Assembly: GCA_963920705.1 (NCBI GenBank)
Contig: OY987227.1
Span: 18,253,434 to 18,317,433, forward strand
DNA: 64,000 nucleotides
Source of the DNA: Odiellus spinosus
Taxonomy: Eukaryota > Arthropoda > Arachnida > Opiliones > Phalangiidae
Direction: 5' to 3'
In this document: positions 1-64,000 of the stretch, piece after piece
Position numbering within the stretch: the stretch's first letter is position 1
Layout of the letters: every line of letters begins with the position of its first letter
The notes under the pieces: model-generated
The model's database searches: none
What the model was told of the DNA's origin: nothing
The model's input: only the letters and a program-made list of their open reading frames with translations
Program-made: the position numbers and the translations under genes

Positions 1-656
1 GTCCTGAACTACAAAGGAGTCATTTTCAGCAAAAAAACAAACCAATAACTTAAAATTTTTATTTAATGATTTCAAATACTCTGACTGGGCTTTAGATTTA
101 AAGAGTTTGTATTGGATTTCATTTATGTATCCTCCATTCAATTCCGCTAATTATTATTGGAAACAAATTAAAGACGAATGTTGGGTTTTACGGGAAAACA
201 TCCTCTGTGAAATAGAAAATCTTGATGTTGCACTATGTCACAATATTTGTTAAAAGGTGAAAGTGGAGTTGGAATTTAAAAAAACTCAAAACTGATTAAT
301 TTTTTATTAAAAACATGATAGAATATGAAATAAACTCTTTTGGGGGTTAAACTAAAACGTGAATATCTCGAGAACTAGAAATAATACTTTGCGATTTCAT
401 CATTTTCGGGTAAATATTTTGACATAGTGCAACATCAAGATTTTCTATTTCACAGAGGATGTTTTCCCGTATAACCCAACATTCGTCTTTAATTTGTTTC
501 CAATAATAATTAGCGGAATTGAATGGAGGATACATAAATGAAATCCAATACAAACTCTTTACATCTAAAGCCCAGTCAGATTATTTGAAATCATTAAATA
601 AAAATTTTAAGTTATTGGTGATTTTGCTGAAAATGACTGCTTTGTAGTTCAGGACG
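1..656. repeat. Large inverted repeat (fold-back element), arms about 248 bp
   Basis: Positions 1-248 are repeated in inverted orientation at about 412-656, separated by about 163 nt. The outer ends read GTCCTGAACTACAAAG and its complement CTTTGTAGTTCAGGAC. The arms differ by only a few substitutions and a small indel, so the structure is young. No coding content is recognised; the short open frames inside are by-products. The repeat begins at base 1, so the element may continue outside the window. The end at 656 is followed by a short GGTGCAAGG / CCTTGCACC stem (about 658-701). It could be a fold-back transposon or MITE, or an inverted duplication; no target duplication can be judged at the window edge. 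Confidence 0.85.
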
Positions 657-764
657 AGGTGCAAGGTTTTCATTGTGAAAATTCACACGCATCCTTGCAC
701 CCATTCATTGCTTACTGCAGAACCGTTTTAAATGATGACGAGTAAGTTCAACTATTTTCATAGA

Positions 765-1075
765 AAGAGTTTGTATTGGATTTCATTTATGTATCCTCCA
801 TTCAATTATTTAATTATTGGAAACAAATTAAAGACGAATGCTGGGTTATACGGGAAAACATCCTCTGTGAAATAGAAAATCTTAATGTTGCACCAAGTCA
901 AAATATTTGTTTAAAGGTGAAAGTTGAGTTGGAATTTAAAAAAACCAAAAACTGATTGATTTTTCATTAAAAACATGATAGAAAATGAAATAAACTTTTT
1001 TGGGGGTTAAACTAAAACATGAATATCTCGAGAACTAGAAATAATACTTTGGGATTTCATCATTTTCGGGTAAAT
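765..1075 (+). repeat. Third, direct copy of the edge repeat
   Basis: This segment is a direct copy of about 111-415, which is the inner part of the left arm plus the loop of the fold-back structure at 1-656. The copy is slightly diverged, with scattered substitutions and small indels. It lacks the outer 110 bases of the arm. The shared loop sequence (including AATATCTCGAGAACTAG) shows that the loop belongs to the repeat family and not to the insertion site. Confidence 0.85.
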
Positions 1076-2810
1076 CACAGGCGGGGAATTCGAAAAAAAT
1101 GGTTAAATTCCATTTAAATTATTGGTCTAAAGCAAAGGTCAAAGGTCAACGTGTTTGATCCCTAATATGCGCTATATAGAAAAGGCTATTTAAAATGCTG
1201 TTGATACACTCGAATAGTATTCTTCATGGGCTTTAAAATGAAATTTGAATGATGAAAATCGGTCAAGAATTACGAAAGTTACGCCATGGTCAGTTTTCGG
1301 GGTGAAGGCCATTTCGGGAAATGGCCATATTCTGTATCTCCGAAACTACTGTGCCGATTGCAAAAATAATCGGAAATTCGGTTTTTACGATGGTAAAAAC
1401 CCCCTACACCAAATTTCAGCCAAATCGGTGGGGGTCGGGTTGACAAGCTGTGACCATTTGTCGTGGAATCACCCTGTCATTATAAGTTACCTTTGTTTTA
1501 TGAGTAGCCTATACCCTTTTGGAAAGCTAAGTCGATTTCACCAATAAATCAACTTTTTGATTTGTTATATCAGATGTAAATAACACTCCTATTCTACTCA
1601 TGATCCACGGAGCTGAGATTTTCTGAGCAGTTTATGTGGTTTTAGTAACATTTGTCTTATACACATGTTAAGTATTTTCATCGACTTTTAGTCAATAGCT
1701 TCGAAGCTTGGAAAATAGACTATTTACGGCAATCGCCCACAGGTTTCTCTCCTTCCTTTAAGCGTCTTTATATTTTCTGATAAGTTGAACAGGTTTTAAA
1801 TCTCGAGAAAAACAAAATTAACATTTTAAAGGGGGACATTTTGTAGGTTTTTTCCGATGGAAGATGCCTAAAATCTTCCACTCTCCTTTGAGATATGTAT
1901 CTTTTCGTAGCATACTAAAATAGTTAGAGCCCTAAGATGTGGGGCCAGTTTCCCGTAGATAGAAATACTCTATAAACATCTATGTCTCTTTTGAATTATT
2001 CAAAAGGGAGGACGGGAATACCATGTATATATTGCGGTTTTATTCTGCTAAAAGTTTTAAGCATGCAATGGATTGTGATATATAAAAAACTGAACCATAT
2101 ATAAATTTTTTTTATATGACAAGGACAAAGTTTGACTTTTTTTTATTTTATATCCCGTTCCCGCCGCCTTTGGAGATTTATAGTCACCAAACTGTATCTT
2201 AAATTAATCCACATACTTTGAGCCAATATAGTGAAAGATAGGAAGTAAGAAAACCTAGAAAGGATGCCATTATACGGTATCTTGTTCTCCAGGGCTTTTT
2301 TTACACTAATTCCTCTATTCCAGTAAACATTACATTTCGAGTTGTCAGAGAATTCTTTGTTTTTTCAAATACGAGCGATAGTATATAGAAATGTAACCTT
2401 TCGCTATACCTTTCCGCATGCTGAAAGACCAAACCTTTTATATATTTCTATATACAGTTTACGTTTTCCATTTTAAAATGTATAGTTTAAATATTTGGGG
2501 CTTTTTAGACCTATATACGTAATAAAATTTTAATGCATATGCTTAACTTGAAAGTTAAACTATATATTGTAGAGTTATTTGAAGCTATTCAAATTTATCT
2601 GTTTAAATAATTCAAATCTATCTATCTTAAAATCACAAGATCGATGAAGCTTAGTTATTTATGCTTGGTATAAGCTGAATATATCGACCCTGATTTATAC
2701 ACTGTGTCTAATCACGTATAGAAGAAGTGTGCATTGTTAACAAATTTCGAATATGATTAGAGTCACGTTAAATGTTAAATATTGGTCAGGGAAATTATTT
2801 AGAAATGGGC
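1076..2810. other. Non-coding stretch with two small hairpins, probable repeat-derived
   Basis: No gene is recognised. A 100-codon open frame (1245-1547) has no family resemblance that I can name. The same segment holds two perfect 9-bp-arm hairpins, GGCCATTTC-GG-GAAATGGCC at 1307-1326 and GGTTTTTAC-gatg-GTAAAAACC at 1380-1401. The wording of 1250-1480 (a conserved-looking, less A+T-rich block) is typical of degenerate transposon sequence. The rest is A+T-rich with no visible signal. Confidence 0.5.
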
Positions 2811-2845
2811 TGTTTTTTGGTTAAATGTAATTTAACCAAAAAACA
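2811..2845. repeat. Perfect 16-bp-stem hairpin
   Basis: TGTTTTTTGGTTAAAT at 2811-2826 is followed after a 3-nt loop (GTA) by its exact complement at 2830-2845. No gene end is nearby, so it is not assigned as a terminator. It may be a miniature fold-back repeat or a small RNA-forming hairpin. Confidence 0.8.
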
Positions 2846-3380
2846 CCTTTTAATATCGTTTTTAAGAATATATCATCACTCCTAATCGTTAAACAATTTA
2901 ATTTTACACGTCTTCATTATCCCTTTAAAGACTTTTCCAAACTAACCCCGACAAACTCTATTTCATATGGGATTAATATAATTAAAATGTTTTGTTTGAA
3001 GTTCTATGAGAGAGTACAGGATATTATTAGCAAATAAAGCGTGGATAATGAAATTTTACATATTAAGTTATCTTTGAAAACCGACGGTTTAAAATTAATA
3101 CGATAAATATTTGAACTAAACTAATTCGGAAATAACCGTCACGGATTAATACAATATTACAAAGTAGATTAAATTCATACATTTACTCGCATATATTTTT
3201 CGGAATGCCAGACTCAAAAACTAAATATTTAAATTATGTCTATATTACGAAACTTCTATAAAATTTATTCTCTAGGCCGTAGTGAATTATGAACAACTAA
3301 ATTAAAAATGTCTAGAAACGTCGCGTCGTCTGCTACATGATCAACAACGATTTAGCTGTATAAATTATGTAAAAATCGGG

Positions 3381-3523
3381 CAGGGGCGTCGGAAGTTATT
3401 ACTAAGTGGGTGGGCTGAACAAGTTGGCTAAGGTCAAATTATATGGGGCTCAGTTACCCCAGATCCGACGGTCAAGGGGGCTTGAGCCCACCCTGCCCCC
3501 CCCCCCCGCTTCCGACGCCCCTG
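3381..3523. mobile_element. hAT-type MITE, 143 bp, with 8-bp target site duplication
   Basis: The element is bounded by perfect 15-bp terminal inverted repeats: CAGGGGCGTCGGAAG at 3381-3395 and its complement at 3509-3523. It is flanked by a perfect 8-bp direct duplication AAATCGGG (3373-3380 and 3524-3531). An 8-bp duplication with CAG-starting ends is diagnostic of the hAT superfamily. The element has no coding capacity and contains a C homopolymer at about 3497-3507. It must have been mobilised by a transposase encoded elsewhere. Confidence 0.93.
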
Positions 3524-3531
3524 AAATCGGG

Positions 3532-5250
3532 GGTGTAAGTTCTGTTAAGTTAGTTTGCTAAGCCTTGCCAAAAACGGCATCGGGAATAACGTGCGGATTC
3601 GGCGTTTGCCGATTTAATATCAATTCATATCGCGTTATATAAGCTCATATCGCGTGATCTATTTATGCTGCTCTTCTCTAAAATTGAAACTGAGAACGCC
3701 GTATCGCGCGACCTGACCTGATGGCGCTTCCAATTTCAGCCGCTACTCCGTGGCGCTGCGATCAGACATAAGAGAATTGATTAGATTTTTATACCCCAAG
3801 TAAAACAGAACCGCGTTCCGTTAACGTGAGAGATTAAATATAGTGCTGTCTACGCAGGTTTCGAAGAGCTTTCGAACCCACTGAACAACCAATTATTTTA
3901 AAATCAGTAAAGCATACTGTCATGTTTTGAAATTTCTTAGATTAAGTATAAATGCATATTTTATACACGGCACAATACATAGATTTTAATTGCTTATCTT
4001 CGAAATAGAAATACCTAATAGGTATTTTGTATTATTTCTTCTTAGCTAGCGTTATATTATTAATCTGCGAATTTAAATTTATCCCAAACCAAATGGGATA
4101 ATAGTTTAGTTTTTTTAAGCTTTATTGGTTTTGAATTCTAAAGTGCAACCGAAATGCCTTCCTGTATATTTATTAGTAATTTTAAAAATCAAAAGACTTT
4201 CCTGAAAAGTTTTAATCCAAGAGAGATGAGCGTCGTTGAAATATTTCAATTTTAAAATTCACCTGTATACATTAAAAGTTTAAAACTATTTTTGAACAAC
4301 GCTTAAAGGCAGAAGCTTGTAAAATTCCTTTTATAACATATAGACCTCCGTATGAACGAACGTCTTTAAAATTGCTAATATTACGAGGTCACCGAAAGTT
4401 TTAACCTTAAGTTTTGGGTCGACGGGAAACAGTTTTCGATCAGTCTGTATACTTAACCCAAAGGCGGATAAAAGCGTAATGTTAAATCTGGTAGGATAGG
4501 AAAGTAGTTTTGTAAGCTGTTATTGAGCCGGAGTATATTCATGTTCGAGAGAAGTTTACATAATGTGAAAAGCTGGGGCGGATTAATACACAATGTTAAA
4601 CATCATAGATGAATAATAGTCGTTGAAAACTCTCTTTGAATAATTAACAGAAGTGCTGAATAGTATAGTGAATTTCTCATTGAATTGGCAGCGTGAACAA
4701 AACTATAGAATATCTGTTATATTTATGATGTATTGATTTAAGAAATGTAGGGATTAGGCTTGCTGTCAACTCGTGGTGGAATTTACTATAAATCTGGCCC
4801 TCTGATCTATGTCTAAACCCTTATAGATTTTTACCCTTTGAATAATTCAAAAGAAAACTATCTCTTTCCCTCCTACGCCTTTATCAATATATTTCTTATT
4901 CCCATCACCGGTTTTATCTCAACTCGTACGTTCGTCCCGCGTCAGTGAACTATTGAAAGGTGAAAGTAGATATAACCAGTATAAGCGTGGTTATTCTAAA
5001 ACCATCTTATGTTTAACCTCTCCGTATATTACCTGTTCTTTCTCGTCAGTTTTGGTACCAATAAATGACATCCCGAGTTTATCCAGTCTCCTATATAGAT
5101 TTGAAACAATGCTATATCGTTACTAGTGGTGCAATTTTAGCGGGGGGGGGGGGATTAATACCCCGAGCTTTCTGTACTTTTATTATTAATAATGTATTTG
5201 AAACACTATTCCTATATTAGTCTAGATATATTCACACATTCACTCTCATT
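3532..5250. other. Non-coding A+T-rich stretch
   Basis: No exon-like open frame with splice signals is recognised. A G homopolymer of about ten bases lies near 5142-5152. Nothing else stands out. Confidence 0.5.
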
Positions 5251-5634
5251 GTAAAGGGAGAATACAACATAATAACAAGTAATTTTTAATCGATTCCACC
5301 AGTAAAAAGTTTACAAACAATTATTAAATTAGAAAATAGGCTTATCTGAATTCATGGAGATCACCTGAATTTCTTCGTATATAATGATCATCGACCAATG
5401 AGCAAAGGCCCGTTGTTTAGACGAGATCTCCAGGAGACTTCCAATAACATTAGATTGATCCTTGACACATCAATGCGAAGAAATTCACAATCTCCATAAA
5501 TCCAGCTAAGCCTTTTTTCCGGATAAGTTTTAAATTAATTTCTAGTTTAATATTTGTTTTACCTTTTTTACTGGTGGATTAGGCCTATTTAAACGAAAAG
5601 GAATCACTTATTTGGTTTTATTCACCCTTTAAGG
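5251..5634 (+). mobile_element. TA-flanked MITE family, copy 1
   Basis: The copy starts TAAAGGGAGAATACAAC and ends in a degenerate complement (CACCCTTTAAGG). It is the same family as 30834-31269 and 44407-44763. The shared interior includes AATAGGCTTA, CCAATGAGCAAAGG, a GGCGAGATCTCC-like core, AATGCGAAGAAATTCA and TTAGGCCTATTTAAACGA. The interior is itself an imperfect palindrome: the GGAGATC...AATTTCTTCG block near 5358 is mirrored by the CGAAGAAATTC...ATCTCC block near 5477. Non-autonomous, no coding capacity. This copy is more diverged than the one at 30.8 kb. Confidence 0.85.
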
Positions 5635-6164
5635 GGTATTTTCTTTAGGCCTAAAATAACTAAGTACTTGTCTTTTAACAGTTGCCTCGATCTTTCCTCA
5701 CTCTTGCTTTTCTTGTTGTTTATTTTTGTTACGAGAGTTTCTTAAAGAGAAGACGTATTGCATTTTCGCACGCTTTCCCTTTCGTAATTTCGCTAGAACC
5801 TCTTCGGTGATATTGCATTCCTTCAACGTTTAAAGCTTTTATTTGGAGATTCTTTGACTTTTTCTCGCCTTTCATTTCTTTCTCTCTCTCTCTCTTCTTT
5901 CTTTTCACAGACAGTCCCTATTTTTCTTGAACGGATTTAAAAGGGGCTCCTTTTCTACGATTGAAATATAGCTTTGAACTTGTATATTTACACGAGAATT
6001 CTTATCCAGACAGTGCATGGTTTTAAAGCCTAAGGATCAAAGGCAGCTGGGTTGGATAAATTGTTTTAGATATATATATACATCTTAAAAATAGGTCGTG
6101 ACTGGATGTTAAGGTTTTCCATTACATGCGGGATCAAATGTACATAGCACAAGCAGGGTCAAGT

Positions 6165-6625
6165 CAGGGGAAACCTGAAAATAGGCCAACGATCAAAGAA
6201 AACTCGGGAAATACGAAATATACTAGGAAGATCAAAATTAGAAAATAGGACCTAAAGGATGGTGAATAGTAAAATAGGGCTAAAAATTCGTGGAATTGGA
6301 AATCGAGCCTAAAAGATTAGGGAATTGGAAAATAGCGACAAAAAGCTTGAGGAATTGGAAAATGGGACCCAAAAGGTTATGGAATTGGAAATATAGAGCC
6401 TAAAAGGTTATGGAATTGGAAATATAGAGCCTAAAAGGTTATGGAATTGGAAATATAGAGCCTAAAATGTTATGGAATAGGAAATATATGGCCTAAAATG
6501 TCAGGGAATTGGAAATATAGGGCCTAAAATGTCAGGGAATTGGAAATATAGGGCCTAAAATGTCAGGGAATTTGAAAATACGGTCTATATTGACAATATT
6601 GCAATATAGGGTCAAAAAGGCCATA
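6165..6625 (+). repeat. Minisatellite, about 31-bp unit
   Basis: A tandem array is built on a unit of roughly GAATTGGAAATATAGAGCC followed by TAAAAGGTTATG. It is most regular between about 6340 and 6575 and degenerate at both edges. Later units change GGTTATG to TGTCAGG, so the array contains two sub-variants in blocks. Degenerate relatives with GGTCAGGGAATT and ACCTGGAAAA wording occur at 24.1-24.5 kb. Confidence 0.85.
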
Positions 6626-7935
6626 CAAGATGTGAAGGAGCATAAAAAATCCGTTTTTATGGAAACAAGACTAAACACAAACAAATTAAGGCTCCCGCCA
6701 AAAAATAGATATTTTCATATATCTTTTACATAAATTTCAACGAGCATGCATTATTGGGTCCTGACATATACGATCTTTTTTTAACATAAATACCAAAATT
6801 TAGATCCTGCAAAGTTTGTTTCTGTCTATATTAGTTTTATCCCCCCTCCCTTCCATTGAAGCAAAATTTGGTTATCATATCGAAAATTTCAAAGTGCCTT
6901 TACAAAAATGCGTAGGACTGTCTGTCGTGCTAGTATGCCTTCAGTATTCTTGATTTTCGATTAAACTATTCAACATAATACATTTAAATAAACCAAGAAA
7001 ATATAATCCTATTTTAAAATTTATTTTAAAATCTGGAAGTCTGGTAGTCGTTTTTTCCCCTAAATGATATATTTCTTCCTCGACTTTCACCAATTTTTCT
7101 TCCCTTTTAAAGGCATCTCTAAGAGACAAAAATGAACGCTGGGGAATTGTGTTACAGTTTATTCCACCACGAGTTGGTAACACGAACAAAAATAGTCGAT
7201 AAACTCGTTATTTCTACTATATTTTTAGACTTTGAGATAAGAGGAACCATAGTCCATAGCTTCGCGTGTGCTGCCAACTCGAGGTCAATAAAACTATTCC
7301 AAAATCTGGTCTATATGTAAATCAGAAATTGGACTCTATAAACATGCCTATTTTAAAATCTATACATTTATAACCTCGGTTGAATCCAAAAAGGGACGAA
7401 CTCTATCCATGTAGGATTTAGGTTTACTCCGTGTCTGCTTCCTATGCGTCAAAAAAAAAAAAGGCCAAAACTTTGTTTATGTACATCATGCAATCAAGCA
7501 GACATAGTATATACTTTTATTACGGCCAATTTGATTTTCTTTTTACGACATTGTTTATGGGAGGGATTTTTGTTATAGGGTTTAATTTAATCTCTTAAAG
7601 GGGATTGAGAGAAGGACTATAACCGTTAAATTAAAGAGATTGGATACTAAGATCTCGTTAAAATTTTCATTTTAACAAAAATCCTTTAAACGTTCACGGG
7701 AAACTTGTAGGAAAATGTAATACAACTATTTTTGCCATGCTAAATATATTTCCCCTGAAAATCAACCGCAAAGATTTACGATAGATTTATAATTTAATGA
7801 ATATGGATTAGTTTGCGTCTGTAAACCAATTAATCGTACTCAAACGTATAACCTCGGATAAGAAAGTAAAATAATTAAAATTCATTTATAATTCGAAGAA
7901 ATTAATAAAACAATATAACAGCTACATTCACATAA
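6626..7935. other. Non-coding A+T-rich stretch
   Basis: Overlapping short open frames around 6941-7320 on both strands show no recognisable protein family and no convincing exon borders. Nothing else is seen. Confidence 0.45.
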
Positions 7936-8147
7936 GCATTTCTTAATCGATTTGAAACGGTAAAATCAAACCGATATTCAAATCGCCAGGAATCGTTTTA
8001 AGCGTCATTATCTTTATAGATCGTTTTACGTCGGTTGTTGAAACCGAATCGGTATGAAACTGGTTCCCGAAGCAGTTTCGAGAAATCGAATCAAATCGAT
8101 TCGTGGAAAGGCGGTTTCCCGTTCACACCACGTTTTGAAACGGTTTA
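7936..8147 (+). repeat. Dispersed repeat, copy 1 (inverted partner at 16948-17128)
   Basis: The block from GCATTTCTTAATCGATTTG to CGTTTTGAAACGGTTT is found again in reverse orientation at 16948-17128. The first 31 bases match exactly and the remainder is diverged by substitutions and an indel. It is unusually rich in TCGA/CGAT words for this window. No terminal inverted repeats are visible, so it may be a SINE-like or truncated MITE sequence. A 61-codon open frame runs through it, but I see no sign that it is translated. Confidence 0.75.
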
Positions 8148-11100
8148 AATGTATTCCAAGGCCAAGTATGAACTCATCTTTAACTAAATGGCAATTTCGG
8201 ATGAAAACCGATTGGAATATTCTGTTTTATTTTATATGACAAATTAACCTGAATGAAAACAGTAGTTTATTTTTAATCTGATTATAATTCAGTAGCCCTT
8301 ATCCAATTAATAAACGTTATGATTTTCGGCCAATAACAATGCAATATGCTATGATGTCATCAAATGTTTTGGCGAAACAGACACGAACCATGCATATAAT
8401 TTTAATGATGTGTCTGTTGGAAATAAAAAAGTAGCCCTTCTGTTTTTCATTTCTAAAACCATAGATATTTTAAATATGGAATATAATATGCATTCTATCA
8501 GTGCCATATAATTCGGTGGTTTTTTAACTGCACCGTCGCTATTGTCAAAATCTTATGGCTCTTTTATGGACGTAACGTCAAAAAAATAACAAAAAAAATA
8601 TGTCTGTGATGGGGAAGGAGATTGGAATAAGCGAAGGAAGTTGCGCTAAGCTTAGTATGAAAAGCCCGGTTTGATCCGGCGAGCGAGGGGATTGATCCTT
8701 CTTATATTAGCTAACCCTATTATAGTGTCAATCTTCAATTATATTTAAGCCTCGAATTTTTTTCTTCTTCCCGATTTCTTTCACCCGGAAAGGTTTTTTT
8801 ACGGCTTATGAGTAACCTTTATATATTTTAAACCGTGAAATTTATATTTAACTGTAAGTAACCTTGGCAAACCTCGTATTCTTAAGACAACTAGTCAGGA
8901 AAGATTTCTTTTCAGACTGAAAATGTTAGTGGTTTTTATAAAAATTATTTCTATGACATTCTATATCAAATAATATAATTGAATTTTTACTTTTCCCTTA
9001 TGGGACTGACGGGAGAATGTATTTTTGACAAGAAATCACTCTTGTCTTATCTATGGGGCATTGGCCAGTAATTATCAAGATACTTTCAATATGTGTAACT
9101 CTATCGCGTGAAGCGTTATTCGACGAGTCATTAAGGTATTATATCACGCGCTGCCGAAAAAAATCAATAGCGTATAGCTACAATATTCAATGGAGAAGTT
9201 AAAATATGTACTACAGCTGCTAAAGAACCCTATTGCGCTATTAACACAAACCCTTTCAGCTAGTGCAAAGTCGGGTTTCAGACCGCCAGTTCCACGTTTC
9301 GCTCTATAAGTAGCAGCTTTCCTACCCCCTTCTGCACGATTGGACAGACGAATCATACGGACAATTCAACTGAGCGTTTACCCTTAATTTCTTATTTCTC
9401 GTCTCTAAGTTCCTGAATTTGTTATTAACGATTTCCTATAGATGCAATTGACAGTATATCAAGTATTATTTATTCTTACCCTTGGTGGCTCTCTTGAATA
9501 AGAACACTAAAGGGCAAAGTGCAGTTTTACAGGTCAATACATCAATTATAAAGATGTTTTTGTTAGAACCCTTTAGCTATATCTCTGCTTCGTGTATTGA
9601 CTAGCTATATAGTCTATAATTACGAGATTACAAAGATATACAGGTAGTAGAATTATATGTACATATATTTAAACAGTGGATTGAATTCCGATAATGTACA
9701 ATGGAATATTAAAATCACCGAGGCTATCCATAACAGGGGCCGGAGAAACTTAATCAAAGCAATTCGCGAAACGCTATACGCAACTATCTGTGAAATTAAT
9801 ATTTAGTTGCAACTTTGAAATCGAATTTATATCCCATTGGGAGAATGGTTTTTGTACGCGGAACTTTAGCACCCTTAATAGATTGTAATTAAATATAGGT
9901 TTCTACTGAATTAAATTTCTCTCGGAATATTTCCACCACTTTGATCATAATCTATACATAATCGATACAATTTTAGATTAAAAAATACACCAAATAAGAT
10001 AAATCGAGTTTTTTTATATTGAAAAATCATTAGTTCGCCTTCGATTTTGCTCTTTTTTCCGATTGAAGTGTATTGTGAGAGGAAAGTGAGTAGCAGAGGG
10101 CGTTCTTCTATAGCTCAGCAAATTTCCCCGGGTAATCCACGTAGAACCGTATTGGAGATTATACCTCCCCTTTTCGCGCGCGCCTTGAATGTATTCTCTT
10201 GACGCTTTCCCTTCTACAGGACTTATTGTATAGGAGTTGCTCCTATTTTTATTTTTTTATTATTTGTAGAAGGCTCTGAAAATCGATTACAACTCGAAAA
10301 GGTGCCTTCACAAAAAAGCGCTCTGCAAATGGGTTAAATGCGAATGATAAGACGAATCTTATTTTAATTCTTGATTAGGCGAGTGTAACTGTTGTAATAC
10401 AGTTATTAAGAGCTGAAAAAAAAATCCAGCGAAATTTTGAAATTGGTCCGGGAAATTTAGACAAATCAGCAAAATGTTCGAGAAAAAGTCTTAACATTTT
10501 GTATTACTCCCTCCTAAGTAAGACCTAGACCTTAAACAATCTATAATACAACTATAAATTAACTCATTTTGTGAAGTTGTGAAAGCATCTTTTAGGAGAC
10601 TAGAATTTAAAGGTCAACGAGGTTTAACGGTGCTGCGAGATTATACTTAACCGATACTGCTTGTGCCATCAACTTTTTTCTTATCTTTCTTTTTTTTTAT
10701 AAGGGAGGGTTTTAGATGCCAACTACCACTTGCCCCAACTCCCCTTTTCGAAGATTGCCCTGATTTGGCGTCCTTTTTTCCTAAAGTCCTTCGAGTCTGC
10801 TGGGACGGTTTTATTGATTATAAATTCAACATCAGTTTTTGATTGATATCTTTACGACTGACATTCTAGAGAAAGGTTTATCCTTTTTTTGTCCTTGTAA
10901 AGTCTAGATTTATAGTTGGGTTTTTCAATTTGCGGTTTGAATATTTAAGCGAATTTATTTCGACAAGTTGCTGGAAATTTAATGCTTTTTTTTGTACCTC
11001 CAATTTTTTGAAATTTTTTATTTAAATGTGTTTCCCACATAGATTTTAAAAATCTAGTCAGCAATGTTTGACCCCTCGGTCTAGGGTTTATTGAGAAAAA

Positions 11101-14100
11101 TAATGCGTAAAATGTGTTAATGACCACTATATTCAAAACACGAAGATCTTTAATGAAATATTTTTGGTGTAAAATATTAATTTTCATAGATTTTTGTTTT
11201 AATTCAAAGATAATTTTAGTTTTGAGATTTAAATAGAATTATTCGATACCGAGCTTACAGGGGATATATTAATATCATTATTAATAATGAAATTTAATTT
11301 ATTAATGAGTTACGTTAAATTACCATCATAAAAATAAAATACACTGCTGGTGGAACATTTAAAATATCTCAAATAAGGTTTTGCTCCTACGTGTCATCTT
11401 TTCCGTAAACACCAATGCGGCACGGTTGGAATACTTCTACAGGCGTCGTGTTTAAAATACATTAGAGGTCTGTCCCCTACGCGCGCTTCTGTATTTTCAT
11501 AATTTTTAGGAACGTCGCGACGGCTGGAAGTCTGTTAGAGGTGGAGGGTTCATAAATCTAAAATTATTTCCACCCTAATAAACTTTTGACAGCTTAGTCT
11601 ACCTGCGGATTATTTTCTCACGCAACGTAACTTGCTATAACGCTTTAAGCTTCTTCGAGATGTTACGTATTATACTCCTGTTAAATAGCAGTTTGGAAAT
11701 TATCTCTTTTGAGGATTAAGAAAGTTTATTAATCCCCGCGACCGTTTTTGTTCCTTTCTAAAATACTTTTAAACAAGAAGAGTAGTTAAACCTTTCCTAA
11801 GTTTGCGGAAACTGCAATAATTAAAACGTCAAGTACCCGAACATGTCTTGAATTTCAAAACTACCACATCAAGTAAAACGGCGAGTAATACATTGGGAAA
11901 ATACATTAACATTTTGATATACCATTAATTCGGCGACGAATTTCTTTTGACCTCATTAAAAAAAAACTCTAACGCCATAGTGGCCATGGTAGTGACGCTT
12001 AAGCCTAAATATAATTTAATATCGGCTTTATTCGCACACGCTATCGGTTCGCGCTAGCTGATCGTAAAGTCTTGGGGTCAAGGCATTCATATTTTAATTA
12101 GCCTTGGGGTCACCCGAAATAACGGTGTTTGTTGTTGTTTCTTGAGAATGGGATTGATTTGTATACTTATGTTTCTACCGGAAGTCGCACTTTTTGAGCT
12201 TAAAACCGTGCTACCGAATGTTATATCTACTGGCCTTGGTGGTTTGAGGGAGGGGGACCTCTTATTATGCGTGCCGAGGCTTTCACCCTGTCTATTTAAC
12301 ATTCGACGAATCATAAGGAACTTTGACCCTCAAGAGCGCACGTGAAGAAACACTTCGTGCGAGTAACGTGTGCATATTAAAATAGCACGAAGAATGTAAA
12401 GGAGAAAATGCTTCACTTTCGCTTTTAGACACTCCAAAAAGGAACTTGAAAGATCGATGGCGTGTTTTAAATTAAAAGATTTGAACTTGAATAGTTCACT
12501 TGAATAGAGGGAAATTAAATTTATCACGGTAGAATCATTTGGTCAAGAAAACCTGGAAAGTAAATGACATAATTAGTGACAACCCTATTTAAATATTCTG
12601 AGTCCTTTGTCTCTAATGGTGGCTGTGCTTTATATTGTGTTAACAAATCCTTTAAAAAAAACCTTTTCAATTTAACTAAGTCTCATGCGAGAAATGAATC
12701 GAATGAATCGTACCGTAAAACGTCTCTTTCACTTCTTTTTTCCCACAACGCCGCGACTTTGACGCGAATAGCGAATCTGTTTTAATCACGCTGGTTTTCA
12801 GCATACCCACTGGGAATTTCTTTTGCTATGCAATGAGGCTTCTGGTTTATCTAATTTTCTATTTCTAGTCTTTCTTTTTTTCTCTCTCTCTCCCTAGCCA
12901 CAGACATCTACAATTCAATAGTTAGCACCAGTTTTGATTTTGAGCGTTTACAAGCCTACGCTCCCCTTAATGGTCATGAGATACGAAATAAAGAATGATA
13001 ACGAAATATCGGGAGTATAGGATCGTATGTGCTCAAACCTCGAGTTGATACGTCCAGCCTTTTTTTTATATTCTTTCTTTAGCTATTTGAATAAGGAAAA
13101 GAAGAGGGAAAGGGGTTGGAAATCTTGGCACTTTCTTGTATAGTTGATTTCCTTACGTCTGAGGCGTCTTAGTCAATGGTACTTGACGGTGGAGTCGAGA
13201 ACCATTTACAAAAGATACTCGTGGGGATAAGAGTAAGGATTCGTGTAGTTGGAATTATTGCGTGCTTTCACCGTTTACAGATACACAACTCCCCTCTATC
13301 GCTAAGAAAATACGTTATAGAAATTATAATGGTACCGTAGCTTTATACTCGCTGCAAACTAAAGTTAATTATGGATATGGAATATTCCGGGTGTTTTTCT
13401 CACTGACAAATGACTGTGGCATTGACTGCTGAAGTTATTTGGTTTTTTTATATACACATTTCGTTTTTACCCGTACCATACTTTTTACGCTGCTATTTTG
13501 CTTCTTTTTTTCTCGTGAACCCATCTATTTCTGGCGCAGTGTTCTGACATGGATTTTATCCGAAAATCGATCTTGGCCGACTTTGCCTCAAATCTATAGT
13601 CTGAATCGGGTTGAAATTTCAACACCTCTACGAAGATAAGATTCCTCTTATCTCTTAGAAACCTAAGCTTATATTTCAAATCTGGGAGAATATAGTATAT
13701 TTCATCTTATTTTGTTAGCTCGCGAGCCTACGAGCTAAAAGAGCCCTTTTTATCTAAAGGCGCTATGCGCAATCGAGTGAGAAAGCTATAAAACTGAAAA
13801 TCTATCGTGGTAGAACTGATTTGTACGACCAATTCTGTTCTTAAGCTCGTGAGATTGGTATCGCACTCTTATTTACCAATAAATGAAGCCGATTCCTGTC
13901 CTCTTATCAAAACTAGTGCTTAACAAAATCTGTACACGTAACTGATATTGCTAAATTCGTTTTAATTTATGTAATCACTTTAGTAAAGTTAAAGTCACAG
14001 GCTTGTATACGCAAATTGCGTGGAGTGATCAGCGCCTCGGATCAAAACTTGGTTGATTTTTACGCCCTAAGCTTAAGCTACGCAATTTCGCTCGCTTGCG

Positions 14101-14623
14101 AATGAGCATTAAGACAACGAATGATATTGATAAGCGATATCCTAGATTTTCTCGCGCTGGTAACTCCTGGATGTGGGTATTTGGGTTGGACCTACTTTTT
14201 ATATTATAAATTGACGATGTATATCCCTTCTCCAAAGTAATTATATCAGGATATGTTTAGACTCCGGTTTCATTCATATTTAAACAGATTTTTCGTTTTA
14301 TTCTTCCAAGCACGTATGCTACTGGTCTTTACAATAATGTATACCCGGAAGTTTTTTTCGTTGATTAAGTCTAAATCCTTCTGTTTAAAGTTTTAAAAGT
14401 TGTATTATGCATCGAGTAAAAGGAACTCTTTCAAATGCATTTGGTTTCTCCTATGACTTCATTACAAGAAAAAGTACTGACTAGAGTATAATCTAGATTT
14501 CGTATTATAACCATTGTGGGGCTTGATATGATTTAGGATATTATCTTTAATTACGCAATTCATTCCCGAAAAATCAATATATAGGTCTGAAATTTGACAT
14601 TTATTGCTTGCGAAATATCACAA
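8148..14623. other. Long non-coding stretch, no gene recognised
   Basis: I see no exon that I can assign. Short open frames at 9144-9356 (-), 12087-12345 (both strands) and 13439-13679 (both strands) are chance-like. A short block near 11384-11460 (TACTTCTACAGGCG) resembles one at 28550-28630 and one in the transposon ends at 61285-61345. The stretch is otherwise A+T-rich intergenic or upstream-intron DNA, possibly part of a long first SNAP-25 intron. Confidence 0.5.
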
Positions 14624-14831
14624 ATGACGTCAACATGCGCGCACATTGTTGAAAATACTCTGAATTCTATTCTCTGTCAAAAAATTAAACATGAAATACA
14701 GATTTTCAACAAGGTGACAAATTTAACTCCATGTTGAAATCCCTCATTTCCTGTTTAGCGTATTCGAATTTTCACAGGATATAGAATTCAATGACTCTTT
14801 TTCAATCAGTGCGCGCGCAGTTCGACGTCAT
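14624..14831. mobile_element. Fold-back MITE with about 60-bp imperfect terminal repeats
   Basis: The left end (AATGACGTCAACATGCGCGC ...) is mirrored by the right end (... GCGCGCGCAGTTCGACGTCAT). Imperfect complementarity extends about 60 bp inward through TTGAAAA and TGAATTCTAT. A smaller nested pair, TTTCAACA / TGTTGAAAT, sits inside. It has no coding capacity. I could not identify a target duplication, so the superfamily is open. Confidence 0.75.
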
Positions 14832-16947
14832 CTTTTCCAGGGCACATCTCACTGACATAACTTGCGAACTAACATGTCGCCATAAACTAAATTGAAACAT
14901 TGATGATAGGCTTACAATTAAGAATCTTGTTTTATAGTCTTTTGATTTACATGTGTTGTTTTTGGCGCGAAACTTAGGAAATACTGGTGATTTCATTGCT
15001 TCATTGTTATATGGTATTGTACTTAAAATAGGCTTTATCTCCTCTTTGCTTTACTGAAGATCTCCAGGTTGAAAAATATAGTATTGTGACCACCATTTTT
15101 ATGGATCTTACAAAAATCACGTGGAAGATTAACGATAGGGTCATTATTTTGTTAGATTTTTAGTGCTTATAATATCACTGTTATTTCCCGGGCCCCGGTT
15201 TGGCTAACCAATCTCCGATGGTCCAAATGTTGAGGTCGTATATCTCAACAGTCTTATAGACGCAATGCGGTGAAGCGTTTATCGGGGGCTTATAAAACCA
15301 GATCTCGCGCGGCGGTGTGGAAGGATAAGTGGGCCGGTGCCTGACCGGCGCTCGGAAGCTGGCCAATAAAACCAATGATCTCTCTCTCTTAACGTATAGG
15401 ATATATATCTTCTCTTCGTATCTTTCTGTTAGTTTTATTTCGGACATTTCAGCACCACACAAACGTAAGCTTTCGGTGGTTTGATTCTATTTTTTAAGGA
15501 TACAAGGAGTCGGCATAGTTTTGTACTTTTTGAAATATGGGACTGATCATGTCTAGAAAGATAGTGAATTAATCATTTTGAGATGTCCGTAGCTACAAAC
15601 CTACGCTCTAGCTATTTTTATAGATTGTTTTTCTTGGCTGCCCTTGAATTGTGAGCGCTGAAATTTTATACCGTTGCTAGCTACGACTTAATAAGACTCG
15701 TCATTTTTCTATCTTTTTTCATTCTTTTGGTTTTCCTTGTCCATTGCAACTCTAAAGCTTTATCCCATGGCAAAATAATCAAGTACTACAAGTCAAAATT
15801 TGAACATTTAATAATTTTTACTTTCGCCCTTGGCTATGGTTTTAACTAATTCCAAGTTATATGGCGCAGATTTTATTCGCTTTTGGATTACGCTATATAA
15901 CCTAACCCTAACGTGTTTACAAACCATTCCACTTTGATTTGTTAACGCTTACGAAGCTACTATACCTTTTATCGCTATGAGATGTTCTATATATGATAAA
16001 GGTTTAAGGTAAAAATTTCAAGCGTACAGTAAAATTTACGTGAACTACACAGTTCAACGAATTCGGGCTTTTATATACGATGATTTATTTTTGGGCTCCG
16101 ATGCTTCTCTGGAGATTGGTACACGCCTGCTGGTAGAAGGGGGAATGTGAAAATCTAATTGTACGTCATTCCGAAATGCTCTACATTGAGTTTTAAGCCT
16201 CGGTTTTCTCTGACGCTTCGTATACGCAAGTATTAGACGAAGCAATCGCCTGTTTGCCTCGCTAGGCTTTCGCAAACTTGGCTCAAGGCGTTTTACGCGT
16301 AAAAAGATTGCCCAAGGGACATCTTTCAAAACCTTACGGGAAATCTGTCTTTACCACGCGTGGGTGACTGAGGAAGCTTTAATACCGTGCGTGGAGTTAT
16401 AGTGGATTTTCAATGTGTAGGAGAAATTATCGCTCCCGGATGCCTTAATATAAATAGGGAACGGCCTTTAGTAAACTTAAAAGGGTTGTTATAAAGTTAG
16501 GCGAGTTTTCGGATGCTTTAGACATCTTTAAATTAGATCTATATTAGCAGACTTCAACGATGAAAGGCTTTTGATAATTTTAGGGTAAACCAACTTTATA
16601 TCACGAGGAAATTCTCAAAATTTGTAGTTATACTATATAAAAGTCAAATAAGCCGTGTTGAGGGTGGAGCTCTTCCTTGGGCTACAAATCGGTATACATT
16701 AAAGACAACATGTCTTTATTACATATGAATTCCTAGTTGCAATTAATGGAATATTGTCGAACCAACTTTGAATGTTAAATGCCATTTTTTGGTCATTTTA
16801 ATTTTATTGATATAATATTTTTAATCCTCAGATTTATTAGTTTTCGGCGTGGTCATAAGCTAGGATCAGTTTATTCTCTAATCTTAGAAAATTCAACGTT
16901 AATATTCTCTTTAGCTTCGTTCTGTACTAGGCCTTGGAATTGATTCA
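14832..16947. other. Non-coding stretch with a locally G+C-richer block
   Basis: About 15181-15460 is clearly richer in G+C than its surroundings (GGGCCCCGG, CTCGCGCGGCGG, GGTGCCTGACCGGCGCTCGG) and contains a CCAAT word. Minus-strand open frames of 93 codons (15181-15462) and 91 codons (16054-16329) cross this region without recognisable motifs. A distal promoter or unannotated exon is possible, but no splice or start evidence supports a call. Confidence 0.35.
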
Positions 16948-17128
16948 AACTTTTTCAAAACGTTTCGCTAGAGTCGTGTGAACGGGAAACCGTCTTATTC
17001 AAATCGATTTGATTCGATTTCTCGAATCTGCTTCGGGAACCAGTTTCATTCTGATTCGGTTTCAACAGCCGATAGATGAAGCTACAATATCAGTTTTATT
17101 TTACCGTTTCAAATCGATTAAGAAATGC
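16948..17128 (-). repeat. Dispersed repeat, copy 2 (inverted relative to 7936-8147)
   Basis: This is the reverse complement of the repeat at 7936-8147. ATTTTACCGTTTCAAATCGA followed by TTAAGAAATGC at its right edge is an exact match. It carries extra bases near GCTAGAGTC relative to copy 1. Confidence 0.75.
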
Positions 17129-20100
17129 TAGTGTCACCGTAGCTTTTGAAAATCATACGGGCGAATCTTTGAAATTGTGATAAGATGGAGAACGTGGTAA
17201 AATTTTACCTCTATTCTGAGTATACAAATATATCCCTTAGAACCTCCAACAACACGAACCTCATTCATTTAGAAATAAGTCTGATTTACTGACGATTATG
17301 CAGTCTAGACTTTTAAGCCTCTATCAAGTGTTTCGTACGAAAGTTTCGCACTAAACTGTAGTCTGTTTTAAATTCTGAAAAATTGTCTTCTACTCTATTC
17401 CTTAATCTATGTATATAGGTCTCGTCGTTTGTTAGCAAAAGCTATTAGCAAACTATACTTTTATGACCTTAGACTCAGTTTTAAGACTGTTTGAAAATAG
17501 ATTATCTTTTGGACATAACCATAATCAGTTTTGATTATTGAACGCGTAGAAATATATTGCCCTTTCTATAGATAAGAACCTTTTCTATTCTTGGTTTACC
17601 AATTGTTTCCTTAAAGATGAAAGTGCACTGTGAAAGATATGTTTGTACGTGATAAAAATGAAGATTAATTCTGTCCTTTAGGAGTATTTAGATCTTACTA
17701 AAGTGTTGTCTGGAAATGTTTAAAGCCAAAGGAGAGAAAGAGCAATGAGAGACCTTATTTAATTTCGAAAAAAAGGGGGCTAAAACGCGCGAATACAAAT
17801 TAGTATTAGTAATTGTGTAGTGTAGCTTTCATTGTACAAACTGAAGAGAGGGTCATATATATAGATGACAGTAAATCTAATTTGTAAGAAGACTTTGTAC
17901 GTGTTTCCATTATTCAGCTTAATGGACTATGCAAGCTCTAGTTTCAAGAGGACTTGGCGTAATTGAAATAGTTGTGGCGAATTGATACCTGAAGTTAAAC
18001 CTCGTAGAGAAGAAAGTAGATGATGACACCCTGGTAAATAGTCCAAGGTTTCGAAAAGCGTCATACCCGTACAAATGTAGATTTATTTACCAAGGCTTAA
18101 GAATATTAAATAAAAAAGACACAGATTTTAAGGTAGTGAAAGACCGTATACAATTAATTTTGAAAAAGAGGGCTAACACACGCGGTATGCTATTGATATA
18201 TGGCACAGGTATAACAGACACTTATTTTCTATTTTGAGAAAGCACAGTTTGATTAGAGTCACTGCTGTTTAGGGAAACCGCTATTTAAAGATCATCTGTT
18301 TAGGGATTCGTTGTAAATGCGGCTTTTCAAAATTATACATTTAAATAATTTCAATTTCGTGAAGTAAACGATTCGTTTTTATTTAATTAACTATACTTTT
18401 ACGTGAGCTTTCGTCAGATCAATATTACTTGTGTATATTATTTTAAAAAAAGCAGTTTAACCAACCAACTTTCATCGTTCTTTGTATTTCCGCCCCGTCG
18501 ATTTGAACATGCTGAGAAACAATATGTTATTTTATAACCCTTTCTTTCTTGCACTTATAATCAGGGTGAAATTTCACTGCGTATGTCTTTGCAACTAAAA
18601 GCTTTGGGTTTACTGATATATTATTACTATATGCTTTTGTATTGTAGTTCCTACTACTAATCTATTTATTAGAAAAGCAAACTGGGCAAAATAGGGGGAC
18701 TAGGGTTAAAGGTCTTGTGTCGAATAAATCCTCGGTTACGCCCATCTTTTTCCAGTCTCTGCTCTCACTCTGAACTTGGTCGGAGCTCTTGATGAATCAA
18801 AAAGAGTTATTTTTAAATATAGCTAATTCCCCATTAAGGCTTTTGGCTCAGTCGTTAATACGCTTCCATTAATATACGTTATGGGAACAAAAGCGTTACC
18901 AAGTCCCCTTCTTTCATGCGTGTACGTGCAATCCCATCTCTCTCTTTTCACTCAGCCTCTTCCACTCATTTTCTATTCCGCTTTTCTCGAATCCCCACCT
19001 CGAATCTCGACTTTTCCGGAAGGCTGAATGCTGCCGGGTGGGAAATGTTTTCCAAATTTTCCCGAATTCTACAGTACGCGTTCGTCCTGATAAAATATTC
19101 CCTTTTATACTAGTTCGTTCATGGAATCAAGCGGCGTTATAGGGAAGGGAATTAAAGGTAACGCGAATACTGAATTGCCGTTTCGGATCCTTAAAAAGGC
19201 TGTAGGCATCGGACACGCGAATGGGTATATGAATCATCAACTTCACTTCTTGTGAGCGTGATCACACGTACTCTACAGATCTGAAGCATAGAATCGAGAT
19301 AGAAACGATATTTTTACCCCCTTGCTTTTCGCTTTTACTTTAATCGAAGTGTCTTGATTGTAATTGGTTGAATATGTCTGAATTATCTGCTATCTGATAC
19401 CCAATTGTTTCTTTATTTTGTCGAGGGTAATGTTATGTAGAGCCAATTTTAATATGCTACCAAGGATTATGGGAAAAAATTAAATTTTGATTTTCAATGA
19501 AACATATTTTAATACTTTAATCTTTCTACGCGGGTAATCAAACCATTTTCTATGACTTGTAACATAGTCGTAATAAAAATGTAAAGTAATATAATAATAG
19601 TCCTATCTGGGCTTGTGTAATTTAATAAATATTCACGTTGACTTTAAACGCGGTTAGGCTTCATCTTTAAATAGAAATACAAGCTTTACTACGCGCTCTA
19701 TTCAGCCTAGCACCGTGAATGAACTCACAGCATCAGTCTCCCGAGAAAATGAAGAAAGAGGAATGAATGATTCTTCTCCTCCTCGCTATATACTGGAATC
19801 CCCCGGTGTAGAATTTTGGGCTTTAGGGTATTTCGCAATATGATGTGGGGGAAAACTTTCCAGGATACTGATGAGCAAAACGACTAAAAGAGAAGATGGA
19901 AAAATATCTCATTTTCTCTCTTCTTCCGCTGGGTTTGAAAGCTCGTGGTTTAGGCTTAAAGGACCCCGAAAAATTCTTTGCTCCAAAGATTTAAGGGATC
20001 GAGGGGGGAGGGGGGGTTAATTTGAGTTTAGCTAGAACAAGACACAACCCATTAGGGGATTTTTTTTTCTTATTTGAGACAAAATAATTTGGGTACTCCC

Positions 20101-20389
20101 AGTATCTCACTGTCTCAGTCAGGACCATCATTTAATGTTGTAAACTTGTTGTTCAAGAGTAATTTGTACTCTGGAGAATGATCGCGCGAATTAATACACA
20201 ATGTTGAACTTCTTTGGGATTAAAATTGTTTTAAATAAAGCTTTTGAACTAAAGTGTAGATGTTTTTAAACAAAGGGTTCTTATTAATTATCCGTATGGT
20301 TAGATTTATAAGAAATATTTAAAGAGATTATGAAGCCGTAGAAAAATTAATTTTTGCCATCAATTTTTAAAATTTTAATTTAAAGAAAG
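17129..20389. other. Non-coding A+T-rich stretch
   Basis: No assignable exon. A pyrimidine-rich open frame at 18916-19113 and a G-rich run at about 19990-20020 (GGGGGGAGGGGGGG) are the only local peculiarities. Confidence 0.45.
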
Positions 20390-20675
20390 AAACACTAGCA
20401 AACAACATTACAAATAAATAGTAAGATTTTTTTAAACTTACTCCGAAAGAAAGCTTAACACTGATCCATATTTAGCGCTTTTAATTCGGATATTTAATGG
20501 TTTTAAACCAGACTAATAGATTAGTTGGATATAAGCGCAGATTTGGCTAGATTTCAAACTCTCCATGCATCCGTGTTAAGCCTACTTTTAAAAATAATTT
20601 CATTTATTTCTAATTTAATATTTGACGGTTTTAACTAATGAATTAAGACTATTATAACAAATAAATAATCGATAG
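20390..20675 (+). mobile_element. Diverged relative of the TA-flanked MITE family
   Basis: The segment ending ...TTTATTTCTAATTTAATATTTG... AATAATCGATAGAAAATCG is recognisably similar to the right half of the MITE at 30834-31269 (TTTATTTCTAGTTTAATATTTG ... GAATCGATA). The core differs and the termini are not preserved. It is an old, degenerate copy or a related subfamily. Confidence 0.4.
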
Positions 20676-21059
20676 AAAATCGTTTTTTTTTTTTCTGTTT
20701 CTTTATTTCTTTATCTCTTTTGACGTAAGTATGAAAACTGATGGTGTTCTAATCGTATAGTTTTCCGCTTTTAATGTTTTCGAAAGCAGCTTGGATTAAA
20801 ATCGAATCCCCTAAATCGAAAAGCAAAGTCTAGATCGTGCATTGATGTTTCCTTAATCGACCTCATTTGTATTTGACAACCTTTTATACTTAAAGCGGCT
20901 TACCAAAGGATTATTTTTGTGTTACATATGTATAGCCCTATATATTATTGAATATTTCATTAATGGTTTATATATCTTATTTTTGTTTTTGAAATATATA
21001 TGATATATTATATTGGCTTTCTAAGGATTATATTCGATTTTTCTCCTATACCGGTAATG

Positions 21060-21370
21060 TGATTTCCGCTTGAGTTTTTAACTAACCAAAAACTTAAAAA
21101 ACATCAACGAAAGGTTAGAAAAATTGGAAAATAATCCAAAAACATCACGGAAAGGTTAGAAAATTATAAAAGCCTAGAAAAATATAAAAATAAAAAGATA
21201 GATTAGGGAAATGTGGGAAAAAAATCCAAAACATCGCGTAAATGTTTAAAATAAAATATTAAAATTGATATGAAACTTCACGGAAAGATTCGGAAAGTGT
21301 TTAAACTTGGCTAATCTTTAACGGAAAGGTTAATAAAATAAAAAAATATTTAAGGAAAAAGTTGGAAATC
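21060..21370 (+). repeat. Degenerate short-period repeat
   Basis: The block reiterates CACGGAAAGGTTAGAAAA-like words separated by AAAATAATCCAAAAACATC-like words with irregular spacing of about 35-50 bp. It resembles the minisatellites at 6.2 and 24.1 kb in style but is too degenerate to define a unit. Confidence 0.5.
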
Positions 21371-21644
21371 GATGAAATTGGTGAAATTGTGAGATGTTTG
21401 GAGGAAATAAATAGATGGAATGAAGCCCAGATGGCAGACACGTTAATCCCACCTATCTTTATCTATCCTAGATCTTAGAGGGTGAACGAACTGTTAATAA
21501 ATAATGAAAAATCCATATTAACCTTCGTTTTCTTATTAATTATCATAATTTATTATTGTTATCTGTTAGTGATTTATGAAATTATAGTATTTAAAATTAA
21601 TTTATAAATTTAGTCTTATAATCGCATTTTTTGTCTCTTTACAG

Positions 21645-21686
21645 TCATTGGAATCGACACGGCGTATGATAGCATTATGCGAGGAG
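21645..21686 (+). CDS. SNAP25: SNAP-25 exon: start of first SNARE helix
   Basis: This 42-nt exon lies between TTTACAG and GTCTGT and encodes SLESTRRMIALCEE, phase 0 at both ends. It matches the conserved N-terminal part of the first (Qb) SNARE motif; rat has SLESTRRMLQLVEE at the same place, and insect SNAP-25 shares the ALCEE ending. The preceding residue in the family is an acidic DE, which must come from an upstream exon that I could not locate. The next exon follows after a short intron of 303 nt (first alternative copy). The donor GTCTGT is weaker than the GTAAG donors of the following exons. Confidence 0.95.
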
Positions 21687-21989
21687 GTCTGTATCATTCT
21701 TTCTTATATCCAATCAGTATATCGCTTAAATATAATTTCAATTAAGATTAAATACGAAACATTTTAGGCCTATATACCTAATTTCCCGAATAATTACCGG
21801 TAGACTTACAGTGTATATGCCGACAGAATTCGGATAAAGAAATATCGCAAAACACATAAGCACTGTAATTGATTAAAATTAAGAAATATTTCGATTTATA
21901 AAGATAAAAAAAAGATTGAAATTATATATTTAAATATAATTTATCTCCTTTGTTATGACACATTCGCGTTTAATTGGGCCGCTCCTTAG

Positions 21990-22038
21990 AGCAAGGACGC
22001 TGGCATTCGTACTTTAGTGGCGTTGGACGAGCAAGGAG
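21990..22038 (+). CDS. SNAP25: SNAP-25 alternative exon, copy 1 of 3 (SKDAGIRTLVALDEQG)
   Basis: This 49-nt exon between CTCCTTAG and GTAAGC encodes SKDAGIRTLVALDEQG plus the first base of the next Glu codon. It starts in phase 0 and ends in phase 1, exactly like the constitutive exon at this place in vertebrates. It corresponds to rat residues 39-54 and includes the zero-layer glutamine (Q53) and the acidic pair D51/E52. The acceptor is preceded by a poor pyrimidine tract (GGGCCGCTCCTTAG) with the previous AG about 75 nt upstream, so it may be a weak exon. It shares 14 of 16 residues with copy 2 but differs at 12 of 49 bases, ten of them silent, which indicates long-standing purifying selection on both. 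Confidence 0.95.
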
Positions 22039-23381
22039 GTAAGCTAAATAATGAAAAAAGCAAAAAAAAAAAAAACATAGCACTGAAAATTTACGTCATC
22101 CCAATCGATATGATATGCTCGAGTCTCGACCAATGAAAGTAACCATATCCACGCCACGTCATAGTTTCAATGGTGGAATGAAATGACGCCGTCACCCCCG
22201 CTTAAGAATATTTTATGTTTTGGCCAAAAAATAAGTTGCTTTCGATTTATGAAAAAAAATACAAGATTTTTAAGGAAAAAAAAACTGTACAGATATGATG
22301 CTTTTGTGTGTTTTAAATGTCTGGCTTCCCAGGCATGGATATTTCCTCAGTCAATTTTATTATTTTTTTATGGAAAACAAAAAGGTTCTAAACCAGTATC
22401 GGTAAATCAAATTCAGTTTTTGGTATAAATAGGTCAATTCCAAATCTTATTTATTTTCAATATTTTTAAAATTGAACTTCTAAAGATGAAAATTCTTATG
22501 TCAATTTCACCTTAATTTATTTGACAGCACTTTTATAGCGTTTTCCATTTTCTGCTCTAGAGATCTCTGAAATCACTCCGATCGAAGTTTAATATTCAAT
22601 TTGCTTACTGAGATCTGTCTCGAGCAGTTTTCCTATTTGATAAATAGATTCCTTGATCGAGAGCGAGCAGATTTTTGACGCGTTCTATTTGCATATTTTA
22701 TTTCGCGTTGGTAGATAAAATGTTCTAATTAACATAAAAATTGATGAAATCCGAAATTTCTTTATAATTATTCAAGAACCCTTTTTTAAAGGTAGCAGAC
22801 CATGAAACCTTTAAAAAGCGGGGAATCTGATTTGGAAGGTTCCATTATAATATAATATCAATGACGTCACATTTAGATCGAGCGAATCAAATGGAAAACG
22901 CGATTAAATATACGCCGTCGAGTACAAATAATGTACCATATCTCTATCTCGTATACGATTTGGAATCGGCCTTTTATAATTCAAGAATTAGGCAACCATA
23001 TACAGTTTAATTAAAAAAAAAAAGGTAGAAAATAGGCTGATGGAAGCGTCGCATCTTCGGCGGAGCGAATATTTGCACTTATAACTCGATAAAGCTTTTA
23101 ACATTCACAATCCAAGCTTTTCAAGCTTTCTTTTCCAACGCTTTTTTGTGTGACAAATAGTTTGAAAATAGGCTTAGAGAGGGTTAAAGTTGCGAAAGTA
23201 ACAAATTAAAATTTCCTAAACTTCGAAGTTAAAACTAAAATAAAAAAAATAATAAATTGAAAATACAAAAGCCCCTCCGAAATTGCGATTCTTCCCCCCA
23301 CAAACACCCCAAAACACTTTTAAAACCAGAAGAAGAGGGAAAATACGGTTTTCTTGCATTTTGGAGATAAGCTAAAAATAG
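22039..23381 (+). other. Intron between alternative copies 1 and 2 (first part)
   Basis: A+T-rich intron. It contains a full palindromic CRE word TGACGTCA at 22862-22869 and an 81-codon open frame (22183-22428) without recognisable features. No further copy of the 49-nt exon was found here. Confidence 0.6.
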
Positions 23382-23691
23382 TGTTTTTTAATCATTTTTC
23401 TCCTTCTTTTCAAAAACTCCGTTTCTCTTTTTCTTTCTATAAACCAAAAAAATAAAATTAAAAAAAAATCGTCTGGAAACTGTCCCGTATACTAACAAAA
23501 AAATACTAATATGGCTCTCTGGTTCTGCGCCTGATGTTGCCGGCTATGTTTTATATACTATCTCCCTCTATACGTCGTCCGCTTTTTTGGCATTACCAAT
23601 TTGGCTACTGTCTCTATCTCTATCTCTATATCTCCTCTCGTAACTATTTGAAATCTGTGTCTGTTCGTGCCGTCTCTTCGCGCACCCACAG
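23382..23691 (+). promoter_or_regulatory. Long AG-exclusion zone with branch-point-like motifs and CU-rich tract upstream of alternative copy 2
   Basis: Between the AG at 23380-23381 and the acceptor AG at 23690-23691 there is not a single AG dinucleotide in 308 nt. Inside lie a perfect TACTAAC (23490-23496), a TACTAAT (23504-23510), and a CU-rich stretch with repeated CTCTAT units (about 23611-23640). A branch point near 23495 would be about 196 nt from the acceptor. In known mutually exclusive exons such as those of tropomyosin and alpha-actinin, a distant branch point with a long AG-free, PTB-binding pyrimidine tract controls choice. A nearer candidate branch point (GTAAC at about 23640-23644) also exists, so which one is used is inferred, not shown. 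Confidence 0.7.
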
Positions 23692-23740
23692 AGCAAAGAA
23701 GCTGGTATCCGAACCTTGGTTGCTCTCGACGACCAAGGAG
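23692..23740 (+). CDS. SNAP25: SNAP-25 alternative exon, copy 2 of 3 (SKEAGIRTLVALDDQG)
   Basis: This 49-nt exon between CGCACCCACAG and GTAAGG is phase 0 to 1, interchangeable with copies 1 and 3. It encodes SKEAGIRTLVALDDQG, which from memory is identical to the insect SNAP-25 sequence at this position, so it is probably the ancestral or default form. The zero-layer Q and the acidic pair (here DD) beside it are kept. It lies 1653 nt after copy 1 and 4668 nt before copy 3, and its acceptor is served by the unusual 308-nt AG-free zone described separately. Both splice sites look strong. Confidence 0.96.
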
Positions 23741-24109
23741 GTAAGGAAAATCGAAAAGACATTAATTTACCCCCAAATCCCCCCATTCTAATCTCCCGAT
23801 CCCAATCTTACTCTGGTTTAATTAATTACTAGTTAAACCCTATAACGGAAGAACGTGGGAGCTGAAAGAAATGCAATTATCGATTTCGTGATCATCTAAT
23901 TAATAAGTCGATTAGTATAGGCTGATATCATTAGTTTTTCGCACCGAGCTGAATTTGCTTGAGGGTTCGGACACATGCTTACTTAATTTGTGCTACTGGA
24001 ATGTCTGAAAGTTAATTAATCTTATTAATGTTTATATTATGATTTTGGCAAGTACATAAGTCATTGTATTTTGTCGAGTTTACAATTATATACCAAAATG
24101 ACGTAGTAT

Positions 24110-24500
24110 TTTATAGGTCAGAATTGGTCCAAAAGGTCAGGGAATTTCAACGTTTTGTCAAAATATCAGTGAAAATCAGGAAATAGGGTCTCTCATAAAG
24201 GGGAAAATGAAAGTATTTGGTCAGAGAAAACCTGGATAATTTAGGGAATTTGAAATACCAAATTTTGAGGCAAACCATAATTCAGTAGGCTAAAATTATT
24301 TAATCCATCCTACGGGCTTCGAAACAATAGTGCGAAACGATATCAGGATTTCCACAGACTTGGAAAACCTGGAAAAGTCAGTGATTTTAAAAATTGGTCT
24401 AACAAGTCCGGTAATTCTTCTAAATATGTGTGAAAATTGTTTAATGATGTAGATAGGACTTCCGGAAAAACCTGGAAAATTCTCTGGCATCCTTAGATGG
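24110..24500 (+). repeat. Degenerate minisatellite-like region in SNAP-25 intron
   Basis: Loose reiteration of GGTCAGGGAATTT, ACCTGGATAATTTAGGG and ACCTGGAAAAGTCAGTG words. It is clearly related in wording to the ordered array at 6165-6625. Too degenerate for a unit length. Confidence 0.55.
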
Positions 24501-27500
24501 TTTCTGGTTTCAACAGCTTTAGCCATTCTGATAATGGCATTTAACGAAGCTGTTTATATTTGATTTTAATTAATATCGAGCCTAATTACATATTCAATAT
24601 GAACCAAATTATTATCGTATATTGACGTAGTACGACTTTCCAAAATTATTTGATTTATAAATTCGAGCAAATATGTTTTTTATTATTAAAATTGTATATA
24701 ATTAATTAAAGAATGAAAAATAGGCCTAGTAGATAGCGAAATCCTTAAATCATTTCTAACAACGTTCCACGTTCGTATTTTTTCTCCCAAAATCAGTTCA
24801 TTGATAGTAAATATGTAAAAAAATAAAACCAAGAGAAACGAACCAACAGTTCTTAACGTATAAATCGACTAGCATGGGATGTGGGAACGAAATGGGGTAC
24901 ATTTTTCATACAAACGCCCCATTAATATTTGGTTTATTCTGTGGAAATTCGCCAGCTGTCTCTTATATTTACCGAAATAAGAAAAGATTAACCTTATAAG
25001 AAATGCTTAAAATTATGTGTTTTCCATTAATGGAAACAATCTGGGCTGTTCCCTTCAAAAGTATTGACATAATTTTGATGTTACTGTCCAAATTAGTTTT
25101 TGATAAATATGTCAATATTCTCTTTTTAATACCTCTTTAAGACTCTCTCCATTTTTAGGCTTAACTAATCAATATCTATAGTCGTTACCTCGTTTAGAAT
25201 AAAACCCGTGGAGCAGTTTTTTAAAGAGAAAGTCTGAAAACTTCCCTTTAAGTCGTAAATTTAAAATAGTAGATTTATTTTTAAAGCATACTTGATAAAA
25301 TTAAGAAAAAAGCTTTGAATTATTTACCGATGTTGGAAGTTTGATTTTTCCGGAAATTTAGTGAAATATTCCCTATATTAATTATAAATTATAATAAACT
25401 TTTTTTTTTTTTAAATTCCACCTCGAGTTGACAGAGCGCTTAAGGCTAGACTCTATCTTTAGAAGTCAGCAAATGATAGAGATATAACATAGAAAGCCAG
25501 GTTTTTTTATGCTGCAAACTAGAGTAGGAACTGATTTTAGTTCCTATATTGATTCTTAAAAATTACAATCCATTTTTAATTATGAGTGACTACATAATGT
25601 TGGATGGATTCCCCCAAAACCCTTTTTACCCGGTTCATTCTATTTCCCCCAACATTACTTCATTGCCACATCTTTACAGAATTAAATGGAGTACTTGAAC
25701 TCCCGAGTCCCTAACTCATTAAAATTCTACCTTTACGTAAAACAAGGACCCTCTAAAGAATAAATTAAAGACTAAAAAAAAAAACTTAAAATCAATAACC
25801 CCTTCTCTCGAAATTTCCGAATAAATTATATTTCTTCGGTTTCTGTCATCTAGCATTCTTAAGACTAATTCATGGCGATGATTTTCCAGCTCTATAAATT
25901 CCTTAGGAGGAAAATTTATCGGGAATTTAAGCGCCGGGAGAGAATTTATTTCCCCGAGTAATAATCACATTTCCAATTCCTATAAAAGCTAAAACATTTT
26001 AACTTAGCAATGTTTCGATCGAATATTAGAATTTTTGGGGTTTAGACAATATCTAGGTCACCGTTTTGTTTAATTATCGAATTTGGAAATCATTATTGTA
26101 ATTCACCCGCTTTGAGAATAATAGAAATGTTTCTCTAGAAATATCCCTAATGATTTGTTACGAGTTTGAAATAGAATTTGTGTAGAAATTTCGGAAATAT
26201 CATTAAAAACGATTGAAAATATATTTAGATATAGCATTGAAAATATTACCGTCTCAGAAGAATATTGCTTTTTACAAATTTCGCCATTTTAGAAATTTTT
26301 AAAAACCAAAATCCCCCAATACCACGTCATCCCTTTATACTCTTTCTGTCACGTGATACGGTCGCTTTCGCGGGATTTTTTTCGTGAGAGTACGCTTAAT
26401 TCCGAAATTCCTCCTTTTATTTGAAACTTATCGTCAATAATGTTCCATACTTCATCAAACTTAAAAGTTTTAAATATATTTTTCTTATTTTAATATTAAA
26501 GTTTCTTAAAAATGCGTCAGCCCGAAGCTATAAAATTTCAATATGAGTTTTTATTAGTATTAAAAATATATCTATGTTTGGTCTTCTAAAACAAATGATG
26601 ACAGCCTCACTTAAACTAATTTAATCGAAACATCAATTTACGACAGTTTGGCTCCCAGTCTATTTAATAATACAGGCGCGTTCAGATTTCTTAAAGGAGA
26701 AAGCGAAACTCCACGGCTATTATAGTTTACGGCCTTTGCTTCATGATTTCGTGACGTTACCATAACAACCAACTACTTCAAGTACCTTTTTACTTTCCCC
26801 TATATATCTTCGCGCAGCCCATGCAGTCTTTCATTCTCTTCTTTTCTCTCGGAGTTCTATGATTGATAAGTTGGCCAATTTCCACAACAGAGCCTAGTTC
26901 GATATATGAACCCATACATACCAACGAACTAACCCTATATATACCCATTTTAGAGCTATATACATGAAGGGGGTAAAAAAACTCCTTAAAAACCCAGGAG
27001 CTTTTCCAACTATAATATTTTTCTCAAGGGCCGTTTAAGACCTTGGATATTTTTTTTCCTTCATCATTTTTCTAAAACTTCCTTTTCCATCATTATTGCT
27101 CCGAAAAATGTCTGGTTCCCCTACAATATATTTCATCTTGAATCTGTAGCGCGTACAAAGCTAAGTTCCATTCAATATCTGTGGAAAAATAACATAAATA
27201 GATACAAAAAGAGGATAAACTTTTTACTTGATGCAAATTATCTAAGAGAAATTAGACTAGTTTAAAGCATTTTAGTATTCAGTACTTGCAAAGTAAGTTG
27301 CAGAAGTGAGGTTGAGTTATTACGTGCTACAGACTTAAGGTGATCATCCATTTAGTAAGATATCGTTTTAGTTTACACTACTTTCAAAGATATATGCCCC
27401 TTAGTATCCCTAAATGTAGGAAGTAGGCTGAAAACTCAACGTGGAATCAAAAGTCTATCACTTCATTCCATGTAAGTAAGCAACACCCACGTCATAGCCC

Positions 27501-28376
27501 ATCACTTATCGACTTTAACTCGATATTTTGAGTCGGGAGAGAGGGATGGAACTGTGGCGAGCCGCGCTTCCACTTCTGGAATTTCTCCAAAGAGTCGCGT
27601 TTCCGATTTCACTATTTACATCGAATCAGAATCTGCCGGAATATTTACCTGGACCTTTGCTGATAGTGATAGACTTTTGGTGGAATATATTACAGTCAGT
27701 ACCACCTTAAATCAATGGCAAGCCTAAATGTGGATGGTCCCTATAGTTAATAATATAGATATAAGGGATAGACTAGATTTGGACGTGCTTGAAATTCATA
27801 GTGGGATTTCCTTATATATTCTATATCAATCTAAGAAGCAACTCTAATTCCAAATGTTAAAATGGCATATATACTTGGCATAGTATTGTTAACTTGATAT
27901 GGAATGGATTATAAATGGGCAAAAATATAACAATATATCACTTGGACCTGTAAAAACAGATGTGTAAAGGTTCACCCTTCCGTTTAAAACATTCTAAGGT
28001 TTTGTTTCCTTCCTGTTATAGAAAGTTAGAAAAAGGTTATGGCGTGCTCGAGTTTTTTTGGGAATAAAAAATATATATATATGTATATATCACACTGATT
28101 TTTGCTGCCTGTAGTCCTTGGAATATGGTGTGTGCATGTCTGAAATATTATGAACAAAAGTTCCCACTGTATACTTCCTTTTAACACCGTAACATAACCA
28201 ATCCCATTTCTCAATTTATTTTTTATTTTTTGTTTCCTATACATATGTTGTAACACATTTGACACCTTGGTATTTATATATAACATTGTTATTATACTTT
28301 CACGTCACCGCCCGCACAACGCGATTTATACTTTATAGTTTCAAAACATTATTTCTTTTATTTTCTTAGGTTTTCT
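24501..28376 (+). other. Rest of the intron between alternative copies 2 and 3
   Basis: A+T-rich intron with no fourth intact copy of the 49-nt exon. A segment at about 26740-26850 combines a GTGACGTTA word, a TATATAT word and a pyrimidine-rich initiator-like run, which could be an internal promoter but is unsupported. CACGTG occurs at 26350-26355. A 60-codon open frame at 27528-27710 is not recognised. Confidence 0.5.
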
Positions 28377-28382
28377 TGCATG
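28377..28382 (+). promoter_or_regulatory. TGCATG (RBFOX-type) motif 26 nt upstream of alternative copy 3
   Basis: TGCATG at 28377-28382 sits between two acceptor-like AGs, just upstream of the exon start at 28409. A second TGCATG lies at 28133-28138 in the same intron. RBFOX proteins bind this word; upstream sites generally repress and downstream sites activate the neighbouring exon. Functional use here is inference. Confidence 0.45.
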
Positions 28383-28408
28383 CAATTTTTTTTATTATTT
28401 ATTTTTAG

Positions 28409-28457
28409 AGTGAGGATGTAGGGGTTAAAACCTTGACAATGCTGAACAATCAAGGGG
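28409..28457 (+). CDS. SNAP25: SNAP-25 alternative exon, copy 3 of 3, divergent (SEDVGVKTLTMLNNQG)
   Basis: This 49-nt exon between TATTTTTAG and GTAAGG has the same phases as copies 1 and 2. It encodes SEDVGVKTLTMLNNQG. The skeleton S-D/E-x-G-x-x-TL-x-x-L-x-x-QG is kept, including the zero-layer Q. Changes against copy 2 are K to E, E to D, A to V, I to V, R to K, V to T, A to M, D to N and D to N. In rat numbering these include K40E, D51N and E52N, removing two negative charges next to the zero layer. Intact splice sites, exact length, no stop and retained core residues argue against a decayed exon. The flanking TGCATG suggests tissue-specific use. It could still be a relaxed copy; transcript evidence would settle it. 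Confidence 0.9.
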
Positions 28458-29183
28458 GTAAGGAATTTTGAACGCACATCGAATGATTTCGTTGGTTTTC
28501 ATCACCTTTAGTTTTAATTCACGCAATTAGCTTTTGTTTATAGAACATGATACTCCCTGTAGGCTCATCTTTTCTCTGAACACAGAAGCGTTGTTGGTAG
28601 AACACTTCTGAAGGCGACAAATAGAAAATACGATGTTTCATTTCCTCTTACGTAATATATATTTTATCTCAAGACTACGTTAAGTATGGATATTAAGCAA
28701 CAGTTGCGTTAGGCTTAACAACAGTTTCTAATTAGGCTTAAAAGTTACGCATTTTCAAGCGGTCATTAACTATTCTTATGTCAGTTATTTAAGGGATCAT
28801 TTAGGCCTATTTTATGGGCACTTAAATTTTACAAAACTTGTAACGTGAAATAAAACGAAACGGGATGAAAACCATTTTCTTTTTGTTTGTTTTCGCACTC
28901 AATTATTTTCGGGTTATTTAACAAAATCGTAATTGCTCTACGGTCGTTTTAGTGATCTATTTAATGGCACATTAAAAAGCCGCGATGACGTTTTTCTTCT
29001 TAAATCTATTCGAAAACAAAAAATTCGCGTTTTTCTAAACGGTTCGTAAATTGTTGGATTGTTTTCTTGTCGTAATAAATCATTTCTTAACTTCACGCGA
29101 TCAACTGTTTTTATTGGTTATTACGAGATATGTCAGTATCTTTTTTATTTTCTTTTCCCCGTGGCGTTTTTGTCTGACCTCAG
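28458..29183 (+). other. Intron between alternative copy 3 and the cysteine-cluster exon
   Basis: A 726-nt intron. It holds a short block (28550-28630) similar to 11384-11460 and to the transposon end at 61285-61345, sharing ACACTTCTGAAGGCG / ACTTCTACAGGCG. The acceptor is GACCTCAG at 29176-29183. Confidence 0.7.
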
Positions 29184-29301
29184 AGCAATTGGACAGGATC
29201 GAGGAAGACATGGACAAGATCAACGCCGACATGAAAGAAGCCGAAAAGAATTTGACTGGCATGGAAAAATGCTGCGGCATATGTGTTTGCCCGTGCAACA
29301 A
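29184..29301 (+). CDS. SNAP25: SNAP-25 exon: end of first SNARE helix and palmitoylated cysteine cluster
   Basis: This 118-nt exon has, to my recollection, the same length as vertebrate exon 5 (the place where vertebrate 5a/5b alternatives occur). It completes the split Glu codon and encodes [20 protein letters not shown] and onward to the cluster [12 protein letters not shown]. Five cysteines are present, one more than in the vertebrate KFCGLCVCPCNK; these are the palmitoylation sites that hold the protein on the plasma membrane. The donor is GTAGGC. Only a single copy of this exon is seen, so the alternative-exon strategy here has been applied to the preceding exon instead. Confidence 0.97.
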
Positions 29302-29418
29302 GTAGGCTTAACTCTTGACATTTAACCTTTATCTCATCCGTTCTCTTGATAAAATTCCTTCTTTTATGTAAATTAATGAGTTTTATACACCTTTTTATTT
29401 TTTTCTTTCTTCAAAAAG

Positions 29419-29484
29419 GTCGAGTGAATTCAAAGAAGATGCCAGCACATGGAAAGCTAACGAAGATGGAAAAGTCGTTACTGG
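29419..29484 (+). CDS. SNAP25: SNAP-25 exon: first part of inter-helix linker
   Basis: This 66-nt exon lies between TTCAAAAAG and GTATAC and encodes, after the split Lys codon, SSEFKEDASTWKANEDGKVV and then TG. It is strikingly close to the invertebrate linker type (Drosophila has a FKEDDGTWKGNDDGKVV-like stretch). The linker joins the two SNARE helices and helps membrane targeting. Its acceptor is poor next to the AG (AAAAAG) but is preceded by a long T-rich tract. Its first bases contain TGA (29425-29427) in one of the wrong frames, which would stop any transcript that joined two of the alternative exons. Confidence 0.94.
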
Positions 29485-29589
29485 GTATACAACACCGTTT
29501 TATTACAACTTTTTTTTATAGAATTCTATTATGGTAAAACGTTCTTAAGATAACGTAAATTATTCCGGCTCGCTTTTTCTATTTAACAG

Positions 29590-29652
29590 CCAGCCCACAA
29601 GAGTTATGGATGACAGAAATGGTGCGGGTCCAACTGCAGGATATATCGCAAA
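29590..29652 (+). CDS. SNAP25: SNAP-25 exon: second part of linker
   Basis: This 63-nt exon between TTTAACAG and GTACGT encodes QPTRVMDDRNGAGPTAGYIA with split codons at both sides (Gly before, Lys after). The QPxRVMDDRNG motif is characteristic of invertebrate SNAP-25 linkers. It is separated from the previous exon by a 105-nt intron and from the next by 926 nt. Confidence 0.95.
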
Positions 29653-30578
29653 GTACGTGTCATCGTTCTGTAATTTTATTGGTCTTTTTTTATATCATGC
29701 CTATTGTTTATTAAATGTAATGTGCTTTCTAGATGAAAGGCCCCATTTTACAAAACCGCTATAATATTAATTAGTTAGGCACGTTAGAAATTGTTGTCTA
29801 GTGCGCACAAATTTCTCATTGACTCCAGCGAAGTATTAGTTAAGGGACCTCAAAATTCTTTCAAAGCAAAGACAAAAATGCGACCCATGTATTGTTAATC
29901 CAATGGCCGGGGGTACTTCCATCCAATAGGAGTAATCTAAATTCAAGGTCATTGAAACTACTTTAGGCTTGTTTTGAAGCCTCGAGAAGGGATTCGTTCG
30001 GTACAGGACGAGCGATGGGCCAGTCACTCTGCGTATATAGGGTGTACCTTTGGCACTACTAAAGCGATTACGCGTAATCTTTAAATATCCCTGACTTTGA
30101 CAATGCGATAAATGATTACGCGTAGTCCGTAATAGGTGTACAGGGAATCCGAGAGTGATTAGCCCCTCGAGGTCGAGTCACGGGGGTGGAGTGGGAATGA
30201 CGCAGCATTTTCGAACTTGAATATTTTGGGTTTTTAATAATTAAAGTAAAATGAAAAACTCAACGCCTTTATATGCTTCAATTGTTTTCTAATTGACTGG
30301 TAACTGAAATTTCCAAACATAGTTTCCCAGATATTCTTAAGAATGAGCTCAAGCTTTCCCTTGGTAATGTTTTTATGGGAGTGGATGTAGCTTTTGGGAG
30401 TTCCCAATGATAATTTTCTTAGGGACGGCGAAAATTACTCACAGGGGAAGCGTGACTCCGTGGCCTGGTTTTTAGCCCAATATAATCTTAGAGTACAATA
30501 ACAGTTACTTTATAATCATTATAGTTTTATTGCGTATAGAATAAGGGTATTTTAACGTGATAAATATTTTAAATTTAG
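29653..30578 (+). other. Intron with palindromic GATTA sites
   Basis: The intron contains GATTACGCGTAATC, a perfect 14-bp palindrome, at 30066-30079 and a one-mismatch second copy GATTACGCGTAGTC at 30114-30127. GATTA/TAATC is the core of K50-type (Otx/Pitx-like) homeodomain sites. No exon is seen between. Confidence 0.6.
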
Positions 30579-30723
30579 AATTACAAATGATGCTCGTGAA
30601 GGTGAGATGGAAGAGAATATGGGACAAGTGAACACAATGATTGGAAATCTGCGAAACATGGCTATCGACATGGGCAGCGAAATCGAATCGCAAAACCGAC
30701 AGCTCGATCGTATCAACCAAAAG
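30579..30723 (+). CDS. SNAP25: SNAP-25 exon: first part of second SNARE helix
   Basis: This 145-nt exon between AAATTTAG and GTAAGA encodes [20 protein letters not shown] and onward through [20 protein letters not shown] to QLDRINQK. This is the Qc SNARE motif. The zero-layer glutamine (rat Q174) is in IESQNRQ, and the acidic residue equivalent to rat D166 (AIDMG) is present. Phase 2 at the start, phase 0 at the end. Conservation with other animal SNAP-25 proteins is very high. Confidence 0.97.
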
Positions 30724-30833
30724 GTAAGACTCCATATTTTTGGTCTTATCGTTAGTATATATTTAGTTTGTCCGTATAAACGTTGCCTTATCAATATTGT
30801 CAATTTTAAGCTTATGTTACCTTATATCCTATA

Positions 30834-31269
30834 CTTTAAAGGGAGAATGCAACCTAACAATAAGTGTTTTTTTTTAGATTCCTTATCGTTTACATATACC
30901 TAATCCAATAGGAAAAAAAATAAAAACAAATATTAAACTAGAAATCAAATTAAAACTTACCCAGGAAATAGGCTTAGCTGGATTCAAGGAGATCCGGAGT
31001 TTCTTCGCTTTGATGGGTCAGGAACTAATAAGCAAAGACCGTCGTTAAGGCGAGATCTCCGTGACACCTTCAATAACATTCGATTGATCGCTGACCCTTA
31101 AATGCGAAGAAATTCAGGATCTTTATAAATTCATATTAGCCTATTTTTCGGGTAAGTTTGAAATTTATTTCTAGTTTAATATTTGTAATTTTTTTACTAA
31201 TGCATAGGCCTATTTAAACGATAAGGAATCGATAAACAAATCACTTTAGATTGCATTCTCCCTTTAAAG
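30834..31269 (+). mobile_element. TA-flanked MITE family, copy 2 (intact), in SNAP-25 intron
   Basis: A 436-bp element with perfect 19-bp terminal inverted repeats: CTTTAAAGGGAGAATGCAA (30834-30852) and its complement (31251-31269). The three copies share TA followed by AAGGGAGAAT, which suits a TA target as used by Tc1/mariner-type elements; a TTAA target is the alternative for this copy. The interior is an imperfect palindrome around the CGAGATCTCC core. No coding capacity. Confidence 0.9.
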
Positions 31270-34200
31270 AAAGCTTACACTTTAAAATCATTTTCACTTG
31301 ACGGCGTTCCTTCAAGCTTATTTCGCTTTGTGACGTATTTCTGTATATTATAATAAGTTAATTATTAGCTTAATAATATGTTAATGTAGCCTGCAATTTC
31401 TTCCGCGTCGTTGAAAAATTTGAAATTCGCGACGCATCGCGGTCAGTTTTGGCATTAGATTACGAGAGTAAAAAAGTTTAAAAAAAAACCTCTCCTATTG
31501 GGAAATGTTTAACCAATGGGAGAGACCTCCGAAAAAGATGATGATAGTTTTATTTCTGGAGAGCGGATTTTCCAAAACCGGGAAAATTAAGAGAAGATTA
31601 CACAAAATAAATATTGACCCTCTGGAGTCTGGAAGAAAAATAGGTGTCTTAGTAGGAGCCCACCCTATGATCTTGTTCAACAAAAGAAATCGTCTTACTT
31701 ATCCGCGTAAAACGAAAGTGCAGAGTTGGGCGCTAGTAGAGAGGAGGAAAGTCGTATTTCCTTTGCTTTGGACTCCAATTACGTCACAAATAGTGCCTCC
31801 CCATATCCCGTTTCCAGTATCGGCGCTAAAAGTCAACGACGTTTTTACAAACCTTGGAAACGGCGTCAAAAGTAAACTAAAGTAAGAAAAGAATTCACCT
31901 CTTTCATAACTCTGAAGAAATTACTGGCTACATTATCGATTACAACATACGTTTAACTTAGAGATAATCCCACTTATGGTATTACTACACCATATCCCCT
32001 TATAACTGATTAAAAAAAAAATACGGAAGAAAAAGGTTTCAAAAATCAACAAGTTTTTTTCTCAAAACAAAACTAACACTATATTTTATCTTTGGTTTTA
32101 AACTTTTAATGAATTAGAAACTTTAGCTATGCTTAAGATTGGTTTAGAATTTCTTATAAAAGACGCTGTATGCTTAGGAATTTTGATTCCCATTTTATTT
32201 AAATTAAATTTATGCTCGTCTAGTAGATTTTTTTTTTGCATCGTCATTTTTCATAACTGCAACCATATAAGCAAACGCCTATTTTAGTCAGTCGGTATAT
32301 TTCATATTTCACTTTAGCACTCGCAAAAGTTATGTTCCTCTGTCTCTATGATTTATTTTATAAGACAGAGAAAGGGGAAACCTAATTTTGTTCGCGCTGA
32401 AATCCGAGTGTGAGACTACAAACTATCTTCTAGTTTTAAGTTCGTTTTGAATAATTAAACCATTTATTAGTTGAGGAATATTTTTCTAAAGCTATATGTG
32501 ATAAACTTGCTTAGTTTTACGAAGCACGCGTAAATTTTTGTTAGAAATTAAAAATTTTAAGACGTTGAACCTCCCTCGAGATTCGTTTTTTCAACCGGAA
32601 TTTGTTTTACTATTGAAGCTACGTTAATTATATAATTAAATACAATCAGAAGGAGATAAGAAAAATTTAGTTATTGGTGAAAAGCGAGAGCGTTATCCTG
32701 GATATAAGTGATAAAAATTTAAAAAAAGATGGATCAAAAATACGTTGAACAAGATGACACTAAATCATTTCAAGTATCTCAATCGGGCTTTTGAGTAGCT
32801 AAGCCTTGGCTGCTTTCAAAGACTCAACCGACACTGGTGTATTCTTATTAGTTTCTGCTTTAGCCAATGTTAGTATAGTTCCTTAATTTTGAAATCCTCA
32901 AATAATTCAAATTAAAACATTTGAAGTGGTCAAAATTTCGTAGGCACCAGAAACAAAGGTCAAAATTAAGTGCGTAACTTATTCCAGAAAATAAATAAAA
33001 AAGACAATAGTGAATTATATCCCTCACTCTTGGACTAAAAATCTCCGGGATTAATCCAAATCACTGAACAGGGATCGTAGGCTTAGCTAATTTTTTAGTT
33101 ATGCGTCAGCTCGAGCTTGCTTATGACGTACAATTTGCAGTTTTCTGAAAACGTTACTTTACTGAGCGTTAATTTCTTTCCTGGCGTACTTAGCAAGATT
33201 AGTATCTCACTTCTCCTTTTATCTCTTTTTTGATAAGACGTAGTTTCGTTATTTTAACAAATTCTAACTGAAAATAAATGTACCGTCGATATACGCTTTG
33301 GTTCAAGAACATGGATTTTGCAGCGCTAACTTTTTTTCCAACGCAATAAGGCTTAACATTGTTTTATTAATCCTAAGCCTATTCAGCTTTGGCTATTTTG
33401 CAAACTGCTCTCGAAAGAATGTATAGAGAAGCGCATTGCTGTATATTTTCCCACCGTAGGACTTAGTTTTAAACTAATTTCTCTTTTCGAGGTGTATGTG
33501 CGTGCATTTACTATTTTTAAATGTTTTTAAATTGCAAGATTTGTGCTTTTTAATAGTAGTAGTTGTATGGTTTTAATTCTCTATCTGCTGGGCTTTAATG
33601 AGAAAACATTTTTTAACATAATTACTTTTACTTTTTTTTTGTTTTTTCTAAAACTCCCTTTTTCTCAATTTCTTCAAAACACAAAATCCTCTTTCTTTTA
33701 ATTTTAAAACGTTGAAAAAAATCTTTGAAACCTTCTATATTTAATTCCCTATTATTATCATTAAAAAACCCTATTTGTTTTATGAAATTAAATTAAAATA
33801 AAGGCCGAATCCAATGATTTACGCATACAAGACGCGAATAAAAGAGCCGTCAAGCTTTTAAAATAATTATTTTTAATTTTTTAATTATTGTTACAATATT
33901 TTAATTTTCTTTTATTTTTCTGTTTTTAATTTTAATTTTATTATTTTTTTTTTTTGTTTTGTTTATCCTTATTTTCCTGTTTTTCCGTACGTACTTATTA
34001 TTTTCTATTTCAAAAAACTAATTTACTAAAACTTATTTTGGTTATCTTAAAAAAATTGGCATATTTTTTATTATTTTTTTAATTTAATTAGGCGGAAAAT
34101 GTTGATAGTAGATTACATAATGCTAATCAAAGGGCGGATAAAATTCTTAGAGAGGCTTAAATAAGAGAACTAAGTGATCCCAACTTAATCACCGATAAAA

Positions 34201-34690
34201 AAATAAGCTTAATTTAAAAACAAAATCAATTTAAAATGAGGGAAAAAAAGTTTTATTTAATTTATTGGCTATTTACACCTTAATTTCAACTATAACCCAA
34301 AACTTAAATCAATTTTTATTAGTTTTATAGTTAGTCTTTATCAAATTTATTACACTCTAAAACTTCAGTTAATTAGAAAATAAAATAATTCAATTTGGAA
34401 TCGAGAAAATTATTAAATAAAAATTATTTTTAAGATTTAAATGATATCCGCCATGGGATGTGACTGTTTTAGAGTGTATTTAACGGTGTTTGTTTACTAA
34501 TCCAATGTTTAAACCTTTTATTAATCCTTTTACCTAACCTTTTAACTTAAAAAAAAATTGTTATGAATTGGATGACTAAATCTTTGTCTCGAAATTTATC
34601 AAAACAACTTGTTTCCCTACGTTCCCTTCCATCTATCTCTTTTCCATCTTTCTCTCCTCTTCTATCTCTTTTCCTTTTCGAAATAAACAG
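31270..34690 (+). other. Remainder of last SNAP-25 intron
   Basis: A+T-rich intron, increasingly T-rich towards 33.6-34.1 kb. A 126-codon open frame at 31505-31885 (+) is the longest here but has no recognisable family, no splice context and unremarkable composition; I do not call it a gene. No other signal. Confidence 0.6.
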
Positions 34691-34756
34691 GCCACATCAA
34701 ACAACGTTCGTATTGAAGCGGCCAATCAGAGGGCCAACAAGCTTCTCAAAGATTAA
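34691..34756 (+). CDS. SNAP25: SNAP-25 terminal exon: C-terminus and stop
   Basis: This exon follows AATAAACAG and encodes ATSNNVRIEAANQRANKLLK plus a final D, then TAA at 34754-34756. It corresponds to the end of the second SNARE helix (rat [22 protein letters not shown]). It joins the previous exon in phase 0. The C-terminus is LLKD, the invertebrate style, in place of the vertebrate MLGSG. The intron before it is 3967 nt. Confidence 0.96.
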   Translation, partial: ATSNNVRIEAANQRANKLLKD

Positions 34757-37700
34757 AAAGCAAATATTCGAAATAATTCCGAACGAACGCATAATCTTCA
34801 GAAAATATATATATATATTAGAATTTGTCCTAATTAATTTTAATCGAAACAAAAACAAAATGGGACAAAATCTTAACTAAAAGAAACCAAAGTCATCCTA
34901 AATTCATTTTTTCTTCTTCTTCTCTTCGGAAAATTCTTAAATTTCAATTTAAATCTTTTTCAAATATATATATATACATATATTTAAAAATATTTAAATC
35001 CAATTTTTTTAAAAAACGAAAATTCAAAAAAAAAAAAAATAAAAAATAAACTTGAACGTTTGGGTTTACATATTTTTTTTCCAAACTAACAGAACTAATA
35101 TTATAGTTATTTTAGTTTGGAAAAAAATTATAAAAAAAATAAAATACGCTTTTTTCGATATTAACGAAAATACAGTCAGTAAATCGTATGTTTTGTATAA
35201 AAAAAAATCAAATAGGCTTAAAAAAGTAAATGCAAAAACAAAACGTAAATATAGAGTAAACCCCCTTTATATTCGAGTGAAATTCGTCAATAATTTATTA
35301 AGGTTCAATAACAAAAAAAAATCCTAGTATTTTTTGTTAATTTTTAAATTCAAATAGTTAAACAATCATTGTGAAAAACAAAAAAATATACAAAATTCAG
35401 GTGTGTGCCGTTGAAAAGGTGTCTCTATATTTAATCTTAAAACAAACCAAAACCCCTCCGTTTAATCTGATGTCGTAACCTATGAAAAAAAATATACGAA
35501 TACGCTATAACATTTTTGACAAAAAAAAAGAAAAAAAGAAAAAAACCAAAATCTTGAAACAATATTCCTCGACAAATATTTTTTTCTTGGATTTTAACGA
35601 TTTTTTCCACCAGTCGAGAGTTTTTTTTACAAAATTTCTAAGATTATTACTGACCCAAATGAAAATTTTTTTGCGCTTTTTCATAGAATGAATATAAAAT
35701 AATTAATCAGAAATGATTGGAAGGCAAATTAATTAACTTTGGGTATAAATTTTATTCTTTCCATTTTTTGTGTGAATATTCAAATATATTCCATATAGAG
35801 TGGATAATATTACTATATAATAGTGCTTAAAGTATATGATATAGTTAAACAAATTTTGGAACTCTCTACTGAAAAAAAAAAAGGAAAAAAAATCGATATT
35901 TTGAGAAAAATCAATGTTTTTTCAAACCTCTCCCATCAAAAAGCAAAAAAAAAAAAAAAAAAAAAAAAAGGAATTTTAAACTTCTAGGTATATACTTTAA
36001 ATTTCTATTTTACTGAATTAGAATGTTTTATGGTTTATTTCTTTTTCATTTTAAAAACCTATAAACTTATAATTTTCCAATTTTTTCTCTATATTTCAAT
36101 TATTTTGGTTTAAAATTAATTCAATTTTAAACTTAATTTTAAACCAAAAGTCGAGGATATTTGAAAAAATAAAAAAACAAAAAAAAAAACATGGTGCATA
36201 AAAAACAAAGTTGTTATAAATTTGTTATTTTTCGTGAGTGTCATCATTAAGTACCGCGAAACAAAGACTGATTATAATATAAAGCTCGAATGTAAATAGT
36301 TGGACTTCTTAAAAAAAAAACTTTGAAATCGATTTTTTTGTTGGGCGAAGCGCGATTTTTGATAGAGAAATTAAAAAAAGTGACGAAAAAAAATCGAATT
36401 TCTGAATAGCATTGGAAAAAGGAATGATTGCGAAAGAATTTAAATATATATTTTCTTTCTTAGGTTTTAATTTTTCTCTCGTAAAATTATTTTGTATAAA
36501 AACAACTTAAATACTTTCCATTTGAAGTTAATTGTACTTAATTAATTCTTATTTTCAATATATTATAAATCAAATTCAATAACTTAGGAATTTAGAGTAG
36601 CGATTTACCGAACGCAAAACGAACGATGTTACGGATTCTCTTGGATATCCAATTAGGCTTAGCGAAAACCTATATAAATTATTAAAGATATAAATGTTAC
36701 TAACACCGAAAGATAAGATAAACGTTAAGATATTTAAATTGTTTTAATCTGTAAGTCTTAATTGTTAAAGAAATTAAACATTTCGCTAAGCCTAAACTGA
36801 TTTCGATCGAATCTGAGCAAACGACTCAATAGTACCGCTATAAACGATGGCGTACAGTAAAATAATAAAATAAACTGGCAAATTTAGTCCTTATTTTGCC
36901 CCCATGTTCACTTATTTGTTCAAAAAAAAAAAAAAAAAAATTGCCACAATATTGGGGGATAAAAAAAAAACCAAAAACCAAAAAAAAAAAAACATAAAAT
37001 TTTTTTAATTACTTCATTTCTTGAAGTTTCCACAGTTAAATAATTTGTTCATCATATAATCTTCGTAATAAGATTATGTAAACTTTATTTAATCCCAATT
37101 CGTTTATAAGGAATTTATTTTTGGGGAAATGATAAATAAAAAATTAAAAAAAAAATTAAATAAAAAAAAACAGGTTGTCAGGCTATGAAAGGATGAAAAT
37201 ATTTCTAAAAAATCATATTTTACAGTATTATTACACTTAATTTTATTTAATTTAATTTAAAAATACAGTAAAAATTTAATTATTCATCTCTAAATTTAAA
37301 TTATTAATTATATATGAATTGGGAGACTACGGAAAAAATTACGAAAAATAATAATAATAATACTAATATTAAAAAAGCATCACATTCCATATCTTTTTTG
37401 AAATATTTCTTAATAAAACTAAAAATATCAGTGTTGTAGAAAAAAAAAAAAAGAAAAAATTGGGGGAGTACAGAAAAAAATTTCAAAAAAAAAAACCTCA
37501 AAAATAAAAATTTTCCTTAAAAAAAAAAAGTACTTAAAATTTAAAAAATTTGCAGGAAAGTTTGTTGTAGAAAAACTTTTTCAAAAAAGTCGAAAAAAAA
37601 AATCCACTCTAGTTACTTTTCGGTAGCGCACATGGAGTTATTTTTTAGAAATTTTTTCCTAAAATCTATTTTGCACTAATTTTTCTATGATATTAAAGAA

Positions 37701-38390
37701 AAAAAAATCAGATGACAAGAATTAAATTTAATTTGCCCCTTAATCTCTCGATAATTTTAATTACAACCTTCGTTTTATTTTCAACAAAAGAAAATTCTAA
37801 TTTCATAACAAAAAAGATTTAAATGATATTGAGACAAAAACAATTGCCCCAACTTGTAAATAATAAGCTCTTTATTTTAAAATACTTTTTAATTTAAATT
37901 TTAATCAGGATTAATTAAAAAAATTAGAAAATATTATATTTGAACAAAATTATGTGATTAGAAAAAACTTTCCCCCAAAAGTCCCCCCTTTGAAACCAAA
38001 ACCAAAAGCTGTTTAAAAGTCATTTTCGTGTTCTTCTTGTAATACATTGTCCTACCAAAGTGGCTAAAAAAACCATTAATACATAAAAAAAAAACGAATA
38101 ACTACGCTCTTCCTAAATAAATGTATTTGAAAAAATATTAAAAAAATCTGAAAAAGGTCGAAAAATTGAAAAATTAACATTTTAAAACCCCGTTTTTAGC
38201 TTTCCATATTTTGTTTCGTAAAAACATCTTAATCTAAAAACAAAATAGGCTTTTTTGAGTTGCTGGGGTTTTACAAAAAAAAAAATGGCGGTTGAAAATA
38301 AAAATGACTGCTCTGTGTCACATAAAACTACGTAGTTATTGTAGAATGTTTGACTTGAAATAACTGGGGAATAGATCCAAATAATCGACT
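34757..38390 (+). other. A-rich 3' flank, probably including SNAP-25 3' UTR
   Basis: After the stop codon the sequence becomes extremely A+T-rich with many A homopolymers (for example about 35941-35969, 36920-36940, 37440-37452) and comparatively fewer T runs on this strand. Many AATAAA words exist, so the polyadenylation site cannot be chosen by eye. Open frames such as 35052-35327 are Lys/Ile/Asn-rich artefacts of composition. Confidence 0.55.
36103..36149. repeat. Perfect 17-bp-stem hairpin
   Basis: TTTTGGTTTAAAATTAA at 36103-36119 is exactly complementary to 36133-36149, with a 13-nt loop. It lies about 1.35 kb after the SNAP-25 stop, possibly within the 3' UTR. Its wording (TTGGTTTAA) resembles the hairpin at 2811-2845. 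Confidence 0.75.
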
Positions 38391-38740
38391 TTCAAATGAT
38401 CGACAAGAGGTTATTCCTAGTTGGTCGACATTCAAATCAACGCCTCCTATATTTTATCAAAGCCAGTGCACGCTCCTTAAGCATGAGCGAAAGGTGGGGG
38501 GATCATTTCGCGATTTAAATGATCGACCAGAAGTTATTCCCAATTGGTCGACTTCTAAAGCTACTGGCGACTCTAAAATATCTCCTAAATGCCTGTTTTT
38601 CTGCTACACAATTAATTTACCTTACCAAAGGTAGAATGGAAGGATTTATAAGTGTACGTGGGTCCCATTGGCTCCTGCCTTTGACAAAGCATATTTGGCG
38701 TAGTCGCCGTTTGCTTTAAATGATCGGCAAAAGAAAGGTT
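38391..38740 (+). repeat. Spaced repeat of an AAATGATCGACAAGAGGTTATTCC-like block
   Basis: A block AAATGATCGACAAGAGGTTA... ending in TTGGTCGAC occurs at about 38394-38432, again at 38516-38553 with few changes, and its first part a third time at about 38717. Spacing is about 122 and 201 nt. It looks like a short degenerate tandem repeat with a long unit. No gene is recognised. Confidence 0.65.
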
Positions 38741-39950
38741 GGTTTTTTAACTCAATTCATTTCCGTTGATCACTAGGACCCAAATCCTTTTAAGGGGAAA
38801 AAAAAAAAAAAAAAAATTTAATCGATTTAGTTAAAAAATAGGCCTAAACCATTTTTCAATTCATTAATAGTCCCTGGTTCCTTTAAGTATAAGTGAATTA
38901 CATCTGTAAGATAACAACGAAATATTTTAATTTTACTTGAAACAAATATAATTTAGTATGCCCACTGTTCTTATGTCAGGCACTGGTTCCATATACCTTT
39001 TGCCAAAATTGAACAGTGGGAGATAACGGGTTTTCGTGGCGCAGATATGCCAAACTTAGGCTCCCCCTGGGGCTTAGACGCGGTATTTTGTTTGTCAACA
39101 CCCGCACCGAAGTGGCTCCAGAGGAATAGAAAATAAGGTGAATATTTATTTGGCCATAAGTTCGATAAACAACCATAGCGTATAGCAATGGGGACAGGTA
39201 CTATATTTCAATTTGGGTTTTGTTTTTGTGAGTGTATTCTGAATTGTTCTTTCCCCATTGTCGGTATATCAAGAAACAATTAACTAATATCGAGTCTACT
39301 AACACCAATCGAAAGTTAGGGTTTTTTCTAGGCCTGCTGAATTTCTTTCATCGAACATATGGCCAATTGAATGCGTTGTATTTAACGTGAACGAAAAGCG
39401 AAACAACCTTAAGTAACGCATTGTTTGTACCGCAGATTCATCATCATAACATCATCATCCTCGTCTACAATCAACAACAAAAAAAAACATCCTTGTGAAT
39501 GTTGAAAGTCGTGTTTCTCTCTATATAGACATATAGACAAGCCCGGGTAACAAAACCAATTCATTCTGAGCCGTCGTTTTTGGGAACGTGTCTTTCTACA
39601 GAGGAGCGAAAAAGTAGGAAAGATAGTCTATTAGATTTTCCGTGGCTAATTCGATTCTTTTCCAGCCTATACTTCTAGAAGCCTGTTCGTTCTATTTTTC
39701 AAAAGAATATTCGACTCACAAAAAAAAACGATTGAGAACGGGTTATAGGCCTATAATGCCCTTATCGACCCCGCAACCGCTTGAGAACGAAATAATAATA
39801 AAAGTAAGCTACACCATCACGTTTCTCTAGAAGTTTCAGGGCTCTTGTACTCGGGTAGAGACAAGAAGGTGGGCTTTAATAAGGTATCCTTTCCTGGTTA
39901 CTAACCGTCAAATATCAATCTCTCCTCAACTTTCCAAGTTTTCTAATGAA
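38741..39950. other. Non-coding stretch
   Basis: No assignable exon. It contains an A homopolymer at about 38799-38816. A TCATCATCATAACATCATCATCC microsatellite-like run lies at about 39438-39462. Confidence 0.45.
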
Positions 39951-39984
39951 ATACTTCAAGCAGAGAATTATCTCTTCTTAATTA

Positions 39985-40345
39985 GAGGAGATAAATCAAA
40001 GCATTTCCTTACTATTGAAGTATCTCCTTTAATCAAAGCATTTCCTAATTACGGAAATATCTCCTCTAATCAAAGCATTTCCTAATTATTGTATCTCCTT
40101 TAATCAAAGCATTTCCTAATTATTGAAGTATCTCCTCTAATCAAAGCATTTCCTAATTACTGAAATATCTCTAATCAAAGCGTCTCTGAATTAGTAATTA
40201 CGTAAATATCTTAAATCAATTAAAGCATCTCATAACTATGGAAAATTCTAATCAGAACATATCCTAATTAAGGCAAAAAATCTCCTATAATTGGATCATA
40301 TCCAGCAAATTATTGATATATCTTTACAAATTATTGAAATATCTC
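39985..40345 (+). repeat. Minisatellite, about 37-bp unit
   Basis: Units are headed by AATCAAAGCATTTCCTAATT followed by ATTGAAGTATCTCCTCT. The heading word recurs at 39994, 40031, 40068, 40102 and 40139 (spacing 37, 37, 34, 37) and then decays until about 40345. Confidence 0.88.
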
Positions 40346-40685
40346 CTCTAATCAAGTGATCTGTTAATAACTTTTTATATTGCCGTGTGAAAAAAAGACC
40401 GCCCCTCGGAGCAATTACAACGCGAGATCCAAGTTCTCCCGTGTAGTTTATGGTACTTGTTTTTGGGAATCTAGAGTTGTTCTTATTTCTCCATGGGATT
40501 GCTTAAATCTCTCGCAAAGTGTTCCATACTCCACTTATTGAAATTGTCGCTGTGATGTTTGAACTTTTGCTCGTTCATGTAGTGATTATCATTATTTATG
40601 AAGGGCGGACTCTCATCCTACCCTAGTAAACAAACCCTGTTAAAATTATAAAGGAAAATAGAAACTCACTTTTCTTTTCTTTCAG
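40346..40685. other. Non-coding stretch before candidate exon
   Basis: A+T-rich with nothing recognisable except a pyrimidine tract (CTTTTCTTTTCTTTCAG) at its end, which forms an acceptor-like signal. Confidence 0.4.
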
Positions 40686-40782
40686 TTTTCTTTGAGAAGA
40701 AAGCCAAGTATTATCCTAGCTACTAATCTGGCTGAAAAATCCAGCCAACGAGCGAGTATCCGATCACCAGATAAGGATAGTG
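40686..40782 (+). CDS. Candidate orphan exon, unidentified
   Basis: A 97-nt segment lies between a strong acceptor-like CTTTCTTTCAG and a strong donor-like GTAAGG. One forward frame is open throughout and reads FSLRRKPSIILATNLAEKSS and onward to SPDKDSG; the other two forward frames have stops. The translation is basic and Ser-rich and belongs to no family that I recognise. No neighbouring exon was found. It may be a chance pairing of splice-like signals or an exon of an unidentified downstream gene. Confidence 0.25.
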
Positions 40783-42017
40783 GTAAGGGTCTTTCTTTGT
40801 TCCTTTTTTTTTAAGTATAGGCCTATTCCTTTAAAGCTCCAGTCAGGAAAAAAAATTACTTCCTTTTTGCGCGGTTAAAATAATAACCAGCTAGAGAGAG
40901 AAGGGATGGAACCACGCGAGAAACTTTCATTATCCGATAGTTTCCTATCTGGTTCGGTTGCTCCCAAGCCTTCTTGGTATAAAATAAAAATGAGCCAACC
41001 TTCATCCCCTTGTGTCTGTTCCACGGACACTTTGATGGTGTATTTTCCAAGTATAGAAAAAAGTCATAGTTTTAAAATAGAAAAATTCATCATCTACGTT
41101 CCACCTTCCTCTCGAAAAATCAATTTAACCAAGATGATTAAGCTTAGGGATTGTGTTTAATATCATAGAAACATTCTCTGCTGTTGCGGGCGTTGGTTAT
41201 GGTTTGATACAAGCCTGCTTGCTACTGGACTATTGGTGGATTTCCTTAAAAAAAAATAGTAACGCAATTTTCTATAAGTAAAGGTAAAAGTAGAGCCTAT
41301 ATGTTTTAACAACTAGGCCACCACGATCGCCATGGTACTATTATCCATGTGGGTGGTAATTAGGCAACGAACCATGGTTCTTCCAAAACTCCTTAGACTA
41401 CTAAGTTCAGTCTGGAACTTGGACACTTAGTAATAGAATCAGTCGAAGAGAAATGGAAATGTAGTGGTGAAAATTACTACTGTGAAAGCTTGAATCTTAC
41501 TGGCTTTAGGTTATAGACCGACGTGAAATTGTAGGTCTTACTAATGTTGCGTAACTTGTACGCATTATTATCGATTACAACCATTCGTCGTCATTAAAAA
41601 AGACCTGAGAAGTTGGCCAAAATCTCAAACAGCCGTTAAAAATGTTAAGTACATGCTCTATCTTGTAACATGGAAAACAATTAGCACTGTTGCTGACCAT
41701 TAGGATAGAACTATTAAGACAACTTAAGAAAGCAATTTATCAAATCAAAGTAGACACGAGTGTCTATATGAAGTGTTATTGACGTCCGCTTCGTTTATCC
41801 CATAAAATTGATGGTCAACGGGTATAAAAACCTGCCAAATTAATTTTATTACGTGGAAGAAATTGGTAGGCCTGAAAATCGGTTTTGGAGTGGAAGAATA
41901 ACTGGGCTAGAAATGGTGAGAACAACAAAGAGTGGAATAGATACAGGGTTTTTGGTGTATCTGAAAACAGTGTCTCCGAGACTTATTTTTATGTCTTTTT
42001 TTCTCGATAGATAAAAA

Positions 42018-42048
<31 letters not shown>

Positions 42049-44406
42049 CATTAAAGGAGAAAAGGGGATGTCCCGAGAAGGGAAAGTACAAACAATGATA
42101 GTTACTCCCCTGTACTTAGTAGAAACTATTTCAGTTTTCAGTTCCCTCGAAGGTGTGGCCTTCTCTCCTTGTCTAAATATCAATAAGATAGTAAGAAACG
42201 CGTGGGTTTGTTTTCACTGAAAACTTTGAGTAACTCCTACTAAATCGATTGGACCATGGGTTCAGGGCGAAAAAGCTCCGAAGTTCTTTTTGTCAGGCCA
42301 CAGTAACTGCTAGTAAATTCTAAGGGTGAATAAAAGGTTATATTTTTTATTGTTATAAAGGTCAAGATAGAGTGAGGGAAGGGTTACGCGCCACGCACCG
42401 TCATGGGAAAAGGCGGTTCTTCGTTTTTGCGCTTGGAAGGTTTCTTTCAATGGGATTCGTCATTTGACATTAGTTTTAACTTCCGCTACTATATCCTCCA
42501 AATTACGCACTACTTTTTTAATCTCCTTGGTAAACACTAAAGGGTGTAAAAACCTCTCGGTTTAACTGTTTATGTATTTGTTCAAGGAAATGATTCTTGA
42601 TTTTAAAAGAAGGGAGGCTGTTAAAATATAATGTTCATAAATTATCATAAATATCCGTCAACAAAACGTTGGATTATAAATGTGTATTTCGCCATATTCC
42701 TTGTGATTACGTCATTCGGCCTACTAACAGACATGAGCCATTTAATGCGAGGAACTCGTTTGTATTAGTCGCGTCAGGTGATCTTACACAGTTCGCGAAT
42801 GAAGTTTAGAGTTGGTTTATAACCGATGTTGAATTATTCAGGTCAAGGGTAATCTGGACAAAGTAAGTTACGTTTTAGTTAAGTTTCATTCATAATTTTG
42901 TCTCATTAATTGCGAATAAACGATGATTTAGGCTTAGGTTTTAGGCTTAACACCAAGCTTGCGACTTAACGCGTACCGGCCCGGCCCGGCGTTAGGCTTA
43001 ACACATATATACGTAGCGTATGTTTTCTTAAGCCTTGGCCCACTTGTAAGTTATTTTTCGTATAAAATCCCAATAATTCAAATAGATGACAAACAATATT
43101 ATCAAAATAGGGATAATTTGTATCATCTCGTGAAGATCCCTATCGCATTAGCAAAATCCCCTTCCAGTAGAATTATGGGAAACTCTTCTGGGAGAAGTTG
43201 GATAGAGGAAATATCTCATTCAGACTTTCGAGGTTTTACGTCTCTCAGTGGTGTCCAATGCAGCGAGTCCTAGCTTCTCTGACGAGATAAGTTTGTTTGT
43301 ATTAGCCAAAAGAGAAAGTATAGATATCGTCTTTCTCTCGAAAACACAATGTTTCTCCTATGTAGCGAAATGTGCCTCTTTCGAAACAAAAACTGATTCC
43401 CTGATGTATATTTTGCTCGAATTCATTGCGAAACCCATCTTGAGACTACTGCACCTACAATGTTTTCTATCTCTGGTTAAAATCACTCGTCGAAGTAGAG
43501 ACTACTTTTGGCAAAGGTGAAATCTGAGCTAGACATAGATCGGAGGAATAGCTTTCCCTGTAAATATCCCTCGTACGTCGCGCGGTTCTAATGCTTATAC
43601 AGATGTCATCTTATTACCTTTTTCCCGCGCTTTTTTCGCGCTCAATCTATGTATACTGTCGATTTTTTTGCTTGTTTTATCCTTGCTAGGCGTAATAGGA
43701 TCTCTGGAAGTCTCCATGAATTATTAATGTCTTTGGTTTTACGACAGTAGATTGAAGGGTAGACCCGAATCAGGCCTATTTTATTGGTTTCCGGCCAACG
43801 ATTTTGTGATGTATGAGTAATTTGGGATTTCTTTTTCTCTCTTCTTTATTGGTGAGTAACCACTTTTTTAGCGCCCCCATGATTGTCTATCGATTAATTT
43901 GGCGCCAACGGAACACAAAAGGGTCCAATTTTCAGGGGGAAAGGATTTGTGTTAGCTACTCCACGGGGAATCGACACAATTTCCAGATGAAAACCAAGGA
44001 GAATTTAAGAATGGAAATCATACAAAAGAAACCTTTATTTCAATTTTGTTTCATTCTATGAAGGAAAGAAACTCAATTGCTCAGTTTTCTTCTTTGCTTC
44101 TTTGGAAAGTCTTAGATATAGCTCTCCTGAGATCGCGTAAATGGAGCTTTCAAGCACTGTGTTTGAAGTTTATGATCCATCTAAGCTTTTACGACTGTTA
44201 ACAGTCAATATGTTAATATTTTAATGTATTAATAATATTAAATTATTCTAGATAATGTTTAGTATCTTATGGTAAAATAATATTTCCGGTGCTTCTGACC
44301 TACAGGTTTAATGGGTTCCATGCACGCTTTGAGTAAAATTTCACTCTTAATTCTCTATGGAATTGTAGTGGTTAAGTCCATCTATTTTCGGTGGTGGCAT
44401 TCGTAC
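40783..44406. other. Non-coding stretch
   Basis: No recognised gene. Open frames at 40906-41160 and 42959-43520 (+) lack recognisable motifs or exon borders. An A homopolymer lies at about 42010-42038. A G+C-rich word GGCCCGGCCCGGCG occurs near 42978-42991 between three AGGCTTA words. Confidence 0.45.
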
Positions 44407-44763
44407 TAAAGGGAGAATGCAATCTAAAATTAAATGTTTTTATCTATTCCTCATCGTTTAAACAGGCCTAGCTAATCCTCCAGTAATCATATTTTCTTAC
44501 CTTAAAATAGGCTTAACTAGATTCATACAGATCCTGAATTTATTCGCATTGAAAGGGCATCAACCAATGAGCAAAGGCTCGTCGATAAGGCGAGATCTCC
44601 TGGAGACTTCCAATAAAATTCGATTGGTCGCTGACCCATCAATGCGAAGCAATTCAGGATCTGCGTGAATCCGGCTAAGCCTTTTTCAGAGTTTGTAATT
44701 TTATTTACTGGTGAATTAGGCCTATTTAAACGATACTGAATCGATAAAAAATCACTTATTGGT
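44407..44763 (+). mobile_element. TA-flanked MITE family, copy 3
   Basis: Starts TAAAGGGAGAATGCAATC and shares the CCAATGAGCAAAGGC, GGCGAGATCTCC, AATGCGAAGCAATTCAGGATC and TTAGGCCTATTTAAACGAT blocks with the copies at 5251 and 30834. Its right terminal repeat is lost, so the copy is 3'-truncated or decayed. Confidence 0.85.
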
Positions 44764-47700
44764 AGAGAATGTTTTCTTCATTAGAAGGTTATAGAATAAA
44801 ATTTCGAAATAGAAAACCGAATAATTATTTTAGAACAATCTTGAACCTTCTATATTTTTACAATGAAACTCCCTTATCCTGTACATGAAAGAAAAAAATT
44901 CAAAATGAAGTTTAAAGGACTCTCAAGTGTGTATACCAAACCTCTAAAAAAGCACGATCTTGTCTCGAAAGAATAGAACTATATTTATCGGTCCCCAATA
45001 TATAAAGATTTTGAAGAAGCGAGTACGTGGCCAGATCGAAAGCCAAAAAGAAAAAGACTTGGACCTTATTAAAAGTTTCGTATAACAAACCAGAAAACTT
45101 TTCGGGTAGACAAAAGCGACCGCTAATGAAGTAGAAAGAGTTTCAGCCCACCATCCCCCTCTCCTTTCTTACATAACACCTTCTGGAAAAGTCATTCATT
45201 AAAGAGAATTGTTCCCTATTAGCCGGACTACTAGTGCCAAGATTTGACCACTAGGGAAAAGTCCTCCAGTTTTCGAAAACTAAAAAAAAAAAAGTAAAAG
45301 TGCCTACGATTGCGGGCGACTCTCGAAAACGACGTAGGTGTAGTTCCTATTAGAAATCGACATAATCAATTGAGGTTTCTGCTCTTTCTCTCATTTTGTT
45401 CAAGGATCCGATATTTGTTTGAAACTCCAGCTCTTTGCTAACATAGATGGTGTACAAGCCCTGTAGGTTTGACTCTACTAGAGTGTTTACGTAACTCCGT
45501 ATTTATCCATTATAAATTAGCTGGGGTCAGTTCGAGCCCCCCCCCCTTGTAATGTAATTCATTGTTACACCTTTAGATGAAAAAAAAAGTAGGCCTAATT
45601 AAGGTTAGAAAATTATCTAAATATAAAATTATAATTATCGTATAATTTTATCTTAATATTTAATTACCAAATATACTAGCAATTCATTCGATGATCTATA
45701 TTTAATTTCACCTCAAATAAACAGTAAGAACAAAGATTTCTTTAAGTCAAGCGTGTAGCTTAAATTCACGCGCCTTTCCGACTCTAAACCAGACTACTCG
45801 ATAACAAACCTAGATGGCAGAATAATCTCTATCGAGACTTCAAAAATTGTTTCCCAATTCAAAATATCTCTCAATTTTATGTTTAAGAGTAGTTTACAAA
45901 ATGGTTAAAGATGCGGCGGATTTATATGCAGTGTAAATCGTGTAGTCTGTCATTTACTTTTGGATTGGAGAGAACTGGCGCCGTCTCTCTCTCTAATGAA
46001 GCTTCAAGAACCCAACCCGAAAATTTCCCTGGCTAAGTAACAAAGGAGTGAGGAAGGTAATAAACGCCTGACAGACTAGCGAGCACCTGGTACCCAGCTA
46101 ATCAAGCGAGTCTTGTCCCACCCCTTCTCCACATCCTTCTTTTAAATTAGCGGCCGTTACAGGGCCACATCCGTACACAATCATCATCATCAGTCTGCGA
46201 AGGAAAATAGCTAATATCGCGCTAATATCCATTTCATCCATAATTTGCAAGGCGTTAGGGTATAAAGACCTTCGCAATCCCTGTAAAGTTTGATATTTGA
46301 TATCAAGCGTATTAGATATCTATCATAGAAGAAATGCCCGAGGTAGTAGAAAACCTTTTTCTTGAACTATACCCGTCAAGGGTGGAGCTCCCAATTCCTT
46401 TCACTAACGTCACTTCACGCCATATGCTTCTTAACCCAATCAGGTGCTTCTATATATAGCGTAAAAAAGTAGGCAAGTAATCCGACCTTGACCCCCGACC
46501 ACGACCAGTTTATTGATTTTTAGGTCTAGGCTCTATGAAGAGATGGGTCATTGTGAACTAATTATCTATAATCTTCTTGATTTTTGTAAATCTATATTAT
46601 ACGAAGATTATATGAAAATGCTCACGAAGAGTATTTATCTGTAATGCGCGAAAACATACGAGCCCGCATCCGTGACAAACCAAGGCGGCGAGAGAGGCTG
46701 GGTGGGAGAAATTCTGCGGGAATCGAAATTTACCGTTTTCTCTAACGGAGTTCGAGAATGGGTCGCTTGGCCAATATCAAGCTCGGGTTACTATATATCG
46801 ATAGTTTCCGTTTGCACCCAAGACCAAAGGGGTGCCGAAACTAAAAGCATTTTTGCTTTTTACTGCCCGGTGAAAATTAGCCTTTTGAAGAGAACCTCTA
46901 GCTTATAGTGTACGTTTTGAATTCTTGAAATGATTATGGTAAAAACCCCGAAAGATAATTTTGGTTTTATCTCGGCAGAAGATTTCCCCCCACGCATGTA
47001 GCGCATCAAAGGATTTCTGTTTTTCTTTTGTAATTTATAGAACATCCCATAGTTCGTCTGGCTGTGGCCTAGATCGTCCCTTTCTACCCGTTCTCCTTCA
47101 CTTTTGTTTAATATTATCTAACTAAAAGTCGAGGAGAAAGCTATAGGGTTCATTTAAATTTTATTCGGGGATCGACTCTCTTTCTCGCTAATGAATGTCT
47201 TCTTCCTTCCGCGTCAAAAAATGTTATTAGTGAAAAGGGGTGCTATAACCATAGGGCTTAAAGCTTCATTAAAAACCTCACTATGTCGTAAAATACTAAG
47301 ATGGTACATACTAAAGAGTGTCTGTTTACTTATTACTTGACCAACTTTTGTCCCGAGACTCGGTAAGATCGAGAAGAAGGGGTTAAAAATGTGATAAATT
47401 ATGTCACCTTACTTTCTCTTGGTGTCCTATATTCCTTTAATTCATATTTAGCTTAAATACTATTTTGAGGGAATGACGATTGATTACTGGTTGAGAGGGG
47501 TATTCAATTAAATAAATTGATCTTTTTATTCAGGTGTTCGAGATAGGATTTAAATACTTTGAAATTTAGACAGAGTAGCAATATTCGATTATTTTTCTTC
47601 TCTAGCTACCAAGCCAAATATTACAATTGCACTTATTTTAAATATTTAAATTAGGAAAACGTTACTCTTACTACCTAGAATTAATTTTAGGAGTTTTGAG

Positions 47701-50700
47701 ATAATTTCGTGATACAATTTGCACCTTATATCATGTTCGCGTGAAAAACAATCATGATTTTACATGCAATGTTCTTAGAATATGTTATCCTCATGCAGGA
47801 AATATCCACATATATCATATTTTACTTTCAATGTTAGGGCTATAGTTTTCTCAATTCAGTATTATCATTAGTAAAATTCTAATAAATATATTTGGATTTT
47901 ACTCCTATATTACCTTACAATAACTTCCCATTCCTCAGTTGTAATATTACATCATTTACTTCTAAACTTTATTTAGGTTAAACTTGAAACTTGTAATGGC
48001 TTTGTTTTGATCAAAAATAGAATCAGATAAAAATTAACCCTATAATCTAGACCGAAATATTAATTAATTTTTTTTTAATCATCTTTATGGTGCGGAGAAA
48101 ATGAATAACTTTAGAAGGCACCCCTTTTAGATTTACGCTGATTTGACTATAATTTTCCACTCGACCAAGTGGGCAAGATGGATTCCTTTAGCTTTAGAGA
48201 ACTTGTCGATTTATTTCGACGTAGTCATTTTTCTCTTCGAATTTTATTTTTCAATTTTGTATCAAGGTTTATCTCGATTTATTATTTTCTCCCATTCGTG
48301 TCGATTTATTTATTTTTATCTTAAATTGGTTTTCTTTTCTTCGCCCGATTGTTTTAAAATAAACGGCCCTGTTTTGGGCGTCGGTACCACCCATTTTTTA
48401 TTCCCCCCACATACATTTATTTTAGTTAATTTAGGTGGAAAAATGTTTTTGTTTTTAATTTATAACCGATATATTATAGTATTATTCTCGGAATTGGGTT
48501 GTTTTGTATATTTATGGATATATTATATCGATAATTATTCGATTTGAAAAACTAACAATCTATGATAAAAAATATTGGTGCTACTAGAAAAATGTTTCAA
48601 TTAAACATCAGAGCTACTCTGTGCGATACTCAAAAGCTCTTCTAACTTAGGGTATTATATTAAGTCAAGGAAAAGTGGGCATCAGACTGAAACGAAAACT
48701 GTAAAAACACATTTTTGATTTTGTGTTTTTATTCAAACCTAAGAAAAATAGCCTTTTTAACCTTTCCCAAAATATGAATGAGTATGGGCAGTGTGTTTGA
48801 AATTACAAAAAGGGACCCGTCTAATAAGCGCTCCTTGAGCACCCCAGACTGTCCAATCGCTACCGCCGACGGTCACAGTAATGAAGCATCTCAAATAGGA
48901 ACAGTAAATCACCATCTATAGTAAAAGCTCTAATAAATTATAGTTTCAAAGCCACAAATTTGTAGTTTCGTAGTGTATCTTTCACTTTCATGTATTATTT
49001 ATATTTAAAACAGATGGTAAAAGGTTATGCCCATCCAAATCGTTTCATGATTCTTATAAAATTTGGTATAGTAAACAAATATATAGAACAAGTCTTCATT
49101 AATTTCAGTCTGAGAATACTCCGACAAAGTAACTTATTACGCAAGCCCATAATAGTTGTTAAAGAATGGTTTCTTATACATAATATAAAATAACTATGGT
49201 TAAATAATTTCAAAATTATGCCTAGCTTTGAAATCTCGGAGTGAAATGTCCTTTAAATATATATATTTTCTTATTTCCCCGTGTTTTTGGCGTTTGGGAA
49301 AAATAAAAATAGAAAAAGAATTGTGGCGACAGAAGGGCGTTAGAAATCACGGGGGTATACTGATGGTAGGATGATGAAAAATTGTCACCAAGACACGAGC
49401 AAGTATATTTTTAAAATGTATGCTATATACTTTTTAGCGGCTACGCTACATCGAATTTCTTGGTCGGATTTTCCGATATATTTTACGAGTAATGCGAGGC
49501 AAGATGAGGGAGAAATGAACAAAAAAATAATAAAAAAAAAAAAAATAACCGAAAATGGAACAGGCGGTTTTTCATTTTTTTTTTATTCCGAAACTTGTGG
49601 AAATATTGTTCATATTTTACCCCTTTTTTTGTGGTTTTTGAGTATGTGTGTGTACCGTATTGAATTGGGCGTATATTGAAAATATCGTTTAAAGTGATTG
49701 TTGTGTCGATAAGTTCTAGATAAAGAGGTTTACGTAAAACTTATAGCAACCACCAACGAGGTTTTGTTTGATAGGAACCTTTTCCACTGTTTTCCGTTAG
49801 AGGACGCTTATAATTATCAGGTTTTCTCTTTTTTTAACTGTTAAGTTATACATTGAAAACAGTGCTAGATATCATTGGACAAACACTTTAAAATTAATTT
49901 TAAAATGTCATTTTTCTTCTCAAGTTTCTTAAAAACGCGTTATGTGAAGTTAGCATAAATTAATTTTTTAAAAATTTTGTATGATCCTCCCGATTAAAAA
50001 AAGCTTTCAAGCTTAAAGGCATATTTATCTGGAATGGTCGAAACAAACCTGCTAATAAGCGGTTCACTATAATAATAATATTAGTTATTATAATACACGT
50101 ATTTTTTTAGTGTAACAATGATTATCGTGAATTTTTTGCGGCTCGTAATTAGGTAAATTGGGTTTTTACCCGCTAGAATTTAAAATAAGGCGTTATATCA
50201 TCGAAACTATATAGTAAAAGGAATAATAGGTTGAGCTACAGCTGTCCCAATCCAAACTGGGTCCCTTCAACTTCCGGAAAACAGTGGCAATCAATATGGC
50301 GAATCTTATCATCCATCAAGCAAGGACTATTATTTAGTCTTTTCTGTTCTTATCGACTCTTTTATGTCTATTCGGTCAATTTGCGCCAACATATGAGAGC
50401 TACCGGAAGTATAAATAGACTAGTTTGAGCCTCGATCACGAAACCGTCCCCTAAAAATTGTACAGGCAATTTCGAAGCTTCTATTTCTTTTACCATATTT
50501 TCAATAGTTATATTATCCATTTAAAATGATTTCCTTCTCGTCCTTCCTACATTATACCCGTTTTCCGAGCACTTCTAACCAACCTTGTAACGAAACTGTA
50601 AAATTTGAATTTATTTTACCGGTTATGCTTTAATTAAATTTATCGGAAGTTTATATTACGGGTACGAATTGGCGTAAATTTTTCACGTCACTCAACCATT

Positions 50701-51285
50701 TCGCAACATTTGGTATTCGCGGGACGATTTACTCGATTTAGTACATGGACATGCGGTTTCGACATTTATAAAATATCACATTTAGAAGCTCGAAGACTAA
50801 GTTTGAATTTTAAAATAATTTTCAAGCGTTTTACGACTATTAATATATATAGGGATCTGTTTTCACGGCGTTTTAAAAATTATAAATTCAAATTTATTTT
50901 TTATCTTTCGGTTCTTACGCCTTTACATCCGTTTCATTGATCACGTGACCGGATTTTCCACTCATCCCATATACTAACTCTTCAAATTCTTCTTAAACCG
51001 CCGAAACTGGTATTTTCTTTTAAAAGATTCTCGCACGAATCTCTATTATCGTTTCCCTAACATTAGAAAAAAAAAAATTGGATTTACTTAAATTTTGGTT
51101 TCACACCTACCATTTTAATGAAACTAATATTATGATTTAGAAAATTATATATTTATTTATTTATTTCCATTTTATTACGATTAATTTTACGTTAGACTCA
51201 ATTTTTAAAGATTTTGTCGGACTATCAATGAAACTAATGTTTCAAATAGTGAACAATGTTCGCTACGTGAAATCACAGTAGAAAT
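44764..51285. other. Long non-coding stretch
   Basis: No recognised gene. Open frames at 46672-46908, 48143-48547 (134 codons, Phe/Ile/Tyr-rich because the DNA is T-rich), 49371-49679 and 50231-50940 have no family features. A palindromic E-box TCACGTGA lies at 50941-50948. The stretch is otherwise unremarkable. Confidence 0.45.
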
Positions 51286-51289
51286 CTAA

Positions 51290-51612
51290 CAATAAATTCA
51301 AAGTCTCACTACAAATCTCCATATCCCTAAATTTAATTTAAAATCTCACTAGAAATTTCCATATCCCTAAATTTAATTCAAAATCTTCCTAGAAATCTCT
51401 ATATCACTAAATTGAATTCAAAATTTCACTAGAAATCCCCATATCACTAACTTTAATTCAAAATCTCACTAGAAATTTCCATATCACTAAATTTAATTCA
51501 AAATCTCACTAGAAATCTCCATATCACTAAATTTAATTCAAAATCTCCTAGAAATCTCGATATCACTAAATTTAATTCAAAATCGCACTTGAAATCTCCA
51601 TATCACTAAATA
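51290..51612 (+). repeat. Minisatellite, 40-bp unit
   Basis: About eight units of AAAATCTCACTAGAAATCTC plus CATATCACTAAATTTAATTC, with exact 40-bp spacing in the central units (for example starts at 51500 and 51540 counting the leading A). Substitutions are scattered; outer units are more degenerate. Confidence 0.92.
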
Positions 51613-54600
51613 CTAGCCAAGCCTCTAGTTTGTATTTCTTGTGGTGGACAACTTTTAATTCATATCCATTCCTCCTTCAATGGAGGAGATTCTAGACTCT
51701 TTACAATATATTCATATATTTGGTTTCATAGGCCATTTGCCCTATGTCAGACTTGTCTTGAGAATTTAAAATTTTGAAGTGTTGTTTTAATAAAATAATT
51801 CTGCCATCTTGTTTTGAAAAGATTTCTTGAAGATGAGCACCTTATACTTTAAAGGGGAAAGTAAAGAACTATTATTAAAATGGCCCTAGGCGAAAACGCT
51901 TCTAAAATGTATTTTATTAGACGTACATTCCAATACTGTCTACTAGATAGTAAAAAATGTTTAGCCGAATTAATTAAAGGTTCTGATCTTTTGAAAGGAT
52001 TGATGGGCACTTGAATCATTGTCTACAAGGCATAGATTTTTATGCTTTCGTCCAAACGTTTTTTTTAAAACCCAGGCATTGTTCTGAATCACGAATTTGT
52101 AACTTCATAATTATAGTATATGTCCTAGTCAATGTAATTGCTACCCGCCAATTTTTGTCCACTTCACAGTTTAGTTTAGAGGTTGCTATGGCTCTGATTT
52201 CTTTCAAGGGATGATTAATAGGAACATACAGATGTCGTTAATTATAGACAAAAATTATAAACTATAGTAATTTTTAAATAGAAAGTAAGGCTTAGCGGAG
52301 ATTAAAATTAAAAAAGGGCTGGAACTAAATTGATAAAGAACAATTGGTATAATTATTATTTTACCATCCCTTTGGAAGAATACAATTTTTTTGAAGCCTT
52401 ACCAACTAATAAATAAAAGTTATTATATATTTTAGTGGAAGCCAAACACGCAACCATGGTACCCAAAAGTGTAATTAACTCGAACAAAACGCTATAGCTC
52501 AAAGATGCACGTTTTTTACGAAAGAATAGGGTAAAGAAACTCATTAACTATTCAAAAAATAATAAAACACCTAAGCTTAAAAAGTTTTCATCCGATAATA
52601 TACCTTATACGTTAGATAACATTTAAGAACGGTTATGGAGTCTAAAAAAAAGTTAAAAAAAATTTCAATGGAATGTGGTTTTTATCCTCTTAGTACATAC
52701 TTAAAGAATTCTTATAAAATTTAGAGTAATGGCAGCACCCTTTTATTGGCTGTAATAATGAATATAGAAAAATAAAATTGTTTGTCGTAGCTTTATTTAA
52801 AATTTCCTTAGCTAACTAAAAATAAATGAGGTAACATATTTTTTTAATTAACTAAAAAAACCAATTTGTTGGTGGACTAAATTGAATTCTATTGTTTAGT
52901 GTTCGTTTTTCTTACCCCCCTTTTTTATAATCGTAACTTTAGTTAAAAAAACAATCAACTGCTTACGAGTCCCTGAAATTTCGTAACCCCTTCATTGTTT
53001 TAAAAATACCCACTTTTTTATTTCATTGTTGGCTTGAAGTTGAACCCTAATTCTTTTGCGTTTAAAAAAAAATACAAAATAAAAAAACCGGAATTAGTTT
53101 TAATCCGCCATTAAATTTGATTAATTAAACTAGCGTGAATCATATCCAACATTAGCAGGTGCCTCTTTTACTTTAAGTAGGCAGGTGCTGATAAATTTTT
53201 AAATTAAAAAAAAAATTGTTTTTTTTTTGCAAGGACAACGTTCCCTTTAAAAAAATTCTAGGTTGAAATCGTCATTGAAATTAGGTGTATGTGGTTAGTG
53301 ACGTAATATGATAGATTTGGAATTAGGTTTAATATATATTTGAGGATTTTTTGGTGCCAAGATAAACTCGTATCAGTTCTAGTCTTTTAGATGATGTCTT
53401 GGCAAAAGAATTCACGGTTTCTTAAAATTATTCTACGCTGACTTCACTCTCGTTTAAGCTTTGTCATGAAGGGAATGTTTAAGAAGGCCTCTTCTATTAA
53501 ATTGGCCAGTTTTATTTTATATATAAAAAAACTAGATTTATTTTATTCATTTAAAAGGGATATTGAATCAAAATATTGAATTTTAAAAATAGGCCTAAAT
53601 GAGTTCGTTAAATTTTTGATAAAAGGATAATATCGATTTTTATAAATAAGATAATTAGCCCTACGTCTGATTGGTGCTTTGTGGTCCATCCATTGGCGGC
53701 TCTAACGTACGGTATCGTTGTTAGTTGCAATATTAGAACGAGAGGAGCTAAATCGCGCTATCTGATTGGAACCACACCAATCGATGGGCCTTAGAGAGCA
53801 CCTTAACACCTATCGGATACGAGCTCAGAGCTGGTATGCGGTGAATTGGAACAAAGACGTTGTTAAATCGTTTATGAAATGGAATTATATTACTATTAGG
53901 CTTAGCAACTTTCGTGATAAAATTTAATTAAAGTTGACATGACATTTCTTCTCCTTGTGGATTTCGGTTCAGCAGATTAGTGAATTTGGATTTATCAAGG
54001 ATTTAATTACAAATTAAGAACGGATTAATGTACTTGATGGGACATAAAAAAGCTGATTTTCATAAGTGGCATCTTCCTAAGAACAATTATAATAATGGAC
54101 TCTTTAATTTCTTCCAATCCTATCTTTGGTAGGATTGCAGTATCAAAAAAAAGTTAAATATATGAAAAAATGGCAGTTTTTTAGAACAATTTCAGTTTAC
54201 TGGTCATGTCTTGAAAACAGTCTTCTTATAGATTCGGGCAAAAATAGTTCAAATTAACCTAACCATGTGCAGGTTTGCGTTCCCTGTGCATACGAACAGA
54301 CGAACCTAGAGAATTAAATAATTTAGATAAATGTTTAATTTAATTGGTATTTCGATGACATATACTCTTTAATTCTACCATGTTTCATAGATCACCTTCA
54401 GCATGATATTTTTATTTGAACATATGGAATGTGTATTATAAATCCTTTTTTGACTTTTTGGTTCAGTATTCCTTTAAAGGTATAAAGAAAATTTAACGGA
54501 GGGTTGATACTGGGGGTCTGACCCACATTTTTGCCTCTGTATACCTACGAAAACGACTTTTGGGTGGTTTATTTCAAACTTTCGAAGCCAGTTGGACAAA

Positions 54601-57055
54601 AACTGATCCCCCCTTTTCATAGTATTTCTTATAATGTTCAAATTCTACCCTCCTAGTTCTCGCCAAAAAATTTCGCCGCTATGAAGGCTGTTAGACAAGA
54701 TTATTCAGATAAATAAATTTTTCTACCAGCACCAACTACGTTGAAGAGAAAGATATAGGGAGGGTAGAAAAATTTCCTTCTTGGACCATAATTTCGAGCT
54801 CGATTAGGTTTTGGCATTTCCATTCTGTCTTTTGAGTTGAAAACGTCTCTGAGAATTTTTTCATCCTTTAACAAGGGTAGGATTCCAAAAGTTTTAATAC
54901 ACCCCTTAAAAAATTGACGCTCTCACTGGAGACACCAAGTTTTAGCCTGCCAATTAAAAGGTAATATAAAGATTAGTATATTATTATTCCGTATTTTCAT
55001 CATTTGGACCTCTAGGTATGCTTCATATTTCTCTTGGGGCGATATTTTTGTATGTAATTTCAAACGCATGGCTACTTTTAAACTATCATCTTTTGTAATG
55101 TTTTGCTTTTTATTCTTAATTTGGATCTAATATAAATATTTATATATATCTACAAAGTCTTCTAAGGTCTTAAAATTAGGATTATTTAAAACAACTTTAT
55201 TACTTCAATCTAAAAAGTTTTAGACAAAAAGTAAAGTTTTATAAATTTTATGCAAATTTAAATGATAATTATATTTTTTAAAATATTTATAACAAGCTTG
55301 AAATGCTGAATAAATCACGCTTTCGTGCTAATAAAATGACCTTTAACCTTTAAAGGTCACTAAAATGTCGGGGATTATAGTTTTTATATGGAAAATGAAA
55401 TTTTGGATGCGGGGATTAAAATATGCAAATTTTATATTTATTTTCGTGGTTGCATATTTAATATGTTAATTTTAATAACGCGTGTAACTTCGAATTTACT
55501 ACCAGTTTTTCTAGTTTTAGTAACACCCTTTAAATTGTGGGTCATATATGTTTTTATATATATTTTCTCTAATCACGGTATCATCTTCAGGAAAGTGATA
55601 TTGTTAAAACGAAAAAATATATTTTTTTCTTCCTTCTCCCACCACCTCGTTTAAAATTAAGAAGAAGACGCCTGAAAACTTAAATTTTAAACCTTCCTGA
55701 AGTATCAGTGATAACAAGCGTTTAAAAACATTAGATGCTCTGCCTAAAGTAGGGAATCTCTTCAATTTAGTTGAAAACTCTCTGTGAATTTAACTTTCCC
55801 TTTTTTTCGTTTTAATCAAATAGGGTGGGTTTTATTTTTGACAGTTTTTGGAGACTTTTACATTCTCACACGAGGGTGTAATATTATTTTATTCAGGTAG
55901 AAAAGAAAATTACGAAATTTGGAAAGAAAAAAAAAATCGTTAAGATAAAGATACCCAAATTTAGAAGAGTAGGTTAAGATTCAACATTAACCTTTTGAAA
56001 TAAAAGAAGATAACGGGTTATTTTAGGAAATTTTAACCCATCTCTGACTCGCTACCAAGTGGTGTTGTAGGGTGGTATTGCAAAAAAAAAAACTCATTTT
56101 GACACCTTAAAATAAACCTGGAAATTTTCAGACAGAATTTGTTTTAGTGTTAATATTTTATATAGAAGTAAAAAGAGAAAGAAAATTACTTTCAAATTCT
56201 TGAATTCTTTTTGGCTTGAAATTAACTGTCGCCTAGTTTTTTTTTTCTTCTCAAAATTTTAAAGAATCTTTTTTGTTCCTTTAGCGATTTTAAAGTGTCA
56301 TTTTTTTAATGATATTTTCTTCGCCTAAGGTTTTAAAATAGTAACAAAATCGTGACCTTTTTGTTCTAGTATAGTTTTAAAAGGCTTGGGTGGATTTTCA
56401 AGGACTTGAAGAATATTTTTATGTTTACGATGAAAGAAGTTCTACAATTTAAACCAAGCGTAAAATCGCGATTGCCTTTTATATTTTTCTTTTTCCGGAA
56501 AAAATGCCCCATCTTTTATTTAAAGAGATTGTTTAACACATTAAAACATCTTTAAGTGTCTGAATATTCTTACGAATCAGTGTAAATTTTTGTCACAACT
56601 TTGCGTTGTAACATAGAAATCTGAAAAATATTTTATTGTCCCAAAATCTATCCCTCACAAAAATTTTTTTCATAACTTATACTGCTCTATTATTTCATTA
56701 AATAAGTCAATATTTAAAAATAAGTCAAATCTTAGGCGCTGTAAACTTTTGAACACTCAAAATCCTTTAAATATACTCACAAAATCTAACCCTCACAAAA
56801 ATACCTTTCATCTCATTAATAGAGAAGTATTTAATTAAATGTGTCATTAGTTCTTTCAATTTTCCCTTAAACCTTTTAATTAAAAATTAACTAAATCTAT
56901 AAATATAACGATCCTCAAAAAAAAAACTATTCCGCAAACATCACATTAATTGAGCCGTATTTCGTTAATTAAATAAGTCATCAGTTCTTTCGTTATTTAA
57001 TTAAACCTTATATTTTATTTTTATAGTGATTCCAATAATAATTACAAAAATATTT
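51613..57055. other. Non-coding stretch
   Basis: A+T-rich with no assignable exon. Small open frames (52011-52214, 55388-55654) are not recognised. Between about 53650 and 53850 a locally less A+T-rich block contains two CTGATTGG words and several restriction-like palindromes but no clear structure. Confidence 0.45.
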
Positions 57056-58740
57056 AAAGAACAACAGCAACTCCCCATAAGAGTCTGGGTCCACGTAATG
57101 TTAAAAATTTTCGTCTCTTTTATGATAAATTCGTATTATATTATTAAAATAGGGTAGTTGGGGGATAATTTAAAGCTAAAATTCGAGCTCACAACTGTAA
57201 ATTTTGGGAATTACAACGAATGGAAGGTTTCTTCCATAATGTAAAGAATAGGAAGAATCTATGACTTCCGTGCCGGATATGAAAGCCTTCCCCCACACGA
57301 AAATCTTGAACGGTTATTATTTTAGATTCATAATTATGTTAGGAAAATATTAGGAAAGAATTATTTTGTAACTGCCACGGGTATAGTGCTGGCGGCAAAA
57401 TGAAATTCGTATATTTTTGGTCTACTATGCCTCGAAATCCTCGAAAACGCCTGTAGAAGTGTTCCACTTGTCAAGCATTCATGCAGTAGGCTTTTGCTAG
57501 CTTTACAGGGGCCGTGCAAAGACTATATAGCTTACTTGAATAGTCTTTGGTGTATAAGAAACTCGAAAAATAAATAGAGAAATCATACAAATTAGAAGAT
57601 ACTGGAGTAGTATCTTTAATTTTTATTTCATATTAAACAAAACACACTTGTATAAAACGGACAAATTATTCATTTAACGCTAAGGTTTTCTACGTTTAAC
57701 GTATGTCTGGTAGTTCAAGCTCAGTGGCATCTTCACACACTACACGCAATTTTGACTGGTACCAACTGCCTCGATCTTCATGGCGACGATAACCAAGATA
57801 CCAGATTACGCTGCTAACGTGAACACAAGTACCTATCGTCAAACTACCACCTTTGCAATTGCAATACCAGCCTTTAATGGCATTTGCACCTGTCCCGTTC
57901 GGTACATAACGAATTAGAGCTTGGTGAACAGCTGAGGTGGAAAATTGACCAGGCACGCGTATACGAATTAGGTCATGTTCAACTTTGGACACTTCGACGC
58001 TGAAAGAGCCGGATTTCTCTATAGTCAACGCCACATAAGATTCAGCGCGTTTCGTTTTAAAGTCGCTCATTACCACCTCACGTACATCACTTTCACGAAG
58101 TACAGGGAAGTCTTGAAATTCACTATCCTCAATTCGTTGCCATTGAGGATTTTCTTTCGTAGAGACTGCCAGCATTTTTTCGACGGAGTCTTCCCAGGAA
58201 CCTTTAAGATGTAACTCCGGGTGGTAGGCGTTCAACAGCGCAGCAGCAATTTGAAGAAGTTCCGGAACTAATGGTAACATATGCACAGGTATACGGTTTT
58301 GAAAAAAACGATACACCGTCTGCAAATGCCCATTCCTAACTTCAACCGGCCACCTGAGGTACGTTACTTGTCGGGAACGATTAACTTCTTGCGTGTTTAC
58401 TTGCTTCTCGCCTTTAGACAAGAACGAAGGCATTTGTAAATCCACACCCAGTTCAGTCAGTACGCTGTTGGAGTCTCGAAAACCGCGGTCTGCCAGTACA
58501 ACGTCACCAACTTGAAAGAAAGACTGGAGTTCTTCTCTCTTTTTGATAGAATGGTTTAAAATGCGCGCGTCGTTATTGCGGCCATTAGCAAAGTAGGGTC
58601 CGATTATATGTATTATGTAACCCGTAGTTGTTACCATTAACATTGGCTTGAGGATATGCTGGCCTTTGTGCACACAGAAGGATTTGTGAAGAACGGTATA
58701 GTCCTTGGATCTTCCAACCTTGATATAGGTGCCATCTACA
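57056..58740 (-). repeat. Left arm of the inverted repeat
   Basis: Reverse complement of 60007-61736, differing by a few substitutions and a 45-bp deletion. It contains the transposase 3' half, 3' untranslated part and outer end. The inner boundary at 58740 is 2 nt from a perfect 22-bp palindrome (58742-58763, centre GACGTC). Confidence 0.93.
57696..58740 (-). pseudogene. 5'-truncated transposase copy (catalytic core plus SWIM finger)
   Basis: Homologous to the transposase from the first catalytic Asp (VDGTYIKVGRSKDY) to the C-terminus. The reading frame is open and runs upstream to an ATG at 58814 in non-homologous spacer DNA, giving 372 codons, but the N-terminal fingers and HTH are missing. 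All three acidic positions are present (VDGTY, LADRGF, WPVEVRNG), as is the SWIM-type CxC...CxH. It carries a 15-codon in-frame deletion after KENP relative to the other copy. At the site of the premature stop in the right copy it has the Lys codon AAG. Probably not a functional transposase, though a DNA-binding-deficient product could be made. Confidence 0.88.
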
Positions 58741-58741
58741 T

Positions 58742-58763
58742 ATATTAAAGACGTCTTTAATAT
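58742..58763. repeat. Perfect 22-bp palindrome at inner arm boundary
   Basis: Self-complementary around GACGTC, with flanking ATATTAAA / TTTAATAT. It lies immediately inside the left inverted arm, at the junction with the spacer. Confidence 0.9.
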
Positions 58764-58903
58764 TTTTTGCCAGCCAGGTTGGCGAAAAATAATTAAACCT
58801 GTTTTTATAAACATTAAAAAAATTGTAATATCTGGTTTGAACCATGATCTTAAGAACTTTCCTTATCAATAACATCAATGTGAGAGTCACTTGGAATTTG
58901 GAG

Positions 58904-61096
58904 ATGGCTCCAAATACATGTTACGCGTGCAATCGGAAAGTTACCAATAGTACAAGTAGAGGTATAGGCACTCACGTAAAGGCTGGCTTTGCTCGTTTTC
59001 TTCGTTTTAGTGAAGGGTTATTACCACTTGTAATTAATAGCAAAACAACGAAGATTTGTTTAAAGTGCTCGGGTCTGTCACGAAAGTTTCAAACGTTCTT
59101 AAATGCTAGCAAATCGTCCTTCAGTAGTGATCATGGCTCTTCAACGTCATCGTCTCCACCACAAAAACGAAGACAAATGACGCAAGTATCTAATCCATCA
59201 ACGTCAACAGTACCTGAGCCATCAACGTCCACAGTACCTGAACCAACAAAGTCCACAGTATCTAATCCATCACCGTCACCAATACCTCAGCCATCAACGT
59301 CGCAATTACCACGAAAGCGTACGTCATCAAACACTATTGCCATAAAGCACAGTTGTGTTCGGCCCCTGCCAAAGACTTGCTTCATTTGCGGTGTTAGTAC
59401 ACGAACCAGGGTAAAAGCCGAAGTGAGAACAAGTATATTTGTGGAAAGAGCCATATTTATTCATCGGGACAACCGAATGTGCTCCACGCATCTCGTTAAC
59501 GGAGAGCTTCCCACCGAAATAATTGCTGGAATTCAGGTTTCCGCTAGATCAACCATTATGACTGCCACGGACATTGAGCAACTATTACAGGACCTCAGGA
59601 AATGTGTTAACGACCTACGGACGCCGAGCTTTGACAACTTCATACAAAGTGATGAAGACTGTGAAGTATTAACTTCATTGTCCCTGCACGAGTTCCTAGA
59701 GTTGCATTCGACTATTGAGGACATTATTCGTACCATCAGATGCTGTTCGTCGAAGACAGCTCTAGCAGTATTATTGGTGAAATTACGATTGGGTATCTCC
59801 AATAAGGTGTTATCAACTTTATTTCATTTAACTGAAAGATCGGTATCAAACACGGTAAAAGCGGTTATTATGGCTTTATCGGAGCATTTCGTGCCACATA
59901 ATTTTGGCCTGCAACACTTATCACGTGACAATCTGATAACAAACCATCAATCTGGAGCAGCAGTAAAACTCTTTGCTAACAACAAGCCTAATTGTCTTAT
60001 TACCATTGTAGATGGCACCTATATCAAGGTTGGGAGATCCAAGGACTATACCATTCTTCACAAATCCTTCTGTGTGCACAAAGGCCAGCATATCCTCTAG
60101 CCAATGTTAATGGTAACAACTACGGGTTACATAATAGATATAATCGGACCCTACTTTGCTAATGGCCGCAATAACGACGCGCGCATTTTAAACCATTCTA
60201 TCAAAAAGAGAGAAGAACTCCAGTCTTTCTTTCAAGTTGGTGACGTTGTACTGGCAGACCGCGGTTTTCGAGACTCCAACAGCGTACTGACTGAACTGGG
60301 TGTGGATTTACAAATGCCTTCGTTCTTGTCTAAAGGCGAGAAGCAAGTAAACACGCAAGAAGTTAATCGTTCCCGACAAGTAACGTACCTCAGGTGGCCG
60401 GTTGAAGTTAGGAATGGGCATTTGCAGACGGTGTATCGTTTTTTTCAAAACCGTATACCTGTGCATATGTTACCATTAGTTCCAGAACTTCTTCAAATTG
60501 CTGCTGCGCTGTTGAACGCCTACCACCCGGAGTTACATCTTAAAGGTTCCTGGGAAGACTCCGTCGAAAAAATGCTGGCAGTCTCTACGAAAGAAAATCC
60601 TCTTAAGGAAGTAGTCGAGCGCGATAATCTGCTTCGCAAACCGTCTAAATGGCAACGAATTGAGGATAGTGAATTTCAAGACTTCCCTGTACTTCGTGAA
60701 AGTGATGTACGTGAGGTGGTAATGAGCGACTTTAAAACGAAACGCGCTGAATCTTATGTGGCGTTGACTATAGAGAAATCCGGCTCTTTCAGCGTCGAAG
60801 TGTCCAAAGTTGAACATGACCTAATTCGTATACGCGTGCCTGGTCAATTTTCCACCTCAGCTGTTCACCAAGCTCTAATTCGTTATGTACCGAACGGGAC
60901 AGGTGCAAATGCCATTAAAGGCTGGTATTGCAATTGCAAAGGTGGTAGTTTGACGATAGGTACTTGTGTTCACGTTAGCAGCGTAATCTGGTATCTTGGT
61001 TATCGTCGCCATGAAGATCGAGGCAGTTGGTACCAGTCAAAATTGCGTGTAGTGTGTGAAGATGCCACTGAGCTTGAACTACCAGACATACGTTAA
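58904..61096 (+). pseudogene. DDE transposase with C2CH finger, HTH and SWIM domain, interrupted by one in-frame stop
   Basis: Frame of 731 codons from ATG at 58904 (upstream ATG at 58844 is less likely: it adds 20 residues without features) to TAA at 61094-61096, broken by TAG at 60098-60100. Domains: CxxC...CxxC (C6, C9, C52, C55); Ser/Thr/Pro-rich repeats (about 99-135); a THAP-like C2CH pattern C159-x2-C162...C193-x2-H196; HTH_Tnp_4-like segment about 286-325; DDE core with D370 (VDGTY), D452 (LADRGF) and E501 (PVEVRNG); SWIM-type finger C676-x-C678...C688-x-H690. Such proteins cut and rejoin element ends in the nucleus. The other arm reads Lys at the stop position, so the stop is a recent single-base change. 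As it stands, the first product would end just after D370. Confidence 0.9.
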
Positions 61097-61736
61097 ACGT
61101 AGAAAACCTTAGCGTTAAATGAATAATTTGTCCGTTTTATACAAGTGTGTTTTGTTTAATATGAAATAAAAATTAAAGATACTACTCCAGTATCTTCTAA
61201 TTGGTATGATTTCTCTATTTATTTTTCGAGTTTCTTATACACCAAAGACTATTCAAGTAAGCTATATAGTCTTTGCACGGCCCCTGTAAAGCTAGCAAAA
61301 GCCTACTGCATGAATGCTTGACAAGTGGAACACTTCTACAGGCGTTTTCGAGGATTTCGAGGCATAGTAGACCAAAAATATACGAATTTCATTTTGCCGC
61401 CAGCTCTATACCCGTGGCAGTTACAAAATAATTCTTTCCTAATATTTTCCTAACATAATTATGAATCTAAAATAATAACCGTTCAAGATTTTCGTGTGGG
61501 GGAAGGCTTTCATATCCGGCACGGAAGTCATAGATTCTTCCTATTCTTTACATTATGGAAGAAACCTTCCATTCGTTGTAATTCCCAAAATTTACAGTTG
61601 TGAGCTCGAATTTTAGCCTTAAATTATCCCCCAACTACCCTATTTTAATAATATAATACGAATTTATCATAAAAGAGACGAAAATTTTTAACATTACGTG
61701 GACCCAGACTCTTATGGGGAGTTGCTGTTGTTCTTT
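60007..61736 (+). repeat. Right arm of the inverted repeat
   Basis: Partner of 57056-58740. It keeps the 45-bp segment (within 60602-60648) lost in the left arm but has TAG in place of AAG at 60098-60100. The outer 640 bp after the transposase stop are non-coding and include ACACTTCTACAGGCG at about 61331, also recognisable at 11.4 and 28.6 kb. Confidence 0.93.
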
Positions 61737-63370
61737 CACTTTTTTTATTTTAAGAGTAGATTTCCTGGTTCATCTTCAAATATAAAATAATTTGATATGA
61801 ATATTCAGATATAACAATCCCTTTAAATTCAAAATAATCTCGAGATAGAAAAGAACGAAAGATGGATAGAAAAACAAAGTACAATCGTATCGATTTTTCG
61901 TGATCCATTTCGAATTGATTATTGAGAATTTTTTTAGAATATTTAAAAACACGCGAAGATCGGCTTTCGATCGTTTTTTGCTAACCCATATATTATGCAT
62001 TTATGTTACAGGGTTAACAAACCGATAGCTAGAATTATATAGAATCATTTTTTTTTTTTATCTTAAGTCATCAGCATCTTCCACAAATTTCATTAGTAAA
62101 AAGCAAGATAATAATTTTAAATTTATTCGAGAATCTTCAATTTATTTAGGGCGGGTTTTCCTATAAATATTGTAATTTGTGATTTAAAATCGATAAACCA
62201 AAACAGATCTAGCCAAAAATTCGTATATAATTAAATTGGGTAATTTATTAGTACTGTAATTTAAATTTATATTAGAAAATATATTAATTCAATATATTCA
62301 GGCCTTTAAAACACTTTATTTAAAGGTATAAAAGGAGCTTTAGAGATAATGGCTCTTTTCCAACTTCTCGTCTTGCTTTTAATGATTAAAGGGAAACTTT
62401 GAGCTAAAAATGAAACGGCTTTTGAAATTATTTTTGGAATCACCATGCCAAAAAAACCTGTTCGATAATTTTTTCGGAATTTTTAGACACCATTTTGGTG
62501 TTTAAAATAATTTCTACATTAAAAGAATAGGCCGGCGATTGAAAGCCAAGGTCTTAGGCATCAAACACTGGCCTATTATTTTTATGTTAACCCATTACAA
62601 GCGCCATTGAAGGCTGAAATAATATGATTAGTCTGAATTTATAGACATTTGACCTTTAATTAGAAATTAATTTAAACACTAAAAAACGTGTCATGATGAT
62701 TCCGAAAATAAATTAAAAAACTGTTACAATTTTAGCTCCAAGTTTCCCTTTAAGAGCAGATATAGTAGATAACTATTATTTTTACAATTAGAATATTGTA
62801 CTATAATTACTTTATTTAATTAAAAATATTTCTTCACAAGTTTCAATATAGGTATACATGTACTTTATAATTTTATCACCGCGCCTAATTTCTTCAAAAT
62901 TTAGCTAATTAACAATCAGGGTCTCATTTCTAGGGATGAAATCTCCATCTAGGAATTTAAAAAAAACCCACATTCTTTATTTAAAAAAATATATATCGTA
63001 TTTTCGAATCGAGGTCGACCACTTTCGACTAAAACTTAATTCTTAATTCATTTTATACCTAACGAGAATTTAATATTAAATATTTTATATAGACATAAGT
63101 AGTGGTAAAACTGCTATGTAGCAATTTCTAGTTTCTTATTAAAACCCAGAATGACGTTTAAAATAACTTGCTTGAAGCAAACATTAAAAAAATTATCATA
63201 TATGAAAAACTCTTTTATTAAAAAAAGGTAAAGTGAAAAGTAAAATTAAAGTTTAGTATAATCGCTTTAATATATAGTATTAATAATTTGATCTTAACGA
63301 TCCTCCAAAACCAGGGCCAATTCCTGGGGTCATTGGGGAACGGATTCCGAAGCCCCGGGCCAAAGGGGGT
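61737..63370. other. Non-coding A+T-rich stretch
   Basis: No assignable exon; short open frames are composition artefacts. Nothing else is seen. Confidence 0.5.
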
Positions 63371-63373
63371 GCT

Positions 63374-63470
63374 TAGTTTTGAACCTTTCCTCTGGGCTTT
63401 CTAGTTTTGAACCTTTTCCCTTGGGCTTTCTAGTTGTGAACCTTATCTCTATGCTTTCTAGTTGTGAGCC
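63374..63470 (+). repeat. Short tandem array, 28-29-bp unit
   Basis: TAGTTTTGAACC / TAGTTGTGAACC heads recur at 63374, 63402, 63431 and 63459, each followed by a pyrimidine-rich stretch ending GCTTTC. The array is bracketed by the same word, CCAAAGGGGGTGC and CCAAAAGGGGGTGC (about 63360 and 63468). A 95-codon minus-strand frame crosses it and is not recognised. Confidence 0.8.
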
Positions 63471-64000
63471 AAAAGGGGGTGCCCAGATGAAAGATTTTCT
63501 CTTGAGTAACAACTCCAATGTGAGGCACCCACAAATTCTACCCACCCCCATACAATTAGTTTTAATATAACTGACAAACCTTTTCTTATTTTGAGAAAAA
63601 TCTAAGCAATCATTCAATTTTAAGTTAGGCTTAGTTCAGTTTGAAATAAAAAAAAGAGAATGGTGATTGGTGAAAATTAAAATTTTAAAATAATACGAAC
63701 TCCAATTAATTTATGATTAATTATAATTAATCGATAAATTTGTTTAAAATAATTTAATAACATTTAATTATCAATTCACCTTCCCTTTATACATTTTATA
63801 GAGAGTTATCCTGAAGAGAAACCCTTTTAATATTTAAGTACAATAGTTTAGCAGATACTTCAAGGTTTTTTGTGATATTATTAAAAGATATTATTTAAAG
63901 AAAGACGCTTTATAGAACGAATGTCGTTTTTCCGGTATTATCAGGTATTTTACTCGCGCACAGGCGTGTTGTTCAACTTAAACCCATTATCAATAATTTT
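63471..64000. other. Non-coding A+T-rich right edge
   Basis: Nothing recognisable. Confidence 0.5.

Follow-up and report, generated by a model that had tools for sequence, protein, structure and literature searches.

The SNAP-25 gene of Odiellus spinosus is equipped with three tandem homologous versions of exon 4, and it also contains three homologous last coding exons, which were overlooked in the initial annotation of this DNA. In our view, exon 4 probably undergoes regulated mutually exclusive splicing, which would tune the coupling of SNAP-25 to synaptotagmin-1 (Syt1) rather than zippering. The computed parts of this explanation are the exons, their phases and homology, the frame logic, the sameness of the proposed core positions and the intact Syt1 partner residues; what we infer is the control of splicing, the exon choice, decay, tissue use and an effect on release.

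Identity and layout of the gene

The window analysed here is a stretch of 64,000 nucleotides (64 kb). That the gene with the tripled exon is SNAP-25, as annotated initially, was borne out by a domain search with the version containing 4c and L2 (PF00835, E 5.2e-20) and by the best PDB match, which was to SNAP-25 chains (E 2.2e-67 over residues 1-180 of the 182-residue query). The marks of this Qbc SNARE are present, namely two SNARE motifs, the zero-layer glutamines (Q53 in every exon 4 copy, as had been claimed for the tripled exon, and QNRQ in exon 8) and the central cysteine cluster CCGICVCPC, encoded by exon 5. The N-terminal exon is located ~58 kb upstream of the window, and the last coding exon ends at 34756. 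The 443-Mb assembly yielded this one SNAP-25 locus and no second one. A piece of exon 8 gave 54 pattern matches in contigs of prokaryote species, none of them a confirmed relative. Of the 16,074 bases of the mitochondrial contig, 10,000 were read; in these, cox2 directly succeeds cox1 without an intervening tRNA, a departure from the order usual in insects. The coding exons in the window are as follows:

21645..21686, + strand: exon 3, SLESTRRMIALCEE; single copy within the window
21990..22038, + strand: exon 4a, 49 nt, SKDAGIRTLVALDEQG plus 1 nt
23692..23740, + strand: exon 4b, 49 nt, SKEAGIRTLVALDDQG plus 1 nt
28409..28457, + strand: exon 4c, 49 nt, SEDVGVKTLTMLNNQG plus 1 nt
29184..29301, + strand: exon 5, 118 nt, EQLDRIEED... 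plus 2 nt; no second copy in the window
29419..29484, + strand: exon 6, linker, KSSEFKEDASTWKANEDGKVVTG; introns split its first and last codons
29590..29652, + strand: exon 7, QPTRVMDDRNGAGPTAGYIA
30579..30723, + strand: exon 8, first part of the Qc helix, ITNDAREG...RINQK
33804..33866, + strand: last coding exon L1, AESNDLRIQDANKRAVKLLK and stop; acceptor with a poor pyrimidine tract
34092..34160, + strand: last coding exon L2, AENVDSRLHNANQRADKILREA and stop
34691..34756, + strand: last coding exon L3, ATSNNVRIEAANQRANKLLKD and stop

Thus, exon 4 and the last coding exon are tripled and the five other exons are single-copy, second copies of exons 3, 5, 6, 7 and 8 not being found within the 64-kb window. 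The three-way arrangement described initially is correct for exon 4 and incomplete for the gene. The donor of exon 3, gtctgt, departs from gtaagt.

Three homologous versions of exon 4

The coordinates and translations of the three 49-nt exons hold as annotated, and each exon is preceded by AG and followed by GTAAG. Exons 4a, 4b and 4c are in the same phase and provide homologous forms of SNAP-25 residues 39-54. They lie in tandem between constant exons and are equally long, as expected of a mutually exclusive cluster. In a homology scan, 4a was compared with 44,519 open 16-codon frames from both strands, a set that contains the three copies themselves. The other two copies scored 70 and 46, the next best frame scored 25, and the frames other than the copies had a mean of -16.2 (s.d. 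8.0). Imposing AG...GT spacing left 60 + 56 candidates, the copies belonging to the 60, and the best score outside the copies was then 7. Chance resemblance of the copies is rejected, as their scores stand clear of the window background.

Exons 4a and 4b are identical at 14/16 amino acids and 36/48 nucleotides, 4a and 4c at 8/16 and 26/48, and 4b and 4c at 7/16 and 26/48. The codon differences between 4a and 4b are nine synonymous and two non-synonymous (dN 0.087, dS not computable), and this low level of protein change fits an old divergence under protein constraint; between 4a and 4c, seven are synonymous and eight non-synonymous.

The reading frame accepts a single exon 4

We computed all eight exon-4 combinations, each with L3. 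A single copy, whether 4a, 4b or 4c, leaves the frame open for a protein of 209 aa, and the five other combinations (none, 4a+4b, 4a+4c, 4b+4c and all three) reach a stop at codons 58-116, located 265-436 nt before the last junction. The proposal that the copies are mutually exclusive thus stands as far as the reading frame is concerned, which tolerates one copy only. In the mechanism we propose, one of 4a, 4b and 4c would be chosen per transcript, and a wrong number of exon 4 copies would shift the frame and lead to removal of the transcript by nonsense-mediated decay. L1, L2 and L3 would act as alternative last coding exons, and the choice among them would alter the C-terminal half of the Qc helix much as the exon 4 copies do for their own segment. 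Judged from the sequence, the combination of exon 4 with the last exon is 3 x 3 and could yield up to nine proteins.

The copies differ on the outer face of the helix

Compared with vertebrate SNAP-25 residues 39-54 (PDB 3j96 chain), the sole difference in 4a is M49A, and 4c has K40E, A42V, I44V, R45K, V48T, D51N and E52N; 4b is identical to what we take to be the Drosophila SNAP-25 segment. The proposed SNARE core-layer residues S39, G43, T46, L50 and Q53, in a register that is in part our assumption, do not differ among the three copies. None of the eight changes of 4c relative to 4a falls on these five positions (chance 0.013), and avoidance of the layers by the nine changes relative to 4b has a chance of 0.005, a comparison that is not independent of the former; these chance values, like those given below for the Syt1 contacts, treat every position as equally likely to change. 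The initial view that the copies diversify the middle of the Qb helix therefore needs refinement: the helix does vary, but its proposed core positions are identical and the variation lies on the outer face. At the level of sequence, the exon 4 copies diversify the outer face, including Syt1 contacts, and leave the proposed core unchanged.

The synaptotagmin-1 interface

K40, D51 and E52 are primary-interface residues toward Syt1, where SNAP-23 differs from SNAP-25 by K40Q, L47I and V48T (PMC8967716). Positions 40, 51 and 52 are K, D and E in 4a, K, D and D in 4b, and E, N and N in 4c; hence, 4c alters all three published contacts (K40E, D51N, E52N) and also the SNAP-23-variable position (V48T). 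The chance of changing all three contacts is 0.10, or 0.34 given core avoidance, and enrichment of 4c changes at Syt1 contacts is not significant. The Syt1-like C2B encoded by this genome keeps all five partner residues (R281, E295, Y338, R398 and R399).

Mutations at this surface have been characterized in other systems. D51A/E52A/E55A impairs C2B binding, and SNARE complexes containing it are less SDS-resistant (PMC4878868); by analogy with the SDS result, 4c might also lower complex stability. V48F and D166Y lower Syt1 association and make release desynchronised and unclamped, and they are not a plain copy of Syt1 loss, because SNARE association is increased too (PMC10911398); an effect on alpha-SNAP binding is also predicted for them (PMC10102358). 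Substitution of SNAP-23 for SNAP-25 results in asynchronous release (PMC4244210). K40E impairs evoked release and leaves spontaneous release unaltered, and modelling cited in the same review indicates that it weakens contacts within SNAP25 (PMC10102358). It should be noted that the tested mutations differ from 4c's own changes. Every version of exon 4 holds the proposed core-facing residues and alters the outer face, and we propose that 4c (K40E, D51N and E52N, with V48T) would weaken or re-tune Syt1 coupling, making release less clamped and less synchronous, as reported for SNAP-23 or primary-interface mutants in mouse neurons.

A stem beside exon 4c

The intron downstream of 4c contains a 42-nt stem with the following arms:

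28493..28534, + strand: left arm, 79% complementary, starting at intron base 36 after 4c
28833..28874, + strand: right arm, upstream of exon 5

From its sequence, this stem is a possible splicing-control hairpin. It is the 8th of the 15 inverted repeats in the window that score at least 45 (spans up to ~800 nt). A candidate docking site, itself taken from the 4c stem, pairs with the 4c flank at -35.6 kcal/mol (rank 4 of 139 windows) and ranks 30 and 70 of 139 against the 4a and 4b flanks; for this one candidate site, competing docking/selector pairing has no support at 4a and 4b. Among the best candidates scored, the stem has three other matches in the genome at E <= 0.001, all to its inner ~60 nt. 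Since none of these three touches the arms, the matches do not point to a transposon terminal repeat.

Comparison with known systems

The kind of mechanism proposed here is already known from vertebrate SNAP-25a/SNAP-25b. As in Odiellus, a gene of the same family has exons duplicated in tandem within the part encoding the Qb helix region, and the mutually exclusive choice between 5a and 5b would have its counterpart in the one-of-n choice that we infer. A duplicated exon 5 is reported from bony fish and higher vertebrates, and none from Torpedo or Drosophila (PMC2581893). The annotation correctly placed the tripled exon before the 5a/5b exon and the segment after it as single-copy, no duplicate of the 118-nt exon 5 (29184-29301) lying within the window. 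The present gene differs from the vertebrate one in that the preceding exon is affected, with three members instead of two, and in that the exon encoding the C-terminus is tripled too; as suggested initially, this arrangement may have arisen independently in the lineage. The mutually exclusive clusters of arthropod Dscam1, Mhc and similar genes likewise consist of tandem homologous exons of the same length and phase, with several clusters per gene. However, the arrays here are small (3 and 3) and belong to a SNARE of ~209 residues, and the stem beside 4c lacks comparable pairing to the 4a and 4b flanks. With SNAP-23, 4c shares V48T and the loss of K40 (Q in SNAP-23); unlike SNAP-23, which also has L47I and is a separate paralogue gene, 4c keeps L47, loses the D51/E52 charges as well, and is an exon within SNAP-25. 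Among the titles and abstract openings listed by literature searches, none gives an account of this exon, of the triplet or of the double triplet.

Alternative explanations

An assembly artefact or collapsed paralogous genes deserve practically no weight: assembly error is very unlikely because the copies have diverged (just 36/48 and 26/48 nt identical to 4a), and all of them lie within one 29.4-Mb contig of an assembly in which no other SNAP-25 locus was found. We consider it improbable that double inclusion or skipping serves to lower SNAP-25 by decay, with the protein differences being minor. The early stop produced by any copy number but one agrees with this idea, yet skipping by itself would be enough, and both the low dN between 4a and 4b and the sameness of the proposed core positions in 4c would be left unexplained. 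That 4a and 4b form the true mutually exclusive pair, with 4c decaying or rarely used and without a function of its own, is unlikely, even though 4c is far more diverged, lies 4.7 kb from 4b and shows nearly as many synonymous as non-synonymous codon differences from 4a. It retains all five proposed layer residues and an open frame of exact length; its acceptor is T-rich and its donor is GTAAGG.

Somewhat less doubtful is the idea that 4c tunes something other than Syt1, such as complexin, Munc13/Munc18, alpha-SNAP or partner syntaxins, for example in non-neuronal tissue. Its changes avoid the proposed core generally, without significant concentration on the Syt1 contacts, and the predicted alpha-SNAP effect and the increased SNARE association of V48F and D166Y point the same way; against it, each of the three exon-encoded Syt1 contacts is changed, two of the changes neutralising the acidic patch, and the Syt1 side is intact in the genome. 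Mutually exclusive splicing of exon 4 that tunes Syt1 coupling remains the explanation we favor. More tentatively, this may extend to a 3 x 3 splicing code, in which exon 4 would set the grip of Syt1 on the SNARE bundle and the last exon would set C-terminal zippering.

Implications

Studies of the primary interface between Syt1 and the SNAREs usually rely on engineered or disease mutations, and K40E is a residue change known from human encephalopathy. In the SNAP-25 of Odiellus, the Syt1-facing surface itself appears to have evolved into interchangeable versions, K40E included, with the proposed core unchanged. If the 3 x 3 code is true, 4c would be a built-in uncoupled or SNAP-23-like mode, and neurons would pick among up to nine release machines with the gene unchanged. 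Were the isoforms to serve in different neurons, they would provide a natural test of whether the interface sets the synchrony of release, and exon 4 would be a second site in SNAP-25 at which animals place a splice switch.

Results

The gene and its tripled exon 4

The gene had been named SNAP-25, and this identity holds: the joined exons keep an open reading frame, and the spliced protein from exon 3 onward matches SNAP-25 chains of the PDB (residues 1-180 of 182, E 2.2e-67) and the Pfam SNAP-25 family. Exon 8 shows 87.8% identity to Drosophila SNAP-25 over 49 codons, which points to an arthropod. The exons, including three versions of exon 4 (4a, 4b and 4c) and three alternative last coding exons (L1, L2 and L3), are as follows.

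SNAP-25 exons (window coordinates, except for the N-terminal exon)
C3:18195517-18195597, ~58 kb upstream on the same contig: N-terminal exon, MDDAANGMGGKSELEMLQVKANETTDE
21645-21686, + strand: exon 3
21990-22038, + strand: exon 4a, 49 nt, AG before, GTAAG after, encodes SKDAGIRTLVALDEQG plus one base
23692-23740, + strand: exon 4b, 49 nt, AG before, GTAAG after, encodes SKEAGIRTLVALDDQG plus one base
28409-28457, + strand: exon 4c, 49 nt, AG before, GTAAG after, encodes SEDVGVKTLTMLNNQG plus one base
29184-29301, + strand: exon 5
29419-29484, + strand: exon 6
29590-29652, + strand: exon 7
30579-30723, + strand: exon 8
33804-33866, + strand: L1, phase 0 entry after AG, AESNDLRIQDANKRAVKLLK and stop
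34092-34160, + strand: L2, phase 0 entry after AG, AENVDSRLHNANQRADKILREA and stop
34691-34756, + strand: L3, phase 0 entry after AG, ATSNNVRIEAANQRANKLLKD and stop

The N-terminal exon was not found within the 64-kb window; it was located with consensus queries of our own making (best E 2e-4), and Drosophila and human queries match it only weakly (E 0.07 and 0.24). In the assembly (443 Mb, 286 contigs), the hits of a SNAP-25 query comprise six of this gene's exons plus a weak Qc stretch (E 0.035), which we take to be SNAP-29-like; the same search overlooked exon 3, 4b, 4c, L1 and L2, and a diverged paralogue could escape likewise. The exon 3 donor (gtctgt, 21687-21692) is off the consensus gtaagt, and the three exon-4 donors (gtaag) come near it. 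The intron 3' of exon 8 holds nested inverted repeats (30834-31269, arms of 113 and 24 nt).

The initial annotation described three 49-nt exons with AG/GT borders and homologous translations, and coordinates, borders and translations all agree. Scored against 4a, the other two copies reach 70 and 46; the two strands together hold 44,519 open frames of 16 codons (copies included), and the best of the rest reaches 25. When AG...GT spacing is required (60 + 56 candidates, copies included), the next best after the copies scores 7.

One exon-4 copy per full-length protein

All eight exon-4 combinations were joined in silico with exons 1, 3, 5-8 and L3. Each of 4a, 4b and 4c alone gives an open 209-residue protein, and the five other combinations (no copy, each pair, all three) meet stops at codons 58-116, 265-436 nt upstream of the last junction. 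Since only single-copy joins are open, exactly one copy, no more and no fewer, yields the full-length protein, which bears out the proposed mutual exclusivity at the level of frame. L1 and L2 are also open when joined with 4a, the one version tried. Transcripts with other copy numbers would be expected to undergo decay.

A second tripled exon

The earlier interpretation was good but incomplete, as it overlooked that the last coding exon of the same gene is also tripled. Against L3, the other two copies score 59 and 43 and the next best frame 18, among 500 + 527 AG-preceded frames ending after 18-28 codons (copies included). No second copy of exon 3, 6, 7 or 8 was found within the window, nor of exon 5, in line with the claim that the segment following the tripled exon 4 is single-copy. 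If all versions are used, 3 x 3 = 9 proteins are possible. As a caution, the pyrimidine tract of the L1 acceptor is poor. Hexamers of the poly(A)-signal type (AATAAA or ATTAAA) lie inside L1 (33837), in the L2-L3 gap (34379, 34412 and 34682) and downstream of L3; there is none from the end of L1 to L2, so L1 transcripts would probably share a downstream end.

Divergence of the copies

Eleven of the 16 codons differ between 4a and 4b, nine of them synonymously (dN 0.087); dS was not computable, as expected under synonymous saturation, but 16 codons are few. This pattern fits an old divergence under protein-level constraint, and a recent duplication or an assembly error is a very unlikely source of the two copies. 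The sole difference between 4a and the vertebrate segment is M49A, and 4b equals the Drosophila segment. Exon 4c is more diverged, with eight amino-acid changes from 4a and nine from 4b (dN 0.45 and 0.42, respectively).

Layers, the core positions of the SNARE bundle, were assigned by heptad register, which papers anchor in part. Exon 4 presumably spans layers -4 to 0 (S39, G43, T46, L50 and Q53), and these five proposed layer residues are the same in 4a, 4b and 4c; the chance that eight changes in 16 positions spare all five is 0.013 if every position changes at the same rate. Among the last exons, this sparing of the core recurs in part: 7 of the 20 positions compared differ between L1 and L3, none of them among the six proposed layer positions (chance 0.044), and L2 has three changes at proposed layer positions, two being I/L exchanges. 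Of the published anchors for the register, I67 of SNAP-25 is layer +4 (PMC10911398). Two N-terminal variants, G43R and L50S, make the complex less stable, and variants of the outward-facing synaptotagmin-1 (Syt1) interface, including K40E, V48F and D166Y, do not do so significantly (PMC10102358).

Possible control of the exon-4 choice

A docking site shared by the copies is a known feature of other exon arrays. In the intron that follows 4c, a 42-nt stem (79% complementary) has its first base at position 36 and its second arm upstream of exon 5; its pairing energy of -35.6 kcal/mol is the top of the windows scanned over 21690-28860, the site having been picked because of the stem. Against this one site, the 4a and 4b flanks rank 30 and 70 of 139 windows, ranks that lend it no support as a shared docking site. 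The stem is 8th of 15 inverted repeats in the window, and its arms have no other genomic match at E <= 0.001 among the best candidates. We favour a choice that would be set by factors, with misspliced forms decayed. TGCATG occurs four times on the + strand of the window, and two of these occurrences, noticed post hoc, are at 28133 and 28377, no more than 280 nt ahead of 4c. In other animals this word is an Rbfox site, and Rbfox-type control of 4c is possible.

Other features of the window and genome

Two inverted copies of a DDE_Tnp_4 transposase frame, matched by Pfam and nearly the same in protein, occupy 57699-58862 (- strand) and 58841-61093 (+ strand). A strong inverted repeat cluster at 1-920 (arms up to 220 nt, repeated reading frames) is probably a mobile or satellite element. 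On the mitochondrial contig, cox2 directly follows cox1; the usual insect order lacks this adjacency. A COX1 family search gave 13 rows, of which nine (two of them overlapping) fall in C17, a nuclear-size contig outside the window; several of the nine carry TAG or TAA besides TGA, and they are probably nuclear mitochondrial insertions.

Discussion

Exon 4c carries E40, T48, N51 and N52. In SNAP-25, K40, D51 and E52, with E55, Q56 and D166, are important for the primary interface with the Syt1 C2B domain, near which SNAP-23 differs by K40Q, L47I and V48T (PMC8967716). D51A/E52A/E55A impairs C2B binding (PMC4878868), and the SNARE complex with K40A/D51A/E52A/E55A/D166A is a five-fold mutant made to disrupt the interface (PMC9811660). 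With V48F or D166Y, association with Syt1 is reduced, spontaneous release goes up and evoked release loses synchrony (PMC10911398), and replacing SNAP-25 with SNAP-23 leads to asynchronous release (PMC4244210). Syt1-like C2B exons outside the window (G000 C11:17575148-17576189) keep R281, E295, Y338, R398 and R399 (5/5), as numbered along the rat sequence. Our prediction is that 4a and 4b isoforms would be Syt1-coupled and 4c isoforms uncoupled or re-tuned.

It should be noted that the chance of all three Syt1 contacts being changed in 4c is 0.10, or 0.34 with changes limited to non-core positions; thus, the exon-4 changes are biased away from the core, and a bias towards Syt1 contacts is not proven. 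K40E impairs evoked release and leaves spontaneous release unaltered, and modelling cited in the same paper indicates that it weakens contacts within SNAP25 (PMC10102358). The D51A/E52A/E55A complex has lower SDS resistance (PMC4878868), so stability, too, might be altered in a complex carrying 4c. V48F and D166Y also raise association with partner SNAREs and are not simple mimics of Syt1 loss (PMC10911398).

In passages of PMC2581893, the exon 5 duplication (5a/5b) is described in bony fish and not in Torpedo or Drosophila. Whereas this vertebrate pair duplicates the next exon and has two members, here the preceding exon has three, and the last exon is also tripled. Passages from two surveys of homologous exons in human mention SNAP-25 in that species alone (PMC5740500, PMC4465641), and main text passages of a third do not name it (PMC9741552). 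An exon-4 array in SNAP-25 is unreported in the titles and abstract openings of the non-subscription papers among the matches listed, and gene-model databases may contain automatically annotated isoforms. Tandem exon choice in SNAP-25 is already known; what appears new is its place, its three members and the second tripled exon. The exon-4 triplet is there to be read in the genome, from which its use in transcripts is predicted; it is of interest for the positions at which the copies differ.
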